The translations under genes were made by a program, and so were the position numbers. Shown piece by piece: positions 1 through 64,000 of a stretch of DNA of 64,000 bases; position 1 is the first letter of the stretch, and the number at the start of each line of letters is the position of its first letter. The stretch comes from Adhaeribacter swui (GTDB taxonomy: Bacteria; Bacteroidota; Bacteroidia; Cytophagales; Hymenobacteraceae). Location of the stretch: the NCBI RefSeq assembly GCF_014217805.1, contig NZ_CP055156.1, forward strand, positions 372,001 through 436,000, read 5' to 3'. The notes below the pieces were generated by a model, which was not told the origin of the DNA, did no database searches, and saw only the letters and a program-made list of their open reading frames with translations.

Positions 1-2114
1 ACTTGTTTGCCATCGGAGCTAAATAAAGCTACCTGCATTTTTTCCGGGCCGGTTACGGTAACTTCCTGGTTGGCCGGGTTCGGGAATACCGCAATATTTA
101 GCCGGGCTTTTTCTTCTTCCGAAATACCGGTTCCGGTTCTTAATTGTTGAGTCAGGTAAAACAAGCCCCCCCCGGTGTTACCCGCAATTATTTCGGGTTG
201 TTTATCGCCATTTAAGTCAGCGGCTGCCAAGGCTACATGGGTGCCCAAGCGGCTTCTTACGGCCGAGTTACTAATGCTATTGGCGAATAAAGCAGGCGTT
301 TCGGTAAAATTAGCCGATAAATCGGCCATAAAATTGGCGTATATTCTAATTACTCCCCGGTTATCTACGGTTAGCAATTCGGGAGAATTATCGTTGTTTA
401 AATCAGCAATTAAAGGGTATAAGTTGCGATTGGCTTCTTCCTGAAATTCGATACCGCCAAATTTTTCGTTTTCCAGCGTAAATACGGGTTGAGCGGCCGT
501 ACCGGTGTTACGGTAAAAAAGCAAAGGCCCGCTGGTATCGGAAATCAGAAAACTGGCCGCCACGATAGCATCCTGGTCGCCATCGTTATCCAGGTCGTAA
601 AAAACCGCTACATCGCCGGTGTTTTCGCCGATATCTAAAGATTGCACTGCACTTACATTAAAACGAAACGGTTGTTCGGCGGCGGCTTGGTTTAAAATAT
701 ATTTATTGCTGCCCGTTGAGCTGTTGAGTATGCTAAAGGTAAGGTCCAGGCGGCCATCGTTGTTTAAATCGGCAAAGCGCGGTTTTATGCCCTGTAGTCC
801 TAAAGTAGATAAATTGGCATAATCATCGGTTTCTAAACGGAACTCGGGTGCAGTAGCCGAACCAATATTGGTGTATAAACTAATACTGCTCACCATGTTA
901 TCACCTTTCATGGTGGCGTAGTTACCTACCAGCATATCCAGGTCGCCGTCGGCGTCTACATCAGCAAAAGCCGGGGCGCTGTCTTCGCCTAAGTCCAGCA
1001 CGAAATTTTGTAAAAAATTATTTTGCAAAAATTCAAATGCCGGACTGGCATTGGCCGCAGCGGTGTTGCGGTACAGCCAGATAGATTGGTTGGTATTAAT
1101 GCCATCCATGTTAGCGGGCAGATACGGCGAAACCAACAAGTCGGGCACATTATCAAAAGTTACGTCTTCGTAGTAAGCGGCCAGAAATTGCCGGAAATTA
1201 GCAGGTGTGGTATTATCCGGAAACGTTTTTTTTACGCCGGAGCTACTCATTACAGCTTTGGTTGGCGTACCTTGGTTGGTAATTTGTACTAGTTCGCTGC
1301 AAGGATCGCCCCCGATTAAAACATCTTTATCCTGATCGTTATCCAGGTCTAGGGCCAAAATGGTTACGGGCACGCTATGTTTGGTGCCGGTAGTACGGCA
1401 AGCCGAATTAAACATAAAACTACCGCAGGCATCTTCGCACTTGGTTAATTTGCCCCACCAGGCATCTTCGAGCTTAAACCGCAAACTATCCGGCGACAAG
1501 TTATCTTCTACCCGCATGTTTTTGTATAACTGTATGGTGTGGCCCGAGTAAAAATCAAAACAAAGAATATCCAGGTCGCCGTCGTTATCCATATCGGTAA
1601 TAGCGGGTAAATCGTCGCCGCTTACCTGTAAATTTACGCCGTTGTTAAACCGCACAAAATCTTCTTTTAAAGCAAATCGTAAAGGGCCGTTTACCGGCGT
1701 TACGTTTTCGTAAACCCTTATGCCCAGATTGCTCTTGGTAAATAAATCTTTGCGGCCATCTTGGTTAAAGTCGCGTAACACCACCCAATCCGATAAACTA
1801 TCCGGGAAAAACGCCTCGTATTCTGGTTGATATTGCCAGGACCATTGTCCGTTTATTTGCTGCGCCAGGTACGTAGAAACTTTATTTTGCGTGCGATCAA
1901 AAACAAATAAATCCTCGATATCGTCTTGGTTTAAATGAATTTTAGAGAATACCGCGCTGTTTAATCCGCCAGCCCAGGGATTATTTAAAATATTCGTACC
2001 ATCGCTTATTTTTACGTTATTTTGATAACGAAATTCATAATATTGCTGCCCGAAACCGCGGGTGCTCATTCCGGAAAAACAGACAACCAATAAACAAAAC
2101 AAAATATTTTTCAT
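1..2114 (-). CDS. Secreted FG-GAP/VCBS repeat protein with type IX sorting tail (3' end outside window)
   Basis: The reading frame runs from an ATG at 2112-2114 to the window edge without a stop, giving about 704 residues. Residues 1-22 form a signal peptide ending near GFGQ. The body carries repeated calcium-loop motifs typical of FG-GAP/VCBS repeats, such as DFNQDGRKD, DMDNDGDLD, DVDADGDLD, DLNNDGRLD and DLDNDGDQD, which usually fold into an extracellular beta-propeller. The last visible residues include VFPNPANQEVTV, the start of a type IX secretion type A sorting domain, so the protein is probably exported by SprA and processed by PorU, both encoded in this window. It is divergent from murF with a 42 bp gap. 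The ligand or substrate is unknown. Confidence 0.88.
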   Translation of the reverse strand, partial: MKNILFCLLVVCFSGMSTRGFGQQYYEFRYQNNVKISDGTNILNNPWAGGLNSAVFSKIHLNQDDIEDLFVFDRTQNKVSTYLAQQINGQWSWQYQPEYEAFFPDSLSDWVVLRDFNQDGRKDLFTKSNLGIRVYENVTPVNGPLRFALKEDFVRFNNGVNLQVSGDDLPAITDMDNDGDLDILCFDFYSGHTIQLYKNMRVEDNLSPDSLRFKLEDAWWGKLTKCEDACGSFMFNSACRTTGTKHSVPVTILALDLDNDQDKDVLIGGDPCSELVQITNQGTPTKAVMSSSGVKKTFPDNTTPANFRQFLAAYYEDVTFDNVPDLLVSPYLPANMDGINTNQSIWLYRNTAAANASPAFEFLQNNFLQNFVLDLGEDSAPAFADVDADGDLDMLVGNYATMKGDNMVSSISLYTNIGSATAPEFRLETDDYANLSTLGLQGIKPRFADLNNDGRLDLTFSILNSSTGSNKYILNQAAAEQPFRFNVSAVQSLDIGENTGDVAVFYDLDNDGDQDAIVAASFLISDTSGPLLFYRNTGTAAQPVFTLENEKFGGIEFQEEANRNLYPLIADLNNDNSPELLTVDNRGVIRIYANFMADLSANFTETPALFANSISNSAVRSRLGTHVALAAADLNGDKQPEIIAGNTGGGLFYLTQQLRTGTGISEEEKARLNIAVFPNPANQEVTVTGPEKMQVALFSSDGKQ

Positions 2115-2149
2115 ACAGGTAAGTAACGCTATCAGCGTAGTAATCTATA

Positions 2150-2157
2150 CAAATATA
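2150..2157 (-). promoter_or_regulatory. Putative -7 promoter element for the FG-GAP gene
   Basis: On the minus strand these bases read TATATTTG, matching the Bacteroidota -7 consensus TAnnTTTG. It lies 35 bp upstream of the FG-GAP start codon. Its last base on the plus strand is the A of the murF ATG, so the promoter touches the divergent start codon. No clear -33 TTTG partner was seen. Confidence 0.45.
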
Positions 2158-3455
2158 TGGCAGAAACCATTTCGTTGCTTTATAATAAATACTTGGAATG
2201 TACGGCCGTTAGTACTGACTCGCGGGCCGACCAGAACAACAATTTATTTTTTGCCTTACACGGCCCCAATTTTAATGGTAACCAGTTTGCGGCCCAGGCT
2301 TTGGCTAAAGGGGCCCGATACGCCGTGGTAGACGACCCAGCACTGGCCAGCGACCAAATAATTGTGGTGCCCGATACCTTACAAGCCCTGCAGGAACTCG
2401 CCCAATACCACCGGCGGCAATTAACTATTCCGGTAATTGGTATTACGGGGTCTAACGGCAAAACCACTACCAAAGAATTAATTCACGCGGTTTTAAGCCA
2501 GCGGTTTAATACCGTATACACCAAAGGCAATTTAAACAACCATATTGGCGTACCGCTTACTATACTTACCATTAAGCCCGAACACCAGATTGCCATTATT
2601 GAAATGGGCGCCAACCACATTGGTGAAATAGAACAGCTTTGCAATATTGCCGAGCCTACGCATGGCATTATCACCAACATTGGCAAAGCACATCTGGAAG
2701 GTTTTGGCAGCCTGGAAGGGGTAGCCCGGGCTAAAAGCGAGTTATACATGCACCTGCTCCGCAATAAGGGAACAGCCTTTATCAACTCACAAAACGAACA
2801 TTTGCAGCGCATGGGCAGCCGTTTACCCATTAAAATAACGTACCCGGCGCCCGGCGATTTTTTCCATTGCAAGTTTATTTCGGCCTCGCCTTTCGTGGTT
2901 TACGAGTCCGAAAACAACGAAATTGTTACCACTCAAATTATCGGGGAGTATAATTTTGAAAATATAGCCGCGGCATCGTGCATCGGAAAATATTTTAACG
3001 TGCCCTTAACTAAAATTAATGCGGGCGTAGCCGGTTATGTGCCTACGAATAACCGCTCCCAGATTATACAAAAAGGCACCAATACCATTTTGCTGGACGC
3101 CTACAATGCCAACCCATCATCCATGACGGCCTCGGTGAACAATTTTGCCCATGCCGAAGCCGCGCGCAAGGTACTTATTTTGGGTGATATGCTGGAGTTA
3201 GGCACCTCGAGTACCGATGAACACGCCAAACTCGGGAAATTAGTAGCCGGTTTTCCTTTTGATGTGGTGCTACTGTGTGGCCCCGAAATGCAGCAAGCCA
3301 GTGCCTATGTCCCGGCAGCTCATCACTTTGCCACCAAAGCCGACCTGAAACAATGGCTACTGAATAACCCGGTGCAGAACAGCTTTGTTTTAATTAAAGG
3401 CTCCCGCGGCATGAGCTTAGAATCTTTACTGGATTATTTAGAGCCGGGCAGTTAA
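2157..3455 (+). CDS. murF: UDP-N-acetylmuramoyl-tripeptide--D-alanyl-D-alanine ligase
   Basis: MurF is the last cytoplasmic amino-acid ligase of peptidoglycan precursor synthesis: it adds D-Ala-D-Ala to UDP-MurNAc-tripeptide with ATP. The 432-residue protein has the TDSR motif at about residue 20 (UDP-sugar binding), the Mur ligase P-loop GITGSNGKTTTKE at 95-107, the central EMGANHIGEIE segment, and a C-terminal domain with LDAYNANPSSM and ILGDMLELG, which are typical of MurF. Length is normal for the family. The ATG is the only sensible start. It stands alone: the neighbour on the left is divergent and rfbC on the right is convergent, with 47 bp between stops. No other mur or fts genes are in the window. 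Confidence 0.96.
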   Translation: MAETISLLYNKYLECTAVSTDSRADQNNNLFFALHGPNFNGNQFAAQALAKGARYAVVDDPALASDQIIVVPDTLQALQELAQYHRRQLTIPVIGITGSNGKTTTKELIHAVLSQRFNTVYTKGNLNNHIGVPLTILTIKPEHQIAIIEMGANHIGEIEQLCNIAEPTHGIITNIGKAHLEGFGSLEGVARAKSELYMHLLRNKGTAFINSQNEHLQRMGSRLPIKITYPAPGDFFHCKFISASPFVVYESENNEIVTTQIIGEYNFENIAAASCIGKYFNVPLTKINAGVAGYVPTNNRSQIIQKGTNTILLDAYNANPSSMTASVNNFAHAEAARKVLILGDMLELGTSSTDEHAKLGKLVAGFPFDVVLLCGPEMQQASAYVPAAHHFATKADLKQWLLNNPVQNSFVLIKGSRGMSLESLLDYLEPGS

Positions 3456-3502
3456 AGTTGATTGTCAGCCGGAGCAAAAGTTTAAAATTTTAAAATTATA
3501 AT

Positions 3503-4045
3503 TTAAAACTGAGAGTTTAGCTCTTGCAGCGTGGGTAAAACCACATCTTTAGGCGAGATAATGGCGTCGGTAATGCCCCAATCAATACCTAAGGCCGGAT
3601 CGCTCCATAAAAGCCCCCCTTCGGCAGCCGGGTGGTAATAATTGCTGCATTTATACAGGAAAATGGTGTTATCGGTTAAGGCGGCAAAACCGTGCGCAAA
3701 ACCTTCCGGAACAAAAAACATATTTCCTTTATTGGCATCAAGTTCGCAGGTAATGTGTTGGCCGTAAGTAGGCGAATTTTTCCGGATATCCACGGCTACA
3801 TCTAAAACCCGGCCGGCCGCTACCCGCACCAATTTGGCTTGCGCGTAAGGCGGATTTTGGAAATGCAAGCCCCGTAATACCCCTTTCTGCGACAGTGATT
3901 GATTATCCTGCACAAACTCGGTGGTAATGCCATTTTCGGCAAAAATCCGATAGCTGTATGATTCAAAAAAATAACCCCGGGCATCGCCGAACCGGCGCGG
4001 TGTAATCTCAACGGGACCTTCTATCGCGAAGCGCTTAAATTCCAT
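3503..4045 (-). CDS. rfbC: dTDP-4-dehydrorhamnose 3,5-epimerase
   Basis: This 180-residue cupin epimerises C3 and C5 of dTDP-4-keto-6-deoxyglucose in dTDP-L-rhamnose synthesis. The family signature RGLHFQNPP holds the catalytic His61. FVPEGFAHGF at 112-120 and the Tyr near residue 131 are also family-typical, and the GLLWSDPALGIDW tail is characteristic. Length is normal. The usual partners rfbA, rfbB and rfbD are not adjacent; the next gene upstream in the same direction is a glycosyltransferase 108 bp away, so the two may serve one surface polysaccharide. Without rfbABD nearby, a related C3/C5 or C3-only epimerase acting on another dTDP-sugar cannot be excluded. Confidence 0.93.
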   Translation of the reverse strand: MEFKRFAIEGPVEITPRRFGDARGYFFESYSYRIFAENGITTEFVQDNQSLSQKGVLRGLHFQNPPYAQAKLVRVAAGRVLDVAVDIRKNSPTYGQHITCELDANKGNMFFVPEGFAHGFAALTDNTIFLYKCSNYYHPAAEGGLLWSDPALGIDWGITDAIISPKDVVLPTLQELNSQF

Positions 4046-4099
4046 GAAACGATTTTTAATTATTCTTGAATGGCCTGGGCCAAAGATTTAAATTAAACG

Positions 4100-4107
4100 C
4101 AAAAATA
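4100..4107 (-). promoter_or_regulatory. Putative -7 promoter element for rfbC
   Basis: The minus strand reads TATTTTTG (TAnnTTTG), 54 bp upstream of the rfbC ATG. A TTTG that could be a -33 element lies at 4131-4134 on the same strand, 23 bp further upstream, a little wider than the usual Bacteroidota spacing. This would give rfbC its own promoter inside the rfbC/glycosyltransferase gap. Confidence 0.45.
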
Positions 4108-4153
4108 CCGAAACAACTACCGGCGAATAGCAAATTTTAAAAAATTTAAATTT

Positions 4154-5272
4154 TCAACGAACTTTTACCGCCACCGAATTTACCACCGTTAAATATTTAT
4201 CGATGACAAACTGCTCGTCGAACTTGGTAACGGCGAGCTGGCGGCTGGCGGCGCCCATTCTTTTTAGTTCCTGATCGGGAAGTAAGTAAATTTGTTCCAT
4301 TTTGGCGGCTAAATCGGTGGCATTACGGGCTTCGCAGAGCAAGCCGTTCTGCCCATCAATTACGGTTTCTTTGCAACCAGGCACGTTGGTCGTAATAATG
4401 GGTTTGCCTAGCGCAGCCGCTTCGAGTAAGGTTTTGGGCGTACCCTCGCGGTAAGAAGGCAACACCACGCAATCCGTTTTTAAAATGCACGAAGCTACGT
4501 CTTCGGAAGTACCTAAATACGCAATGGCACCTTCATTTACCCAGGCCATAAACGTAGTCTTTTTAATTCCCACGTTGCCGGCTTCGTCAAAACTACCGAG
4601 TAACTGACAGCGAACCTCCGGGTATTTTTGCTTGAGTAGTTTACTGGCTTCCACAAATTCCACTACGCCTTTTTCGTAGAGTACCCGGCCAATCATTAAA
4701 AAAGTAAAGGGTTGTTGACGGGTAAAAACCGGCGCCGGCACAAACTGGCGGGTATTAATGCCCGAACCGGGTAACACATCTGTGATGGAAGACTTTACAA
4801 GTTTATAGTGAAAGAATAATTCGCGGTCATCAGGGTTTTGAAAAAATACTTTTACCGGAAACCGGAAAGCCAAGCGGTATAAACTTAAAGCTACTTTAGA
4901 AACCAGGTTGCGCACAATAAACACTGTACCTAAACCCGACACGTTATTTACCGTAGGAATGCCAGCCAACCTGGCCGCCAGCGTACCGTAAATATTGGGT
5001 TTAATGGTGTATTGCAGAATTACATCGGGCTGTACTTGCCGGTAAACAGCGTAAAACCGCTTAATTAACAGCATATCCTGCACAGGGTTGGTGCCTTTGT
5101 TTTCCATCAGAATGGGTACGTACCGGCAACCCGCGGCCTCTAAGCGGGGCGAGTACGCATCCGGGGGAGCTATGGCTACTACTTCGTGCCCGGCCGCCTG
5201 CAGGGCTTTAATCAAATTCAGCCGAAAATTGTAGATGTTCCAGGAAGTATTAATAACAATAGCAATCCGCAT
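4154..5272 (-). CDS. Glycosyltransferase family 4
   Basis: This 372-residue GT-B enzyme most likely transfers a sugar during surface polysaccharide or O-antigen-type glycan assembly on the cytoplasmic face of the inner membrane. The N-terminal half has the Glyco_trans_4 fold start (IVINTSWNIYNFRLNLIKAL) and the ILQYTIKPNIYG segment seen in N-acetylgalactosaminyl-transferase-like members (PglA/CapM type). The C-terminal half has FLMIGRVLYEKGV and the EX7E motif EGTPKTLLE, which binds the donor nucleotide sugar. Length is normal. The neighbour rfbC in the same direction suggests a deoxysugar-containing glycan. Donor and acceptor cannot be read from sequence. Confidence 0.9.
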   Translation of the reverse strand: MRIAIVINTSWNIYNFRLNLIKALQAAGHEVVAIAPPDAYSPRLEAAGCRYVPILMENKGTNPVQDMLLIKRFYAVYRQVQPDVILQYTIKPNIYGTLAARLAGIPTVNNVSGLGTVFIVRNLVSKVALSLYRLAFRFPVKVFFQNPDDRELFFHYKLVKSSITDVLPGSGINTRQFVPAPVFTRQQPFTFLMIGRVLYEKGVVEFVEASKLLKQKYPEVRCQLLGSFDEAGNVGIKKTTFMAWVNEGAIAYLGTSEDVASCILKTDCVVLPSYREGTPKTLLEAAALGKPIITTNVPGCKETVIDGQNGLLCEARNATDLAAKMEQIYLLPDQELKRMGAASRQLAVTKFDEQFVIDKYLTVVNSVAVKVR

Positions 5273-5305
5273 ACCCGCTTTTAGTCAAACCCTGTTTTAG
5301 CGGGG

Positions 5306-5313
5306 CAAAGATA
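5306..5313 (-). promoter_or_regulatory. Putative -7 promoter element for the GT4 gene
   Basis: The minus strand reads TATCTTTG (TAnnTTTG), 33 bp upstream of the glycosyltransferase ATG. No convincing -33 element was seen. Confidence 0.42.
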
Positions 5314-5573
5314 AGCAGTTGGATTAAAGTTTTCGCTAAAGCCGTTTAAGTTATCCTGCTCCGATTTTTTAAATTTTTGGCTGCCTTGTGGCTAAACAAA
5401 CCTATATTAGCAGCCTTTTCACTTTATTTAATTCTTATTTTGTCCGGTTTTTAATGCTTGAAAAGCAATTTTTTTTAAAATAGCAGGAAGGTTATAAATG
5501 CATCCATGAACCATATAGATGGCCTTTTTGAAAAAAAAACCGTACACTTTCTATTTTAATTTGATTACTACTT
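5314..5573. other. Divergent intergenic region before hflX
   Basis: The gap between the glycosyltransferase and hflX starts is 301 bp in all, including the promoter element at 5306-5313. The remainder is AT-rich and includes one of the recurrent TTTAAA-type tracts near 5370 and an A-tract near 5530. No perfect TAnnTTTG was found on the hflX side and no ORF or hairpin of note was seen. Confidence 0.6.
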
Positions 5574-6800
5574 ATGGCTAAGAAATTACATGATACCGCT
5601 AAAATGCAGGAAACAGCGGTTTTGGTAGCAGTGCCTTCTAAAACACAAGCGGATGAAAAAACCGAAGAGTACCTGAATGAGTTGGCTTTTCTGACCGAAA
5701 CAGTAGGGGCACAAACTATAAAACGTTTTATTCAAAAATTAGATAAACCCGATATCCGCACTTACGTGGGCAAGGGCAAGCTCGAAGAAATTAAAGCTTT
5801 TGTTACGGAGTTTCAGATCGACATGGTTATTTTCGACGATGACCTGACACCCTCCCAAGTGCGCAACCTGGAAGCCGAGCTGAAAGTGAAGATTGTAGAC
5901 CGCAGCTTATTAATCCTGGATATTTTTGCTTTACGCGCTAAAACCGCCCAGGCCCGCACCCAGGTAGAAATGGCGCAGTACCAATACTTTTTACCCCGCT
6001 TAACCAATCTCTGGACGCACTTGTCGCGGCAAAAAGGCGGCGTGGGCATGCGGGGTCCGGGGGAAACGGAGATTGAAACTGACCGCCGGATTGTGCGGGA
6101 TAAAATTGCTTTGCTCCGCGATAAACTCGAAAAACTAGATAAACAAAACTACCAACAACGCAAGTCGCGCACCGAAATGGTACGGGTAGCCCTGGTGGGT
6201 TATACCAACGTGGGTAAATCTACGCTCATGAATTTACTTTCTAAATCCGAAGTTTTTGCCGAGAACAAATTATTTGCGACGGTAGATGCTACGGTGCGCA
6301 AAGTAGTAATTAACCGCATTCCGTTTTTGCTCTCCGACACCGTAGGTTTTATCCGCAAGTTACCTACCCGTCTCATCGAAAGTTTTAAATCTACCCTCGA
6401 CGAAATTCGGGAAGCTGATTTGCTGGTGCACGTGGTAGATATTTCGCACCCGGGCTTTGAAGAACACATGGAGGTGGTAAATAAAACTTTAAAAGAAATT
6501 GACTCAGCCGAAAAACCGGTGTTGCTGGTTTTTAATAAAATTGACCAATACCGTGCCCAGGAAGCCGAAGAACTAAACGACATGGGTGAAGGCACTGAAA
6601 AACCTACGCTGGAAGACTTGCGGCAAACCTACATAGCCAAAATGCATAACCCGGCTATTTTTATTTCGGCCACCGACCGGACAAATATTGATACCTTACG
6701 CGACGAGTTGTTTGCGCGGGTAGCGGCTATTCACTACGAACGTTACCCCAACGTGCTTCCACCCACCGAAGAAGAATTTACAACGCCCGAAACAGTATAA
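5574..6800 (+). CDS. hflX: GTPase HflX
   Basis: HflX is a ribosome-associated GTPase that splits stalled or stress-arrested 70S ribosomes. The 408-residue protein has the HflX N-terminal domain (including TYVGKGKLEE and FDDDLTPSQVRNLE), the glycine-rich linker GVGMRGPGETEIETDRR, then a G domain with G1 GYTNVGKST at about 207-215, G3 DTVGF and G4 NKID. Length is normal for Bacteroidota HflX. It is followed by sixA after 159 bp. No hfq-like gene is adjacent, unlike the proteobacterial arrangement. Confidence 0.96.
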   Translation: MAKKLHDTAKMQETAVLVAVPSKTQADEKTEEYLNELAFLTETVGAQTIKRFIQKLDKPDIRTYVGKGKLEEIKAFVTEFQIDMVIFDDDLTPSQVRNLEAELKVKIVDRSLLILDIFALRAKTAQARTQVEMAQYQYFLPRLTNLWTHLSRQKGGVGMRGPGETEIETDRRIVRDKIALLRDKLEKLDKQNYQQRKSRTEMVRVALVGYTNVGKSTLMNLLSKSEVFAENKLFATVDATVRKVVINRIPFLLSDTVGFIRKLPTRLIESFKSTLDEIREADLLVHVVDISHPGFEEHMEVVNKTLKEIDSAEKPVLLVFNKIDQYRAQEAEELNDMGEGTEKPTLEDLRQTYIAKMHNPAIFISATDRTNIDTLRDELFARVAAIHYERYPNVLPPTEEEFTTPETV

Positions 6801-6959
6801 ATTTTAAGAATTATTTGTTCTGATGAAGATTCCTGCTTTTGCTCCTTACTTGCTGCTATTGCTGCCAATTTTTAAAATTTTACCAAAAGCACCAATTAAA
6901 ACCAGAAGATAAAACGAACCCCTACCTGTAGGAATGAAGCCATAAAATAATTGCCTGCT

Positions 6960-7454
6960 ATGAAAACCTTATACCTGCTACGCCACGCCAAATCGAGTTG
7001 GGAATTTGAGGAATTAAGCGATCACGACCGGCCCTTAAACAAACGGGGCCGGCACGATGCGCCTTTAATGGGCCGGGAATTAGCTTCGCACGAAATTAGT
7101 CTGGATTTAATTGTTTCTAGTTCGGCGGTGCGGGCGCTTACTACAGCCTCGCTGGTGGCCAAAGAACTGGAGTACGACACCGAAGAAATTGTTATAAACG
7201 AAGGTATTTACGAAGCCGATACGCCGGGGCTTTTAACCATTATTAAACAAACGCCCGATAACCTGGATACCGTAATGCTGGTGGGTCACAATCCGGAAAT
7301 TACCGAATTAGCCAATCTTTTATCGCCCGAACACCTTGCCAGTATGCCTACCGCAGCAGTGGTGGGCCTGCGGTTTAACTGCGAAGCCTGGGCCGAAATC
7401 AGTCAGGAAAACGCGGCGTTGGTACTCTACGATTTTCCGAAAAACCACATATAA
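6960..7454 (+). CDS. sixA: Histidine phosphatase family protein, SixA-like
   Basis: This 164-residue protein belongs to the small RHG-type histidine phosphatases of the SixA group, which remove phosphate from phosphohistidine proteins. MKTLYLLRHAKSSW places the catalytic Arg8-His9 at the N-terminus, and VGHNPEITELA supplies the second conserved His. I chose the ATG at 6960: a TTG nine bases upstream would add three residues before the first strand and is unlikely. It sits between hflX and ppk1 on the same strand with 77 bp to ppk1; association of a phosphohistidine phosphatase with polyphosphate genes is common in bacteria. The actual substrate is unknown. Confidence 0.87.
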   Translation: MKTLYLLRHAKSSWEFEELSDHDRPLNKRGRHDAPLMGRELASHEISLDLIVSSSAVRALTTASLVAKELEYDTEEIVINEGIYEADTPGLLTIIKQTPDNLDTVMLVGHNPEITELANLLSPEHLASMPTAAVVGLRFNCEAWAEISQENAALVLYDFPKNHI

Positions 7455-7531
7455 GTTACTCCATCTGTTTTTTTCCGTACTAACACGTACCGTTACTTAT
7501 TCGTAACGCTAACCGCGCTTTACCTGCTGCT

Positions 7532-9598
7532 ATGGAAAAAAATAAAAAAATTTTGAGCCGAGAACTAAGCTGGCTGGCTTTTAACCACCGGGTATTACAA
7601 GAAGCCCAAGATATTACCGTGCCTTTATTGGAACGCATCCAGTTTATGGCCATATTTTCTTCGAACCTCGACGAGTATTTTAAAGTACGCGTAGCCACGC
7701 TCAAACGCCTGATTCAGTTTAAGAAAAGCGATCGCCAAAAATTAACCCAGGACCCCAGCGAAGAACTAGACCAGGTTTTAACCGAAGTAGCCCACCAGCA
7801 AGAAGAATTAGGAGAAACGTTCCGGAACCAGATTGTACCGGCCTTACAAGCCGAAAAGATTTTTATTATCAACGAAAAAACCATCAAGCCTGATCAGGAA
7901 GAATTTGTGCGGGATTACTTTACCCGGAAAGTACAGCCTTTACTCGCCCCGGTAATACTCACATCCGATATAAATTTCCTTTTTTTAAAAGACCAGGTAC
8001 TTTACTTATTAATTGAGCTTACCAAACCGAAGCAACCCGCTGCCACGGCCATTTTGGAGGTACCCACCAAGCAACACGGGGGTCGGTTTGTAAAATTACC
8101 AACAAGCCATAAAGAGCGCTTTGTTTTATTTCTGGATGATGTAATCCGGTACAATTTAGCGCAACTGTTTCCGGATTATAAGGTAGCCAAAGCCTACGCC
8201 ATAAAAATTTCGCGCGACGCCGAGCTGGACATTGAAGAAGAAGTGTCGGATAATTTAATGGCTAAAATTAAGCGCAGCTTAAAAAAACGCGAAACCGGTT
8301 ATCCTTCGCGGTTGCTCTACGACAGCACCATGCCAAAAAACTTGCAGGATACCATTTGCCGGTTAATAGGCGTTACGTCCGAAGAATTAATAAAAGGCAG
8401 CCGCTACCATAATTTTCGGGACTTTTTTGGCTTTCCGGATTTTGATTTGCCCCATTTAAAATACCCGCCGCAGCCCACCTTGGCACACCCACAGCTGCAC
8501 GGGATTAAAAAATTATTCCCGCTAATTCGCCAGCAAGATTTCCTGGTGCATTACCCGTATCAGTCGTTTGATTACGTATTGCAGTTTCTAAACGAAGCCG
8601 CCAAAGATCCGGCGGTTACTACGGTTAGTGTAACCTTGTACCGGGTAGCCGATAAATCAAAAGTAGCCAAAGCGCTGGTAAAGGCCGCTAAACGAGGCAA
8701 AAGAGTAACCGCCGTCATTGAGCTAAAAGCTCGCTTCGATGAAGAATCGAACATTTACTGGGCACGCAAGCTGGAAAAAGCCGGTGCCACCGTAGTGGTG
8801 GGTTTACCGGGTTATAAAGTTCATAGCAAATTATGTTTAATAACCCGGCAAGAGAAAAACGGCCCGGTGCAATACGCGTATTTAAGTACCGGTAATTTTA
8901 ACGAAAAAACTTCGCGCATTTACGCCGACCACGGTTTATTTACCAGCGACACGCGCTTAACCAAAGAAGTAGAAAGCGTATTTCAGTATTTACTGGACCG
9001 CAACCCCGAAAACAAACAATTCCGGCATTTGCTGGTGGCTCCCTTTAACATGCGCGCCCGCTTCATTCAATCTATTAACCAGGAAATTAGGAATGCGAAG
9101 AAAGGATTGCCCGCCTACATTATAGCCAAGATGAACTCCCTGCAGGACGAGGCCATGATCTTAAAACTGTACGAAGCCAGTGCTGCCGGCGTGCGCGTGG
9201 ATTTGATTGTGCGGGGAATTTGCTGTTTAAACCCGGGAGTAAAAAATTTAAGCGAAAACATTACCGTGCGCAGCATTGTTGACCGTTACCTGGAGCACGC
9301 CCGGGTATTTATCTTTGCGAATAACGGCGAAGAAAAAATGTACATTTCCTCGGCCGATTGGATGACGCGTAATTTAAGCCGCCGGGTAGAAGTAGGATTT
9401 CCTATTTTCGATAACGTTTTGCAGCAAGAAATCCGGCACTTGATTGACTTGCAACTGCAGGATAACGTAAAAGCCCGCAATCCCAAAAATCAATACCTGG
9501 GTTCCGGGGCTTCCGCCGAAACCCGTTCGCAGTACACCACCTATACCTACCTGGAAAAATTAGAAGAACAAATTCCACCTCCTTCTAAATCAAAGTAA
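7532..9598 (+). CDS. ppk1: Polyphosphate kinase 1
   Basis: PPK1 reversibly makes long-chain polyphosphate from ATP. The 688-residue protein has the N-terminal domain (SRELSWLAFNHRVLQEA), the central domain and two phospholipase-D-like C-terminal domains. The autophosphorylated histidine is His431 in GYKVHSKL and the second conserved histidine is His589 in RYLEHARVF; both match the expected positions in the family (His435 and His592 in E. coli). Conserved segments VTLYRVADKSKV and STGNFNEKTSRIYADHG are present. Length is normal. The upstream sixA may be co-transcribed. No ppx is present in the window. Confidence 0.97.
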   Translation: MEKNKKILSRELSWLAFNHRVLQEAQDITVPLLERIQFMAIFSSNLDEYFKVRVATLKRLIQFKKSDRQKLTQDPSEELDQVLTEVAHQQEELGETFRNQIVPALQAEKIFIINEKTIKPDQEEFVRDYFTRKVQPLLAPVILTSDINFLFLKDQVLYLLIELTKPKQPAATAILEVPTKQHGGRFVKLPTSHKERFVLFLDDVIRYNLAQLFPDYKVAKAYAIKISRDAELDIEEEVSDNLMAKIKRSLKKRETGYPSRLLYDSTMPKNLQDTICRLIGVTSEELIKGSRYHNFRDFFGFPDFDLPHLKYPPQPTLAHPQLHGIKKLFPLIRQQDFLVHYPYQSFDYVLQFLNEAAKDPAVTTVSVTLYRVADKSKVAKALVKAAKRGKRVTAVIELKARFDEESNIYWARKLEKAGATVVVGLPGYKVHSKLCLITRQEKNGPVQYAYLSTGNFNEKTSRIYADHGLFTSDTRLTKEVESVFQYLLDRNPENKQFRHLLVAPFNMRARFIQSINQEIRNAKKGLPAYIIAKMNSLQDEAMILKLYEASAAGVRVDLIVRGICCLNPGVKNLSENITVRSIVDRYLEHARVFIFANNGEEKMYISSADWMTRNLSRRVEVGFPIFDNVLQQEIRHLIDLQLQDNVKARNPKNQYLGSGASAETRSQYTTYTYLEKLEEQIPPPSKSK

Positions 9599-9897
9599 CT
9601 AAAGTTAAGGAGTTGCAGGTATGTTATGCCACTAATTGCGGGTAGATTTCCAAAATTAATTTGGTTAAATCCTTGATTTCAGGAAGCGAAAATTTTTAAA
9701 TTTTTCCGTTTCTGCGGCTTTATGTATCTAGTTTTCAGCTATAAAAAACATCCCTGTGGGCACCTAAATATGCCAGCGAGTAAACGATAATCCCTCATCA
9801 ACTTCCGGCGTTAGGTTAAAATTTTACGTATAGATCTAAAGTATTTTCCCTAGTTTTAGGTTTTAACCAGCCTGGCGGTTGGGGCAGAACAGCCCGA

Positions 9898-10665
9898 ATG
9901 TTCTGTTATAATGTATCTGTGCGAATGCCTTTAAGAGAAGAATTTGAAATTTCCGGTAACTGGTTATTCCGGCGGCGTGGTTGGTTGCCCATGTTACTTT
10001 TCCCGTTTGCTATTGCCTTACTTTATTTTTACCGCGATTTTACCTACGCCTGCGTTACCAGTACTTTTTGGAGTACAGTCTGTTTACTAGTATCCTTGCT
10101 GGGTTTGCTGGTACGCGCTCTTACTGTGGGGCACACGCCCAAAGGCACCTCCGGCCGCAATACCGAAAAACAAGTAGCCGATTGTTTAAACCATACGGGA
10201 GTTTATTCGGTGGTACGGCACCCTTTGTATTTAGGTAATTTTTTAATGTGGCTGGGCTTGTTCTTGTTTATTGGCATCTGGTGGTTTGTAATTATCTGCG
10301 TGCTAGTATTTTGGCTGTATTACGAACGCATTATGTTTGCCGAAGAAGAGTTTTTACGCCGCAGCTACTCGCAAGCTTATGAAACCTGGGCCAGCCAAAC
10401 ACCGGCGTTTTTACCGCGTTTATCGGGCTGGCAGGCTTCTACCCTGCCCTTTTCGCTGCGTAACGTGCTTAAACGCGAGTACAATGGTTTACTGGCCCTG
10501 GTAGTTTCTTTTACCTTGCTAAATGCCATGAGCCACTTATTTATGCATCAGCAATTGCAAGTAGATGTATTCTGGCAAATTGTTTTTGGACTCGGCGTTG
10601 TAATTTTCATCATCCTAAAATCCCTTAAAAAGTACACCCACGTCCTCGAAATTGCCGGACGTTAG
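9898..10665 (+). CDS. Isoprenylcysteine carboxyl methyltransferase (ICMT/PEMT)-family membrane protein
   Basis: This 255-residue integral membrane protein has about five to six hydrophobic segments and the ICMT/PEMT signature: GVYSVVRHPLYLGNF at about 100-115, followed by the YERIMFAEEEFLRRSYSQAYETWA helix that binds S-adenosylmethionine in this superfamily. The last 60 residues add two further membrane helices. Bacterial members methylate lipids or small molecules, mostly uncharacterised. The start is the ATG at 9898; a second ATG nine codons downstream (9925) is possible because the first residues look poorly conserved. The 299 bp gap upstream shows no ORF and no clear promoter. The gene is convergent with the large metallophosphoesterase gene. 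Confidence 0.8.
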   Translation: MFCYNVSVRMPLREEFEISGNWLFRRRGWLPMLLFPFAIALLYFYRDFTYACVTSTFWSTVCLLVSLLGLLVRALTVGHTPKGTSGRNTEKQVADCLNHTGVYSVVRHPLYLGNFLMWLGLFLFIGIWWFVIICVLVFWLYYERIMFAEEEFLRRSYSQAYETWASQTPAFLPRLSGWQASTLPFSLRNVLKREYNGLLALVVSFTLLNAMSHLFMHQQLQVDVFWQIVFGLGVVIFIILKSLKKYTHVLEIAGR

Positions 10666-10670
10666 TTCAT

Positions 10671-10695
10671 AGTCCATGGTCGATAGTCCGTAGAC
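10671..10695 (+). repeat. Dispersed 25 bp repeat, copy 1
   Basis: This 25 bp segment begins AGTCCATGGT and ends GTAGAC. The reverse complement of 29595-29619 matches it at 21 of 25 positions by eye. Both copies are intergenic. The role is unknown; it may be one unit of a dispersed intergenic repeat family. Confidence 0.5.
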
Positions 10696-10810
10696 CACGG
10701 ATATTTATACCTTAATATCAGCCGATAGAGTAAATTTTTAAAATTTCTCATTTCTGCGGATAAACGAAGCACCTATTTTACGGCAAATAAACTTAACATT
10801 GTCTAGGGTT

Positions 10811-10841
10811 GTACTTAGAGTTAGCGCAGCGCTCTAAGTAC
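10811..10841. repeat. REP-like hairpin 1
   Basis: A perfect 10 bp inverted repeat: GTACTTAGAG at 10811-10820 and CTCTAAGTAC at 10832-10841, with an 11-base loop TTAGCGCAGCG. There is no T-run, so it is not a standard intrinsic terminator. The inner sequence TAGAGTT(n)GCG is shared with the hairpin at 10916-10949 read on the other strand. Confidence 0.7.
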
Positions 10842-10850
10842 TCTCGGGCA

Positions 10851-10867
10851 GCCAATCTCCGATTGGC
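10851..10867. repeat. Short hairpin between the REP-like hairpins
   Basis: GCCAATC at 10851-10857 pairs perfectly with GATTGGC at 10861-10867 around a 3-base loop TCC. It lies between the two longer hairpins of the 366 bp convergent gap 10666-11031. Confidence 0.55.
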
Positions 10868-10915
10868 ATTTATCTGAATGCATGGATGTGCTAATTAGAG
10901 AATAGCCGTCCGAAA

Positions 10916-10949
10916 ATGCGTAGAGACTGCTAACGCGAACTCTACGCAT
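10916..10949. repeat. REP-like hairpin 2
   Basis: A perfect 10 bp inverted repeat: ATGCGTAGAG at 10916-10925 and CTCTACGCAT at 10940-10949, with a 14-base loop. Its reverse complement has TAGAGTTCGCG...CTCTA, which resembles hairpin 1 (TAGAGTTAGCG...CTCTA). The pair therefore looks like two related palindromic units in one gap. No T-run follows. Confidence 0.7.
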
Positions 10950-11031
10950 AACTGAAGCCTGGATTTTACTTTTTCAGAAATATCAAAAATTTAAAAATTC
11001 AGCTTTATTTAGATTAGCCGAACGGTATGGA

Positions 11032-14000
11032 TCAAAACAAAAAGCCGTAAGTTAAATTAAAATAATGGGCTTCGCCGCCGATGGAGTAGGTGCCGGAAAA
11101 CACGGCTTTGTTTAAAATATCAACCCAGGCGCCTACCCCGTAGCCGTAGTGCAAACCCCGGAATAATTTGTTGGAAGCATCGTTATCTGCGAAAACCCGG
11201 CCGGTATCGTAAAACAACAGCGTACCAAATTTTCCCGGGAACAAGTACAAATTAAACCGGAACAATTGAATACGCGCCTCGGCGTTGGCATACACGGTGC
11301 TGCGGCCGGCAAAACGCGTACGGTTAAAGCCGCGCAGGTTGGTAGTGCCCCCCAAGGTGTTAGCCTGGTAAAACCGGTAATCGCCGAAATTATGCGCCGC
11401 GCCTAACCGCCCTGCCCAGGTAAGCTGAAACGGAAAATCCGGGGTGAGATAAAAGACTACCTGAGAATTCACATTGGTATAGCGCAATTGGTTGCGCCCC
11501 AGCTCACGGTTAAAACTTACTTCGTTTAAAAACTTTATGCCGATGTAGGGGTTAACCGGATTACTAACAGCCTCCAGATTTAGAAATAAGCGTAAACCCA
11601 GGTAATCGTTCTTATCAAAAGCACCTTGTACTTCGGCGTTGGTTTGCACTAACTGCCGCGCTTGCTGCCCCGAAGCGGCCGAATCAATCCGGAAATGATC
11701 GTATTGCGGACCAATCCCAAATTTTAAAAAACTAAATATATTTTTGTTGATGGTAGGCGAAAAATACAGACGGGAGAACCGCACCCGGTAATCTTTTACT
11801 TGATCTAAATCGGCCGGCGTCTTGTTGCCTTCGCCAAAAAAGTTATACAGTAACTGAGGGCCGTACACATAAGCCTGCAATCCTACATCGTACTGCGAGA
11901 AAACAGCTTTAAAATCGCCATCATAGCGCACATTATACGCCGCCCGGGCAAAAGAATAATTTGCTCCTACCCGGTGCTCGGTAGCGTACGGTTCTTTCCG
12001 GAATTTATGTGTGCGGTAAATTAAACCAGCTCCTATAAAAAATTTATCGTCGGGGTTATAGGCAAACGAAAGCCGGGGGCCGATGTAAGGCGTTTGCTGC
12101 TCCGTGCGGTCGTAGCGGTTTACTTCTTTGTAGTTTTTGGTTTCGTTTTTAGTTTCGGGGCCAAAATTAAAGTAATTGCCGGCTTTAGTATCGTAAACCA
12201 GGGTTTTACGGACTAAGCCGCTTACCACGGAGTTATCCGTTATCGAGTCACAGTCGCTGCCGCCAATTATGCGTACCCGAATACCTTTTTGCACCTGTCC
12301 GTTTACTTTAAACACATCGTCGCCGCCCAAGCCATACAAGCGAATTTCTTTGGTTTCGTTAGTATTAAAAGTACGATCGTATACCAGCCGACCAATGGTT
12401 CCGTTTTTACGAATATTATTTACAATTACCTGGGTTTGGTCATTATTTAAGCGGTTCACGATAAAGCGTTCGCGTTTATCGCTGCCGGCTACATCTACGG
12501 TTCTGGCCAAAAATGCGTAATAAACGGCGGCCAGTTGAGGCAGTAAATCGCGGCGGGATTTGAGCTTGGCAGCAATTTCGGCACCGGATAGTTTTGCTAT
12601 TTCGGCGGGCCATTGCGCTACGGCTTGTTCAATTACGGCATCGGTTACGTTTTTTTTAATTTTTTCGGCTTCGGCCAGCCATTGTTCTTTAGTTACTGAG
12701 GCTAAAAAAGTACGATCAGCACTTTGGGCCGTTAAATTCAACCCGATGTAATCCTTATAAGTGTAATCAAAATTTTGGATATTTCGGACAGCCCACTTCC
12801 GGGTAATAAGGTAAGGAATAAAACCATCAGCTTTGAAAAACACCACATCCCGGTCTTTAGGTACCGGTTCAAAAATTCGTTCGCCATCGCCTTTACGTTC
12901 TACCCAGCGCCACTGGCCTTCGTGCCGGTCCCAGTCGCCGATGAGCATATCAAACAAGCGGGCGCGGGCAAAACTTACTTCATCCACGGTATTGTCATTA
13001 TCCTGTTGCTTGCGTTCGAGCACTTTATCGGTGCCCACCAGATTTTTAGCGTAACCTAAACTAGCCACGTTGCGGTGGTCTTCGTCAGGATTTTCTTCCA
13101 AAATTGCTACCTGGTTTTTAAAATTTTCCAGGTATTTACCCAGCAAGGGATCGTCGGGTACGTACACTAATTTCGGGTTAACGTGGTATACGCTAGCTGC
13201 TTCGGCCAGAACGGGTAAAATTAAGGCGCCGTACGGGTGTTGCGCCGAAATTTGATCTTGCAGCACATCGCGGACTAAGGTTTGGCGCATGCTGCTGGGC
13301 AAGATTTGCGCAGGATTTTTGTTAACTGACCGCAACGAAAATTCCCGGCCGGCCTCGTTGCGTAGCCGCAAAGAAGCGGTTTGCTTGCCGCCACCTAAGC
13401 GGTACGGTATCAGGCCGTTTTGTTCGGTTTGCAAATCCAACAAGGGCATTTTTACGGGGGTAGCCCACTCCTGCCGGTAATGTGTTCCTAATAAAAATTG
13501 CTTGGTTTGGCCAGCGCCGTACAGTTTGGGATTAGCTGCTATGGTAATGCTGCTATCTTTAAAACTAGGTCGGGCCACCACATTTTCAACTGGTTTTAGA
13601 GGAGCAGCATCTTGTTGCTGGTACAGCTTGGTGCGGTACATGAGCTGGCCTTGGTTGCCGTTGCCTTGGGGTTCCCAGAACTCGAGCCAGGATTCGCCGT
13701 TGGTGTAATAATTTACGATGGCGTAGCCTTTGGCTTCGTGCCCGAATTGGGCATTGCCGCCGCCTAGTTTCAAGTATTGGGTTTTACAGCCCGAGCCACT
13801 CACGATGGTGTGCACATTGCCGTTTTTAAAATGCTGCAAATTATGTTCGTGCCCGGCGGCATACACCACGTTGGGGTATTTTTTAAAAATTTCCATTAAA
13901 CCGTTCGCGTAAGCCTGGTATTTGGGGTAAGAAATATCCTGACTAATGCCGCCGTAGCGCCGGGCCCAAGGGTAAATAGACCCAACCACCGGCATCGGAA

Positions 14001-14808
14001 TGAACAAATACGGATTTAATTCTAACAGCGGAAAAATATGGTCGAGCACCCGGAAATTGCCGCCGTGAACACCATTACTTTGCAGCGGATGGTGGCCCAC
14101 TACCATAATGTTTTTGCCGCTGTTGCGATTGATAATGTCTTCCAGTTGCACCAGGACTTCGGCTTCGTCGGCTACGTTGCAGTAATTGTTAGGGCCGTAA
14201 GGGCGTTCTTCGGTTTGCAGCCACCACTGCGAGTTTAAGGCGATAAGCACTAAATTTTCCTGTAAAAAAACTTCGTACGGACCGGGGCAACCTTCGTCGG
14301 GCACAAAAAAATTACCGCCACTCACAAACGTAGAATCTTTCAGGTATTCTTCTACATATACTTCTTGCCGGATTACCGATTGCAGTCCGCCGGGCCGGCC
14401 CTGGGCCCAATCGTGGTTGCCCGGAATCATATACTTTTCGCCACGGTAGCCTTGCAAAATATCCAGTTGGGTGCGGATGCGTTCTTCATCGGTTTTGCGG
14501 CCGGGGCTACCGGGTTCGGTAAGGCCATACGAGTAAATATTATCGCCCAAAAAAACCACGGCACTTTTTTCGCCGGCTGCCTGCAATTGCGCACGCAACA
14601 GGTTTAACGACGGTTCCAGCGGGTTTTTAGCGGGAGCACCTACATCGCCGATTAAGAAAATAGAATAAGCCAGTTGGTTAGCCGGCGGCGGGGTGTTTTG
14701 CTGCCAATTGGCTGCTTCGCGGTTATAATAAGGTTTATGAACAGTACAAGAAGGTACAAGAAAAAGCGTAAGCCAGCAAAAAAGAACACCTGTAATAATT
14801 TTACTCAT
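11032..14808 (-). CDS. Metallophosphoesterase lipoprotein fused to a kinase-like region and a BamA/TamA-type outer-membrane barrel
   Basis: The 1258-residue protein starts with a lipoprotein signal ending LVPSC (lipidated Cys21). Residues about 48-330 form a calcineurin-like phosphoesterase: GDVG at 54-57, FLGDN, GNHDW at 130-134, GHHPLQS and GHEHN carry the metal ligands. The middle region (about 520-780) is not phosphatase and contains FDMLIGDWDRHEGQWRW, with Asp627-Arg628-His629, followed by EPVPKDRDVVFF; this resembles the catalytic loop of HipA/FAM20-like atypical kinases (inference). From about 930 to the C-terminal Phe it is a 16-strand-like BamA/surface-antigen barrel with LGGTTNLRGFNRTRFAG, the family's conserved xRGF motif. 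It is probably an outer-membrane protein with an enzymatic head. Substrate is unknown. It is the only minus-strand gene here and is divergent from the HD-PycTM gene. Confidence 0.85.
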   Translation of the reverse strand: MSKIITGVLFCWLTLFLVPSCTVHKPYYNREAANWQQNTPPPANQLAYSIFLIGDVGAPAKNPLEPSLNLLRAQLQAAGEKSAVVFLGDNIYSYGLTEPGSPGRKTDEERIRTQLDILQGYRGEKYMIPGNHDWAQGRPGGLQSVIRQEVYVEEYLKDSTFVSGGNFFVPDEGCPGPYEVFLQENLVLIALNSQWWLQTEERPYGPNNYCNVADEAEVLVQLEDIINRNSGKNIMVVGHHPLQSNGVHGGNFRVLDHIFPLLELNPYLFIPMPVVGSIYPWARRYGGISQDISYPKYQAYANGLMEIFKKYPNVVYAAGHEHNLQHFKNGNVHTIVSGSGCKTQYLKLGGGNAQFGHEAKGYAIVNYYTNGESWLEFWEPQGNGNQGQLMYRTKLYQQQDAAPLKPVENVVARPSFKDSSITIAANPKLYGAGQTKQFLLGTHYRQEWATPVKMPLLDLQTEQNGLIPYRLGGGKQTASLRLRNEAGREFSLRSVNKNPAQILPSSMRQTLVRDVLQDQISAQHPYGALILPVLAEAASVYHVNPKLVYVPDDPLLGKYLENFKNQVAILEENPDEDHRNVASLGYAKNLVGTDKVLERKQQDNDNTVDEVSFARARLFDMLIGDWDRHEGQWRWVERKGDGERIFEPVPKDRDVVFFKADGFIPYLITRKWAVRNIQNFDYTYKDYIGLNLTAQSADRTFLASVTKEQWLAEAEKIKKNVTDAVIEQAVAQWPAEIAKLSGAEIAAKLKSRRDLLPQLAAVYYAFLARTVDVAGSDKRERFIVNRLNNDQTQVIVNNIRKNGTIGRLVYDRTFNTNETKEIRLYGLGGDDVFKVNGQVQKGIRVRIIGGSDCDSITDNSVVSGLVRKTLVYDTKAGNYFNFGPETKNETKNYKEVNRYDRTEQQTPYIGPRLSFAYNPDDKFFIGAGLIYRTHKFRKEPYATEHRVGANYSFARAAYNVRYDGDFKAVFSQYDVGLQAYVYGPQLLYNFFGEGNKTPADLDQVKDYRVRFSRLYFSPTINKNIFSFLKFGIGPQYDHFRIDSAASGQQARQLVQTNAEVQGAFDKNDYLGLRLFLNLEAVSNPVNPYIGIKFLNEVSFNRELGRNQLRYTNVNSQVVFYLTPDFPFQLTWAGRLGAAHNFGDYRFYQANTLGGTTNLRGFNRTRFAGRSTVYANAEARIQLFRFNLYLFPGKFGTLLFYDTGRVFADNDASNKLFRGLHYGYGVGAWVDILNKAVFSGTYSIGGEAHYFNLTYGFLF

Positions 14809-15196
14809 AGATCAATGGGGCCAATAAGAAAACAAATAAACCGGCTGCATTTATTTGCTGCAGCAAAGCTTTTGTATCGTTTAAAAGTAGCTGCCATTTG
14901 GTGTTACTGCAACTTAGCCCGATAAGTTTATTTTTTAGGCGAGAACCAAACAATTAGCGCGGTGTTTAGCTTTTAACAATAGCGTAAATAATTGGTTTTC
15001 TTTTTAATCGTTCCAGAGAAGTTGGTTGCTACAAAATCAGAATTTTTAAAAATTTCGTATATTTCCTTAACCCAATACCAACCAATGCTGCCAGCTCGCG
15101 AGTTAACCTTACGGTAATAATTAGCGTTTTACTCAAATAGCGGGCGCCTGGCTGCGTTTTTTTTACGGGTTTACGCCTTGCGTCATTATTCTATCT
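14809..15196. other. Divergent intergenic region, 388 bp
   Basis: This gap separates the starts of the metallophosphoesterase (minus) and the HD-PycTM gene (plus). It must hold both promoters, but no exact TAnnTTTG was found on either strand; TATATTTC near 15058 is one base off. It holds one of the recurrent AT palindromes (near 15042, ATTTTTAAAAATTT) and no other structure I could support. Confidence 0.5.
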
Positions 15197-16405
15197 ATGG
15201 AAACATCACTGCTTATAAATAAAGAACAAGAAATTATATTAAAGGCGAGGCAATACGTACAAACGCTTTTTACAGATAAATTATCTAAAAAATACGTTTA
15301 CCACAATTACCGCCATACGCTTGAAATTTCGCAGGAAGCCAGCCTTTTAGCGGACGATTACCAGTTACCGGAATCAGAAAAAGAAATTTTGCTTTTGGCA
15401 GCTTGGTTTCACGATACCGGCTACACCGAAACCTACCAGGGCCACGAAGACCGGAGCGCCGAAATAGCCACTGCTTTTTTACAACAACAAAACTACCCGG
15501 CCGCCCAAATACAGCGGGTAAAAGCGTGTATTCTAGCTACCAAAGCGGGCAGCCAACCGGCCAGTTTACTCGAAGAAATTCTAGCCGATGCCGATATTTC
15601 GAACATCGGGAAAAAGACTTTTTTCCCGAATGCCGAGCTGCTGCGGGCCGAATGGGAGATTTTTTTAAATAAATTTTATACCGATGCCGAGTGGGCGCAA
15701 TACCAACTGGATTTTTTAGAAGCTACTCAATTTAAAACCGAAGCCGCCCAGCGTCGCTATAATTACCAGTTAGCCCAAAACTTAATTGAACAGCAAAATA
15801 TTTTAACGGAAAGCGCGAAAAAAGAAAAAAAGGCCGAAAAAAAGAAACGAAAAACTTACGCGCAACCCAAACGGGGTATCGAAACTATGTTTCAGAGCAC
15901 CTACAGCAACCACATGAATTTGAGCTCTATTGCCGATAATAAAGCCAATATGATGATTAGCTTAAACGCGATTATTATGTCGGTGATTATTACGTATCTG
16001 GGCGCTAAAACCTCCGTAATTGGTACCGAGTTTACCCGTAATCCTATTCTGATGATTCCGGTGGGTATTCTATTGTTAACCACGTTGGGTTCGGTAGTTT
16101 CGGCTATTATGTCGGCGCAGCCAGAGGTTACCAGTTTTAACATTAAACCCAGCAAAGTGCAAAGCAAAAAAGTGAACCTGCTGTTTTTTGGTAATTTCAC
16201 CAAATTACCTTTAGAAGATTTTCAGGCAGGCATGTACGAGATTATGCGCGAAAAAGACGCTTTGTACACCAACATGATTACAGATATTTATTACCTCGGC
16301 GATGTTTTGGCCAAGAAATACCGGTTACTCCGCATCTCCTACACCATTTTTATGATTGGTTTAATCTTAACCGTAATTGCTTTTGTGATTGCGATTAGCC
16401 GCTAA
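15197..16405 (+). CDS. HD-domain phosphohydrolase fused to a Pycsar-effector-like transmembrane domain (PycTM/DUF5706)
   Basis: The 402-residue protein has an N-terminal HD domain: His40 (NYRHTLEI), His72-Asp73 (AAWFHDTGY), His83 (QGHEDRS) and Asp131/Asp133 (LADADISNIG) are the expected metal ligands of a phosphohydrolase. A lysine-rich linker at about 206-226 follows. Residues 232-402 match the Pycsar effector TM family: SNHMNLSSIADNKANMMISLNAII, membrane helices at about 252-270 and 283-306, a cytoplasmic stretch, and a last helix at about 378-400. In Pycsar defence, PycTM proteins are activated by cyclic pyrimidine nucleotides and damage the membrane. No cyclase gene is in the window, so a defence role here is not shown; HD-PycTM proteins also occur outside defence loci in Bacteroidota. 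Confidence 0.85.
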   Translation: METSLLINKEQEIILKARQYVQTLFTDKLSKKYVYHNYRHTLEISQEASLLADDYQLPESEKEILLLAAWFHDTGYTETYQGHEDRSAEIATAFLQQQNYPAAQIQRVKACILATKAGSQPASLLEEILADADISNIGKKTFFPNAELLRAEWEIFLNKFYTDAEWAQYQLDFLEATQFKTEAAQRRYNYQLAQNLIEQQNILTESAKKEKKAEKKKRKTYAQPKRGIETMFQSTYSNHMNLSSIADNKANMMISLNAIIMSVIITYLGAKTSVIGTEFTRNPILMIPVGILLLTTLGSVVSAIMSAQPEVTSFNIKPSKVQSKKVNLLFFGNFTKLPLEDFQAGMYEIMREKDALYTNMITDIYYLGDVLAKKYRLLRISYTIFMIGLILTVIAFVIAISR

Positions 16406-16448
16406 GTTATTCTGGATAAATCGTGATTTTTTAAAAATTAGCTATAAA

Positions 16449-16484
16449 GTAAAAAGCCGGTTGATTTACTAACCGGCTTTTTAC
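16449..16484. terminator. Bidirectional intrinsic terminator
   Basis: A perfect 14 bp stem, GTAAAAAGCCGGTT at 16449-16462 and its complement at 16471-16484, around an 8-base loop, with A and T tracts on the outer flanks. It sits between the convergent HD-PycTM gene and the coiled-coil gene and can serve both. Confidence 0.9.
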
Positions 16485-16511
16485 TTATTAAACTTTAAAG
16501 TAATTTACGAA

Positions 16512-16991
16512 TTATTTCTTCTCTTTAGCAGCTTGCTTTTTGTCGGCCAGCATTTGTTCGCGTTCTTTTTGTTTTTGTTCCAGAGCTTCCTCGCGGGCTT
16601 CGGCTTTTGCTTCGTCGGCTTCTTTGGCTAGTTTTGCTTTGTCTTTAGCGGCAGCTTCTTTTTCTTTAGCCAGTTGTTTTTGTTGATCTTCTTTGGCTTC
16701 CTGCGCTTCTTTGCGGGCTTTTTCTTTAGCCTTTAAAGCATCTTCGCGTTCTTCGTTTTTCGCCGCTAAGGCTTTGGCTTTAACTTTATCGGCATCCTTT
16801 TTTTCGGCGGCGCGCGTTTTAGCCAGTTCTTTTTTCTCTTTTTCTTTTTGTTTGGCAGCTTCTTCTTTGGCCTTTAATGCTTCTTTGCGCGCCCGCTCTT
16901 TTTCTTTGGCCGAGTCTTGGGCCAAAGCCGGATTAAAGGTAAACACCAGCGTTAATAAAGTTAAAATAGTTAATCTGTAGAGGTGTCGCAT
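16512..16991 (-). CDS. Secreted Lys/Glu/Ala-rich coiled-coil protein
   Basis: The 159-residue protein has a signal peptide (residues 1-24, ending NPALAQ) and then an uninterrupted charged helix built almost only from Lys, Glu, Ala, Asp, Arg and Gln, with imperfect repeats of the AKEEAKQKEKE and EAREEALEQKQKE kind. No catalytic motif or domain is visible. It is likely a periplasmic single long alpha-helix or coiled coil. Function is unknown. It could have a structural or spacer role. The ORF on the opposite strand here (16693-16980) is a shadow of this low-complexity sequence. Confidence 0.75.
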   Translation of the reverse strand: MRHLYRLTILTLLTLVFTFNPALAQDSAKEKERARKEALKAKEEAAKQKEKEKKELAKTRAAEKKDADKVKAKALAAKNEEREDALKAKEKARKEAQEAKEDQQKQLAKEKEAAAKDKAKLAKEADEAKAEAREEALEQKQKEREQMLADKKQAAKEKK

Positions 16992-17260
16992 AGTTTATAT
17001 TTTTGTTTTACGCTTGCTAAAATAAAGCCGGTAGCGCTCTTACGCCGGATAAAAACTTATTTCAAAAAAAGACCCCAATTTAGTGCTATACCCACCTGAT
17101 TTAACTCCTAAAAACTTGCACAATAACCCATTTACTTAACTACAAAAAAGCAAAGTTTTAAAAAATCAGGGCTTCCGATGAAGCAAATACCAAATTTAGA
17201 AGCTGGATTTCTGTGAGGAGAATTTTCTGATTGATAAACTCTCCTGACCTGCCTAAAATA

Positions 17261-17288
17261 AAACACCCACTCACGGGAGCGGGTGTTT
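17261..17288. terminator. Terminator-like hairpin
   Basis: AAACACCC at 17261-17268 pairs with GGGTGTTT at 17281-17288; inner bases CTC/GAG extend the stem after one mismatch. A/T tails on both sides are short. It lies about 300 bp downstream of the permease stop, so its parent transcript is unclear. Confidence 0.55.
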
Positions 17289-17409
17289 AACAGGAAACAG
17301 GAAATTCAAAATTTCAAAAATATTGCTATTCTGATCGTTTTTACCAGAAATTTTTTAAATCAAGTTAGTTGTATTGCCAGTATATTATCGCCTGTTTGCC
17401 GGAATTCTT

Positions 17410-17441
17410 AAAAATGCCAACACCAATGCGCTGGCATTTTT
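17410..17441. terminator. Intrinsic terminator, probably of the TSUP gene
   Basis: AAAAATGCCA at 17410-17419 and TGGCATTTTT at 17432-17441 form a perfect 10 bp stem with a 12-base loop, flanked by A and T tracts. On the minus strand it follows the permease stop by about 140 bp. Confidence 0.7.
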
Positions 17442-17582
17442 TCATAATAGGCGCGTTGTATTGTTTATAAATACAAGAAAACGTACGAACAATTTACTCT
17501 AGCGGATTGCGACAGAAGTACTGTTTTTAAAATTTTTAATTTTAGCTAAAGACTTACGGGCAAGTAAAATTTACCGATGCTG

Positions 17583-18386
17583 TTAATGTTTGCAAAAGCT
17601 ATCGTAAGCAAATTTGCAGATGATAGCCGCTACCACAATTAAGAAAAACACCCGGATAAAACCCGTACCTTTACGAATAGCTAAACGGGCACCTAATGTA
17701 GAACCTAATATATTACAAACGGCCATGGGCACCCCAATGTGATACAATACCTGTTTGGTAAACACAAAGTACAACAAAGCCGACAAGTTAGTGGCTACAT
17801 TCACAATTTTAGCCGAAGCCGAAGCCGCCAGAAAATTAAAGCCAAACAAACCAATAAAAATAAACATCAAGAAACTACCGGTTCCGGGGCCAAAGAAACC
17901 ATCGTAAAAACCAATGGCTAAACCTACTCCTATCCCATACAATTTTTCCTGGGTTTCGGTAAGGCGGGGAGCGTGCAGGCTGCCAAAATCTTTGCGTAAA
18001 AAAGTATAGGCGGCTACGGCTATCAGTAATAATAAAATTACGGGTCGCAACATATCCGTTGGAATAGCACTTACGGTACGCGCCCCGATAAAGGAAAAAA
18101 CAAAAGCCGTAATGGCAGTAGGCAAAATATTACCCCAATTAATTTGTACGCTCGTGCGGTAACGCAATAAAGCCGCCGTAGTACCCGAAATTCCAGCTAA
18201 TTTTCCGGTACCTAATAAACTGGCAATGGGCTGCTGGGGCAGTAAAATAAGCATGGCCGGCGTTTGAATAAGGCCGCCGCCACCCACAATGGCATCAATA
18301 AATCCGGCCAGAAAAGCAAAAAAACACAGGTAAACAATCTCAACTTCCACAAAAGCCACATTAAACTTTCCGGTTCCGGAAAACAC
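17583..18386 (-). CDS. TSUP (TauE/SafE) family permease
   Basis: This is a 267-residue membrane protein of the TSUP family, with about seven to eight helices. Family members export or import sulfite, sulfoacetate and other small sulfur-containing or organic anions. The N-terminal helix AFLAGFIDAIVGGGGLIQTPAM is the family signature, and the second half repeats it as GFYDGFFGPGTGSFLMFIFIG. The longest frame begins with GTG at 18386; another GTG at 18350 (giving MEVEIVYLCFF) places the start directly before the first helix and may be the true one. The substrate cannot be inferred; neighbours give no sulfur metabolism link. Confidence 0.87.
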   Translation of the reverse strand: MFSGTGKFNVAFVEVEIVYLCFFAFLAGFIDAIVGGGGLIQTPAMLILLPQQPIASLLGTGKLAGISGTTAALLRYRTSVQINWGNILPTAITAFVFSFIGARTVSAIPTDMLRPVILLLLIAVAAYTFLRKDFGSLHAPRLTETQEKLYGIGVGLAIGFYDGFFGPGTGSFLMFIFIGLFGFNFLAASASAKIVNVATNLSALLYFVFTKQVLYHIGVPMAVCNILGSTLGARLAIRKGTGFIRVFFLIVVAAIICKFAYDSFCKH

Positions 18387-18540
18387 CCATGCAAATTAAT
18401 AATATTCGTTTATCCAACGGTTTAAAACCCGTAATCTTCACTTAATCCTTATTTTTTAATTTTTCTATTTTCCCACAAGATAGAATCAGGAGCGCCGGGT
18501 TAATCAAAGAGTTAATCCGTAAATTAACCATGGTTTTCGT

Positions 18541-18548
18541 TATATTTG
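18541..18548 (+). promoter_or_regulatory. Putative -7 promoter element for the Uma2 gene
   Basis: TATATTTG matches TAnnTTTG exactly, 16 bp upstream of the ATG at 18565. No -33 TTTG at the expected distance. Confidence 0.5.
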
Positions 18549-18564
18549 CTTAAACGAGAGTTTT

Positions 18565-19137
18565 ATGGCCGTTCAGACTAAAAAGTTTATTACTCCGGAA
18601 GAATATTTAGCTACCGAAAGAGAAGCAAATTTTAAAAGTGAATACTACCAGGGCGAAGTATTTGCTTTAGCCGGGACGGGTAATAACCATAATATTATTA
18701 CTGCTAATTTAATTATAGCTTTAGGCAATAATTTTAGAGGTAAAAATTGCCGGGTTTATCCCAGCGATATGCGGTTGCACATTCCACTAAATGGACTTTA
18801 CACGTATCCCGATGTGCTAGCAGTTTGCGGCGAAAAGCAATTTCTGGACGAGAAAAAAGATACCATTTTAAATCCAGTATTGATTGTAGAAGTACTATCG
18901 CCCTCAACGGCTGATTACGACCGGGGCACTAAATTTATGCTTTATCGCAGCATTGTTAGTTTACAGCATTATTTACTGGTTGATTCGCGAACCTGCCACG
19001 TAGAAAAATACACCAAAAACCTGGATAACACCTGGGTACTGACGGAAGAACGAGACCGAAATGCCGTGCTAACTTTTACTAATCCTGGTTTTGAAATAGC
19101 CTTAGCTGCTATCTACGAAGATACGGAACTAGCTTAA
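18565..19137 (+). CDS. Uma2 family (DUF820) PD-(D/E)XK nuclease-like protein
   Basis: The 190-residue protein has the Uma2 layout: an N-terminal ITPEEYLATE segment, KSEYYQGEVFALAGTGNNHNII, the conserved YTYPDVLAV (catalytic Asp), PVLIVEVLSPSTADYDRGTKF (Glu and Lys of the restriction-endonuclease fold) and HYLLVDS. All expected active-site residues are present and the length is normal. These proteins are abundant in Cyanobacteria and Cytophagales as scattered single genes; their biological role is not established. No methylase, transposase or toxin partner is adjacent. It is convergent with the lamin-tail gene (44 bp between stops). Confidence 0.88.
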   Translation: MAVQTKKFITPEEYLATEREANFKSEYYQGEVFALAGTGNNHNIITANLIIALGNNFRGKNCRVYPSDMRLHIPLNGLYTYPDVLAVCGEKQFLDEKKDTILNPVLIVEVLSPSTADYDRGTKFMLYRSIVSLQHYLLVDSRTCHVEKYTKNLDNTWVLTEERDRNAVLTFTNPGFEIALAAIYEDTELA

Positions 19138-19181
19138 ATAAAGTAAGTGCTTCCTGATTTAGAAATTTTTAAAAATTTAGC

Positions 19182-21776
19182 TTAAAGCTTTCCGCCCACA
19201 ACCACTGTTTCTTTAAAAGTTTGCACGTTGCCTTGCAGGTTAAATAATTCGATAAATAATACATAATAACCGATGGGCGCTTTTTGCTGCTGATCGTTGG
19301 TGCCATCCCATTGAAAAAACCCTTGATTCGCTAAAAGCTCGTTTTTTATCAGACGTTTAATCAAACGGCCGGCCCGATCGTACACGGTTACATTGGCGAC
19401 CATGCCGTTTTTCGCGGCCGCGTAATTAATAGTAGTAAAATCACGGTCGCCGTCGCCATCCGGCGTAAAAACTTTGGGCTCAACGGTAAATACTTGCGCG
19501 GTTGAGCTTGCTTCCTGCACCTGCGAATTGCGATAACCCGGCGTAGCGAAGCCCGCACTGGTGGCCGCCGAATGAAAGTTGCTAGCCGTACTTGGTCCAT
19601 CTAACCGAATTCGTTCCAGCGATACGCCGTTTACATCGTCAATCAACCGAAAGTGCATGTCTTCGTGGTAACTTACCCGGTCAATCTCTTGCTTATCGGG
19701 GTTTAACAAAACCACAGTACCAGCTTCATCGGGGAAAGAAGGCATACTACTAACTTTTAAAAAATTTTCTAATTTGGCTTTCGGATAATGCTGCTGCACA
19801 ATATCCGGACGCATGGTAAGTACCAGGTATTGCTGCGGTGCCAGAATAAAAGGAGCTGAATTTATAGTGCGGGCATCTAAAGCGGTATCAGCCTTCATAT
19901 TGCCAATCTGCCAGTTTTGCAAAGAGATATACTTTTCGGAGCGGTTCACAATTTCCACGAAATCTACGCCCCCACTACGCGGATTAAACAAAATTTCGTT
20001 AATAACCACATCGCCGGGAGCAGCGGTTTGGGGCAATAAGAAACTAGCTTTAGCCGGGTTAGCCAAAATATTACCACTGCAATCGCGAATATTGGTAACG
20101 CTTACTTCGTAGGTTTTACCGGCTTGCAGGCTGCTTCCGAGGGTAAGTTCCACGGTAGTAAAATCGGGGCTTATAACGGTAGCTTTTAAAACCGGTATGT
20201 CCGGCGAAATCTTATAAAAACCAGGATTTACGGATTGGGCGCTATCCAGCTTCTCGTTAAAAGTAAGCGAAAGAACCGAGTTATTTTTAATTATAGCTTG
20301 ATTTAAGACGGGCGGCAAATTATCGGAATTGCTGGCTTTTACCGAGTTTTCTTTACCCGGCGTGCCACCCGCTTCGTTTATGCTGGCTACCCAATTGTTA
20401 CCCGAAACGCACGGGTTTTGCAAATCAATTATCTCCAAACTCCAGCCGCCTTCGGCTTTACTGCTGCTACGGTACCAGGCTGGCGTATAATTTACTTTAT
20501 CAATTAATTTACCGGTTTGGTCAAATAACTCTACCGCATCGCCGCCGTCGTTTAAAGAAGGAAAAGTTTTCAACCCAATTACTTTACCAAAAGGCTTAAA
20601 CTCTAAAGTATCGGTGGCGCGGCAAACAATCCGGTACTCCCCCGGAGCAAATAAAACGGCTGAAAAAACGGCCATAGCGGTTGTAGCATCGGAATACTTC
20701 CAGTTAGCCAGGTTAAAAGTTTTGCCGCTGGCATTATAAATTTCAAAAAACTCACTTTCGGGCAAACCTACGGCTGGCGAGTAATCCGCTAGAATTTCGG
20801 TAATCCGCACATCGCCGGGTAGGGCAATTACCGGCCGCTCGTAAGTAAAAGACCGGCTCTCGGTGGTAGTTTGGGCATTGGCGTACAAATCTTGAATTCC
20901 GGATACCGCTAGCGTATGGGTGCCGGTTGCAAACTCGTCGGCAAAAGTCAGATGGACTAAACCTGGCGTGGCCGCGTCGCGCAAAGCAGTAACCGGATGA
21001 ACGTTAACGGGCTTTAACGTATAATTCATAACCAGTTGCGCCGAAGTAGTGGAAACGGGTTCGCTGAAATTTACATCCACCGTATTACTGCCTGTTCGGG
21101 TAATGCTTAATACGGTGGGCGCTTTTGTATCGCGGATGCGGATATCATCGAAAAAGAACTTTTTAGCATTGGCCGAAGAATATTTTAAAAAAATGCCAAA
21201 ATACGCCGCTTGCCGGTAAACGGAATCTGTAACTGTGCCTTGCGCTACATAGTTGGTACCGGCCCCAGAAAAATCGGCATCTAGTTGCCATTTCCCTCTG
21301 GCGCTCCGGGTAACTTTAACCCGTACTATATTGGCCGTATTACTAGCCAGCGTTTTATCGGTACCATTAATAATAATTATGGGCGATTTTCCGACATCTT
21401 TCCTAAAAAGACTTACCTCATCGGCGGTACCACCCAGGCGCACAAAGTAACCGCTGTTTTTACCGCTTAAGTTTACAGAATCAGAAAGTAGATATACATC
21501 GGCGTAATTACTGGCCGATGTAGCAAAATTTAATTGCGCCCAAAATTCCCAGGAAACATCGGTTGCCGAAGTAGAAGCCGTAGCTAATTGCAACTGGGTA
21601 CCGGTAACAGCCGGCCCGTTACTTTGCAACTGACCCGCCGCGTTCACTATAAAAGCATTTACATGGCCTTGCCAGGTTGGATCTTGCGAAAAATTACCAT
21701 CAGAAAAGTTATCCTGTAACTGGCTAAAGCTCAAAAATGGCAAAAGAATAAAAAAGAAAAGTAAAATTTTTCGCAT
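19182..21776 (-). CDS. Secreted lamin-tail-domain protein with a type IX type B-like C-terminal domain
   Basis: The 864-residue protein has a signal peptide (MRKILLFFFILLPFLSFSQ). It continues with a concanavalin-like N-terminal region, a Big_5/Ig-like module (TVLSITRTGSNTVDVNFSEPVS), a lamin-tail domain (PGDVRITEILADYSPAVGLPE onward), a second Big-like module, and a second lamin-tail domain (APGDVVINEILFNPRSGGVDF). The C-terminus, PKVFTPDGDGDRDFTTINY ... VTVYDRAGRLIKRL ... FQWDGTN ... APIGYYVLFI, has the shape of gliding-motility/type B sorting and FlgD-Ig-like domains. It is therefore a likely type IX cargo. The lamin-tail domain occurs in extracellular bacterial proteins often linked to nucleases or adhesion; here no nuclease domain is visible. 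Confidence 0.86.
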   Translation of the reverse strand: MRKILLFFFILLPFLSFSQLQDNFSDGNFSQDPTWQGHVNAFIVNAAGQLQSNGPAVTGTQLQLATASTSATDVSWEFWAQLNFATSASNYADVYLLSDSVNLSGKNSGYFVRLGGTADEVSLFRKDVGKSPIIIINGTDKTLASNTANIVRVKVTRSARGKWQLDADFSGAGTNYVAQGTVTDSVYRQAAYFGIFLKYSSANAKKFFFDDIRIRDTKAPTVLSITRTGSNTVDVNFSEPVSTTSAQLVMNYTLKPVNVHPVTALRDAATPGLVHLTFADEFATGTHTLAVSGIQDLYANAQTTTESRSFTYERPVIALPGDVRITEILADYSPAVGLPESEFFEIYNASGKTFNLANWKYSDATTAMAVFSAVLFAPGEYRIVCRATDTLEFKPFGKVIGLKTFPSLNDGGDAVELFDQTGKLIDKVNYTPAWYRSSSKAEGGWSLEIIDLQNPCVSGNNWVASINEAGGTPGKENSVKASNSDNLPPVLNQAIIKNNSVLSLTFNEKLDSAQSVNPGFYKISPDIPVLKATVISPDFTTVELTLGSSLQAGKTYEVSVTNIRDCSGNILANPAKASFLLPQTAAPGDVVINEILFNPRSGGVDFVEIVNRSEKYISLQNWQIGNMKADTALDARTINSAPFILAPQQYLVLTMRPDIVQQHYPKAKLENFLKVSSMPSFPDEAGTVVLLNPDKQEIDRVSYHEDMHFRLIDDVNGVSLERIRLDGPSTASNFHSAATSAGFATPGYRNSQVQEASSTAQVFTVEPKVFTPDGDGDRDFTTINYAAAKNGMVANVTVYDRAGRLIKRLIKNELLANQGFFQWDGTNDQQQKAPIGYYVLFIELFNLQGNVQTFKETVVVGGKL

Positions 21777-21921
21777 AGCACGCGATTAGTCCTGAAAATA
21801 TATTTTCTTTGCGCCGCGTTTTGCATTTGGTTAAAGCTTAAAAATAAGCGATATAGCTGAATCCAGAATTAGCGGAACGTATAGCTAACATTTTTTATAT
21901 TTTTTAATTCAATTAAAACCC

Positions 21922-22911
21922 ATGAAAGTAGCAGTAGTAGGAGCCACCGGCTTAGTAGGCGGTGAAATCTTAAAAGTATTGGAGGAACGGAATTTCCCCG
22001 TAGACGAAGTATTATTAGTAGCCTCGGAAAAATCAATTGGTACCAAGAAAACTTTTAAGGGTAAGGAGCTGACTGTAATGGGAGTAAAAGAAGCCATTGC
22101 CGCAAAACCCGAGATAGCCATATTCTCAGCGGGTGGTAGCACTTCTTTAGCCGAAGCGCCCAATTTTGCGGCCGCCGGTATTACCGTTATTGATAATTCT
22201 TCGGCCTGGCGCATGGATCCTTCCAAAAAATTGGTAGTACCGGAAATTAACGCCCAGGAGTTAACCAAAGACGATAAAATTATTGCCAACCCCAACTGCT
22301 CTACCATCCAAATGGTGGTGGCCTTAAACGAGCTGCACAAAGCGTTACAAATTAAACGCATTGTGGTATCTACGTACCAGTCGGTTACAGGTACTGGTAA
22401 AAAAGCAGTAGACCAGTTAATGAACGAGCGGGCCGGCAAAGAAGGCGAAATGGCTTACCCATACAAAATAGATTTAAACGTAATTCCGCACATTGATGTG
22501 TTTACCGAAAACGGCTACACCAAAGAAGAAATGAAAATGGTGAAAGAAACCAAAAAAATCTTCGGCGACGATAGCGTAAAAGTAACCGCTACTACCGTGC
22601 GGATTCCGGTAATGGGCGGCCACTCGGAGTCGGTAAACGTAGAATTTGAAAAAGATTTTACGCTGGATGAAGTGTACGCTATTCTGGAGAAAACCCCCGG
22701 TGTAATTGTAGTGGACGACGTTAAAAATTTAAAATACCCGATGCCGCAAGATGCGCACCAGAAAGACGAAGTATTGGTGGGCCGTGTTCGGTTAGACGAA
22801 ACCCAGGAACGCACTTTAAACATGTGGATTGTAGCGGATAACCTACGCAAAGGTGCGGCTACCAATGCCGTACAAATAGCGGAGTATTTACTTGAACACA
22901 ATTTGGTTTAA
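21922..22911 (+). CDS. asd: Aspartate-semialdehyde dehydrogenase
   Basis: Asd reduces aspartyl-4-phosphate to aspartate semialdehyde, the branch point to lysine/diaminopimelate, methionine and threonine. The 329-residue protein has the NADP-binding motif VGATGLVGGEIL at 5-16, the catalytic Cys126 in NPNCSTIQM and the catalytic base His234 in GGHSESVN. SVTGTGKKAVDQL at about 154-166 is conserved. Length is normal. It stands alone: divergent from the lamin-tail gene and convergent with the hydrolase, with a strong terminator directly after. Confidence 0.97.
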   Translation: MKVAVVGATGLVGGEILKVLEERNFPVDEVLLVASEKSIGTKKTFKGKELTVMGVKEAIAAKPEIAIFSAGGSTSLAEAPNFAAAGITVIDNSSAWRMDPSKKLVVPEINAQELTKDDKIIANPNCSTIQMVVALNELHKALQIKRIVVSTYQSVTGTGKKAVDQLMNERAGKEGEMAYPYKIDLNVIPHIDVFTENGYTKEEMKMVKETKKIFGDDSVKVTATTVRIPVMGGHSESVNVEFEKDFTLDEVYAILEKTPGVIVVDDVKNLKYPMPQDAHQKDEVLVGRVRLDETQERTLNMWIVADNLRKGAATNAVQIAEYLLEHNLV

Positions 22912-22934
22912 TTTTTTAAATTTTTTCTTTTTAC

Positions 22935-22960
22935 AAAGCCCCAACAGTAGTTGGGGCTTT
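22935..22960. terminator. Intrinsic terminator after asd
   Basis: Perfect 11 bp stem AAAGCCCCAAC (22935-22945) with GTTGGGGCTTT (22950-22960), 4-base loop AGTA, followed by TTCGTTTTTT. It can serve asd and the convergent hydrolase gene. Confidence 0.92.
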
Positions 22961-22974
22961 TCGTTTTTTAAAAT

Positions 22975-23775
22975 TTATACCAAAATAGACTCTGCAAAAG
23001 CGCGTAATGCATTTTGCGTTTCCAGCGGTTTTTCAAACATGCCCATGTGGCCGGTGTTGGCTAAAAGCAGCACGGTGGCATTAGCCGGGATGGTACATTG
23101 CGCCAAAGTTTGTTCCAGCGTAACGGCCTGGTCGTCTTTACCCGCGATAAACAGCACCGGATACCGGGCATCTTTTAAAACTTTTGTTCTTTTTTTGCGA
23201 TTGCGCATGCCCTTTACCGCACCCAGAACTGCCTCAATAGAGGTGTTTTTACCAATAGCAGTCAGCATTTTTATTTCTTTCGAAAAATACTTCCGGCGGG
23301 CCGGCGAGAACAAAGGCGCCACAAACGAATTCATAAATACATCTAAGCCATTTTTTTTAATAAACTTTATGGTTTTGGTGCGCACTTCTTTTTTCTCTTT
23401 GGTATCGGGTAAAGCGCTGGAATGAAACAAACACAAGCCACTTAGCATAGTGCGGTATTTCTCGGCAAAAGCCAGCGCTACGTAACCGCCCATCGAATGC
23501 CCCACCAATACGCATTTTTTAATTTCTAAGGCTTTTAGCACCTGGTACACGTAAGCAGCCGCTTCTTCCATGGAATAACTGGTGCGGGGTGCAGTATTTT
23601 TACCAAACCCGGGCAAATCAATGGCAATAACCCGGTATGCTTCTAAAAAAGGTTGGGTAAAAGTATCCCACACTGCTTTGCTTTCGAGAAAGCCATGCAG
23701 AAAAACCAGTACTTTACCCGCACCACCGGAATCTGTAATTATTTGTTCATCCATATTTTTTAAAATTTCGCTCAT
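22975..23775 (-). CDS. Alpha/beta hydrolase
   Basis: The 266-residue protein is an alpha/beta-fold hydrolase: LVFLHGFLESKAVWD carries the oxyanion HG, GHSMGGYVAL carries the nucleophile Ser94, VLFIAGKDDQAV supplies the acid Asp and ANTGHMGMFE the catalytic His. It resembles the BioH/MenH/YbfF-like esterase group but the substrate is unknown. The annotated start MSEILKN is only two bases from a strong hairpin; an ATG seven codons downstream (23752-23754, MDEQIITD) is a plausible alternative. Confidence 0.88.
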   Translation of the reverse strand: MSEILKNMDEQIITDSGGAGKVLVFLHGFLESKAVWDTFTQPFLEAYRVIAIDLPGFGKNTAPRTSYSMEEAAAYVYQVLKALEIKKCVLVGHSMGGYVALAFAEKYRTMLSGLCLFHSSALPDTKEKKEVRTKTIKFIKKNGLDVFMNSFVAPLFSPARRKYFSKEIKMLTAIGKNTSIEAVLGAVKGMRNRKKRTKVLKDARYPVLFIAGKDDQAVTLEQTLAQCTIPANATVLLLANTGHMGMFEKPLETQNALRAFAESILV

Positions 23776-23777
23776 GA

Positions 23778-23811
23778 AAAAACCCGTAAAAATTTCTTCT
23801 TACGGGTTTTT
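23778..23811. terminator. Terminator abutting the hydrolase start codon
   Basis: Perfect 12 bp stem AAAAACCCGTAA (23778-23789) with TTACGGGTTTTT (23800-23811), 10-base loop. On the minus strand it is an intrinsic terminator for the collagen-like gene, ending two bases before the hydrolase ATG. Confidence 0.88.
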
Positions 23812-23864
23812 GAAAGAAATGCTACTGATTATCCAGCAGAAACACTTTCTTAGGGATTAAGAAT

Positions 23865-24506
23865 TTATTTCAGCTTAAATTTCTTAACGTTTGAATCGTT
23901 GATTTTAAAGTATTTAACTACGGCATTGTAATCATTTAAATCAACCGGATATTTGCTCATATCCGCTTTAGTAAGTGGTTTACCGGTAGTACGTCCCCCA
24001 ATATTTCTACCCGGAATAAGAACAAACCGGAATACCTGATCTGTGGTGTAGTTTTTAAAATCAGCGCCGGATAAATCAGCCGCAGATTCTAAAAACAATA
24101 ACACGGCCGTGTTGGAATAAGCAAAATTGTAAGTTAAAGATTGCCCTTGCACCGTATAGGTAGCAGGCAATGGGCTCCAGAAAGGAGTATTACCATCCTG
24201 CGAGACGCCAACTAATCGATAAACCAGCATAATATCACTGGCTCCAACCGGAAACTCTTCATCAAACTCTAAACCAAGAGAATACTCTTCGGCTGCAGTA
24301 AAAGTAGCACCTGGTATGTCAAATACCTGAGCTGAATCGGCACCAGATTCACCGGGAGGGCCTTGCGGACCAACAGGGCCTTGGGCACCAGCAGGACCAG
24401 CGGGGCCGGCTGGACCGGGAGCACCGTCTTTCCCATCATCGCCTTTGCACGATGCCAGGCAAACTAAAATCGAAAAAGCCAGAAAAAGTTGTAAGATTTT
24501 TTTCAT
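23865..24506 (-). CDS. Collagen-like lipoprotein
   Basis: The 213-residue protein has a lipoprotein signal (LVCLASC, lipidated Cys20). Next comes a run of about eleven Gly-X-Y triplets from GDDGKDG to GESGAD (residues 22-56), proline-rich as in GAPGPAGPAGPAG, and a C-terminal globular domain of about 150 residues. The C-terminal domain matches no family I can name; similar short collagen-stalk lipoproteins are common in Bacteroidota and are surface-exposed. The tail ends in lysines (DSNVKKFKLK). It is followed by its own terminator. Confidence 0.85.
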   Translation of the reverse strand: MKKILQLFLAFSILVCLASCKGDDGKDGAPGPAGPAGPAGAQGPVGPQGPPGESGADSAQVFDIPGATFTAAEEYSLGLEFDEEFPVGASDIMLVYRLVGVSQDGNTPFWSPLPATYTVQGQSLTYNFAYSNTAVLLFLESAADLSGADFKNYTTDQVFRFVLIPGRNIGGRTTGKPLTKADMSKYPVDLNDYNAVVKYFKINDSNVKKFKLK

Positions 24507-24718
24507 AAGGTTGCATGTTTATGTTGCCTTAATAATAAAGATATAAATGAAAATATTCTAACTTTTCTGGAAAAAATATAGATTTAATTTGAGGCTCTAA
24601 CTACTAGTAAATGAATATAATCCAGACGATTTTGGCTGAGCTGATAAAAGTTATTTTTTAAAACTTTTATATTACAAAGAAGCCCCTGAAAATTTTAAAA
24701 TACTGCCAGATAAAAAAC

Positions 24719-24746
24719 AAACCCTGGAGGTTTAGCTCCAGGGTTT
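24719..24746. terminator. Intrinsic terminator after dxs
   Basis: Perfect 11 bp stem AAACCCTGGAG (24719-24729) with CTCCAGGGTTT (24736-24746), 6-base loop. On the minus strand it lies about 35 bp beyond the dxs stop. Confidence 0.85.
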
Positions 24747-24781
24747 ATAGTATTGTTAATCGAATAAAATGTTTGTTATTT

Positions 24782-26698
24782 TTAAACAGTTACAGCTTGA
24801 AATAATATCTGGCGTACTGTTTTCTCAATACCGGCCGGATCAAAGCCGCATTCGCGGTGCAGTTCCAGTTGGGAGCCGTGCTCGATAATAGCATCGGGTA
24901 TACCCAGCCGTTTTACCTGCAAGTGGTAGTTGTTATCGGCCATAAATTCGAGTATGGCACTACCAAAACCGCCTTGTAAGCACCCGTCTTCGATGGTAAT
25001 TATTTTATCGTATTTCTGGGCTATTTGGTGCAGCAGCTTATCGTCCAGGGGCTTAGCAAAGCGCATATCGTAGTGCCCGATTTTTACATTTTCTTTTTGC
25101 AAGTTCCGGCAAACATCTACGACATAATTCCCAATGGGCCCAATTGTTAGAATCGCCAGTTCTTCGCCTTCCTGGATGGTACGGCCGGTGCCCACGGCAA
25201 TTTTCTTGAGGGGAGTACGCCATTCCGGCATAACCCCTTCGCCGCGCGGGTACCGGATACTAAACGGCCCCATATCGGGCTGCGACGCCGTGTACATTAA
25301 ATTGCGCAGTTCTGATTCGTTCATGGGCGACGAAACAACCATATTCGGGATGCAACGCATGTAGGCCAGGTCGTAAGAACCATGATGAGTAGGTCCGTCG
25401 GCACCGGCAAAACCGGCCCGGTCTAAACAAAACACCACGTTTAAATTTTGCAAGGCTACATCGTGAATTACCTGATCGTAGGCCCGCTGCATAAACGAAG
25501 AATAAATATTGCAAAACGGAATTAAGCCTTGGGTAGCCAAACCTGCCGAAAAAGTTACGGCGTGCTGCTCGGCAATACCTACGTCAAAAGCCCGATCCGG
25601 CATAGCCGCCATCATGATGTTTAAAGAACAACCGGAAGGCATGGCCGGTGTTACTCCCATTATTTTACTGTTTTGCTCGGCCAGCTCCACCATGGTATGA
25701 CCAAAAACATCCTGGTATTTAGGAGGCTGCGGCGTATCGTAGTGTACTTTGTAAATTTCGCCGGTAATTTTATCGAAAGTACCCGGCGCATGCCATTTGG
25801 TTTGGTCTTTCTCAGCCAAAGCAAAGCCTTTGCCTTTTACCGTAAGGCAGTGCAATAACTTAGGTCCCGGAATATCTTTTAAATCGTGCAGTACCGAAGT
25901 CAGATGATTGATATCGTGCCCATCAATCGGGCCAAAGTACCGGAGTTTTAAAGATTCAAATAAATTGCTTTGCTTCAGCAACGTAGCTTTAATCCCGCTT
26001 TCTACTTTAGAAGCAATGGCTTGCGCATTCGGGCCAAACTTACTGATTTTACCCAGAATGTTCCAGACATCATCGCGCAGCTTGTTGTAAGTACGGGATG
26101 TAGTAATATCGGTTAAATACTCTTTCAGGGCGCCCACATTCGGGTCGATGGACATGCAATTATCGTTTAAGATAACCAACAGGTTGGTATTGGTTACCCC
26201 GGCGTGGTTTAAAGCTTCGAAGGCCATGCCGGCCGTTAAAGCGCCATCGCCAATTACAGCAATGTGCTGCCGGTCGGTTTCGTGCTTGTATTCCGATGCC
26301 ACGGCCATACCCAGAGCCGCCGAAATGGAGGTAGAGGAGTGCCCTACCCCAAAAGTATCGTACTCACTTTCTTTGCGTTTCGGAAAACCCGATAAGCCAC
26401 CGTATTTTCGATTGGTATGAAAATTATCCCGGCGACCTGTTAAAATTTTATGCCCGTAGGCCTGGTGCCCCACATCCCAGACTAGTTGGTCATAGGGTGT
26501 ATTAAAAATATAATGCAGGGCTACCGTAAGTTCTACTACGCCCAAACTAGCCCCAAAATGCCCGCCGTAAATAGAAACGTTATCAATAATAAATTGCCGA
26601 AGTTCCTGGCAAACTTCTAAAAGTTGTTCCGCCGGTAATTTCCGGAGATCGGCAGGAGAGTTAATAGTAGCTAAAAGCTTTCCGGGCTTTATTAACAT
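24782..26698 (-). CDS. dxs: 1-deoxy-D-xylulose-5-phosphate synthase
   Basis: Dxs condenses pyruvate and glyceraldehyde-3-phosphate with thiamine diphosphate, the first step of the MEP isoprenoid pathway. The protein contains VWDVGHQAYGHKILTGR, the ThDP motif GDGALTAGMAFEAL ... NDN and the transketolase pyrimidine domain (DVGIAEQHAVTFSAGLA, with the catalytic Glu). I chose the ATG at 26698 (638 residues, MLIKPGKLLATINSP). The longer frame begins with TTG 48 bp upstream and adds 16 residues not typical of Dxs. No ispA or xseB is adjacent. Confidence 0.96.
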   Translation of the reverse strand: MLIKPGKLLATINSPADLRKLPAEQLLEVCQELRQFIIDNVSIYGGHFGASLGVVELTVALHYIFNTPYDQLVWDVGHQAYGHKILTGRRDNFHTNRKYGGLSGFPKRKESEYDTFGVGHSSTSISAALGMAVASEYKHETDRQHIAVIGDGALTAGMAFEALNHAGVTNTNLLVILNDNCMSIDPNVGALKEYLTDITTSRTYNKLRDDVWNILGKISKFGPNAQAIASKVESGIKATLLKQSNLFESLKLRYFGPIDGHDINHLTSVLHDLKDIPGPKLLHCLTVKGKGFALAEKDQTKWHAPGTFDKITGEIYKVHYDTPQPPKYQDVFGHTMVELAEQNSKIMGVTPAMPSGCSLNIMMAAMPDRAFDVGIAEQHAVTFSAGLATQGLIPFCNIYSSFMQRAYDQVIHDVALQNLNVVFCLDRAGFAGADGPTHHGSYDLAYMRCIPNMVVSSPMNESELRNLMYTASQPDMGPFSIRYPRGEGVMPEWRTPLKKIAVGTGRTIQEGEELAILTIGPIGNYVVDVCRNLQKENVKIGHYDMRFAKPLDDKLLHQIAQKYDKIITIEDGCLQGGFGSAILEFMADNNYHLQVKRLGIPDAIIEHGSQLELHRECGFDPAGIEKTVRQILFQAVTV

Positions 26699-26943
26699 GG
26701 GCTGGCTAGTAATTGAATGGTAGAAACAGAACAAAGTTCCGGCCAATAAGTTTGCGCATCTGTATGCCTACTTACGTATTAGGCGCAAAATTAGTCAATT
26801 TATTTATGGTAATTTAAAGATTGTGCCCGCTTATTCCGGAAAATAAATGGTAGCGGTTTAAAATTCTTCTGATCTGCTAAAAATAAGGCATTGATAAACC
26901 AGCTTTGGGCTCAAATTTTAAAAAATTTTAAATTTTAGAAAAC

Positions 26944-27921
26944 TTAACCTTTCTTGCGGTTAGGGAATTTATAAGTAAGCCCAATACCCAAGGTTTCTTT
27001 AAACTGAATGCGGGGCCCTTTTCGATCAATAACGCCGTCTTCGTCCGAATCTATTTCGGTTAAAATATCGTCGTCGTAAATCAGGTGCGTGAATACACTC
27101 ACCGAAATAAGTTTATTCACTTTCATGTTAACGGTATTTTGCCAGTTTACATCAATGTTTTGGGGGTTCCGGACGTAATTCGAAAAAAGATCGAGTTGCG
27201 TTTGAAAAGTAATATTTTCCATGATTGGCGTACGGAAACGGGCGTTCAGGTACCCCCCGAACTCGCGCCGGAACTTGTCGCCGGTACCCGGTATAATGGC
27301 GCCAGCCGTATCGCGGCGGGCCGCCTGCACCCCAAAAGCTCCCGCATCGGCCAAGGTCTGGTCGCGTACAATGGTTACCTTGCCCGTTACTGCCGATAAA
27401 AAAACCGAAAAATTTTCGCGCGGTTTATAATCGATGCCCAGCGAGGTAAGAATAAATGCTGGCGCCAGAAAACGCGAAACCAATACCTTGGTTTCGCGGT
27501 CTAAAGTTGGGGTAAACTGACTTCTAAAATTAAGCTGCGCGGCATAATACCAGGCTTTTGATATATTGCGGCCGTACTTAGAAGTAAAATCAATCTGATC
27601 ATCGCTCTTTTTCAGGCGTTCTTTGTTTAGCTTAGATAAACCGTAAGTAAAATTACCCGTGTTGTTCCACGAACTACGTTCATCTTTGTAGTTAAGGGTT
27701 AAGGTAATTAAACTTAAGCCGGATACCGAACTTTGGCCCCCAGTGGCCCAGTTCGATAAGCTCACCTGGTTAAAATTAAGTGTACCGGTGCCATTAAATT
27801 TCCAGGGTTTTGCTTTAGTGGCAGTATCTGCCACGGCTATTACAGTAATAGGGGCAGTTTGTGCCGTTGCTTTCGCAAAACAATAATGCAACAGAAAACT
27901 TAACAACCAATATTTTTTCAT
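26944..27921 (-). CDS. DUF3078 outer-membrane-associated protein
   Basis: The 325-residue protein has a signal peptide ending ATAQ and a beta-rich body typical of the Bacteroidota DUF3078 family: WKFNGTGTLNFNQVSLSNWATGGQSS, with the diagnostic NxxSLSNWxxGG pattern, LTLNYKDERSSWNNTG and a C-terminal IGLTYKFPNRKKG strand. It is likely an outer-membrane beta-barrel. Function is unknown. It follows mscL on the same strand by 53 bp; co-transcription is possible. Confidence 0.87.
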   Translation of the reverse strand: MKKYWLLSFLLHYCFAKATAQTAPITVIAVADTATKAKPWKFNGTGTLNFNQVSLSNWATGGQSSVSGLSLITLTLNYKDERSSWNNTGNFTYGLSKLNKERLKKSDDQIDFTSKYGRNISKAWYYAAQLNFRSQFTPTLDRETKVLVSRFLAPAFILTSLGIDYKPRENFSVFLSAVTGKVTIVRDQTLADAGAFGVQAARRDTAGAIIPGTGDKFRREFGGYLNARFRTPIMENITFQTQLDLFSNYVRNPQNIDVNWQNTVNMKVNKLISVSVFTHLIYDDDILTEIDSDEDGVIDRKGPRIQFKETLGIGLTYKFPNRKKG

Positions 27922-27974
27922 ACCAACAGTATGAGATAAGCGCAGGGGTATTTTTCTAATATTTTTAATAAAAA

Positions 27975-28391
27975 TTAAGAACGGCTTTTAAGAATATCGC
28001 GAATATCGGTTAGTAAAAGTTCTTCTTTAGTTGGCGTTGGCGTAGCCGGTGCGGCCTCTTCTTTCCGTTTCATCGCATTTATTACTTTAACCAGGGCAAA
28101 GATAGCCAAAGCAATAATGAAAAAGTCTACCAGGCTCTGAATAAAATTACCGTAATTAATAGATGCGCCCTCGGTAATAACCTTGCCCCCTTCCATAATA
28201 GGTTCACTCAATACGTATTTCAGGTCTTTAAAATCGATACCGCCAATAGCTAACCCAATGGGTGGCATTAAAATATCGTTTACCAATGATGTAACGATTT
28301 TACCAAAAGCTGCTCCTATAATAATACCAACCGCTAAATCAATAACATTTCCTTTAACGGCAAACTGTTTAAATTCTGATAATAGGCTCAT
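27975..28391 (-). CDS. mscL: Large-conductance mechanosensitive channel
   Basis: MscL forms a homopentameric inner-membrane channel that opens on osmotic downshock. The 138-residue protein starts [46 protein letters not shown], an almost canonical N-terminal amphipathic helix and first transmembrane helix. The second helix is [22 protein letters not shown], and a charged C-terminal bundle follows. I chose the ATG at 28391 rather than the in-frame upstream start 24 bp away because the N-terminal helix starts at [18 protein letters not shown] promoter element lies 42 bp upstream. Confidence 0.96.
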
Positions 28392-28433
28392 AAGTAAATA
28401 GATTAAGTTGAACAACTAAATTAGTATGGCTAT

Positions 28434-28441
28434 CAAATATA
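28434..28441 (-). promoter_or_regulatory. Putative -7 promoter element for mscL
   Basis: The minus strand reads TATATTTG, 42 bp upstream of the mscL ATG. It supports the shorter mscL start. Confidence 0.5.
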
Positions 28442-28542
28442 GCAGAGTTAATAATATTTCAAAATTTTAAAAAACTATCTAGGGCGGGGCGCGGCTGTTT
28501 TAATTAAGACCGGTATGTTTGATAATGCATGATGCTTTTAAT

Positions 28543-28550
28543 TATATTTG
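28543..28550 (+). promoter_or_regulatory. Putative -7 promoter element for the enoyl-CoA hydratase gene
   Basis: TATATTTG at 28543-28550 lies 40 bp upstream of the ATG at 28591. A longer in-frame ORF starts at 28519, upstream of this element, so the promoter position argues for the 28591 start. Confidence 0.52.
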
Positions 28551-28590
28551 CGCCGGATTTGGACCTGAATGTAGAAGTCCGGATATATGT

Positions 28591-29373
28591 ATGACAACTT
28601 ATAACAACCTCAAACTTAACCTGCAGGAAGGTATATTAACCATTACCATCAGCCGGGTGGCCAAACTCAATGCTTTAAACATTGAAACTGTAGAGGAAAT
28701 ACAGACGGCCATGCAGGAAGCATACGATAACGATGAGGTAAAAGGCATCATATTTACCGGCGAAGGCGATAAAGCTTTTGCGGCCGGTGCCGATATCGGT
28801 GAAATTTCGCAGTTGAACGAAGTAATTGGGCGGCGGTTTGCCGAGCGGGGCCAGGATATTTTTGCCATGATCGAAGAATCTACCAAACCGGTTATTGCCG
28901 CGGTAAACGGTTTTGCCTTAGGTGGTGGTTGCGAGTTAGCCATGGCCTGCCACATCCGGGTAGCCAGCCACAACGCCCGTTTTGGACAACCCGAGGTAAA
29001 CCTGGGCTTAATTCCGGGCTACGGGGGTACGCAACGTTTAACGCAATTGGTAGGCAAAGGCAAAGCCATGGAACTAATGATGACCGGTGACATGATTACT
29101 GCGGACGATGCGCTGCGCCTGGGCTTAGCTAACCACGTAACTACCCCGGGTATGCTCATGGAAAAATGCCTGGAAATAATGCGCAAAATAACTTCTAAAG
29201 CGCCGCTTGCCGTGGGCATGATTGTAGACTGCGTAAATGCCTGGTACGATAAAGAAGAACACGGCTACCAAACCGAAGCTAATTCGTTTAGCCGTTGCTG
29301 CGGTTCCGACGATTTTGTAGAAGGTATCAACGCCTTTTTCCAGAAACGTAAACCTCAGTTTAAAGGGAATTAA
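28591..29373 (+). CDS. Enoyl-CoA hydratase/isomerase family protein
   Basis: The 260-residue crotonase-fold protein most likely hydrates 2-enoyl-CoA in fatty-acid or amino-acid degradation. It carries FAAGADIGEISQL (first oxyanion/CoA motif), NGFALGGGCELAMACHIRVAS (second oxyanion motif with a catalytic-position Glu) and FGQPEVNLGLIPGYGGTQRL, whose Glu matches the second catalytic glutamate. I start it at the ATG 28591 (MTTYNNLKLNLQEG); the upstream frame from 28519 adds 24 residues that include the promoter element. Length then matches the family's usual 255-265 residues. Specific substrate is not readable. Confidence 0.92.
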   Translation: MTTYNNLKLNLQEGILTITISRVAKLNALNIETVEEIQTAMQEAYDNDEVKGIIFTGEGDKAFAAGADIGEISQLNEVIGRRFAERGQDIFAMIEESTKPVIAAVNGFALGGGCELAMACHIRVASHNARFGQPEVNLGLIPGYGGTQRLTQLVGKGKAMELMMTGDMITADDALRLGLANHVTTPGMLMEKCLEIMRKITSKAPLAVGMIVDCVNAWYDKEEHGYQTEANSFSRCCGSDDFVEGINAFFQKRKPQFKGN

Positions 29374-29594
29374 TTTAGTTGAATGTTTTAAAAGTTAGAA
29401 GGTTTAAAGGTTGTAAAAGTAAAATTTTTAAAAATTTACTTTTTAAGTAACCCGAAACTTTATAACCCAATGGCGGTTTGGCAATACTATCTACTACTAT
29501 CTACCTTTTTTAATTATTGTGGGAGCTTAGATACCGGCATACGTAGCAATCACCAAATAATTCACCTTCCAACCATTTAACAAATCTTTCTGGG

Positions 29595-29619
29595 GTCTAT
29601 GGACTGTGAACCATGGACT
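29595..29619 (-). repeat. Dispersed 25 bp repeat, copy 2 (inverted relative to copy 1)
   Basis: The reverse complement of this segment begins AGTCCATGGT and ends ATAGAC and matches 10671-10695 at 21 of 25 positions. It sits 15 bp before the flippase start. Confidence 0.5.
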
Positions 29620-29634
29620 TTCAACTAAAAAAGC

Positions 29635-31131
29635 ATGAGTATAGCAAAAAAATTAGTGGGGCAAACGGCTGCTTACGGTTTGAGCAGTATTATCGGGCGT
29701 ACTCTTAATTTCCTGCTTTTCCCGCTTTACTTAGGCATATTTGCTCCCGAAGACTACGGAGTTATTAATGGGCTTTACGCTTACGTAGGTTTTTTTAATA
29801 TTTTGTTTGCCTTTGGCTTAGAAACTGCTTTTTTCCGGTACGCCAACCAACCCGGCGCCGATCGGCAACAATTATTTAACCGGGTCCTGAGTTTTATTAT
29901 TTTCAGCAGCGTTCTGCTCACCGCCTGCATTTTACTGTTCATCGATCCTATTTCCCGGGCTATAAAATTTCCGGATCAGCAATTATTTATTTCCTGGTTA
30001 GCCATTATTCTGGCCGTAGATGCGATTGTTAATATTCCTTTCGCGCGGCTGCGCCTCGAAAACAAGGCGGCGAAATTTGCGGGTATTAAAATGCTGAATG
30101 TATTAATAACCGTGGCGGCTAATGTTTTTATCTACTGGTTTTGCTACAACGTTTACCAGGAAAACTTTTTGGTCGGCTTAAAACCGCTCATTTCAAAAAT
30201 TTACTTTCCGGAGTGGAAATTAGGTTATATTTTCCTGATTAATTTGGTAGCCAACCTGTTGCTTATTCCGTTGCTGTGGCGGGAGTTCCGGAGTTTTAAA
30301 TTTTCGCTGGATTTTGCTTTTATGAAGCCGTTGCTGCAATACGGCTACCCCATTATGCTGATGGGTTTTGCCGGCATTGTAAATGAGCTGCTCGACCGGA
30401 TTTTACTCCTGGAATTATTGCCCCCCGGCTTTTACCCCGATTTAACCAGCAAAGGAGCTTTAGGCGTTTACGGGGGTTGCTATAAAATTGCCACTTTTAT
30501 GACGTTAGCTATTCAAGCTTTCCGGTATGCGGGTGAGCCTTTTTTTTTCTCGCAGGCCAAAGAAAGAAACTCTGCTCAAACTTTTGCTTTAGTAACCAAA
30601 TGGTTTGTGATTGTTTGTGCCTTTATATTCTTATTTATCAGCGCCAACCTCGATGATCTTAAATTTTTACTGCGCCGGCCTAGTTATTACCAAGGTATGT
30701 CGGTAATACCTGTTTTGTTGCTGGCCAATTTGTTTTTGGGAGTTTACTACAACTTATCGACCTGGTTTAAACTTACCGATAAAACGTATTACGGTACCTT
30801 TATAAGTTTTGGCGGAGCGGCCATTACCATTATTTTAAATATTGTTCTTATTCCGGTGCTTGGTTACATGGGCTGTGCTTATGCCACCTTAGCCTGTTAC
30901 TTTTCTATGGCGGCGGCCTGTTATTATTTTGGTCAGAAACATTATCCTATTCCGTATCCGGTAGCCACCATGGCGGGGTATTTGGCGCTGGCTATTGGTT
31001 TAGTTTACATTGCCCAGCATTTTGTTATCGAGGATTTTGTTTGGCGCCACCTTTTCCATTTAGGTTTATGCGGCCTTTACTTAATAGTACTTTATATAAT
31101 CGAGAAGCCCACTTTTGCAGTTAGCCGGTAA
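29635..31131 (+). CDS. Polysaccharide/oligosaccharide flippase family protein (Wzx/MATE-like)
   Basis: This 498-residue membrane protein of the MVF/Wzx-like flippase superfamily has about 14 hydrophobic segments. The N-terminus, AKKLVGQTAAYGLSSIIGRTLNFLLFPLYLGIFAPEDYGVIN, is characteristic, as is PLLQYGYPIMLMGFAGIVNELLDRILLLE in the middle. It is likely to flip a lipid-linked glycan across the inner membrane. Downstream genes (dut, a sugar nucleotidyltransferase) are in the same direction; in Cytophagales this flippase commonly precedes dut. The exact cargo is unknown. Confidence 0.89.
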   Translation: MSIAKKLVGQTAAYGLSSIIGRTLNFLLFPLYLGIFAPEDYGVINGLYAYVGFFNILFAFGLETAFFRYANQPGADRQQLFNRVLSFIIFSSVLLTACILLFIDPISRAIKFPDQQLFISWLAIILAVDAIVNIPFARLRLENKAAKFAGIKMLNVLITVAANVFIYWFCYNVYQENFLVGLKPLISKIYFPEWKLGYIFLINLVANLLLIPLLWREFRSFKFSLDFAFMKPLLQYGYPIMLMGFAGIVNELLDRILLLELLPPGFYPDLTSKGALGVYGGCYKIATFMTLAIQAFRYAGEPFFFSQAKERNSAQTFALVTKWFVIVCAFIFLFISANLDDLKFLLRRPSYYQGMSVIPVLLLANLFLGVYYNLSTWFKLTDKTYYGTFISFGGAAITIILNIVLIPVLGYMGCAYATLACYFSMAAACYYFGQKHYPIPYPVATMAGYLALAIGLVYIAQHFVIEDFVWRHLFHLGLCGLYLIVLYIIEKPTFAVSR

Positions 31132-31260
31132 TTTTTCCGCGTAAAAATTTTTATTAACAAAACAATTACCGGTAATTTTTCAACGGTATCATTATTTTAT
31201 TTTAACTTCATCGCCATTAGTAGTAACTCTATTGCGCTTAAATCAGTAAGTACCACACCC

Positions 31261-31695
31261 ATGCTAGTAAATGTAATTAACCAATCGAAGCACGCTTTAC
31301 CTTCATATCAAACCAGTAGTTCGGCTGGTATGGATTTGCGCGCTAACCTGGAAGAAGCCATTATTTTAAAACCGCTGCAACGCGCCCTGGTTCCTACGGG
31401 TTTGTTTATAGAATTACCCCAAGGCTACGAAGCTCAAATCCGGCCCCGGAGTGGTTTGGCCTATAAACACGGCATTTCCATAGTTAATAGCCCCGGCACC
31501 ATTGATGCGGATTATCGCGGCGAAATAAAAGTACTGCTGGTAAACTTATCGGATCAGAACTTTACCGTAGAAGATGGGGAACGCATTGCGCAAATGGTAG
31601 TGGCTCGGCACGAAACCGTGGAGTGGCAAGAATCGGTGGAACTAACTACTACCGAACGGGGCGCGGGTGGCTACGGCAGCACCGGAGTTAAATAA
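31261..31695 (+). CDS. dut: dUTP diphosphatase
   Basis: The trimeric dUTPase hydrolyses dUTP to dUMP. The 144-residue protein shows all five motifs: [10 protein letters not shown] (1), [11 protein letters not shown] (2), [13 protein letters not shown] (3), GERIAQMVV (4) and [10 protein letters not shown] (5, the nucleotide-capping tail). Length is normal. The ATG at 31261 is well placed. Confidence 0.97.
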
Positions 31696-31809
31696 GTAAG
31701 AGCTGTTTTACTAATCTGTTAATTTATTTTAGTTCTTAAAACTTTTCTGAAAATTAAAATTCTGAAATACGTATAATCAAAAAATTTAAAAATTTAAAAC
31801 TATAAAACT

Positions 31810-32817
31810 ATGAGAATTATTGTTCCAATGGCCGGCATGGGCAAACGCATGCGTCCGCACACTTTAACGGTTCCTAAACCATTGGTGCCGATAGCCGGCA
31901 AACCGATTGTACAACGTTTGGTAGAAGATATTGCCAAAGTTTGTCAGGAACCCATTGAAGAAGTTGCTTTTATAATTGGCCACTTTGGGTCGGCGGTGGA
32001 ACAAAAATTAATGGAGATTGCCGCTTCGGTAGGCGCCAAAGGCACTATCTCGTACCAGGAAGAACCGCTGGGTACGGCCCACGCTATTCTGTGTGCCAAA
32101 GAATCTCTAGAAGGCCAGGTAGTAGTGGCTTTTGCTGATACGTTGTTTAAAGCCGATTTTACTCTGGATACTTCCGCCGACGGCACCATCTGGGTACAGC
32201 AAGTAGAAGATCCGCGGCCTTACGGCGTAGTAAAATTAAACGATCGCGGCGAGATCACGGATTTTGTGGAAAAACCCGATACCTTTATTTCGGACCTGGC
32301 CATTATTGGTATTTACTACTTTAAAGACGGTGCTTACCTGCGCGACGAGTTACAATACCTACTGGATAACAACATTAAAGACAAAGGCGAGTTCCAGTTA
32401 ACCAATGCCTTGGAAAACATGAAAAACAAAGGCACCATTTTCGTGCCTGGTAAAATATCCGAATGGTTAGATTGCGGCAACAAAGACGCCACCGTTTACA
32501 CCAACCAACGCTACCTGGAGTACATTAAAGGCGAAAAAGACTTGGTTGCCTCGTCGGTACAAACGAATAATTCTGTTATTATTGAACCTGTATACATTGG
32601 CGAAAATGCGGTAATAAACAATTCTGTAGTAGGTCCGCACGTTTCTATTGGAAAGAACACCACCATTACCGATTCGGTAATCAGCAATTCGATTGTTCAG
32701 GAAAATACGGTAATTAAAGGTGCCAACATTAAAAATTCCATGTTGGGTAGCTTTGTTTCTTTTACCGGTACACCTTCTGATTTAAGTTTAGGTGATTATA
32801 ATGTTTTGAAGGAGTAA
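31810..32817 (+). CDS. Sugar-phosphate nucleotidyltransferase with hexapeptide tail
   Basis: The 335-residue enzyme has the nucleotidyltransferase start IVPMAGMGKRMRPHTLTVPKPLVPIAGKPI, with the GxGxRxxP(x)nPK pyrophosphorylase pattern. QEEPLGTAHAI and EFQLTNALENM are further family motifs, and the C-terminal 90 residues form a left-handed beta-helix-like repeat (VIIEPVYIGENAVI...). It is likely to make an NDP-sugar (glucose-1-phosphate thymidylyl- or uridylyltransferase type). The substrate is not certain; the rfbC near 3.5 kb could share a dTDP-sugar pathway if it is RmlA-like, but that is inference. Confidence 0.87.
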   Translation: MRIIVPMAGMGKRMRPHTLTVPKPLVPIAGKPIVQRLVEDIAKVCQEPIEEVAFIIGHFGSAVEQKLMEIAASVGAKGTISYQEEPLGTAHAILCAKESLEGQVVVAFADTLFKADFTLDTSADGTIWVQQVEDPRPYGVVKLNDRGEITDFVEKPDTFISDLAIIGIYYFKDGAYLRDELQYLLDNNIKDKGEFQLTNALENMKNKGTIFVPGKISEWLDCGNKDATVYTNQRYLEYIKGEKDLVASSVQTNNSVIIEPVYIGENAVINNSVVGPHVSIGKNTTITDSVISNSIVQENTVIKGANIKNSMLGSFVSFTGTPSDLSLGDYNVLKE

Positions 32818-32823
32818 TATACT

Positions 32824-34602
32824 TTGAATGATTTAGTTAAGTATTTTTTATTGATAGTATTCTGCCTGGGCTTAAGCGCCGGGCAGAGTTACGGCCAAAA
32901 GAAGCGTCAGCGAAAAAAAGCCGAGAAAATGGAGGTTGCCGAAAAGCCGGTCGAACCTTTATTGGCTGATGCCCGCCAGAAAGAAGCTGGTGAGTCTTTT
33001 TTCGTAGATGGGATTAAATTTTTAATGCTGGAACAGTACGACAAAGCCCTGGAGCGGTTTCAGCGTTCGTATGCACTTAACCCGGGCAACGCGGCGCTTA
33101 ACTATAAACTAGCCGAAACGCACATGCTGGCTGGCCGGCTAACCGATGCTTTACCTTTTGCCCAGGCAGCCGTAACCCTCGATGCTTCTAATCCTTACTA
33201 TTATTTATTGTTAGCGCAATTATATTCCGGTGGCCAGCGCTACGACGAAGCCATTAAAGTACTTACTAAACTAACCAAAGACATTCCGGGTACCGAACAA
33301 TATCTATTTAATCTGGCTGATCTGTACATGGCCAAAAACCGGTTTGATGATGCTTTAAAAACCTACGACCGGATTGAAAAACAATACGGCTTTATTGAAG
33401 AAGTATCGTTTAAAAAACAACAGATTTACCTGAAGCAAAATAATTTAGAAAAGGCCTTGAAAGAAGGCGAAACCCTTATTGCCAGCGACCCAACAGAAGT
33501 GCGTTATCCTTTGGCCCAAGCCGAAATGCTAGCTAATAATAAAAAGATTGACCAAGCGGTACAAATGGTAAACAAAGCTTTGAGCATTGATCAGAATAAT
33601 GCTCAAGCACGCTTAATGCTCGCCGAACTTCTACGACAAAAAGGCCAGGTAAACGAAGCGGTAACAGAACTACAAACCGCTTTTGGTAACCCGGACCTGG
33701 ATATTGATGCCAAAGTAAAAATTATACTGGAGTACATCCGGCAATTGCCCCAACCCGCTACTAAAAACCAGGCTCTACTAAATACTACCCTGCACCTGGC
33801 TGAACAAACGGTTAAAGCGCACCCGCAAGAAGCAAAAGCCTACGCCGTAGCCGCTGATGTGCAAAATATGGCCGACAAAAAACTGGAAGCCCGCAACAAT
33901 TACATAAAAGCTACGCAATTAGATAATTCCCATTTTAGTATTTGGAATCAACTGGTGGCGCTGGATGCCGAATTAAACCAAACCGACTCTTTGCTGGCCC
34001 ACACGGAAAAAGCATTGGAATTATTCCCGAACCAGGCAGTTTTCTGGTTTTACAACGGTACCTCTTACTTAATTAAAAAAAATTACTCCCGGGCTGTTAA
34101 ATCGCTTGAATATGGCAAAAAGTTATCGTTAGATAAGCCAGAGTTGGTAACCCAGTTTAATATGCGCTTAGGCGATAGTTATAACTCTCTGAAAGAATAC
34201 ACCAAATCGGATGAGGCTTACGAAGCCGTACTGGTACAAGACCCTAACAATCCCCAGGTACTAAATAATTACAGTTATTTTTTATCGCTTCGCAACCAAG
34301 ATCTGGCTAAAGCGAAGTCCCTTTCGAGTAAGTTAGTAAACTTATTTCCCAACGAAGAAACGTATCTCGATACCCACGCCTGGGTTTTATATAAATTAAA
34401 AGAATATCCTCAAGCCTTAAAATACTTCGAGAAAATTGCCGCAACCACTAAGAATGGCACCATTGCCGAACATTACGGCGACGTACTTTTTCAGGTAGGT
34501 CAGAAAGAAAAAGCCGTACAACAATGGCAACGCGCTAAAACCTTAGGCGAAGCTTCCAGTTTTATCGACAAAAAGATTAAAGATCAAAAACTCTATGAAT
34601 AA
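32824..34602 (+). CDS. TPR-repeat protein with signal peptide
   Basis: The 592-residue protein starts with TTG at 32824, six bases after the nucleotidyltransferase stop. It carries a signal peptide (FLLIVFCLGLSAGQSYGQ). About a dozen tetratricopeptide repeats follow (for example YDKALERFQRSYALNPGNAALNYKLAETHMLAGR). TPRs are protein-binding scaffolds; this one is probably periplasmic. It overlaps the DUF4292 lipoprotein gene by eight bases, so the two are almost certainly co-translated. In Bacteroidota these two genes are usual neighbours upstream of an EnvC-like gene, which fits an envelope-assembly role. Confidence 0.87.
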   Translation: MNDLVKYFLLIVFCLGLSAGQSYGQKKRQRKKAEKMEVAEKPVEPLLADARQKEAGESFFVDGIKFLMLEQYDKALERFQRSYALNPGNAALNYKLAETHMLAGRLTDALPFAQAAVTLDASNPYYYLLLAQLYSGGQRYDEAIKVLTKLTKDIPGTEQYLFNLADLYMAKNRFDDALKTYDRIEKQYGFIEEVSFKKQQIYLKQNNLEKALKEGETLIASDPTEVRYPLAQAEMLANNKKIDQAVQMVNKALSIDQNNAQARLMLAELLRQKGQVNEAVTELQTAFGNPDLDIDAKVKIILEYIRQLPQPATKNQALLNTTLHLAEQTVKAHPQEAKAYAVAADVQNMADKKLEARNNYIKATQLDNSHFSIWNQLVALDAELNQTDSLLAHTEKALELFPNQAVFWFYNGTSYLIKKNYSRAVKSLEYGKKLSLDKPELVTQFNMRLGDSYNSLKEYTKSDEAYEAVLVQDPNNPQVLNNYSYFLSLRNQDLAKAKSLSSKLVNLFPNEETYLDTHAWVLYKLKEYPQALKYFEKIAATTKNGTIAEHYGDVLFQVGQKEKAVQQWQRAKTLGEASSFIDKKIKDQKLYE

Positions 34603-35356
34603 GTCCTTTCATATTCTATACGCAATATGTTTGGTTGTCTGGTTTTCCGCTTGTAAACGCAATAACATATCCGGTTCCTCGGCTCCCGAAAAAATAAACA
34701 AAGTAAACGTAATTAACCTCGATTATAACAACTTGTCGGCTAAAGGCCGCATGCAGTTCGAAAACGACGGTGAAAAAATAAATACCGGCATTACCATCCG
34801 GATGCAAAAAGATAGCATCATCTGGATTTCGGTAGTACCGGCTTTAGGCATAGAAGTGGCCCGGGTGCGCATTACCCCTGATTCGGTGGCGATGATTAAC
34901 CGGTTAGAGAAAACGTACTTTGCCGACAACGTAGCATCTTTAAAAACCCGCTTTAACGTAGATTTAACTTTTAAGATGGTGCAGGCCTTGTTAATTGGAA
35001 ACTACGTGCCCGGCGAAAATGGCAATGAAAAGTTAATAGATAAAGACCCAATCCAGCACACCCGACAAAATCTGGGCGCCGCTATTTTGGATCAATTTAT
35101 CTCTACCGAATCTTTTAAATTAAAAAAATTACAGATCTCGGATCCGGAATCGCCTAACACCATTACCGTGGATTATTCTGATTTTGAAAATGTGGGTGAT
35201 AAGCCTTTGGCTAAATCTACGTTGGTGGTGGCCAATACCGTAAAAGAGAATCAAGCAAAAAAAATGGTCGCCTCTATCAACTATAACAAAGTAGAAGTTA
35301 ATAGCGCCAATTTAACTTTCCCGTTTGCTATTCCGGAAGATTACCGGCGAAAATAA
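34595..35356 (+). CDS. DUF4292 lipoprotein
   Basis: The 253-residue lipoprotein (VVWFSAC, lipidated Cys20) belongs to DUF4292, which is related to the LolB/LolA-like outer-membrane lipoprotein-handling fold. Conserved segments include NLSAKGRMQFENDGEKINTGITIRMQKDSIIWISVVPALGIEVARVRITPDSV, the family core. It overlaps the TPR gene by eight bases. Whether it acts as a LolB substitute is an inference from fold and genome context, not shown. Confidence 0.85.
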   Translation: MNKSFHILYAICLVVWFSACKRNNISGSSAPEKINKVNVINLDYNNLSAKGRMQFENDGEKINTGITIRMQKDSIIWISVVPALGIEVARVRITPDSVAMINRLEKTYFADNVASLKTRFNVDLTFKMVQALLIGNYVPGENGNEKLIDKDPIQHTRQNLGAAILDQFISTESFKLKKLQISDPESPNTITVDYSDFENVGDKPLAKSTLVVANTVKENQAKKMVASINYNKVEVNSANLTFPFAIPEDYRRK

Positions 35357-35558
35357 ATTTTAACTACCAAATTGCTGGTCGTTGCTTTTTAGATTTTTTA
35401 ACTTTGCTTCGGGTAAGCCTCCAAACTTTTTGGTTTTTAATTTTTGTAATCAGGCAGCGGGTAATAAATACCTTTGTTAACAACCTGATAATTTAAATTG
35501 GCCAGTTATTATTTATAAGCAGGTATCTTACTTTGTATTTTTTTAAAATACCTACCAC

Positions 35559-35566
35559 TAATTTTG
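35559..35566 (+). promoter_or_regulatory. Putative -7 promoter element for the envC-like gene
   Basis: TAATTTTG (TAnnTTTG) ends one base before the ATG at 35568. If functional, transcription would begin at or within the first codons, so either the mRNA is leaderless or the match is fortuitous. Confidence 0.3.
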
Positions 35567-35567
35567 G

Positions 35568-36845
35568 ATGCAGGTTCGGTTTAAATTTTTTTTATTTTTT
35601 TTATTGTTTTTTGTTACGCTCTTTAACCACTCAGAGGCGCAGAAACGGACATCACAAACCCGTAAACCTAAATCTAAAGCCCAACTGGAACGTGAAAAGC
35701 GCGAAAATTTAAACCGTATACAAGAAGCCAATCGCATTCTGGAGCAAACCAAGCAGCAAAAGGAAGCTTCTTTGGGGCAGTTAAACGCTATTAAAGAAAA
35801 AATTACCGTTCAGAAAAAAGTAATTACCAATATCTCCTCTGAGTTAAATTACATTGAATCAGATGTAAAGCAAACCGAAACGGTAGTGGGCAACATGCAA
35901 ACCGATTTGCAAAAGCTAAAAGCCGAGTACGCTACTATGATTTACGGCGCATCTAAAACGGCCAATAGCTACAATAAACTCATGTTTTTGTTTGCCGCCG
36001 ACTCGTTTAACCAATTTATCCGGCGGCTTACTTATTTGCGCCAGTATTCTGAATCGCGGAAGAAACAAGTGGCCGAAATTAACCGAGTAACTACCAACCT
36101 AGGGCAAAAGCTCACGGTATTAAACCGCCAAAAAAGGCAAAAGAAGAACCTGCTGAACGTGCAGGTAAAAGAAAATTACAACTTGCTTAGTTTAAAAGAC
36201 CAGCAAGATAATATGGTGCAGCAGCTAAGCCAGAAAGAAAAAGAACTTCGTCAGGAAGTAAACCGCCGCCAGACCGCCGTACGCAAACTGGATAACGTTA
36301 TTGCCAACATGGTGCGGGAAGAAATTGCCCGGGCTGCCCGAGCCGCAAAGAGCAAAGCTGCCGCCGAAGGCGGAACTTCGGCCCGTACTTCAGCTAATAG
36401 AGTAACTCTTACGCCGGAAACAGCTCTGCTTTCATCAAACTTTGGAGGCAACAAAGGCCGTTTTTCGTGGCCGGTAGAACGCGGTTTTATTTCGCAGCGA
36501 TTTGGGGTACATGCGCATCCTGTGTTAAAAAATGTATCTACCCGCAATAACGGCATCGACATTCAAACTAATGCCGGCGAAAGTGTCCGTTCTATCTTTT
36601 CGGGGATAGTCCGGGCTGTGCTTGAGGTTCCGCCTTACCATACCGTCGTCATGATTCAGCATGGAGAGTATTTTACCACTTTTTCTAAATTAAAATCGGC
36701 TTCGGTAAGCGAAGGTCAGAAGGTAGATGCGAAAGAGGTAATAGGCACCGTATACACGAACCCCGATGGAACCACCGAACTGCACTTTGAGATTTGGCGC
36801 AATACAACCAAGTTAAATCCGGAAGCCTGGCTCCTGACCCGTTAA
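35568..36845 (+). CDS. envC: EnvC-like murein hydrolase activator
   Basis: The 425-residue protein has a signal peptide (MQVRFKFFLFFLLFFVTLFNHSEAQ). A long coiled coil (about 30-260) precedes a C-terminal LytM/M23 domain. In an active M23 enzyme the first metal ligand motif is HxxxD; here the equivalent reads NNGID (Asn327-Asp331), so the first His is lost. The usual YAHL is TTFSKL, while LHFE is kept. This is the degenerate LytM pattern of EnvC, which activates amidases at the division septum rather than cutting peptidoglycan. Amidase partners are not in the window. Assignment of the symbol rests on architecture. Confidence 0.87.
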   Translation: MQVRFKFFLFFLLFFVTLFNHSEAQKRTSQTRKPKSKAQLEREKRENLNRIQEANRILEQTKQQKEASLGQLNAIKEKITVQKKVITNISSELNYIESDVKQTETVVGNMQTDLQKLKAEYATMIYGASKTANSYNKLMFLFAADSFNQFIRRLTYLRQYSESRKKQVAEINRVTTNLGQKLTVLNRQKRQKKNLLNVQVKENYNLLSLKDQQDNMVQQLSQKEKELRQEVNRRQTAVRKLDNVIANMVREEIARAARAAKSKAAAEGGTSARTSANRVTLTPETALLSSNFGGNKGRFSWPVERGFISQRFGVHAHPVLKNVSTRNNGIDIQTNAGESVRSIFSGIVRAVLEVPPYHTVVMIQHGEYFTTFSKLKSASVSEGQKVDAKEVIGTVYTNPDGTTELHFEIWRNTTKLNPEAWLLTR

Positions 36846-37285
36846 TTACGAACAGTTTTTTTCGCCATTTTAAGTAATTAAAAAATTATTTATTCTACCG
36901 GATCTTGTTATTGCTGCCACCAGCAATTAACATCTATTTAATCCTACAATAAAACTTCTAATAACCTGATGCTGAAACTCGTTTAATTTTTTAAATATTT
37001 TAAATTTTGTAACATTAAGCTAAGTGCAACCGGCTGTTCTTGCTTCTATCTTTCGCTAAAGCTAATATCGGGTAAACTTTAGTTTGCATATTAATCCGAA
37101 CTAAACTACTTTCAACTAAATCTGAATAGGATACAAGATACGTAAATAAAATACCGTTAAGATTTAAGGAGTCTGTCTGAAAAATACTTTTAAAATTGGG
37201 CACCATTTTAAAGTTTAATCTCTTTTATACCTAAAATTCAAATATTAATTTAATTTTGTAATTCTAACATTTAAATATTAAAGTT
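36846..37285. other. 440 bp gap between the envC-like gene and tatA
   Basis: No credible ORF; the minus-strand frame 37015-37206 has no recognisable features. It contains AT palindromic tracts (near 36990) and ends in a TAATTTTG promoter element at 37251-37258. No hairpin terminator for the envC-like gene was found. Confidence 0.55.
37251..37258 (+). promoter_or_regulatory. Putative -7 promoter element for the tatA operon
   Basis: TAATTTTG (TAnnTTTG) lies 27 bp upstream of the tatA ATG. It likely drives tatA-tatA-gatA-mltD. Confidence 0.48.
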
Positions 37286-37504
37286 ATGGCAATGAATAAT
37301 GTGTTGGCTTTTATTGGCGGTTTAGGTACCAGCGAAGTAATGGTTATTATGTTGGTAATCTTATTACTTTTTGGCGCTAAGCGTATTCCTGAACTGGCGA
37401 AAGGCTTAGGTAAAGGTATCCGGGAATTTAAGGATGCTACCAAAGAAATTAAAAACGAAGTAGAGAACGCTGTAAAAGACGATTCGCACACTACTTCTAA
37501 ATAA
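37286..37504 (+). CDS. tatA: Twin-arginine translocase TatA/TatE subunit (copy 1)
   Basis: TatA assembles the pore of the Tat system that exports folded proteins across the inner membrane. The 72-residue protein has a single N-terminal membrane helix, [35 protein letters not shown], including the [14 protein letters not shown] hinge that marks TatA, and an amphipathic, charged C-terminus. TatC is not in the window. It is followed by a second TatA gene after eight bases. Confidence 0.95.
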
Positions 37505-37512
37505 GGTAGCCC

Positions 37513-37701
37513 GTGATAGTACCTACCGTGTTCGCATTTTTGGGAGTAACCGAAGTAATTTTAATTATTGCTGTTTTAGTGCTGTTTTTCGGTGCCAGCC
37601 GCATTCCCGGTATTGGTCGTGGTTTGGGTAAAGGCATCCGTGAGTTTAAAGATGCTACCAAAGGCAAAGACACCCCGTCAGAAAAAAGAAATAAAGAATA
37701 G
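37513..37701 (+). CDS. tatA: Twin-arginine translocase TatA/TatE subunit (copy 2)
   Basis: The 62-residue protein, starting with GTG, has the same architecture as the upstream copy: [42 protein letters not shown]. The two copies share FGAxRIP and [12 protein letters not shown] and appear to have arisen by tandem duplication. Copy 2 has Gly-Ile-Gly-Arg in place of the Glu-Leu-Ala-Lys hinge of copy 1, so its helical kink may differ. It is 17 bp ahead of gatA. Confidence 0.93.
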   Translation: MIVPTVFAFLGVTEVILIIAVLVLFFGASRIPGIGRGLGKGIREFKDATKGKDTPSEKRNKE

Positions 37702-37718
37702 AAACGAACCCCATTAGT

Positions 37719-39161
37719 TTGAAGCGTTATAATAGCCTATCGGAAGTACGCCAGGACTTAGCCAATGGTACTACTACCTGCCGGCAACTGGTGCACTACT
37801 ACTTAGATAACATCGAGCGTAAAAAATACCTGAATGCCTACCTGGAGGTTTTTGCCGACGAAGCCTTGGCAAAAGCCGACGAGGTAGATCAGAAATTAGC
37901 CAATGGTACAGCCGGCCGGTTAGCCGGCATGGTACTTGGCCTTAAAGATGTACTGGCCTACAAAGGGCACTCGCTGCAATCGTCCAGCAAAATTTTAACT
38001 GGTTTTAAATCTTTATTTACTGCTACCGCGGTACAAAGGTTATTAGACGAAGATGCTATTGTTATTGGTCGCCAAAACTGCGACGAGTTTGCCATGGGCG
38101 CTTCGAACGAAACCTCCGCTTTTGGCCCCGCCTTAAACGAAGCCGACCCTACCCGGGTACCGGGTGGTTCTTCCGGCGGTTCTGCCGTAGCTGTACAAGC
38201 TGATTTATGCTTGGCCTCTATCGGTTCCGATACTGGTGGATCTGTTCGTCAGCCGGCTGCTTTTTGCGGGGTTATTGGCCTTAAACCTACTTACTCGCGC
38301 ATCTCGCGCTATGGTTTAATTGCTTACGCCTCTTCCTTCGACCAAATTGGCCCAATTACCCGCAGTATCGATGATGCCGCTTTGTTGCTCGAAGTTATGG
38401 CTGGTCCGGATGAATACGATAGTACCGCCAGCCAGCGCGAAGTTCCGGCCTATAGCAGTTTACTGGAAAACAGCAGTGAACGCAAATTCCGGATTGGCTA
38501 TATCAGCGACACTTTAGAAAACGAAGGTTTAGATCCGGAAATAAGGGAGGCCGTGCAAAGCGCTATTCAAAATCTGCGCGAAGATGGTCATACCGTAGAA
38601 CCTGTGGATTTTCATTACCTCGATTACATTGTTCCGACTTATTATATTTTAACTACCGCCGAAGCCAGCTCTAACTTATCGCGCTTCGATGGGGTGAAGT
38701 ACGGTTATCGCAGCGCCGATGCTACCGACTTACTGTCGATGTACAAAAAATCGCGCGCCGAAGGTTTTGGCCACGAAGTACAAAAACGCATTATGTTGGG
38801 TACCTTTGTATTAAGCGCCGATTACTACGATGCTTACTATACCAAAGCGCAAAAAGTAAGAAGAATAATTAAAGAAAAAACCGAAGAGCTCCTGGAGCAA
38901 TTTGATTTCTTGATTATGCCTACTACCCCAACCACAGCTTTCCCGTTGGGTGGTAATTTAACCGATCCTTTAGCTATTTATTTAGGTGATATTTTTACGG
39001 TTCAAGCTTCTTTAGCAGGCGTGCCGGCTATTTCGGTTCCGGTAGGGTCTGATAAGAACGGCTTGCCTATTGGCTTACAGATTCTCACTAAATCTTTTGC
39101 CGAAACTAAATTATTGGCTTTTTCTAAATCAGTCACGGAAAAAATCAGCACTACTGCTTAA
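37719..39161 (+). CDS. gatA: Aspartyl/glutamyl-tRNA amidotransferase subunit A
   Basis: GatA is the amidase subunit of GatCAB, which makes Gln-tRNA(Gln) or Asn-tRNA(Asn) from the misacylated forms. The 480-residue protein has the Ser-cisSer-Lys triad: Lys76 (GLKDVLAYKGH), Ser151 (GGSSGGSAV) and Ser175 (SDTGGSVRQP), the expected positions. It starts with TTG (37719), giving MKRYNSLSEVRQDL. GatB and GatC are not in the window. It is cotranscribed with tatA by position and spacing; the Tat/GatA link is a known recurring neighbourhood in this phylum. Confidence 0.95.
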   Translation: MKRYNSLSEVRQDLANGTTTCRQLVHYYLDNIERKKYLNAYLEVFADEALAKADEVDQKLANGTAGRLAGMVLGLKDVLAYKGHSLQSSSKILTGFKSLFTATAVQRLLDEDAIVIGRQNCDEFAMGASNETSAFGPALNEADPTRVPGGSSGGSAVAVQADLCLASIGSDTGGSVRQPAAFCGVIGLKPTYSRISRYGLIAYASSFDQIGPITRSIDDAALLLEVMAGPDEYDSTASQREVPAYSSLLENSSERKFRIGYISDTLENEGLDPEIREAVQSAIQNLREDGHTVEPVDFHYLDYIVPTYYILTTAEASSNLSRFDGVKYGYRSADATDLLSMYKKSRAEGFGHEVQKRIMLGTFVLSADYYDAYYTKAQKVRRIIKEKTEELLEQFDFLIMPTTPTTAFPLGGNLTDPLAIYLGDIFTVQASLAGVPAISVPVGSDKNGLPIGLQILTKSFAETKLLAFSKSVTEKISTTA

Positions 39162-39172
39162 CGGAATCTAAC

Positions 39173-40735
39173 ATGAGGAAAAATCTTTTTACACTTTCTT
39201 TTATTCTTACCAGCCTGTTGTTTTCCTTTACCAGTGAGGCAAGTTTTTTTAAAAAAGAGCAAAAAAGATTTATCCCGGTTGATACTTTATACCCCACAGC
39301 TTTAACAGATACCGTACGCCTATCCGATACTACTCGTCTGGAAGAGATATTGGGTTTTGCCTTGCCCGATTCGGTACCAATGGTAACGAATGAGCTTATT
39401 TTGGACCGGTTAAGCTGTTTGCAAAAAGAAATTCCTTTACAATTTAACCCTTATGTACGGGGTTTTGTGGATTATTTTACCATCCGTAACCGCAAATACT
39501 CTCGCCGTATTTTATCGCGGGAAAATGTTTATTTCCCTTTGTTCGAGCGCTACCTGGCTAAATACGGGCTCCCCAACGAACTGAAATATTTAGCAGTAGT
39601 AGAATCGGCGTTGCTGCCCAAGGCAGTTTCGCACGCCGCTGCAGTGGGTTTGTGGCAATTTGTTCCAGCAGCGGCTTCGGATTATAAGCTAAAAATAAAC
39701 GCTTACATTGATGAGCGCATGGATCCCGAAAAAGCTACCGATGCGGCCTGCCGGTATTTGCGCAATTTACACCGGATGTTCGGGGGTAACTGGGAATTAG
39801 CTTTAGCCGCTTATAACTGCGGGCCGGGCAACGTACGTAAAGCCATTAAACGTGCTAGCGGGCAAGCCGATTTCTGGACCATTTTCCCTTATTTGCCGAA
39901 AGAAACCCGTGGGTATGTGCCTTCTTTAACGGCTATTATTTATACCATGAACCACGCGGTGGAGCACGAGATTGTAGCAGACACCATCCTTTATGCCACG
40001 CTCACCGATACGATAATGATTAACCACTCGCTCGATTTAAAAAGGTTATCGGAGCAGCTTAGTTTAGATCCGGAGGAATTAACTAAATTAAATCCGGAAG
40101 TAAAGAAAGCCATTTTGCCTGCTACCATTCGCAATTACCCTTTAAAAGTGCCGGCTACCCACAAAAATCAGTTGGTTGCTAATCGCGCTTCTATTTTAGA
40201 TTCTTGCAAATTACCCGGCGTAGTAACCCCCTCCTATCAAAATATTGCTTTAGCAAATAAGCAGGCTACTCCGCCCGTACCAATCACTAAATCCTTACCT
40301 TCCGATTCTGCTGCCACGGATTCTTTACAGCAAAAAGAATACATTGTTGCTGCAGGTGATAATTTATCCCGGATAGCTAAAAAGCATAATGTAACCGTAG
40401 CGCAATTACTTGCTTGGAATAATTTAACTGCTGAAGACAAACTGTTTGCCCGGCAAAAACTACTTTTATTTATCCCGGTTTCATCAAACCCATTGTTGGC
40501 AAGTAATGCATCTGCTACAGAGCCAGAACCAGCAGTGCAATTAGTTTCGGCGCGAAAAACCAATACTACTAAAAAGTCGTTGCCTAAAGTAACCCAAATA
40601 CACACCGTGCAACCAAACGATACCCTGTGGAGTATTTCCAGACGGTACAACGACATACCAGTGGAAAAAATTAAAAAATTAAATAAACTTAAAAATAATA
40701 GCTTACGGCCAGGCATGAAGCTGGTAATCAGCTAG
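39173..40735 (+). CDS. mltD: MltD-like lytic transglycosylase with two LysM domains
   Basis: The 520-residue protein has a signal peptide (LFTLSFILTSLLFSFTSEAS). A family 23 lysozyme-like transglycosylase domain follows, with catalytic Glu144 (AVVESALLPKAVSHAAAVGLWQF) and a downstream AALAAYNCGPGNVRKA motif. Two LysM modules lie at the C-terminus (EYIVAAGDNLSRIAKKHNVT and IHTVQPNDTLWSISRRYN). It cuts peptidoglycan between MurNAc and GlcNAc with 1,6-anhydro formation. It starts 11 bp after gatA. It is the terminal gene of the tatA operon, followed by an intrinsic terminator. Confidence 0.93.
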   Translation: MRKNLFTLSFILTSLLFSFTSEASFFKKEQKRFIPVDTLYPTALTDTVRLSDTTRLEEILGFALPDSVPMVTNELILDRLSCLQKEIPLQFNPYVRGFVDYFTIRNRKYSRRILSRENVYFPLFERYLAKYGLPNELKYLAVVESALLPKAVSHAAAVGLWQFVPAAASDYKLKINAYIDERMDPEKATDAACRYLRNLHRMFGGNWELALAAYNCGPGNVRKAIKRASGQADFWTIFPYLPKETRGYVPSLTAIIYTMNHAVEHEIVADTILYATLTDTIMINHSLDLKRLSEQLSLDPEELTKLNPEVKKAILPATIRNYPLKVPATHKNQLVANRASILDSCKLPGVVTPSYQNIALANKQATPPVPITKSLPSDSAATDSLQQKEYIVAAGDNLSRIAKKHNVTVAQLLAWNNLTAEDKLFARQKLLLFIPVSSNPLLASNASATEPEPAVQLVSARKTNTTKKSLPKVTQIHTVQPNDTLWSISRRYNDIPVEKIKKLNKLKNNSLRPGMKLVIS

Positions 40736-40761
40736 TATTTTTTAAAATTTTTATTTTTTGT

Positions 40762-40785
40762 ATATCAGGCGTCTGTGCCTGATAT
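40762..40785 (+). terminator. Intrinsic terminator after mltD
   Basis: ATATCAGGC (40762-40770) pairs with GCCTGATAT (40777-40785) over a 6-base loop, followed by TTTTATTTTAT on the plus strand. Confidence 0.82.
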
Positions 40786-40954
40786 TTTTATTTTATCCCT
40801 GTTGTATCAGCCAATTTTAAGTACACACTTTTGTTAGTACAATAAGTACTACAAGTAAATAGCTTAAGCCATTGCTTTTGATTAATTTTACTAATTACAA
40901 AAATCTGGTCTTGCACTTTTTTACTTACCCCAGATTCTGCTAAACTTTTCTGCT

Positions 40955-43282
40955 ATGATTAAAATTAACAAACAAGATGCGCTTAATTATCACCAACAAG
41001 GGCAACCAGGAAAGATAGAGGTAGTCCCTACCAAAATGCTTTCGTCACAACTGGATCTAGCTTTAGCTTATTCTCCCGGAGTAGCGGAACCTTGCAAAGA
41101 AATTTCTTTAGATAAAGAAGATGCCTATAAATATACTTCTAAAGGCAATCTGGTGGGTGTTATCTCCAATGGCACCGCAGTATTGGGTTTAGGTAACATT
41201 GGCCCCGATGCTTCTAAACCGGTAATGGAAGGCAAAGGGGTATTATTTAAAAAATTTGCCGGAATAGACGTATTTGATATTGAAATTGATTGTACCGACC
41301 CAGATGAATTTATCCGGATTGTGCGCTCGCTGGAGCCTACCTTTGGCGGCATTAATTTAGAAGATATTAAAGCTCCGGAAAGCTTTAAAATTGAAGTAGC
41401 TTTAAAAGAGCAGATGAACATTCCGCTCATGCACGACGACCAGCACGGTACTGCCATTATATCGAGTGCGGCTTTGCTTAATGCGCTGGAACTGGTTAAT
41501 AAAAAAATTCAGGATGTACAGATTGTAATGAACGGGGCTGGTGCCGCCGCTATCGCCTGCGCCAAACTTTACCTGGCTTTAGGTGCCAACATTAACAACA
41601 TTGTAATGTTCGATAAAGATGGTATCATTAATCCGGAACGGAACGATTTAGATATTTACCGGGCGCAATTTGTAACTACCCGTAAAATTACCACATTAGC
41701 TGAGGCCATGACCGGTGCCGATGTATTTATCGGGCTTTCGGCGGGTAATGTGCTTTCGCCGGAACATGTAACCTTAATGGCTAAAAACCCCATTATTTTT
41801 GCCTTAGCTAATCCTGATCCGGAAATTGCGTACAATGTTGCCATGGCCGTGCGCGATGATTTGATTATGGCAACCGGTCGCTCAGACCATCCGAACCAGG
41901 TGAATAATGTACTTGGCTTTCCTTATATTTTTAGAGGGGCGCTGGATGTGCGGGCTACCGAAATAAACGAAGCCATGAAACTAGCCGCTGTTCATGCTTT
42001 ATCGGAGTTGGCGAAAGAACCGGTGCCCGAAGTTATAAATAAAGCTTATGCTGATAAAGCTATTACTTTTGGTCGCGATTACTTGATTCCGAAACCACTC
42101 GATCCGCGTTTAATAACTACTGTTTCGCCGGCAGTTGCTAAAGCCGCAATGGACTCGGGAGTGGCTAAAACGCCTATTCAGGACTGGGTAAAATACGACC
42201 AGGAATTGCAAGAACGGATTGGCATTAATCAGAAGTTAATGAACCGGATTATTAATCAGGCGAAAACCAATCCAAAACGGATTGTTTTTGCCGAAGCGGA
42301 TCATTACAAAATTTTAAAAGCTGCCCAGATTGTACAGGATCAGCATATAGCCCAGCCTATTTTATTGGGAAACCAAAAGCGGATTGAAAATTTAATTGCT
42401 GAAAACGCCTTGGATTTAGATGGCGCCATTATTATTGACCCTTCCAAAGAAATTAAAAAACGGGAAAAGTTTGCCCATATTTTGTATGAAAAGCGTAAAC
42501 GTAAAGGCCTTACCCTGTACGATGCCCGCAAGCTGGTGCGAAGCCGTACGTATTTTGGCGCCTTAATGGTAGATACCGGCGAAGCAGATGCCTTAATTTC
42601 TGGCTTAACCAAAGATTACTCGCAAACCATATTACCGGCTTTGCAAGTTATTGGCGTAGAAGAAAATGTAAACCGGGTGGCGGGCATGTATATTATCCAG
42701 AACAAAAAAGAACCTTACTTTCTGGCTGATACTACGGTAAATATTAATCCCACGGCAGAGGAGCTGGTTGGCATTATCGGGCTTACCGCCCGCGCCGTCC
42801 GTTTTTTTGATGTAGAGCCACGTATGGCCATTTTATCGTATTCTAATTTTGGCTCTAATCAGGGCGAAATACCGGCAAAAACTATTCTGGCTACAAAACT
42901 AGCGAAAGAACGGTACCCCAATTTGCTTATTGATGGCGAAATGCAAGCAAATACCGCCGTGAATAAAAGTTTATTACAAGAACACTACCCTTTTAGCGAA
43001 CTAGCCGACAAAGGAGCCAATACGCTTATATTCCCGGATTTAACTTCTGGCAACATTGCTTACAAATTATTGCAGGAAATTGGCGGCGCCGAAGCAATTG
43101 GCCCGATTTTGATGGGCATGCATAAACCAGTTCATATTTTACAGTTAGGATCTTCCACCCGCGATATTGTAAACATGGTAGCCATAGCCGTAGTAGATGC
43201 GCAAAATCACGAAACCCGGTACCATAACCAGAAAGCAACTTCATCGGAGGTGGTAAATAATGGGTCGGGAGCTTTAAATTAA
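40955..43282 (+). CDS. maeB: NADP-dependent malic enzyme with phosphotransacetylase-like domain
   Basis: MaeB oxidatively decarboxylates malate to pyruvate. The 775-residue protein has the malic enzyme catalytic domain with LDLALAYSPGVAEPCKEI and MHDDQHGTAIISSAALLNAL, an NADP-binding domain (VMNGAGAAAIACAKLYL) and, from about residue 430, a phosphotransacetylase-like C-terminal domain (RIVFAEADHYKILKAA...). The latter is regulatory in MaeB proteins and usually binds acetyl-CoA. Length is normal for the PTA-fused type. It is followed by ruvA after 183 bp. The maeB-ruvA-sprA order is typical of Bacteroidota. Confidence 0.95.
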   Translation: MIKINKQDALNYHQQGQPGKIEVVPTKMLSSQLDLALAYSPGVAEPCKEISLDKEDAYKYTSKGNLVGVISNGTAVLGLGNIGPDASKPVMEGKGVLFKKFAGIDVFDIEIDCTDPDEFIRIVRSLEPTFGGINLEDIKAPESFKIEVALKEQMNIPLMHDDQHGTAIISSAALLNALELVNKKIQDVQIVMNGAGAAAIACAKLYLALGANINNIVMFDKDGIINPERNDLDIYRAQFVTTRKITTLAEAMTGADVFIGLSAGNVLSPEHVTLMAKNPIIFALANPDPEIAYNVAMAVRDDLIMATGRSDHPNQVNNVLGFPYIFRGALDVRATEINEAMKLAAVHALSELAKEPVPEVINKAYADKAITFGRDYLIPKPLDPRLITTVSPAVAKAAMDSGVAKTPIQDWVKYDQELQERIGINQKLMNRIINQAKTNPKRIVFAEADHYKILKAAQIVQDQHIAQPILLGNQKRIENLIAENALDLDGAIIIDPSKEIKKREKFAHILYEKRKRKGLTLYDARKLVRSRTYFGALMVDTGEADALISGLTKDYSQTILPALQVIGVEENVNRVAGMYIIQNKKEPYFLADTTVNINPTAEELVGIIGLTARAVRFFDVEPRMAILSYSNFGSNQGEIPAKTILATKLAKERYPNLLIDGEMQANTAVNKSLLQEHYPFSELADKGANTLIFPDLTSGNIAYKLLQEIGGAEAIGPILMGMHKPVHILQLGSSTRDIVNMVAIAVVDAQNHETRYHNQKATSSEVVNNGSGALN

Positions 43283-43465
43283 TTGGATTAGGTAATGAAA
43301 TACTAGTAGTGCAGTAATAAAATCAGGGTTCTTATTTTATGCAGAACTATTTGCCTTGGATCTGCCTTTATCATTTACCTAATGGTAAAGGCTACAATTC
43401 AGTTTGTAACTAGCCGGTTTTTTAAAAATTTTACTGGTTATAACCTATACCTATAGTCAATATCT

Positions 43466-44056
43466 ATGATTGCATACATCGACGGTAAATTAACTTATAA
43501 AGATCCCACCTTTGTTATTATTGAAGTAGGTGGCGTAGGTTATCAAATAAAAATTTCATTAAACACTTATGCTGGTTTAGCAGAAGGGGAACGTTGCAAA
43601 CTATTCACCTTCCTGCACATTAAAGAAGATGCCCATACGCTCTATGGCTTTAGCGAGATGGCCGAAAAAAATATTTTCCTGCATCTTATTTCTATTTCAG
43701 GTGTGGGTCCCAATACCGGGCTCATGATTTTATCCTCTTTAAGCGTAGCCGAAATTCAGCAGGCAATTGTGCGCGAAGATGTGCGCACCATCCAACGGAT
43801 TAAAGGAATTGGAGCAAAAACCGCTCAGCGATTAATCTTAGAATTAAAAGATAAATTAAAAAAAGATGTACTCGTTGATCAGGCAAACGTTTCGTTTACA
43901 CCACACAATACCAACCAAAATGAAGCGTTATCTGCATTAATAACCCTAGGCTTTGCTCGAACTGTTGCCGAGAAAACGCTTGATGCCATTATTAAGCGGG
44001 AGGGCAACCACCTGACGGTGGAGGAATTGATCAAACTTGCTTTAAAATCTTCCTAA
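43466..44056 (+). CDS. ruvA: Holliday junction branch migration protein RuvA
   Basis: RuvA binds four-way junctions and loads the RuvB motor. The 196-residue protein has domain I (MIAYIDGKLTYKDPTFVIIEVGGVGYQI), the helix-hairpin-helix domain II (SISGVGPNTGLMIL and RIKGIGAKTAQRLILELKDKLKK) and a three-helix domain III (NEALSALITLGFARTVAEKTLD). Length is normal. It precedes sprA by 21 bp and shares its strand; ruvB and ruvC are not here. Confidence 0.96.
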   Translation: MIAYIDGKLTYKDPTFVIIEVGGVGYQIKISLNTYAGLAEGERCKLFTFLHIKEDAHTLYGFSEMAEKNIFLHLISISGVGPNTGLMILSSLSVAEIQQAIVREDVRTIQRIKGIGAKTAQRLILELKDKLKKDVLVDQANVSFTPHNTNQNEALSALITLGFARTVAEKTLDAIIKREGNHLTVEELIKLALKSS

Positions 44057-44077
44057 AGTAACATATTTACATTTCGC

Positions 44078-47000
44078 TTGAATACAAGTACACATCACGT
44101 AATTATTGCGTCTGTTGCGGTTGTTACTATGTTTGGCTGGCTTTCTGAGGCCGGAACATTAACCGGGGGTAGCGCTTTAAATATTAATGCGCTCCGCAGT
44201 TTAGTAGTTGATACCGTTATTACCGATACCACCACCAGCGAAGGCTATCGGAAATCCAGACGTCCCGACTTTCGGCCGAAAGATCGAGTAGGTGACCCAT
44301 TTTCTAATCGGACATCCCGCTCTCCTATGTTGCTTAAAAATCCGGATAATGTTGACTTGAACGTTGACTTGGACGATAGCTTGAAATATTTTGAAATTAA
44401 GGAGAAAGTAGGCGATCTGAATTTTCGAAATCCTACAATAATGACGTACGAAGAGTACACCAAATTTCAACAGCAACAAGCCATCCGGAATTATTGGCGG
44501 AGCAAAGCCGAGGGAGGTGTAACCGGAGAAAAAGCTTCTGGGCGTTCTTTACTGAGCCCTAAAATACCTGTAGTTAGCCCCTTGTTCGATCGTATTTTTG
44601 GTGGCAACTTTGTCGATATTCAAACAAATGGAAATGCCGGATTAAAATTTGGCGCCCGGTTTAACCGTAACTTTAACCAATCGCTCCCGCTGCGCCGGCA
44701 ACGGACTGGCGACTTTGAATTTGATCAAAATTTAGCTATTAACGTAACCGGCCGGATTGGTGAAAAACTTAAACTTAATTTTAACTGGGATACCAAAGCT
44801 AACTTTGAGTTTGAGAATAACATTAAAATGGATTATACCGGCTATGAGGAAGAAATTATCCGGAAGATTGAAGCTGGTAACGTTAGTTTGCCTTTAAATA
44901 ACAGTTTGGTTACTGGTGCCCAAAACTTGTTTGGGGTAAAGGCCCAGTTACAGTTCGGTAAATTAGGGGTAACCACGGTTATGTCGAATGTGCGGGGCCG
45001 CACGGATCAGATTAATATTCAGAATGGAGCACAGAACCGGCCTTTTGAAATAAAAATAGACCAATACGAGCGCGACCGGCATTATTTTTTGTCGCAGTTT
45101 TTCCGCGACCGTTATGATCGTTCTTTGCGCGATTTACCCCAACTTAAATCCGGTATTACCATCCGGCGGCTTGAAGTTTACATCACCAACGATAACCGGC
45201 AAACCGAAAACCTGCGCAACGTAGTAACCTTAATGGACTTAGCGGAGGCTGATACTGCTAAAATTTACCGGGATGTATTTGCTAAAACTGGCACTGCGCC
45301 AACGGTACCTGCCAGTAACGATGCTAATACTTTGTTTAGCCGAATAAGTAATTTCCGGGATAATAATACCGTAGACGAGCAATTACAAAGTTTAACTCCA
45401 GGATTTCAAAAAAACGTAGACTTTGAGCACGTTCGGGCCCGGCGTTTAGATCCGAAGGAATATAATTTTAGCCCGGAGTTAGGTTACATCTCCCTGAATA
45501 TACAAATGCTGCCCGAGCAGGTATTGGGCGTAGCTTACGAATACACCTATAATGGCCGCGTGTACCGGGTAGGCGAATTGCAGGACGATTACCAGAACGT
45601 TGGTGATAATCAAGTGATTTTTTTAAAAATGCTCAAATCTACCAATCCAGCTTTAGGGTTGCCGACCTGGGATTTGATGATGAAAAACGTGTATTCGCTG
45701 AATGCCAACCAGGTAACCCGCGAAGGATTTCAGTTGAAAATTATCTACAAAGACGATGAGACTGGCGTAGATATTACCAGCTTAAAAGAAGGTCAAAATA
45801 TTAAAGACGTTCCGCTAGTTGAAGTTTTTAATCTGGATAAAGTAAATACCAATAATGACGCCCCCGCCGATGGGAACTTCGACTTTTTAACCGGTTTAAC
45901 CATCGACCCCGAAAATGGCCGCATTTACTTTCCCGAAGTAGAACCCTTTGGCTCTTACCTGCAAAGTAAGTTTGCACCCGGCGAAGAAAATATAGCTCAG
46001 AAGTACGTGTTTCAGGAGTTGTATGAACAAACTCAAAGTGATGCGCAGCAAGTTACCAGTAAAGCTAAGTTTTTCCTGAAAGGACGCTACCAAGCCAGTT
46101 CCACCGACGAAATTGCTTTGCCCGGCATTCAGGTAGCTGAAGGTTCGGTTCGGGTACGGTCCGGAGGAAATTTGCTAACCGAAGGGGTTGATTACCGGGT
46201 AGATTATGCTTTGGCCCGCGTCAAAATTTTAAATCCAAGCTATCTAAATTCGGCGAGCAACCTGAGCGTAGAATTTGAGAAAGCCGAGATAATTAACCCG
46301 CAACCGCGGGCATTGGTTGGTACCCGCCTAGATTATGCTTTAAACCGGGATATTGGTTTAGGAGCCACCATCTTACATCTCGGCGAAACTCCTTACAATA
46401 ACAACCGGGTAAGCCTCGGCGACGAACCTTCTAACAATACCATCTACGGGTTAGATATAAATTTAAAAAAAGAATCGCGCCTATTAACTACCCTTACCGA
46501 CAAACTCCCTTTTATTGAAACCAAAGAGCCTTCGGCTTTTGCTTTCAACGCCGAGTTTGCGCAACTACTACCCGCTAAAGCAAAATTAAAAGGCGAAGAT
46601 GGGGTTTCTTACATCGATGATTTTGAAGGGGCCGAGTCTTCTTACTCTTTATCCAGCAGCAGTAACACGAATAACTGGCGTTTGGCAGCCACGCCGGCTC
46701 CCTTAATTAATGGCCGAACTGGTCTGGCTTATGCCAATAACCGGGCACACCTGGCTTGGTATACGATTGACCAAGGCGTATATTACCGTAACGGACCGCA
46801 GCATCCAAGAAACATTTCGGACGCCGATTTGCGAAACCATTATATCCGGGGTATTAACCGGAAAGAAATATTCCCGAACCGCGATTTAGATGCGGTAAAC
46901 AACTACGAATATCCTTTCGACATAGCCTTTTATCCTGCCGAGCGGGGGCAGTATAACTACAACCAAGGCGTAAGCGCTGACGGTAAATTTCTGCCGAACC

Positions 47001-50000
47001 GGAATAACCCGGTTGATAACTGGGGCGGTATTAGCCGCGAAATAACCTTTGATACCGATTTTGATAATGCTAATATTGAGTATCTGGAATTCTGGATGAT
47101 GGATCCATTCCTGAAAGTAACAAACCCCAATACGCAACTAGCAGATATTAACGATGATGAAGGCACAAATTCAAGAGCCAATACCACCGGAGGTGAATTA
47201 ATATTTAACTTAGGAAACGTATCGGAAGATTTATTAAAAGATCAAAACCGCTACGAGTTCGAAAACGGATTACCAACCGAAAATTTTACCGGTAATATTG
47301 CCACTACACCCAAACCCGATACGGACCGCACTCCCTGGGGAGTAGTAACGCGGCGGCAGTTTTTAACCGATGCTTTTGATAATACTTCTGGTAGCCGCCA
47401 GTTTCAGGATATAGGTTTAGAAGGACTAAACGACACTGAAGAAAAACAATTTTTTGCTGGGGTATACCAACAATTAGCTGACCCCTCGAACGATAATTTT
47501 AAACACCATTTAAATCAGGATTATGATAACCGCAATGTTAAAGTACTTGGCCGGTACAAATACTTTAACGGTATGGAAGGTAACTCTGTTGAAAACAGCG
47601 TAGAAGCCGCCTACCCTTACCCGGATAAAGAAGATTTAAATAAAGATAATATTGTATCGGATGTAGAACGCTACTACGAATACAAAATTGATTTACGCCC
47701 GGGCAAATTAGAAGTAGGCCAAAACTACATTGTAGACAGGGTGGATACCACCGTAAGCGGCGATAAAGTTTCCTGGTATTTATTCCGGATTCCGGTTCGC
47801 CAACCTACCGGCAACGTTAATAACATGCAGGGCTTTAAATCTATCCGGTTTATGCGCATGTACTTAACTCAGTTTCAGGAACCAGTAGTACTCCGTACAG
47901 TACAGATGCAATTTGTATCCAATCAATGGCGTAAATACTTGGGTTCTGTGTCGGAAGGAGGAGTACCATGTACCGGCAATTGCGATACCGATGTAGATAA
48001 TTTTACTGTTTCTACGGTAAACCTCGAAGAAAACGGCGAAGCGGATCCGGGTAATATTAAATACGTGATACCACCAGGTATTTATCGCCAGTTTGATAAC
48101 TCTTCGGTTACTACCCGCCGGCAAAACGAACAATCGCTGCAAATTTGCGTGGATAACTTAAAAGACTCTTTTGGTAAAGCCGTTTACAAAAACGTTACCA
48201 TGGATATGCTTATTTATAAACGTTTAAAGTTATTCATACATGCGCAAAGCTTAAACGGCAGCACCCGCGACGACGAAGTAAGGGCCTTTATCCGGATTGG
48301 TACTGATTACACGCAAAACTACTACGAATACTCTTTACCTTTAAAAATTACCCGGAATGGGGAAATCAACGAGCAGGAAATCTGGAAGGTAGAGAATATG
48401 ATTGATGTAGCCTTTCAGGATTTTATTAACGCGAAATCTGCCCGCAACCAGGCCCAGGCCAGTATTTTGCAACCATACAAAGTAGATCTAGAAAATGGTC
48501 GTCAGATAGTAGTAGTGGGTAACCCGGATTTTAGTTCGGTGCAAGGCATTATGATGGGCGTTCTTAACCCAAGATCTCCCGATCGGGCCGATAAATCGTT
48601 TTGTATCTGGGCTGATGAATTGCGCGTAGCTGATTTTGATAAGAAAGCCGGTTGGGCGGCAAATGCCCGCGCCAATTTAAAATTAGCCGATTTAGCTAAT
48701 ATCTCGGCAACCGGTTCGTATACTACCGTTGGCTTTGGTGGTTTGCAGGAAAAAATTGCGCAACGGGCCCGGGCTAATACCGCTCAGTTTGATGTAAATG
48801 CCAATATTGCGGCAGATAAATTCTTACCCGAAAATTTAGGCATTCGCATTCCGGTTGCTGTGCAGTACGGCAAGGCCACCCAGGAACCGCGCTACGATCC
48901 CTTAGATCCGGATACGCCCCTGGAGCAATCTTTAAAGAAGTTTGCCAACGATAAGGACCGACAGGAATACCGGAAAGAAGTTATTAATCAAACTACAACC
49001 AAAAGTTTTAACTTACTAAATGTCCGGAAAGAGAAAACCGATCCGGACTCTAAATCTCGCCCGTACGATATCGAGAACCTGTCGCTTTCTTATGCTTACA
49101 GCGAACTGTTGCATACAGATATATTCACGGATCGGGATTTAACTAAAACGTATACCGGCGGTTTGGCTTACGCCTTTAATGGTGCGCCTAAAAACTATAC
49201 TCCGCTAAGTAAAGTGGCGGCCTTAAAATCGCCGTATTTAAAATTCTTACAAGAATTTAACTTTACTCCGTTACCGAGCCGGGTTGCTTTCCGGGCCGAC
49301 TTAGACCGGCGGTATAACGAATTGTTCCTGCAGCGCCGTCTTAACCCAAATGAAACGCCGGTACCCTTAGATCCGAAATATGCCACTTTTCAGAAGACTT
49401 TTTTCTTTAACCGGGTTTATGATATTAAATGGGATTTAACCAAAAGCTTATCTTTTGATTATACTGCCACTAACCGCTCGGTGGTAGATGAGCCGGATGG
49501 CAGAATTAACCGCCACGATGAAGACCCGTTAGTCCGGGAAAGAAGTAACGAAATTTGGCGCAATCTTTATAAAGGTGGCCGTACCACCAACTTTGATCAA
49601 TCAGCAGCCGTAACTTACCGCTTGCCACTCGATAAATTTCCGTTAACTGACTGGGTTAGCGCTGATGTACGTTACGCGGCCGGATATACCTGGACATCAG
49701 GATCTACCGTATTGTTGAGCGATTCGCTCGGTTTAGGTAATACCATCCAGAATAACAGCGATGCCAGTGCTACTGGTAAAGTAGATTTATTACGCTTGTA
49801 CAATAAGGTAAAATTCTTAAAAGCAATTAACGAAGCTACGCCCAACGCCGGTGCCCGCCCACCACAACCAGCAGCACCAGGCACAGAGGCCGCGCAAGAT
49901 ACTACCGAGAAAAAGCCCGAGCTAAGGGCCTTAAAAGCAACGCTTAAAGTATTAATGGCTGTGCAATCCGTTAATTTTACTTACCAGTTAACGCGAGGCA

Positions 50001-51370
50001 ATTTAGTGCCGGGCTATCTACCTAAATCTAAATTCCTGGGCTTCGACGAAGGTTTTAATGCTCCGGGCTTGCCTTTTATTTTAGGTAAGCAATTTGAGTT
50101 AAGTGATTTGTATGATCTTATTTACCGGAACGGTTGGTATACCCAAAACAGTCATTTATTAAACACGGCGTTTAGCGGCTTACGAACCGAAAATTTCTCG
50201 GCCCGGACCAATGTGGTACCTTTTAAAAACTTTAACATCCAGGTAGAAGCTCGCCGGGAACGTTCGGATATTGAAGAAGCTTTTTATCGCTTATCCGTTG
50301 ATGAAGCCACCGGAGAGCCAATTAGTACCACCCCAGAATTGCAGAACCCCTACCACACTGGTTCTTTTAGCACTTCCATTATATCGTTAGGTACCATGTT
50401 CGAAAGCAAACGGGGCAATAGCTCGCAGGCATTTGATAATTTTATAAAATACCGGTCTACTATTGCGCCCCGGTTAGGTGCCGCCAACCCCGATAAAACG
50501 GGTACTTACACCAAAAATTCGCAGGATGTTTTAATACCGGCTTTTATATATGCTTATACTGGTAAGGATATTAACACGTATGATCCAACAACCAAAGCAG
50601 GCCGGTCTACCAATTTGTTTAAAAGCATTCCGTTGCCCAACTGGCGTTTAGATTATAATGGCTTAGCAGAACTGCCATTTATTAAACAGTATTTTAGCTC
50701 GTTTACCTTGGCGCACGCTTACAGCTCGGTGTATAGCATTAACAACTTTGCTACTTCGCTTAAATACAACACCGAGCCAGAATCCGGTTTCTCAACGGTT
50801 AAAAACGAGCGAAATGAGTTTGAGCCGTATTACGTTATTAGTCAATTAACAATCATGGAGCGCTTAACTCCTTTGTTGGGTATTAATTTTAAAACCCAGA
50901 AAAATGTAATTGGCCGCTTAGAATATCGCACCGAACGCAACCTGGCCTTGAATATGGCTACCAATGCCCAGGTTACCGAAGTGGGTATCAGAGATTACGT
51001 AATAGGCTTAGGTTATGCTACCACTAACTTCCGGGTTCCTTTTAAAATCAACGGCGAACGCATTGTTCTTAAAAATGAGTTAAATGCCCGCTTTGACTTT
51101 ACTTTACGCGATAACATCACTATTCAACGTTCCATAATTAGCGATACTACGGGTACTGGTGGCGGCTTTGAATTAGAGCGTAGCTTAAACGAACCCACCA
51201 ATGGCACCAAGCAAATTCAAATTAAACCAACCATTGATTATACGGTAAATCAAAAATTAAACATCCAGTTTTATTTTACCAGGGTAGTATCGGAACCTAA
51301 AATATCCAGTTCGTTTAAAAATACAGTTTCGGAAGGTGGCATTCAGTTACGTTACAGCTTGTCGCAATAA
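44078..51370 (+). CDS. sprA: Type IX secretion/gliding translocon protein SprA (Sov)
   Basis: SprA is the outer-membrane translocon of the type IX secretion system: a very large beta-barrel through which cargo exits. The 2430-residue protein begins with TTG (44078), has an N-terminal signal (VIIASVAVVTMFGWLSEAG) and carries the SprA-type N-terminal module: RNYWRSKAEGG, GLKFGARFNRNFNQSLPLRRQ, and LKLNFNWDTKANFEFENNIK. A repeat of this type of segment and long stretches of alternating beta-strand follow. The C-terminal barrel region is rich in aromatic end residues. It follows ruvA by 21 bp and is followed by gcvH; this ruvA-sprA-gcvH order is known from Flavobacterium. Length is within the family's typical 2,300-2,500 residues. 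Confidence 0.95.
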   Translation: MNTSTHHVIIASVAVVTMFGWLSEAGTLTGGSALNINALRSLVVDTVITDTTTSEGYRKSRRPDFRPKDRVGDPFSNRTSRSPMLLKNPDNVDLNVDLDDSLKYFEIKEKVGDLNFRNPTIMTYEEYTKFQQQQAIRNYWRSKAEGGVTGEKASGRSLLSPKIPVVSPLFDRIFGGNFVDIQTNGNAGLKFGARFNRNFNQSLPLRRQRTGDFEFDQNLAINVTGRIGEKLKLNFNWDTKANFEFENNIKMDYTGYEEEIIRKIEAGNVSLPLNNSLVTGAQNLFGVKAQLQFGKLGVTTVMSNVRGRTDQINIQNGAQNRPFEIKIDQYERDRHYFLSQFFRDRYDRSLRDLPQLKSGITIRRLEVYITNDNRQTENLRNVVTLMDLAEADTAKIYRDVFAKTGTAPTVPASNDANTLFSRISNFRDNNTVDEQLQSLTPGFQKNVDFEHVRARRLDPKEYNFSPELGYISLNIQMLPEQVLGVAYEYTYNGRVYRVGELQDDYQNVGDNQVIFLKMLKSTNPALGLPTWDLMMKNVYSLNANQVTREGFQLKIIYKDDETGVDITSLKEGQNIKDVPLVEVFNLDKVNTNNDAPADGNFDFLTGLTIDPENGRIYFPEVEPFGSYLQSKFAPGEENIAQKYVFQELYEQTQSDAQQVTSKAKFFLKGRYQASSTDEIALPGIQVAEGSVRVRSGGNLLTEGVDYRVDYALARVKILNPSYLNSASNLSVEFEKAEIINPQPRALVGTRLDYALNRDIGLGATILHLGETPYNNNRVSLGDEPSNNTIYGLDINLKKESRLLTTLTDKLPFIETKEPSAFAFNAEFAQLLPAKAKLKGEDGVSYIDDFEGAESSYSLSSSSNTNNWRLAATPAPLINGRTGLAYANNRAHLAWYTIDQGVYYRNGPQHPRNISDADLRNHYIRGINRKEIFPNRDLDAVNNYEYPFDIAFYPAERGQYNYNQGVSADGKFLPNRNNPVDNWGGISREITFDTDFDNANIEYLEFWMMDPFLKVTNPNTQLADINDDEGTNSRANTTGGELIFNLGNVSEDLLKDQNRYEFENGLPTENFTGNIATTPKPDTDRTPWGVVTRRQFLTDAFDNTSGSRQFQDIGLEGLNDTEEKQFFAGVYQQLADPSNDNFKHHLNQDYDNRNVKVLGRYKYFNGMEGNSVENSVEAAYPYPDKEDLNKDNIVSDVERYYEYKIDLRPGKLEVGQNYIVDRVDTTVSGDKVSWYLFRIPVRQPTGNVNNMQGFKSIRFMRMYLTQFQEPVVLRTVQMQFVSNQWRKYLGSVSEGGVPCTGNCDTDVDNFTVSTVNLEENGEADPGNIKYVIPPGIYRQFDNSSVTTRRQNEQSLQICVDNLKDSFGKAVYKNVTMDMLIYKRLKLFIHAQSLNGSTRDDEVRAFIRIGTDYTQNYYEYSLPLKITRNGEINEQEIWKVENMIDVAFQDFINAKSARNQAQASILQPYKVDLENGRQIVVVGNPDFSSVQGIMMGVLNPRSPDRADKSFCIWADELRVADFDKKAGWAANARANLKLADLANISATGSYTTVGFGGLQEKIAQRARANTAQFDVNANIAADKFLPENLGIRIPVAVQYGKATQEPRYDPLDPDTPLEQSLKKFANDKDRQEYRKEVINQTTTKSFNLLNVRKEKTDPDSKSRPYDIENLSLSYAYSELLHTDIFTDRDLTKTYTGGLAYAFNGAPKNYTPLSKVAALKSPYLKFLQEFNFTPLPSRVAFRADLDRRYNELFLQRRLNPNETPVPLDPKYATFQKTFFFNRVYDIKWDLTKSLSFDYTATNRSVVDEPDGRINRHDEDPLVRERSNEIWRNLYKGGRTTNFDQSAAVTYRLPLDKFPLTDWVSADVRYAAGYTWTSGSTVLLSDSLGLGNTIQNNSDASATGKVDLLRLYNKVKFLKAINEATPNAGARPPQPAAPGTEAAQDTTEKKPELRALKATLKVLMAVQSVNFTYQLTRGNLVPGYLPKSKFLGFDEGFNAPGLPFILGKQFELSDLYDLIYRNGWYTQNSHLLNTAFSGLRTENFSARTNVVPFKNFNIQVEARRERSDIEEAFYRLSVDEATGEPISTTPELQNPYHTGSFSTSIISLGTMFESKRGNSSQAFDNFIKYRSTIAPRLGAANPDKTGTYTKNSQDVLIPAFIYAYTGKDINTYDPTTKAGRSTNLFKSIPLPNWRLDYNGLAELPFIKQYFSSFTLAHAYSSVYSINNFATSLKYNTEPESGFSTVKNERNEFEPYYVISQLTIMERLTPLLGINFKTQKNVIGRLEYRTERNLALNMATNAQVTEVGIRDYVIGLGYATTNFRVPFKINGERIVLKNELNARFDFTLRDNITIQRSIISDTTGTGGGFELERSLNEPTNGTKQIQIKPTIDYTVNQKLNIQFYFTRVVSEPKISSSFKNTVSEGGIQLRYSLSQ

Positions 51371-51445
51371 ATAAAACATTATTTTAAAAATTAGGTATTA
51401 TGGTAAGGCTGTAAATTAGCCAGGCAAGTAAAGTTAAATTCTTAT

Positions 51446-51453
51446 TATATTTG
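51446..51453 (+). promoter_or_regulatory. Putative -7 promoter element for gcvH-vanZ
   Basis: TATATTTG lies 60 bp upstream of the ATG at 51514. The longest ORF frame starts inside this element (TTG at 51451), which argues for the 51514 start. Confidence 0.5.
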
Positions 51454-51513
51454 CTTCAGCACCCTGATATAGAAGCTCTGAAATTAAATAAACACCTAAA
51501 CCTGAAACTAAAG

Positions 51514-51894
51514 ATGAATTTACCACAGGACCTCCGGTATACGAAAGATCATGAATGGGTTCGTATTGAAGGAGATATAGCCTTTGTTGGCATTACTGAT
51601 TTTGCGCAAAGCGAACTAGGGGATATTGTGTATGTAGATATTGACACCCTGGATAAACAAGTAAACAAAGAAGAAGTATTTGGCACCGTAGAAGCGGTAA
51701 AAACCGTTTCGGATTTATTTAGTCCCCTTACGGGTACTGTACTGGAAGTTAACCCAAAGCTGGATTCTAACCCCGAAATGGTAAATTCTGATCCGTATGG
51801 CCAGGGTTGGATGATAAAATTGGCTATTACGGACACCAGTGAAATTGAAGAACTATTAACCGCTGAAGCTTACGGCGACTTAGTTGGGGCTTAA
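51514..51894 (+). CDS. gcvH: Glycine cleavage system H protein
   Basis: The H protein carries the lipoyl arm of the glycine cleavage system. The 126-residue protein starts at the ATG 51514 ([21 protein letters not shown]). It has [15 protein letters not shown], with the lipoylated Lys in VEAVKTVS, and [13 protein letters not shown]. The length fits the family exactly with this start; an upstream TTG at 51451 adds 21 residues and would overlap the promoter. It is translationally linked to the VanZ-like gene (stop and start adjacent). gcvT and gcvP are not in the window; H can also serve as lipoyl relay. Confidence 0.96.
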
Positions 51895-52335
51895 ATGAAT
51901 TTTAAAAAACAAAGCGCCGGCCTTATTTCGCCAGGTACTGGTACGCTGGCGCTTTTATTACCTTATATACCGGCTGTTATTTGGGCTAGTATTATACTGG
52001 TATTAACTTTATTACCGCCGCAAGCTTTGCCTAAAGTTCCGGATTGGAGCCTTATCAGTATAAATTCGCTGGCGCACCTGTTTGTATTTTTAATTTGGTC
52101 TTTTCTAATACTATTTGGCTACTATCGTTCTAAGTCAAATCTGGTTACCCGAAATATCAACAGCATTATAATTACTTTACTTTTGGCAGTAAGTTACGGC
52201 GCGCTGATTGAGTTATTACAGGGTTTAATGCGGTTAGGCCGCCAGCCCGATATCGCTGACATTTACTTTAACACCATTGGAGCCGTGCTGGGTATTATCT
52301 TTTTTTATCTGGTAAAAAAGTATTTTAAAATATAA
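51895..52335 (+). CDS. VanZ-like family membrane protein
   Basis: The 146-residue protein has four hydrophobic helices: LPYIPAVIWASIILVLTLLPPQALP, LAHLFVFLIWSFLILFGYY, IIITLLLAVSYGALIELLQGL, and IGAVLGIIFFYLVKKYF. It retains the VanZ features HLFVF and ELLQ...DIYFNTIGAVLG. The VanZ family includes teicoplanin-resistance proteins but most members are unlinked to resistance and have no assigned function. It starts immediately after the gcvH stop, so it is co-translated with it; gcvH-vanZ is a known Bacteroidota pairing. Confidence 0.9.
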   Translation: MNFKKQSAGLISPGTGTLALLLPYIPAVIWASIILVLTLLPPQALPKVPDWSLISINSLAHLFVFLIWSFLILFGYYRSKSNLVTRNINSIIITLLLAVSYGALIELLQGLMRLGRQPDIADIYFNTIGAVLGIIFFYLVKKYFKI

Positions 52336-52376
52336 GCCCATCCTATTAAAAGCAGTAAACAATTAGCTGCCTAAAA

Positions 52377-53366
52377 TTAAAATAAAGCATTTTTTAAATT
52401 TTTATCCTGCGCAAAATCGGTGATGTTTTGCAGGGTTACTTCGGCGATGTTGTGCATGGCATTTTGCGTAAAAAAAGCTTGATGCCCCGTAATTAGCACA
52501 TTAGGGAAAGCCAATAAACGGGTAAATACATCGTCCTGTATTACTTTATCGGATAAATCTTCAAAAAATAAATCGCCTTCTTCTTCGTACACATCTAATC
52601 CAAGGTAGCCGATTTGTCCGTGCTTTAAACCTTCAATAACCGCTACGGTATCAATCAGCGCACCCCGGCTGGTATTAATCAGCATTACTCCCGGTTTTAC
52701 CTGGGCTAAAGTAGTTTCGTTAATCAGGTGAAACGTATCTGCTGTAAGTGGGCAATGCAAAGAAATAATATCGGACTCAGCGTAAATGGTAGCCAGATCG
52801 GTAAAATTAATACCTATTTCTTCGCATTCGGGCGACTGCACGATATCGTAACCTAAAACGCGGCAACCCAAACCTTTAAAAATGCGAGCAGTAGCAAAAC
52901 CGATTTTCCCTAAGCCAATGAGCCCGACCGTTTTGCCGTGTAAATCAAACCCCATTAAACCATTCAACGAAAAGTTGCCTTCGCGTACCCGATTGTAAGC
53001 CCGATGCGTTTTGCGATTAAGCGTAAGCACCAAAGCTAAGGTATGCTCGGCCACTGAATACGGTGAATAAGACGGTACCCGCACCACTTTTAAATTATGT
53101 TTTTGAGCTGCTGTTAAATCTACGTGGTTAAAACCTGCAGATCGTAGGGCCAGCAATTTTACGTTTAAGTCGGCTAACTGTTGAATTACCGGGGCACTGG
53201 CTTCATCATTTACAAAAATGCAAACTGCCTCGAACCCTCGGGCTAACACGGCGGTATCGGCATGCAAGGGTACATCCAAAAAGTGGAGTTCGTGCCCGAA
53301 AGATTGGTTTAATTCTTCAAAAAAATGCTTATCGTAAGGTTTGGCACTAAAGAATACTATTCGCAT
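52377..53366 (-). CDS. ldhA: 2-hydroxyacid dehydrogenase (D-lactate dehydrogenase type)
   Basis: The 329-residue enzyme reduces a 2-keto acid with NADH; closest in pattern to fermentative D-lactate dehydrogenase LdhA. It contains the Rossmann motif GLIGLGKIGFATARIF, the catalytic Arg in NTSRGALID, the Glu in DVYEEEGDLFFED and the His in ITGHQAFFT. DVYEEEGDLFFEDLSDKVI is typical of LdhA. Substrate specificity is inferred. It is convergent with the VanZ-like gene (41 bp between stops) and followed upstream in the same direction by yicC. Confidence 0.9.
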   Translation of the reverse strand: MRIVFFSAKPYDKHFFEELNQSFGHELHFLDVPLHADTAVLARGFEAVCIFVNDEASAPVIQQLADLNVKLLALRSAGFNHVDLTAAQKHNLKVVRVPSYSPYSVAEHTLALVLTLNRKTHRAYNRVREGNFSLNGLMGFDLHGKTVGLIGLGKIGFATARIFKGLGCRVLGYDIVQSPECEEIGINFTDLATIYAESDIISLHCPLTADTFHLINETTLAQVKPGVMLINTSRGALIDTVAVIEGLKHGQIGYLGLDVYEEEGDLFFEDLSDKVIQDDVFTRLLAFPNVLITGHQAFFTQNAMHNIAEVTLQNITDFAQDKNLKNALF

Positions 53367-53401
53367 CGGATCAGCCGGCTTAAATTTTAAAAATTTAAAA
53401 T

Positions 53402-54286
53402 TTACAAAATGTTATTCAGTTGCTCTTTTATCTTTTCCAGTTCTTCTTTCATTTCTACCACAAACCTTTGAATAGTGGCATCGTTGGCCTTTGAACCAAT
53501 GGTGTTAATTTCGCGGCCAATTTCCTGCGAGATAAAGCCTAATTTTTTACCGGTTGGTTCGGGCAAATACACTGTTTCGGTAAAGTAATGTAAGTGGTTG
53601 ATTAATCTTACTTTTTCTTCGGCAATGTCCAGCTTTTCGATAAAATAAATCATTTCCTGCTCAAACCTGTTCTCGTTAAACAGCTCGGAGGTATTAATTT
53701 CGGCGAGGTGACTGCGGAGCCGGTTCCGGATATGCTCTATCCGGATGGGGTCTTGCTTATCAATTTCTGCCAGCAAAATCCGGATGCGATCAATGTAAGT
53801 CATTATTTCGGCTGTAAGCGCTTTGCCTTCGTCTACCCGGAAATTATTAAAATTTTGCAGAGCTTCTGTTAATACTTCCTGCACTTCGTCCCAGCTTATC
53901 GCCTCATTTTCTTCTTCGGTGCCGGAACCTTGCTGCACTACTTCGGGCATTTGCAGGGCCAACCGGAATAATTCATTTTTATTAGCCCCAACCCGGTCTG
54001 CTGCTAATTCTAATTCGGTATAATACAACTGTAATAATTCGGTATTTATAAAATTGCGGGTTTTAGCCAAGCGGGAACGCGTAAAATCAATCGTTAGATT
54101 TATTTTGCCCCGGATCAAATTCTTACTTAATGTATTCCGGATTTCGTGTTCCTTATCGGCTAAAAAGCGCGGAATCCGAACCGACAGATCCATACTTTTA
54201 GAATTTAAGGATTTTATTTCCACGGAGATAGCATACTGTTCGGTTTCTTTCTGGGCCAAGCCGTAGCCCGTCATTGATTTTAGCAT
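53402..54286 (-). CDS. yicC: YicC/YloC family endoribonuclease
   Basis: The 294-residue protein starts MLKSMTGYGLAQKETEQYAISVEIKSLNSKSMDLSVRIPRFL, the YicC N-terminal signature. The C-terminus has EKLDIAEEKVRLINHLHYF and KKLGFISQEIGREINTIGSKANDATIQRFVVEMKEELEKIKEQLNNI, also typical. YicC proteins are recently recognised RNases that act on small RNAs or mRNAs; the E. coli member cleaves RyhB. In many bacteria gmk follows; here it does not, and the next gene in the same direction is ldhA. Confidence 0.93.
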   Translation of the reverse strand: MLKSMTGYGLAQKETEQYAISVEIKSLNSKSMDLSVRIPRFLADKEHEIRNTLSKNLIRGKINLTIDFTRSRLAKTRNFINTELLQLYYTELELAADRVGANKNELFRLALQMPEVVQQGSGTEEENEAISWDEVQEVLTEALQNFNNFRVDEGKALTAEIMTYIDRIRILLAEIDKQDPIRIEHIRNRLRSHLAEINTSELFNENRFEQEMIYFIEKLDIAEEKVRLINHLHYFTETVYLPEPTGKKLGFISQEIGREINTIGSKANDATIQRFVVEMKEELEKIKEQLNNIL

Positions 54287-54317
54287 TCGTACTATTTTAA
54301 GTAATCCAAGTAAAGGT

Positions 54318-54325
54318 CAAAGTTA
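54318..54325 (-). promoter_or_regulatory. Putative -7 promoter element for yicC
   Basis: The minus strand reads TAACTTTG (TAnnTTTG), 31 bp upstream of the yicC ATG. Confidence 0.42.
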
Positions 54326-54482
54326 CAGGATTAAGTAATGTTTATATTTTTATTTTTTATTTGCATTCCCCCCATTTTACCCGATTTTTAAAATTTGGTT
54401 TTTGCCAAACTGGAAACTAATTTTGCATTAAAATCCTTATTTCAGTGCGCTACAAGGTAAAGCGAAAGAATTAGTATTTACA

Positions 54483-54737
54483 ATGAGATTAAATTCTTAT
54501 AAAACTCTGAAGACGAAGTGCGGCAAAGAGTTTGATAAAGACCTACTAAAAGTAATGGCCTTTACTACCAAAAACGTGAAGTATTCCCACATTACGTATA
54601 CTATTTACAAAACCGAGTCAGAAAATTATATTTATTGCTCTCATAAGTATGATGCGGTTACCGATTTTATTACGGTTGATTGTGAAATTATTAGTGAGCA
54701 GGAAGCAATGGCTCACTTAAATAAAACCAGTTCTTAA
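54483..54737 (+). CDS. Small hypothetical protein
   Basis: The 84-residue soluble protein (MRLNSYKTLKTKCGKEFD...) has no signal peptide or membrane segment and matches nothing I recognise. Its frame is good: ATG start, regular codon use, and a strong intrinsic terminator directly after its stop, so it looks like a real single-gene unit between yicC (divergent) and purQ. It has two cysteines near the middle (YCSHKYDAVTDFITVDCEI). Function unknown. Confidence 0.65.
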   Translation: MRLNSYKTLKTKCGKEFDKDLLKVMAFTTKNVKYSHITYTIYKTESENYIYCSHKYDAVTDFITVDCEIISEQEAMAHLNKTSS

Positions 54738-54759
54738 CACGAAAACATTAAAATTAGCT

Positions 54760-54785
54760 GGCTACTTTTACCAAGTAGCCTTTTT
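54760..54785 (+). terminator. Intrinsic terminator after the small hypothetical gene
   Basis: GGCTACTT (54760-54767) pairs with AAGTAGCC (54773-54780) over a 5-base loop, followed by TTTTTGTTTTT. Confidence 0.85.
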
Positions 54786-54849
54786 GTTTTTCCGGATATT
54801 CTATAACACATTAACTCAGATGAGTTATTTTAATGCGGTTTAAAACCCT

Positions 54850-54857
54850 TATATTTG
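54850..54857 (+). promoter_or_regulatory. Putative -7 promoter element for purQ
   Basis: TATATTTG lies only four bases before the purQ ATG (54862). Transcription from this element would start at or just before the ATG, giving a leaderless or nearly leaderless mRNA. Confidence 0.5.
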
Positions 54858-54861
54858 TCTC

Positions 54862-55554
54862 ATGAAATTTGGAGTAGTAATTTTTCCAGGCTCTAACTGC
54901 GATCAGGATGTGATTGAAGTTTTAAGCCGCACGTCGCATAAACCTGTAGCGCGCCTCTGGCACAAAGATCATGACCTGCAGAACTGTGATTTTATAGTTT
55001 TACCGGGTGGTTTTTCTTACGGCGATTATTTACGCTCCGGTGCTATTGCCCGGTTCTCCCCTATTATGCAGGAAGTAATTGCCCATGCTAACAAAGGCGG
55101 CTATGTGTTAGGCATATGCAACGGTTTTCAAATTTTAACCGAGGCCGGTTTATTACCGGGAGCTTTACTACGCAACATTGAGCAAAAGTTTATTTGCAAG
55201 AATGTGTTCATAAAACCCGAAACCAATACCTTATTGCCTACCCGGCACCTGGATGTAAACAAAGCTTATAAAATTCCGGTGGCGCACGGCGAAGGTCGTT
55301 TTTTTGCAGATGCCGATACGTTAAAACAGTTAAATGACAACGAGCAAGTCATGTTCCGGTACAGCGACGAAAACGCTAATACCGATGCTTGTTTTAATTG
55401 CAATGGCAGCCTGGAGAGTATTGCGGGTATTAGCAATGCCGGTAAAAATGTATTTGGTATGATGCCTCACCCCGAGCGTGCCGCCGACCCGGATTTAGGA
55501 AACTTGGCAGGTTTATCTATTTTTGAATCTATTATGGATAGTGTTCCAGCTTAG
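54862..55554 (+). CDS. purQ: Phosphoribosylformylglycinamidine synthase subunit PurQ
   Basis: PurQ is the glutaminase subunit that feeds ammonia to PurL in purine synthesis. The 230-residue protein has FPGSNCDQD at 8-16, VLPGGFSYGDYLRSGAIARFSPIM, the nucleophile Cys86 in GICNGFQILTEAGLLPGALLRN and the catalytic His203/Glu205 in MMPHPERAADP. Length is normal for the small-type PurQ. PurS is encoded at 61.6 kb; PurL is absent from the window. The start is preceded almost directly by a promoter-like element. Its terminator is unusually long. Confidence 0.96.
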   Translation: MKFGVVIFPGSNCDQDVIEVLSRTSHKPVARLWHKDHDLQNCDFIVLPGGFSYGDYLRSGAIARFSPIMQEVIAHANKGGYVLGICNGFQILTEAGLLPGALLRNIEQKFICKNVFIKPETNTLLPTRHLDVNKAYKIPVAHGEGRFFADADTLKQLNDNEQVMFRYSDENANTDACFNCNGSLESIAGISNAGKNVFGMMPHPERAADPDLGNLAGLSIFESIMDSVPA

Positions 55555-55607
55555 CAGAGCAGTAATGCTTAGGCAACAGGATAATTAAAAATTCTATATC
55601 CGTTTAT

Positions 55608-55668
55608 ATTCTGTTAAAATAAAAAGCTCCTGGTTTAACCAACCAGGAGCTTTTTATTTTAACAGAAT
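55608..55668. terminator. Bidirectional terminator with 28 bp perfect stem
   Basis: The arms 55608-55635 and 55641-55668 are perfect reverse complements around a 5-base loop TAACC. The core is AGCTCCTGGTT/AACCAGGAGCT with A/T tracts built into the outer stem. It separates convergent purQ and the BamA-fusion gene. Confidence 0.93.
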
Positions 55669-55677
55669 TTTAAAAAT

Positions 55678-58600
55678 TTAAAAATCGTAACCCAAAGTAA
55701 CGTATACCACCGGACCGGTGCTTCTAAAGTTTTCCTGGCCCCAAGCTACATCGGCTTTGCCATACACCCCTAACAAGGTAGTACGGGCACCAACACCATA
55801 ACCAAACAAGAATGGATTACGGTAATTAACCACCGTAGCCTGGAATGGGTTGGTATTAAAGTCGCCTTGTTTACCACCTAGCACTTGCGTGTTGTACGAG
55901 TTTTTCCGGTTAAAAGGACTTACCCCGGTATAAGCAGAACCGATATCGGTAAAGCCGGTAAACTGCAGATTGCGGAAAAACCCGGAACCAATCGGTGTAT
56001 CTTTAAATAAATACTGCACAATCGGAATTCTTAACTCCGAATTTAATAATAAAGCCGAGGTACCATTCCGGGCGTTGTATTTAAAACCCCGCATGTTGGT
56101 AGCAAATTGCAGGAAAAACAACTCTGCGGGCCGGGGTGGAGTACCGTTGTAAATATTAGGTCCGTCATCGTCGTAAGACGAGAACAGCCAGTTATCCATC
56201 CCACCCAGTATAAAGCGATTCGGCGAAGGCCCAAAATAATGGCCGTAAGTTAACCGGTTAGCAAAAACAATTTGCCGGTGCACTTTTTGGTAATGCCGCA
56301 AATCAAGGTAAAACTTATTAAATCCTTCTTCTTTTCTATCTAAACCTTTTAAAGCCATAATGCCCGCTTTCATACGGGTACCTTCGTACATGTTTACTCC
56401 CATAGTTACGGAGTTATCAAACACAACTTCGGCCCCACCACCGGCAAAATTCATGACGCTATCGGCTTCGGCTAAAATATTGGTAACCGCATATTTGGTA
56501 TGCACAAACTTAGGCAACACCCGAACGCTTAAGCTATGAGTAAGCGGATAAATTAGCGCCGGGGTAAACTCATGCCGGCCATACCGCAAATCTTTACTTT
56601 GGTATGAGGTAAAAATGCTTTGTTTTTGATACGATACCCGCAAATCATAACGGTGTTTCAAGTTGCTGTACTCGGCGTAAAAGTTACTCGACCGTAAATC
56701 TGTTACTAAAAACACCCCACCCCGAATCCGGTGATCTTCGAACATATCCGACATACCCACTTCGGCTACCAAACCAAAGCCCATTAATGGGTCCTGATAC
56801 ACCGAAGTAACTAGTTTATTGATACTAAACCGCAAATCGTATTTTACAGGCCCGGCTAATTGTACGGCTTCGTTGGTTTGTACGAGTGCATTTTGGTTTG
56901 CGCGAGCTCCTGTAATTGACCTAGGCCGGGCGGGCTTTTGCTGATCGGTTTCAAACTCGTAATTACGGGTATCTACCGCTTTGTCTTTGGCAACTGCTTT
57001 ATCCGGGGTATTTGTGGCTTGAGTAGTGTCGGCAGGTGCGGGTGCCGTTTGCGGTGTTTCTTTTGGCGTAGTTGCCGTTACCGCCGGGCGAATAGAGCGC
57101 TGCTCCAACGTTTGCTGCCGCACTGTTTTAAAATCCGGATTGGGCTGAAAACTAAAATTAGGAAAAAGGTACACAAAATCGCGGTCGCGGTCGGCGGCGA
57201 CAAACGTAAGCATACTATTATTGGGGTTATAATCGTAGCTTTTAATATTTTGCTGATAAGCCGAAACTCTTTCGTTTTGCCCGGAAGCCAGATTATACCG
57301 ATACAACGAACGGACGCCGGTTTCTTCGCCTAAATACAAAAAGCTTTGTTCATCTAAAGGCCTAGGGCTGGTTTCGTTAGAAATAGAACGGGTAAGCTGC
57401 TTAAATGCAAAGCCAGTTTTTTCTAAATCGTAGTAATAAATATCAAAATTGTTAACTACTTTATCGAACTGCGGCACTACCGAACCCGTGGAATCCAGGA
57501 AGCGGTTAGAAGAAAACAACAATCCTTTGTTTCCTTTCATAAAAACTACGTTGCGGTCGTCGTAAATATCGTTGGTTATTTGTTCGGCTTTACGGCCCCG
57601 GTACAAATAAATATCACTTTTACCATCGCGCACGGCACTCATTACCAGCATTTTTCCGTCGTCGGAGTAATCCATGTCTAAAATCTGGGTAAATTGGTTT
57701 AGAGCGCCATCGGGCTTACCAATAATCGATTTTATAACTTTTGAAATTGAAAAATTACGTCGGTCCAGGTAATAACTGGATAAGGTAACCACGCCGCGTT
57801 TTATTTCGGCAATTCCTAACTGCGTGTTCGATTTCCATGCCAACAAGGGCATTTTAGTATCTATCTGCTGATCGGGCGTTTTGTATCCGCCTTTCTTGAT
57901 GTTAGTGATGCGCCGTTTGGCAATATCGTAGAGCTTAATTTCGTATTGGCCGCGGTCATTTTCTACGTAAGCCATTTTGGTACCATTGGGGGTAAATACC
58001 GGCTCGGTGTAAATATTATCTTTGCGGTTTTTCCGGAATAACTGGCGGTTTGCATCTACCGTGGTTAAGCGCGAACTGGTTTGCGAATTCATTTGCAGGT
58101 AGTAGCTATTCCAGTCGCGGATAAAGCGCCGGTAAGGAATGTTTAAACTACTGGAAATACCAATTTCTACGTCGCGGGTGATACGGGTTAAATTTAAAAT
58201 ATTCTGGATAGAAGTGTAACCGTACCGTTCGGTAATGTAATTCCAGACGGCTTGCCCCGCTAACTGCTGGTTCCGGACAAACAAGGCTTCCGGCTTTTTA
58301 TTTTTGGTTTTAATAACCATATCGCGCATGTAATTATCCATGTCTACGTTCCAGCCTTCGGTAATGTAAGTAGCGGCTCCGGTTATAAACCAATCGGGCA
58401 ATTTCAATAAATAACTGCTTTGCAATACTTCTTTTAAGCTGCCTCCGTACATCATATCGTTCAGGAGCAGCATGGTAATATTATAGCTGATATTTTTCTT
58501 AAACCGGGTTTGGGTACCATCAAAGGCCAACTCTACCTTATTTTTTAAAAACATGGTTTCGCCACCGGTTTGGTAACGGTCATCGTTCAGGCCAATATTA

Positions 58601-58941
58601 CTTTGGCGCATGTCGGCAATGGAGTTGTACAGGATTAAGGTGGTTTTGGAGTAAGGATAATACCCGATAATACTGGTAATACGCTTTAATTCCTTTTCGG
58701 CATATTCAGCGGTATTAATAGCAGCTTGCTTGCCACCGGTATAAAAATAAACGTTAAAATTTTGCGTGCTATAAAACTGCCAGTCGAAACTCTTGTACTG
58801 AATGCGGTTCTTGCCAAAGGCATCCTGCCCTACCATTTGGTTCTGGGCCTGGGTGGTTAAATTAAAAAAAATTACTCCTATTGCCAGCAGAAATACTTTT
58901 TGCCAATAAAAAGTAAAAGCGTGTTTAAAAGTACTATTCAT
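55678..58941 (-). CDS. Peptidase-MA-like/beta-propeller/BamA-type barrel fusion protein
   Basis: The 1087-residue protein begins with a signal peptide (VFLLAIGVIFFNLTTQAQ). Residues about 50-290 resemble peptidase MA-like (gluzincin fold) regions; LLKLPDWFITGAATYITEGW aligns with the zinc-binding helix region, but the HExxH motif is not evident, so it is probably inactive. A TolB-like WD40/PD40 beta-propeller follows (RKDNIYTEPVFTPNGTKMAYVENDRGQYEI, DMDYSDDGKMLVMSAVRDGKSDIYLYR), then a proline/threonine-rich linker (about 610-680) and a C-terminal outer-membrane barrel with ILGGMDNWLFSSYDDDG and LRIPIVQYLF. It is similar to proteins annotated as TolB-like in Bacteroidota. Function is not known. 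The FAD oxidoreductase gene lies nine bases upstream in the same direction. Confidence 0.84.
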   Translation of the reverse strand: MNSTFKHAFTFYWQKVFLLAIGVIFFNLTTQAQNQMVGQDAFGKNRIQYKSFDWQFYSTQNFNVYFYTGGKQAAINTAEYAEKELKRITSIIGYYPYSKTTLILYNSIADMRQSNIGLNDDRYQTGGETMFLKNKVELAFDGTQTRFKKNISYNITMLLLNDMMYGGSLKEVLQSSYLLKLPDWFITGAATYITEGWNVDMDNYMRDMVIKTKNKKPEALFVRNQQLAGQAVWNYITERYGYTSIQNILNLTRITRDVEIGISSSLNIPYRRFIRDWNSYYLQMNSQTSSRLTTVDANRQLFRKNRKDNIYTEPVFTPNGTKMAYVENDRGQYEIKLYDIAKRRITNIKKGGYKTPDQQIDTKMPLLAWKSNTQLGIAEIKRGVVTLSSYYLDRRNFSISKVIKSIIGKPDGALNQFTQILDMDYSDDGKMLVMSAVRDGKSDIYLYRGRKAEQITNDIYDDRNVVFMKGNKGLLFSSNRFLDSTGSVVPQFDKVVNNFDIYYYDLEKTGFAFKQLTRSISNETSPRPLDEQSFLYLGEETGVRSLYRYNLASGQNERVSAYQQNIKSYDYNPNNSMLTFVAADRDRDFVYLFPNFSFQPNPDFKTVRQQTLEQRSIRPAVTATTPKETPQTAPAPADTTQATNTPDKAVAKDKAVDTRNYEFETDQQKPARPRSITGARANQNALVQTNEAVQLAGPVKYDLRFSINKLVTSVYQDPLMGFGLVAEVGMSDMFEDHRIRGGVFLVTDLRSSNFYAEYSNLKHRYDLRVSYQKQSIFTSYQSKDLRYGRHEFTPALIYPLTHSLSVRVLPKFVHTKYAVTNILAEADSVMNFAGGGAEVVFDNSVTMGVNMYEGTRMKAGIMALKGLDRKEEGFNKFYLDLRHYQKVHRQIVFANRLTYGHYFGPSPNRFILGGMDNWLFSSYDDDGPNIYNGTPPRPAELFFLQFATNMRGFKYNARNGTSALLLNSELRIPIVQYLFKDTPIGSGFFRNLQFTGFTDIGSAYTGVSPFNRKNSYNTQVLGGKQGDFNTNPFQATVVNYRNPFLFGYGVGARTTLLGVYGKADVAWGQENFRSTGPVVYVTLGYDF

Positions 58942-58950
58942 ATGAAAGAA

Positions 58951-60024
58951 TCAAATTCCCGTAAAATATTTTAAGAACCGGCTAATATCGGCCTCCGGCT
59001 CCAGTTTAGCGCCTTGCAGGTTTGCCACAAAATTATGAGCCAGGTAAGGCGCCATCATTACTCCTTTAGAACCCATGCCGTTAAAAATACCTATCTGGTG
59101 GTGCACCGGGTGCCAACCCATTAAAGGCCTGCGATCTTTAACCGCCGGCCTGATACCCGCCGCTTGTTTGGTAACCACAAAGCGTTTTTTTAAAATTTGA
59201 CCAGCCCGCTCCGTTAACTCCGTTAAAGCTTCGGCGCTAGGTTGTTCATTTATTTCGCGCCAGTTATAAGTGGCCCCAACTTTAAACCCATCAGTACCAA
59301 AAGGAAGAACGTAAACCGCTTTGTTATAGATACATTCCGCTGGTAAATTATCCACTTTAATGTCTAAAACTTCTCCTTTATTTAGCGAAAAAGGCAGCCA
59401 GCTAAAGTAGGGATTATTAATTGCCTGAAACCCTTCACAAAAAACGATTTTTCGGGCCGTAATAGTATTATTATCTTGTTTATAAGTAATAAAATCTGCA
59501 TTTAAATTTAACCTGCTAAACTCAAAAAATTCTTGTATAAGCAAATGGCTTTGAGCTAAGGCCACCAACAAGCAATCTAAGAACTTATTTACATCTACGT
59601 AGCCGCTTTGGGCTATTTCGATGGCGCCAAAATCCTGATTGATACTTTCGGAAAAAGGCAACCGCAGATGTACTTGTTTAATAAACTCCTGAATGGCTGG
59701 ATTACTACTTTTACCCATCCAGGTGTTTTGCTCTTCTACCGATGAAAAAAATTTAAAAATAGGCAGCGGTTGCCAAATTTTCACATTAAATTCTTTTTCT
59801 ATTTGCTGGTAAAAAGCAATGGCAAAGGGCACCAGTTTTTCGGCCAGCCACGATTTGGCAAACCGTTTGCCTGCCAGCGGGTTAATTAATCCGGCCGCTA
59901 CCCGCGAAGCCGAGTTGGCTTTAAAAGTATCAAAAACAGCTAGTTTATAACCCTGCTCACTCAAAGTACGCGCTAAAATTCCGCCGGCTAATCCATGCCC
60001 TACCAAGATAAAATCGTAAATCAT
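58951..60024 (-). CDS. FAD-dependent oxidoreductase (DAO family)
   Basis: The 357-residue enzyme has an N-terminal FAD Rossmann motif, LVGHGLAGGILARTL, and SASRVAAGLINPLAGKRFAKSW, typical of DAO/DadA-like amine or amino-acid oxidases. The C-terminal AAGIRPAVKDRRPLMGWHPVHHQIGIFNGMGSKGVMMAP matches the DAO C-terminal flavin-binding loop. The substrate is unknown. The gene order oxidoreductase-TolB/BamA-like protein with a 9 bp gap suggests an operon; the reason for the pairing is not evident. Confidence 0.88.
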   Translation of the reverse strand: MIYDFILVGHGLAGGILARTLSEQGYKLAVFDTFKANSASRVAAGLINPLAGKRFAKSWLAEKLVPFAIAFYQQIEKEFNVKIWQPLPIFKFFSSVEEQNTWMGKSSNPAIQEFIKQVHLRLPFSESINQDFGAIEIAQSGYVDVNKFLDCLLVALAQSHLLIQEFFEFSRLNLNADFITYKQDNNTITARKIVFCEGFQAINNPYFSWLPFSLNKGEVLDIKVDNLPAECIYNKAVYVLPFGTDGFKVGATYNWREINEQPSAEALTELTERAGQILKKRFVVTKQAAGIRPAVKDRRPLMGWHPVHHQIGIFNGMGSKGVMMAPYLAHNFVANLQGAKLEPEADISRFLKYFTGI

Positions 60025-60085
60025 GCGGGTTAAGATACTACAAGTATTCCTGAATTTAGTAACTTACCGCTTATTTCAAAAGGAT

Positions 60086-60093
60086 TATATTTG
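60086..60093 (+). promoter_or_regulatory. Putative -7 promoter element for the MBL-pssA-purS run
   Basis: TATATTTG lies 117 bp upstream of the MBL ATG; the leader in between is unremarkable. Confidence 0.42.
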
Positions 60094-60210
60094 AAATAAA
60101 AGCCATCAATAGTATTCAAAACTTCAGTAAACACGTATTCCGGATTTTAGCAGCAAACTGGGGTAAGCCCCGGCAGCCTCATTGTTAAAATACGAAAAAT
60201 TTAAAAATAA

Positions 60211-60846
60211 ATGATTGTTACCAGCTTTACTTTTAACGCCTTTGCGGAAAACACCTATGTACTGCACGACGAGACCAAAACGTGTATTATTGTTGACCCA
60301 GGATGTTATGATAAAAGTGAACAGCAAACCCTGGTAGATTTTATTAAAACCGAAGGTTTACAGGTTACACAATTAGTGAATACCCACTGCCACATCGATC
60401 ACGTGCTGGGCAATAAATTTGTAGCCGATACCTACAAAGTTGATTTAGCCATTCACAAAACAGATTTGCCCACGTTACGTGCCCAAGCGGTATTTGGGCC
60501 CAGCTATGGGTTTACGAAGTACGAAGAACTATTGCCCGCTCATTATTTGCAAGAAGGCCAGGTACTGCAGTTTGGAAAAACGGAGTTGCAAATTTTATTT
60601 ACGCCCGGCCATGCGCCTGGCCACGTGGTTTTTTACCACGAAGCATCGCAGCAATTAATTGCGGGCGATGTTTTATTTCACCGTAGTATAGGCCGCACCG
60701 ATCTACCTGGTGGTAATTACCAAACTTTGATACAGAGCATCAAAACGCAATTATTTCCGCTGCCCGATTCCACCAAGGTTTACCCGGGACACGGCCCCAC
60801 TACCACCATTGGCGAAGAGAAAAAATTTAATCCTTTTCTGCGTTAG
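60211..60846 (+). CDS. MBL-fold metallo-hydrolase (glyoxalase II-like)
   Basis: The 211-residue enzyme has the metallo-beta-lactamase motif NTHCHIDHVLG with His59, His61, Asp63 and His64, plus FTPGHAPGHVVFYH (a further His), AGDVLFHRSIGRTDLPGG and VYPGHGPTTTIG. These make a binuclear metal site of the glyoxalase II/hydroxyacylglutathione-hydrolase-like group. Bacteroidota members of this small YcbL-like type act on thioesters or related substrates, not identified here. It is followed by pssA at 25 bp, then purS; probably one operon. Confidence 0.93.
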   Translation: MIVTSFTFNAFAENTYVLHDETKTCIIVDPGCYDKSEQQTLVDFIKTEGLQVTQLVNTHCHIDHVLGNKFVADTYKVDLAIHKTDLPTLRAQAVFGPSYGFTKYEELLPAHYLQEGQVLQFGKTELQILFTPGHAPGHVVFYHEASQQLIAGDVLFHRSIGRTDLPGGNYQTLIQSIKTQLFPLPDSTKVYPGHGPTTTIGEEKKFNPFLR

Positions 60847-60871
60847 TTCGTGGGCAATTTTTTAAAAAATT

Positions 60872-61582
60872 ATGAAAAAAGCGATTCCCAATACCATTAC
60901 CTGCTTAAACCTGTTTACCGGCTGCGTCGCCATTTTTGCGGCTTTTCAGGATAATTTGGTATTTGCGGCTTTATTAGTTTATATAGCAGCTATTTTTGAT
61001 TTTTTAGACGGTATGCTGGCCCGGTTGCTGCACGCCTATTCCGAAATAGGCAAACAACTGGATTCCTTGGCCGATATGGTTTCGTTTGGCGTGTTACCTG
61101 GCGTAATCATGTTTAAATTAATGCAGCAAGCCATTCGCTCTTCCGAAGCAGCGTCGTTAGTAACCATGGAGCTTTTTCCATTTTTTGCCTTTATCATGGT
61201 CATCTTTTCGGCGCTCCGGTTAGCCAAGTTTAATATTGATTCGCGGCAAACTTCTTCTTTTATCGGGGTTCCTACGCCAGCCAATACCCTTTTAATAAGT
61301 TCGTTACCGCTTATTCTGGATAATGATGTATTTGGTTTGCATGAGTTTATTCTAAACCCGGTTACCTTGGGCGTTTTAACCCTGTTAATGAGTTATTTAC
61401 TAGTAGCCGAAATACCGCTGTTTGCCTTAAAATTTAAAAATTTAACCTGGAAAGATAATTCGATCCGGTTTATTTTTCTATTAATTGCTTTACCCTTGTT
61501 GTTTCTGCTTAAATTTGCGGCAATACCACTAATAATTGTTTTATATATTCTTCTATCCTTAATAAAACCTTCTTACTCATGA
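60872..61582 (+). CDS. pssA: CDP-diacylglycerol--serine O-phosphatidyltransferase
   Basis: PssA makes phosphatidylserine, the precursor of phosphatidylethanolamine, in the inner membrane. The 236-residue protein is polytopic and carries the CDP-alcohol phosphotransferase motif DFLDGMLARLLHAYSEIGKQLDSLAD (DG..AR....G..D...D), with Asp residues that bind Mg2+ and CDP. Length is normal for the Bacillus-type enzyme. It overlaps purS by four bases (ATGA), which couples translation. Confidence 0.94.
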   Translation: MKKAIPNTITCLNLFTGCVAIFAAFQDNLVFAALLVYIAAIFDFLDGMLARLLHAYSEIGKQLDSLADMVSFGVLPGVIMFKLMQQAIRSSEAASLVTMELFPFFAFIMVIFSALRLAKFNIDSRQTSSFIGVPTPANTLLISSLPLILDNDVFGLHEFILNPVTLGVLTLLMSYLLVAEIPLFALKFKNLTWKDNSIRFIFLLIALPLLFLLKFAAIPLIIVLYILLSLIKPSYS

Positions 61583-61836
61583 AATTTACCGCCGAAATTG
61601 ATATTATGCCTCACGCCGAACTACTCGATCCGCAAGGCAAAGCGGTGATGTTAGGCCTGGAACATTTAGGCCTGGAACAAGTAGCCGATGTACGGATTGG
61701 CAAACACATAACTCTGGCTTTAGAAGCCGAAAACGAAGCTGCTGCGCAGGAAAAAGTAGAAAACGCCTGTAAAAAATTATTGGCTAATTTAATTATGGAA
61801 TCGTACTCGTACGAACTTACCCCCGCCCAGCAATAA
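61579..61836 (+). CDS. purS: Phosphoribosylformylglycinamidine synthase subunit PurS
   Basis: PurS is the small third subunit of the PurLQS formylglycinamidine synthase; it bridges PurQ and PurL. The 85-residue protein starts MKFTAEIDIMPHAELLDPQGKAV, with the LDPQGKAV motif, and has LEQVADVRIGKHITLALE, both family-typical. It overlaps pssA by four bases, which makes it part of a phospholipid gene unit rather than a purine cluster. purQ lies about 6 kb away; purL is not in the window. Regulation may thus differ between the subunits. Confidence 0.95.
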   Translation: MKFTAEIDIMPHAELLDPQGKAVMLGLEHLGLEQVADVRIGKHITLALEAENEAAAQEKVENACKKLLANLIMESYSYELTPAQQ

Positions 61837-61876
61837 TTTCTTTTTTCTACAGTTCATATTAGCATACAGGAACTGA

Positions 61877-61919
61877 AAACAGAAGTTCTTAAAGCGCCTT
61901 TCTTTAAGAACTTCTGTTT
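61877..61919. terminator. Terminator between purS and porU
   Basis: The arms 61877-61894 and 61902-61919 are perfect 18 bp reverse complements around a 7-base loop CGCCTTT. The porU promoter-like element starts two bases downstream. Confidence 0.87.
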
Positions 61920-61920
61920 A

Positions 61921-61928
61921 TATTTTTG
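61921..61928 (+). promoter_or_regulatory. Putative -7 promoter element for porU
   Basis: TATTTTTG (TAnnTTTG) lies six bases before the porU ATG (61935), right after a strong terminator hairpin. It implies a leaderless or very short leader. Confidence 0.45.
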
Positions 61929-61934
61929 GGATAT

Positions 61935-64000
61935 ATGCTTAAAAGCCTTTTTAGCTTTTTACTTTTTTGGTTATCCCTTTCGGCATTTGGTCAAACGGCG
62001 CCTCACCCCCAGCCGATATTACGCCGGTACGCCGATGGTTCGGTATTGCGTACTGGTGAGTGGTATAAAATTGGCGTTACTACCAGTGGTTTGTATAAAC
62101 TAGATAAAGCTGCGCTGCAAAAAACAGGAATTAGTACTACCAATTTAAGCCCGCAGTTTATTCGCTTATTTGGCAATGGTGGCGGCATGTTGCCCCAACT
62201 TAACGCCACTCCCCGCACCGACGATTTAGTGGAGAATGCTATTTACGTAGCCGGCGAAACAGACGGCAAATTCGACGATGGCGACTATGTTTTATTTTAC
62301 GCGCAAGGCCCGCATACCTGGGAGTTAGAAGCAAACAAACAAACCTTTCGGCATCAGTATAATATTTATTCCGATACTGCCTATTATTTTCTGCAGGTGG
62401 GCCAAACTGCTGGTTTACGCGTACAAAATCAAGCTTTGGTTACGGGGGCCACTGTCACCATTACCTCTTACCAGGAAAGACTTTTTCACGAAGATGATTT
62501 AAAAAACAAACTATTATCGGGTCGGCAATGGCTAGGCGAAGAGTTTAGTTCTTTTACCTTAAGCCGGGATTTTATTTTTCCTGTTCCGGCCATTTTACCC
62601 GAGTCAATTATTCAAGTAAAGGCAGCCGTAGTGGGCGATGCACCTTCCAACACTTCTTTTAATTTAAAACTGAATGACACGGCTTTAGGAACCATTCATG
62701 TGGCCGGACGAGGCAATTTTGATTATCATCCGGTAGGAGTATTTCAGGTGAGCACTTTTGAGCAAAACAGCAGCGCCGTACCTTTTACAAACGAACTTAA
62801 AGTAAATGTAACTTATAACACGGCCGGTAACGCCGCTGCCTTGGGGTATCTCGATTATTTAGAAATTTTAATGGAAGCGCCTTTAAAACTCAGCGGTAAT
62901 CAAACCCTCTTCCGCTCCTTGCAAAATATCTATCCGGGCGCGGTATCCAGCTTTACTATTGGTAATATGCCACCAGAAGCTGTTGTCTGGGACGTAACCA
63001 ATCCTACCCAACCACAAAGTTTATCTTTAACCCATAACGGCTCCGAAGCCACTTTTACTACCGCCACTGATTCGCTGAAAGAGTTTATTGCGTTTACCGG
63101 CCAAGATTTTCCGGCACCCAGTTTTACCGGAAAAGTAATTAATCAGAACCTGCACGAGTTAAATAAAGACGGAAAATTAAACCTGGTAATTGTAACTCAT
63201 CCTCACTTTTTACCGCAAGCCGAACGGTTGGCCACTCACCGCCAAACCCACGATAACCTGCAGGCAAAGGTAGTTACCACAAATCAGATATATAACGAAT
63301 TCTCTTCGGGAGCGCAGGATGTTACGGCCATCCGCGATTTTATGAAAATGCTGTATGATCGAAAAAATGCCGAAACGCCTTTATACCTGTTATTGTTTGG
63401 CGATGCTTCTTACGACTATAAAGCTGCAAATACCAATAACCCGGCAAACCGAACGGTAAACAACACCAACTACGTTCCGGTTTACCAATCCCGGGAGTCG
63501 TTAGATCCTTTAGAAAGTTATTCTTCGGAAGATTACTACGGTTTTTTAGACGACAACGAAGGCTTTTGGGATGAAACTAACTTCTCTAATCCGGACTTAC
63601 TGGATATTGGTATTGGCCGTTTACCCGTACGCACATTGCAAGAAGCCGAAATAATAGTTAATAAACTCATTCACTACAACGATCCCAAAACTTTCGGTAA
63701 TTGGCGCAATCGCTTGCTTTTAGTGGCGGATGATGGCGATGGCAACGAACATTTGCGCGATGCCGAATTTTTAGCTGATTATATGAAAGCCAACCATCCG
63801 GGCTATAATTTGCGTAAAATATACCTGGATATGTTTAAGCAAGAAAACAATGCGAGTGGGCAGGTATCATCGGAGGCCAGCGCCAGTATTGACCAAGGGC
63901 TAAATCAAGGCGCTTTACTGGTTAATTATACCGGCCATGGCAGCGAGACTACATTGGCGCAAGAAAAAATTGTGACTATTCCGCAGATAAACAACTGGCA
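61935..64000 (+). CDS. porU: Type IX secretion sortase PorU (3' end outside window)
   Basis: PorU is the gingipain-family (C25) sortase that cleaves the C-terminal sorting domain of type IX cargo and attaches cargo to lipopolysaccharide. The visible 688 residues begin with a signal peptide (FSFLLFWLSLSAFGQ) and the PorU N-terminal region: SVLRTGEWYKIGVTTSGLYKLDKAAL. The C25 peptidase domain follows, with LNLVIVTHPHFLPQAE, YLLLFGDASYDYK, VPVYQSRESLDPLESYSSEDYYG, IGIGRLPVRTLQEAE and, near the edge, LVNYTGHGSETTLA with the catalytic His668. The catalytic Cys and the C-terminal barrel-linked part lie beyond the window. A promoter-like element sits directly upstream. Confidence 0.94.
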   Translation, partial: MLKSLFSFLLFWLSLSAFGQTAPHPQPILRRYADGSVLRTGEWYKIGVTTSGLYKLDKAALQKTGISTTNLSPQFIRLFGNGGGMLPQLNATPRTDDLVENAIYVAGETDGKFDDGDYVLFYAQGPHTWELEANKQTFRHQYNIYSDTAYYFLQVGQTAGLRVQNQALVTGATVTITSYQERLFHEDDLKNKLLSGRQWLGEEFSSFTLSRDFIFPVPAILPESIIQVKAAVVGDAPSNTSFNLKLNDTALGTIHVAGRGNFDYHPVGVFQVSTFEQNSSAVPFTNELKVNVTYNTAGNAAALGYLDYLEILMEAPLKLSGNQTLFRSLQNIYPGAVSSFTIGNMPPEAVVWDVTNPTQPQSLSLTHNGSEATFTTATDSLKEFIAFTGQDFPAPSFTGKVINQNLHELNKDGKLNLVIVTHPHFLPQAERLATHRQTHDNLQAKVVTTNQIYNEFSSGAQDVTAIRDFMKMLYDRKNAETPLYLLLFGDASYDYKAANTNNPANRTVNNTNYVPVYQSRESLDPLESYSSEDYYGFLDDNEGFWDETNFSNPDLLDIGIGRLPVRTLQEAEIIVNKLIHYNDPKTFGNWRNRLLLVADDGDGNEHLRDAEFLADYMKANHPGYNLRKIYLDMFKQENNASGQVSSEASASIDQGLNQGALLVNYTGHGSETTLAQEKIVTIPQINNW

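Follow-up and report, generated by a model that had tools for sequence, protein, structure and literature searches.

A protein of 1258 amino acids from Adhaeribacter swui, encoded within the window analysed here (the whole stretch of DNA, 64,000 nucleotides in length), is best explained as an exported, outer-membrane-anchored two-enzyme protein, in which a putatively metal-dependent phosphatase is joined to a predicted transferase of the protein-kinase-like (PKL) fold; we place the probability of this reading as a whole at about 55%. The basis for it is computational and comprises the fold, residue conservation, the arrangement of the domains, the finding of the parts both separate and joined, and gene linkage. 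That the observation is more than chance is confirmed by the presence of the PKL domain in 112 of the 296 genomes sampled from Bacteroidota, and by the retention of Asp627, Arg628 and Asp652 in 82, 88 and 82, respectively, of 90 non-redundant relatives.

Domain architecture and distribution

The gene consists of a single unbroken ORF on the minus strand, which agrees with the 1258-residue chain of the first-pass annotation. Its parts are as follows.

11032..14808, minus strand: complete coding sequence for 1258 aa, from the export signal through the phosphatase, PKL domain and beta linker to the Omp85 barrel
14746..14808, minus strand: signal peptide, residues 1-21, ending in Cys21 (from the sequence)
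13624..14691, minus strand: calcineurin-like metallophosphoesterase, residues ~40-395 (PF00149, metal-site conservation)
12502..13590, minus strand: predicted PKL domain, residues ~407-769 (predicted model, kinase-fold matches)
13318..13320, minus strand: Lys497, candidate nucleotide-binding lysine (86 of 90 relatives)
12922..12930, minus strand: Asp627-Arg628-His629, candidate catalytic loop (82, 88 and 77 of 90; aligned with the DRH of CtkA)
12853..12855, minus strand: Asp652 of KDRD, candidate metal-binding Asp (82 of 90)
12142..12501, minus strand: all-beta linker, residues ~770-889 (second predicted model)
11047..12087, minus strand: 16-strand Omp85 barrel, residues ~908-1254 (predicted structure)

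The Pfam model Metallophos (PF00149) matched residues 50-255 with an E value of 5e-8, thereby passing the cut-off, and in an alignment-based count the eight metal-site residues were each shared by 43-47 of the 48 non-redundant relatives. Based upon both the family match and the metal ligands, this domain belongs to the calcineurin-like metallophosphoesterases, as had been annotated earlier, and we take its motifs to be TRAP/ACP5-like. These two features are common to the calcineurin-like phosphoesterases, from which the present domain differs in being fused to a predicted kinase fold and a barrel. Comparison of the phosphatase with PDB sequences gave no match at an E value of 0.001. A metallophosphoesterase (MPPE) of Riemerella (Niu et al., 2021), considered as a member of this family, was dropped as too small, a table of PMC6549377 listing an MPPE of that species at 68 kDa; a review table places it among the T9SS effectors (PMC10202324).

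Among the relatives, the PKL domain is also found alone behind an N-terminal helix (L005, a protein of 404 aa, and L122-L126) and together with the barrel but without the phosphatase, and in L119 and L120, which are from one genus, the kinase, phosphatase and barrel are encoded by three adjacent genes on the same strand, with the separate barrel gene of L120 being matched by Pfam Omp85. The existence of these layouts supports the view that the three parts form one module. A scan of genome contigs detected 312 encoding stretches, of which the 80 that were kept are all from Adhaeribacter, Sabulibacter, Rufibacter, Pontibacter and Hymenobacter, and five records in PLSDB are from Hymenobacter (3), Persicobacter (1) and Parabacteroides (1). 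The architecture of phosphatase, kinase fold and barrel is in neither protein library (Pfam, NCBIfam) and no paper on it was found in literature searches, which bears out the earlier remark that this combination is not a named family.

Fold and candidate active site of the central domain

The central region is not covered by any Pfam or NCBIfam model, the lone match being to a propeller (residues 382-465) at a chance-level E value of 0.088, and single-protein sequence searches of the PDB gave nothing useful, with weak matches (mS27, eS6, HDAC6 and others) at chance level. The structure of residues ~407-769 was, however, predicted with confidence (pLDDT 83.9, pTM 0.85), and when the predicted domain was used in Foldseek, all 50 among the matches listed were kinase-fold proteins. 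The best VIA Z scores among the matches listed were for PI4K II alpha (13.7 over 254 residues), CotH (13.4 over 256 residues) and CtkA (13.4), whereas HipA gave 11.2 and the Golgi casein kinase 10.3. The predicted structure shows the two-lobed kinase fold of the PKL superfamily, and its lysine, catalytic Asp and metal Asp candidates follow each other in the right order in the sequence. These results support a predicted PKL fold near PI4K, CotH, CtkA, HipA and Fam20C. The likeness to HipA/FAM20 kinases suggested for this region thus holds, with DRH and a second Asp conserved, and the alternative of a known non-kinase domain did not emerge from structure prediction or among the matches listed in the fold searches.

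The relationship to individual kinase families is less apparent from the sequences, as sequence profiles gave no significant link of this domain to a known kinase family. In hhalign comparisons with CotH and HipA alignments built in this analysis, the matches fell at the catalytic loop, but their E values (0.0035 and 0.15, respectively) were no better than those of control comparisons using the barrel part (0.0016), the phosphatase part (0.15) and the reversed domain (0.31 and 0.13), and the matches were rejected as evidence of kinship; CotH against HipA gave 0.00011 in the same test. When the sequence profile was compared with the PDB, CtkA of Helicobacter pylori (PDB 3akj, 3akk, 3akl) ranked first, with DRH aligned on DRH at a weak E value of 0.039. 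CtkA is also the top Foldseek match (E value 2.5e-5), but it is a stand-alone kinase without a phosphatase or barrel, and it has Asn where the present family has Gln. PI4K II alpha differs in being a eukaryotic lipid kinase with 10% identity. Weak Pfam matches to CotH (PF08757) were seen for 3 of the 66 members, the lowest E value being 0.016 and none of those shown passing the cut-off, and the CotH family is encoded by a separate gene within the same genomes. HipA and HipT (Foldseek E value 4.5e-4 for the latter) are cytoplasmic toxin kinases with a DNA-binding partner, unlike the present protein, and no match to HipA (PF07804) was seen in this protein or in the list of 25 families obtained with 66 members. 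Fam20C, a secretory kinase carrying a DRH loop (Foldseek E value 0.023), was matched (PF06702) by one of the 66 members at an E value of 0.001, which does not stand out from those of unrelated families in that listing. CotH and Fam20C are described as secretory-type relatives in PMC7821199.

The sequence GDWDRHEGQWRW at residues 624-635 contains DRH exactly at the annotated position, 627-629, and KDRD is present at residues 651-654; in the predicted model Asp652 follows the two strands that come behind the DRH loop. Non-conservation of DRH in homologues, which had been named as a ground for abandoning the kinase assignment, was not observed (D627 82/90, R628 88/90, H629 77/90). Lys497, Asp627 and Asp652 are all present in 77 of the 90 non-redundant relatives, while at least one of them is missing in the other 13, and a paralogue from the same genome (L003) lacks two. 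In the most likely case, Lys497 would hold the donor, Asp627 would be the catalytic Asp, and Gln632 and Asp652 may hold the metal. The losses in the 13 relatives and L003 point to a non-catalytic role in part of the family.

The barrel and the orientation of the enzymes

At the C-terminus, the NCBIfam model NF047779 (Omp85_fam) had an E value of 1.2e-19 but, at 71 bits, fell well short of its cut-off of 200, and Pfam ShlB was below its cut-off; the barrel was established by structure prediction, with a Z score of 25.3 to BamA. It has 16 strands in common with BamA, TamA and Sam50 (Z 21.5-25.3 among the matches listed), and the RG[F/Y] motif of loop 6 that marks the Omp85 superfamily is represented by NLRGF at residues 1157-1161, between strands 11 and 12, with RG[YFW] present in 146 of 154 barrel-bearing relatives. 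The present protein differs in carrying enzyme domains and a beta linker in place of POTRA domains, none of which were detected by Pfam or in the predicted model. The barrel noted earlier is there, but in the absence of POTRA domains the designation "BamA" is too narrow.

In Omp85 proteins whatever precedes the first strand is periplasmic, and for this reason both the phosphatase and PKL domains are probably on the periplasmic side. The protein's own lipobox, LVPSC, is atypical due to its Pro, whereas relatives have lipoboxes such as LSAC and IAGC, an ordinary signal peptide in the case of Hymenobacter, or a membrane helix at the N-terminus. A hydrophobic N-terminal segment was found in 170 of 171 relatives; in this survey the ORF start was the first possible start codon, making some N-termini too long, and as the lipobox labels were unreliable (some fell inside Hymenobacter signal peptides) the hydrophobicity result alone was used. 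The suggestion that the protein is surface-tethered, with its enzymes facing the cell exterior, is not supported by these observations and we regard it as very improbable. Although the barrel superfamily includes translocators and many lipoproteins of Bacteroidota are placed on the surface, the Omp85 topology argues otherwise, the N-terminal helix of kinase-only relatives would keep their domain on the periplasmic side, and the residues following Cys21 (TVHKP) lack the acidic signal which, after a lipoprotein Cys, serves for surface export.

Gene neighbourhood and possible function

The surroundings of the gene were compared in 80 Hymenobacteraceae loci (near loci) and in a wide set of 40 loci.

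15197..16405, plus strand: HD domain with PycTM, divergent neighbour (Pfam; 28 of 40 wide loci)
7532..9598, plus strand: polyphosphate kinase 1, PPK1 (Pfam; 64 of 80 near loci, 8 of 40 wide loci)
6951..7454, plus strand: histidine phosphatase family, presumably SixA-like (PF00300; 6 of 40 wide loci)

These genes and that for an SdiA-regulated propeller are linked in changing layouts, which hints at a tie to the metabolism of phosphate or polyphosphate. Such linkage is by no means general, since 16 of the 40 wide loci are in f7 and f16 or have no linked gene; of all 40, HD-PycTM is missing from 12 and PPK1 from 32.

According to our preferred reading, the Omp85 barrel would anchor the protein in the outer membrane with both enzyme domains in the periplasm, and the transferase, whose fold is of the PI4K/HipA/CotH/CtkA/Fam20 kind, would most likely move phosphate to an envelope substrate, conceivably a protein or an outer-membrane sugar or lipid, while the phosphatase might remove it from the same or a related substrate. 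The description as a dual phosphatase/kinase-like protein stands insofar as both domains are there, the kinase fold by prediction and its activity as a putative one, but some relatives have lost catalytic residues. These losses, the Gln in place of the Asn of CtkA and the fact that, to our knowledge, periplasmic ATP is not to be expected count against the reading, as do the lack of a significant profile link to a known kinase family and the patchy gene linkage. The first three points speak for a pseudokinase, which would bind a ligand or partner and regulate the phosphatase or barrel without transfer. We consider this unlikely, as the 77 of 90 relatives retaining all three residues span all three architectures and include kinase-only proteins, whose chain offers neither a phosphatase nor a barrel as a target of regulation.

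It is possible, though doubtful, that the PKL fold catalyses another reaction, or acts on a small molecule, sugar or lipid rather than a protein. PKL families with AMPylation- or glutamylation-type reactions exist (KINtaro; PMC10870513), and a lipid kinase ranks first among the VIA matches listed; nothing specific speaks against such an activity, but fold likeness does not reveal the substrate. Gene linkage suggests polyphosphate as a candidate donor, with PPK1 in 64 of the 80 Hymenobacteraceae loci and its 8 wide loci spread over 4 of 16 families. That the domain itself uses or senses polyphosphate in its turnover is nevertheless quite improbable, as PPK1 is absent from most wide loci, where HD-PycTM is commoner, and is cytoplasmic as far as known, and we are not aware of any PKL enzyme using polyphosphate. 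The broader proposal, of a periplasmic kinase family in Bacteroidota with a donor other than cytosolic ATP, paired with its own phosphatase on a barrel for reversible outer-membrane phosphorylation, is rather unlikely in this full form.

The preferred reading, a two-enzyme protein with phosphatase and transferase, identifies a PKL family lacking annotation, which is common within a single phylum and forms part of an outer-membrane protein that also carries a phosphatase. The co-occurrence of a phosphatase, an intact-looking kinase fold and a barrel indicates that cells of Bacteroidota may carry out both phosphorylation and dephosphorylation outside the cytoplasm. The kinase-only relatives provide handy targets for assay and crystallography, and if the domain is active, kinase and phosphatase would form a pair located beyond the bacterial cytoplasm, for which the question of the donor is directly testable.

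Domain content and distribution of the central domain

The target gene is an unbroken open reading frame of 1258 residues. The sole Pfam match above cut-off in its product was the metallophosphoesterase PF00149 (residues 50-255, E 5e-8), and its Omp85 C-terminus was matched by NCBIfam with a score under the model's cut-off. No family was assigned to the central region in either the Pfam or the NCBIfam scans; this region contains GDWDRHEGQWRW (residues 624-635) and KDRD (residues 651-654).

Features at the target locus
11032-14808, minus strand: target gene
12142-12501, minus strand: all-beta linker with GGDD-like turns, residues 770-889 (from the model of residues 407-1258)
15197-16405, plus strand: HD domain and, C-terminally, a PycTM membrane domain of the Pycsar effector type (Pfam)

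The central domain (406 aa) was present in 112 of the 296 Bacteroidota genomes sampled, a count that includes the own genome; 62 of the 140 genera in this sample have it. A scan of GTDB contigs gave 312 encoding stretches, of which the best 80, from five genera near that of the window, were kept. Across all loci 174 distinct ORFs matched; three scoring ≤72 were left out, and the 171 aligned were reduced at 75% identity to 90 relatives. The own genome (6.2 Mb, 3 contigs) yielded six matches, viz. the target and four others, one of which is split in two.

Paralogues in the Adhaeribacter swui genome
L002 (with L006), 1197 aa: phosphatase residues degenerate, kinase motifs intact
L003, 1256 aa: GDWGRQ and PRARD replace the kinase motifs; phosphatase residues damaged
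L004, 399 aa: phosphatase alone (Pfam)
L005, 404 aa: central domain only, preceded by one N-terminal hydrophobic helix

As L005, which lies ~0.9 kb from L002 on the opposite strand, consists of the central domain without the other parts, this region is an independent domain.

The candidate kinase residues are widely retained among the 90 relatives (K497 in 86, D627 in 82 and D652 in 82; all three jointly in 77), as are residues around the DRH motif (D625 88/90, R628 88/90, H629 77/90, Q632 84/90) and at further positions (D518 84/90, E571 88/90, R617 89/90, D620 89/90). Based upon this conservation, the kinase-fold domain is likely to be catalytically competent. The 13 relatives lacking the full K497/D627/D652 set comprise ten kinase-barrel, two kinase-only and one full-length protein, and four of them are from one genus of family f17. 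Clustered kinase-only paralogues were also observed, three in locus L118 (2126-7151) and two in L117 (1433-4778); in each cluster the catalytic Asp is replaced by Ser in a single copy, giving an active-inactive pairing.

Predicted kinase-like fold

The central domain was modelled with AlphaFold2 from target residues 407-805 and 80 relatives (pLDDT 83.9, pTM 0.85). In this model a helix (model residues 204-217) is followed by the DRH loop, two strands and KDRD, which is a kinase-like order of elements. With Foldseek, 458 PDB matches were obtained at E ≤10; the five at E ≤0.001 comprise four chains of CtkA plus HipT. All of the 50 matches listed are kinase-fold proteins, most of them by title; a few (MSMEG_1954, Rv3197, CylM, YihE, Tra1 and a pre-40S chain) are counted as such although their titles do not say so.

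VIA-align comparisons of the central-domain model (Z 7-8 is stated by the tool to be typical for models without a clear Foldseek match)
PI4K II alpha, 4pla: Z 13.7, 254 residues, 4.5 Å
CotH, 5jda: Z 13.4, 256 residues, 4.3 Å
CtkA, 3akk: Z 13.4, 238 residues, 4.5 Å
HipA, 4pu3: Z 11.2, 212 residues, 4.0 Å
Golgi casein kinase (Fam20), 4kqa: Z 10.3, 238 residues, 6.3 Å

At the sequence level, a profile was built from 66 of the 90 relatives, the other 24 being 13 motif-lost rows, eight near-identical Hymenobacteraceae copies and three others. Its best PDB sequence match was CtkA, with the DRH loop aligned and the second Asp offset by one residue (E 0.039, not significant alone). In a Pfam scan of these 66 proteins, CotH was matched in three (best 0.016) and Fam20C in one (0.001), and unrelated families scored alike (DUF1598 0.0016, Dna2 0.0014); an NCBIfam scan of them gave nothing kinase-like. 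The suggestion of a kinase-like centre in the first-pass annotation is borne out by the model, the Foldseek and VIA-align matches and the retained DRH motif and second Asp. As far as our searches go, the predicted structure indicates that the central domain represents an undescribed PKL family.

Architecture and cellular location

A second model, based upon target residues 407-1258 and 78 relatives (two truncated ones were left out), had pLDDT 84.2 and pTM 0.78. In it the kinase part is followed by a linker, all-beta and ~120 residues in length, and then by 16 long strands (our count). The VIA matches listed are to BamA, TamA and Sam50 barrels (Z 21.5-25.3), and the RG[YFW] motif occurs within the final 260 residues of 146 of the 154 barrel-bearing relatives. 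No POTRA domain was seen in the Pfam scan of the target or in this model. The front part of the linker seems to stay with the kinase-only proteins.

The 90 relatives include 48 phosphatase-kinase-barrel, 30 kinase-barrel and 12 kinase-only proteins. A tree was built from 89 of the rows, without L095. The three architectures require 9 changes on it, as against 35 in shuffles, hence gain or loss of parts took place on several occasions; finer details are unsure, as a number of branches are long, most of them leading to kinase-dead rows. Each of the eight phosphatase metal residues is kept in 43-47 of the 48 non-redundant full-length proteins; of all 123 full-length proteins, seven have at least two of them lost or absent. 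In L119 and L120, loci from two genomes of one genus, the kinase, phosphatase and barrel are encoded by three adjacent genes on the same strand; the kinase and phosphatase proteins each have a lipobox-like N-terminus, and in L120 the phosphatase and the Omp85 barrel are confirmed by Pfam. Fusion of parts in one lineage and their clustering in another is a classic sign of a single functional module, and the kinase, phosphatase and barrel thus appear to form one.

A strongly hydrophobic N-terminal segment is present in 170 of the 171 proteins, the exception being a truncated ORF. In L005 and the f7 family proteins L122-L126, basic residues are followed by one hydrophobic helix, a layout suggesting anchorage in the inner membrane and a periplasmic domain. 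The portion preceding strand 1 in Omp85 proteins is periplasmic. Because of this topology and the anchors of the kinase-only relatives, we infer that both enzyme domains of the target are periplasmic, and the surface placement proposed earlier is probably wrong.

As far as the searches reach, the architecture is a new combination of known parts. It was not found in the literature searched, which is weak evidence, subscription journals being mostly outside its reach. The running-text passages covered of KINtaro (PMC10870513), which gives 72 PKL families, do not describe it; nor do those of PMC9758233, PMC8115612, PMC7821199, PMC10281475 and PMC5449189. In the passages of an Omp85 survey (PMC4104836) neither 'phosph' nor 'kinase' occurs.

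Gene neighbourhood and proposed function

HD-PycTM was found in all 80 near loci (flanks up to 5 kb) and PPK1 in 64; shared synteny is to be expected among such close relatives. A further 90 loci, with short flanks, contained HD-PycTM in 18 cases and PPK1 in 9. We also examined 40 wide loci, hand-picked to cover genera in 16 other families; they span 19.9 kb except for two shorter ones. HD-PycTM was the commonest neighbour (28/40, 10 of 16 families), followed by a GAF-domain protein (15/40, 5 families), an SdiA-regulated propeller (13/40, 7 families; adjoining the target on the same strand in 11), PPK1 (8/40, 4 families), SixA-like (6/40, 2 families) and CotH (3/40, 1 family). The chance of one given gene lying within 20 kb in a 3-5 Mb genome is estimated at <1%, but HD-PycTM was scored on similarity to the full-length protein encoded at 15197-16405, to which two additional, shorter matches exist in the own genome. 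HD-PycTM layouts vary (same-strand, divergent or convergent), and in three of the 28 cases it is four to nine genes distant. Linkage across families with changed layouts suggests a role shared by the neighbours and the target.

In three of the five f16 family loci (L200, L203 and L204), the target and a CotH kinase gene are two or three genes apart, which brings members of two distinct PKL families together; in L203 a PAP2 phosphatase gene follows the CotH gene. The window also encodes a 159-aa protein (16512-16991, minus strand) with a signal peptide and a remainder of mostly Lys, Ala and Glu, for which no Pfam family was matched, and a 2430-aa SprA (44078-51370, plus strand; PF14349) of gliding motility/type IX secretion.

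The target is most likely a periplasmic enzyme pair tethered to the outer membrane. In the predicted mechanism, the phosphate donor would be bound at Lys497 of the kinase-fold domain and phosphate transferred by Asp627, with the metal held by Gln632 and Asp652, and the phosphatase domain would dephosphorylate the same substrate or one related to it. The role shared with the neighbouring genes is perhaps in phosphate or polyphosphate metabolism.
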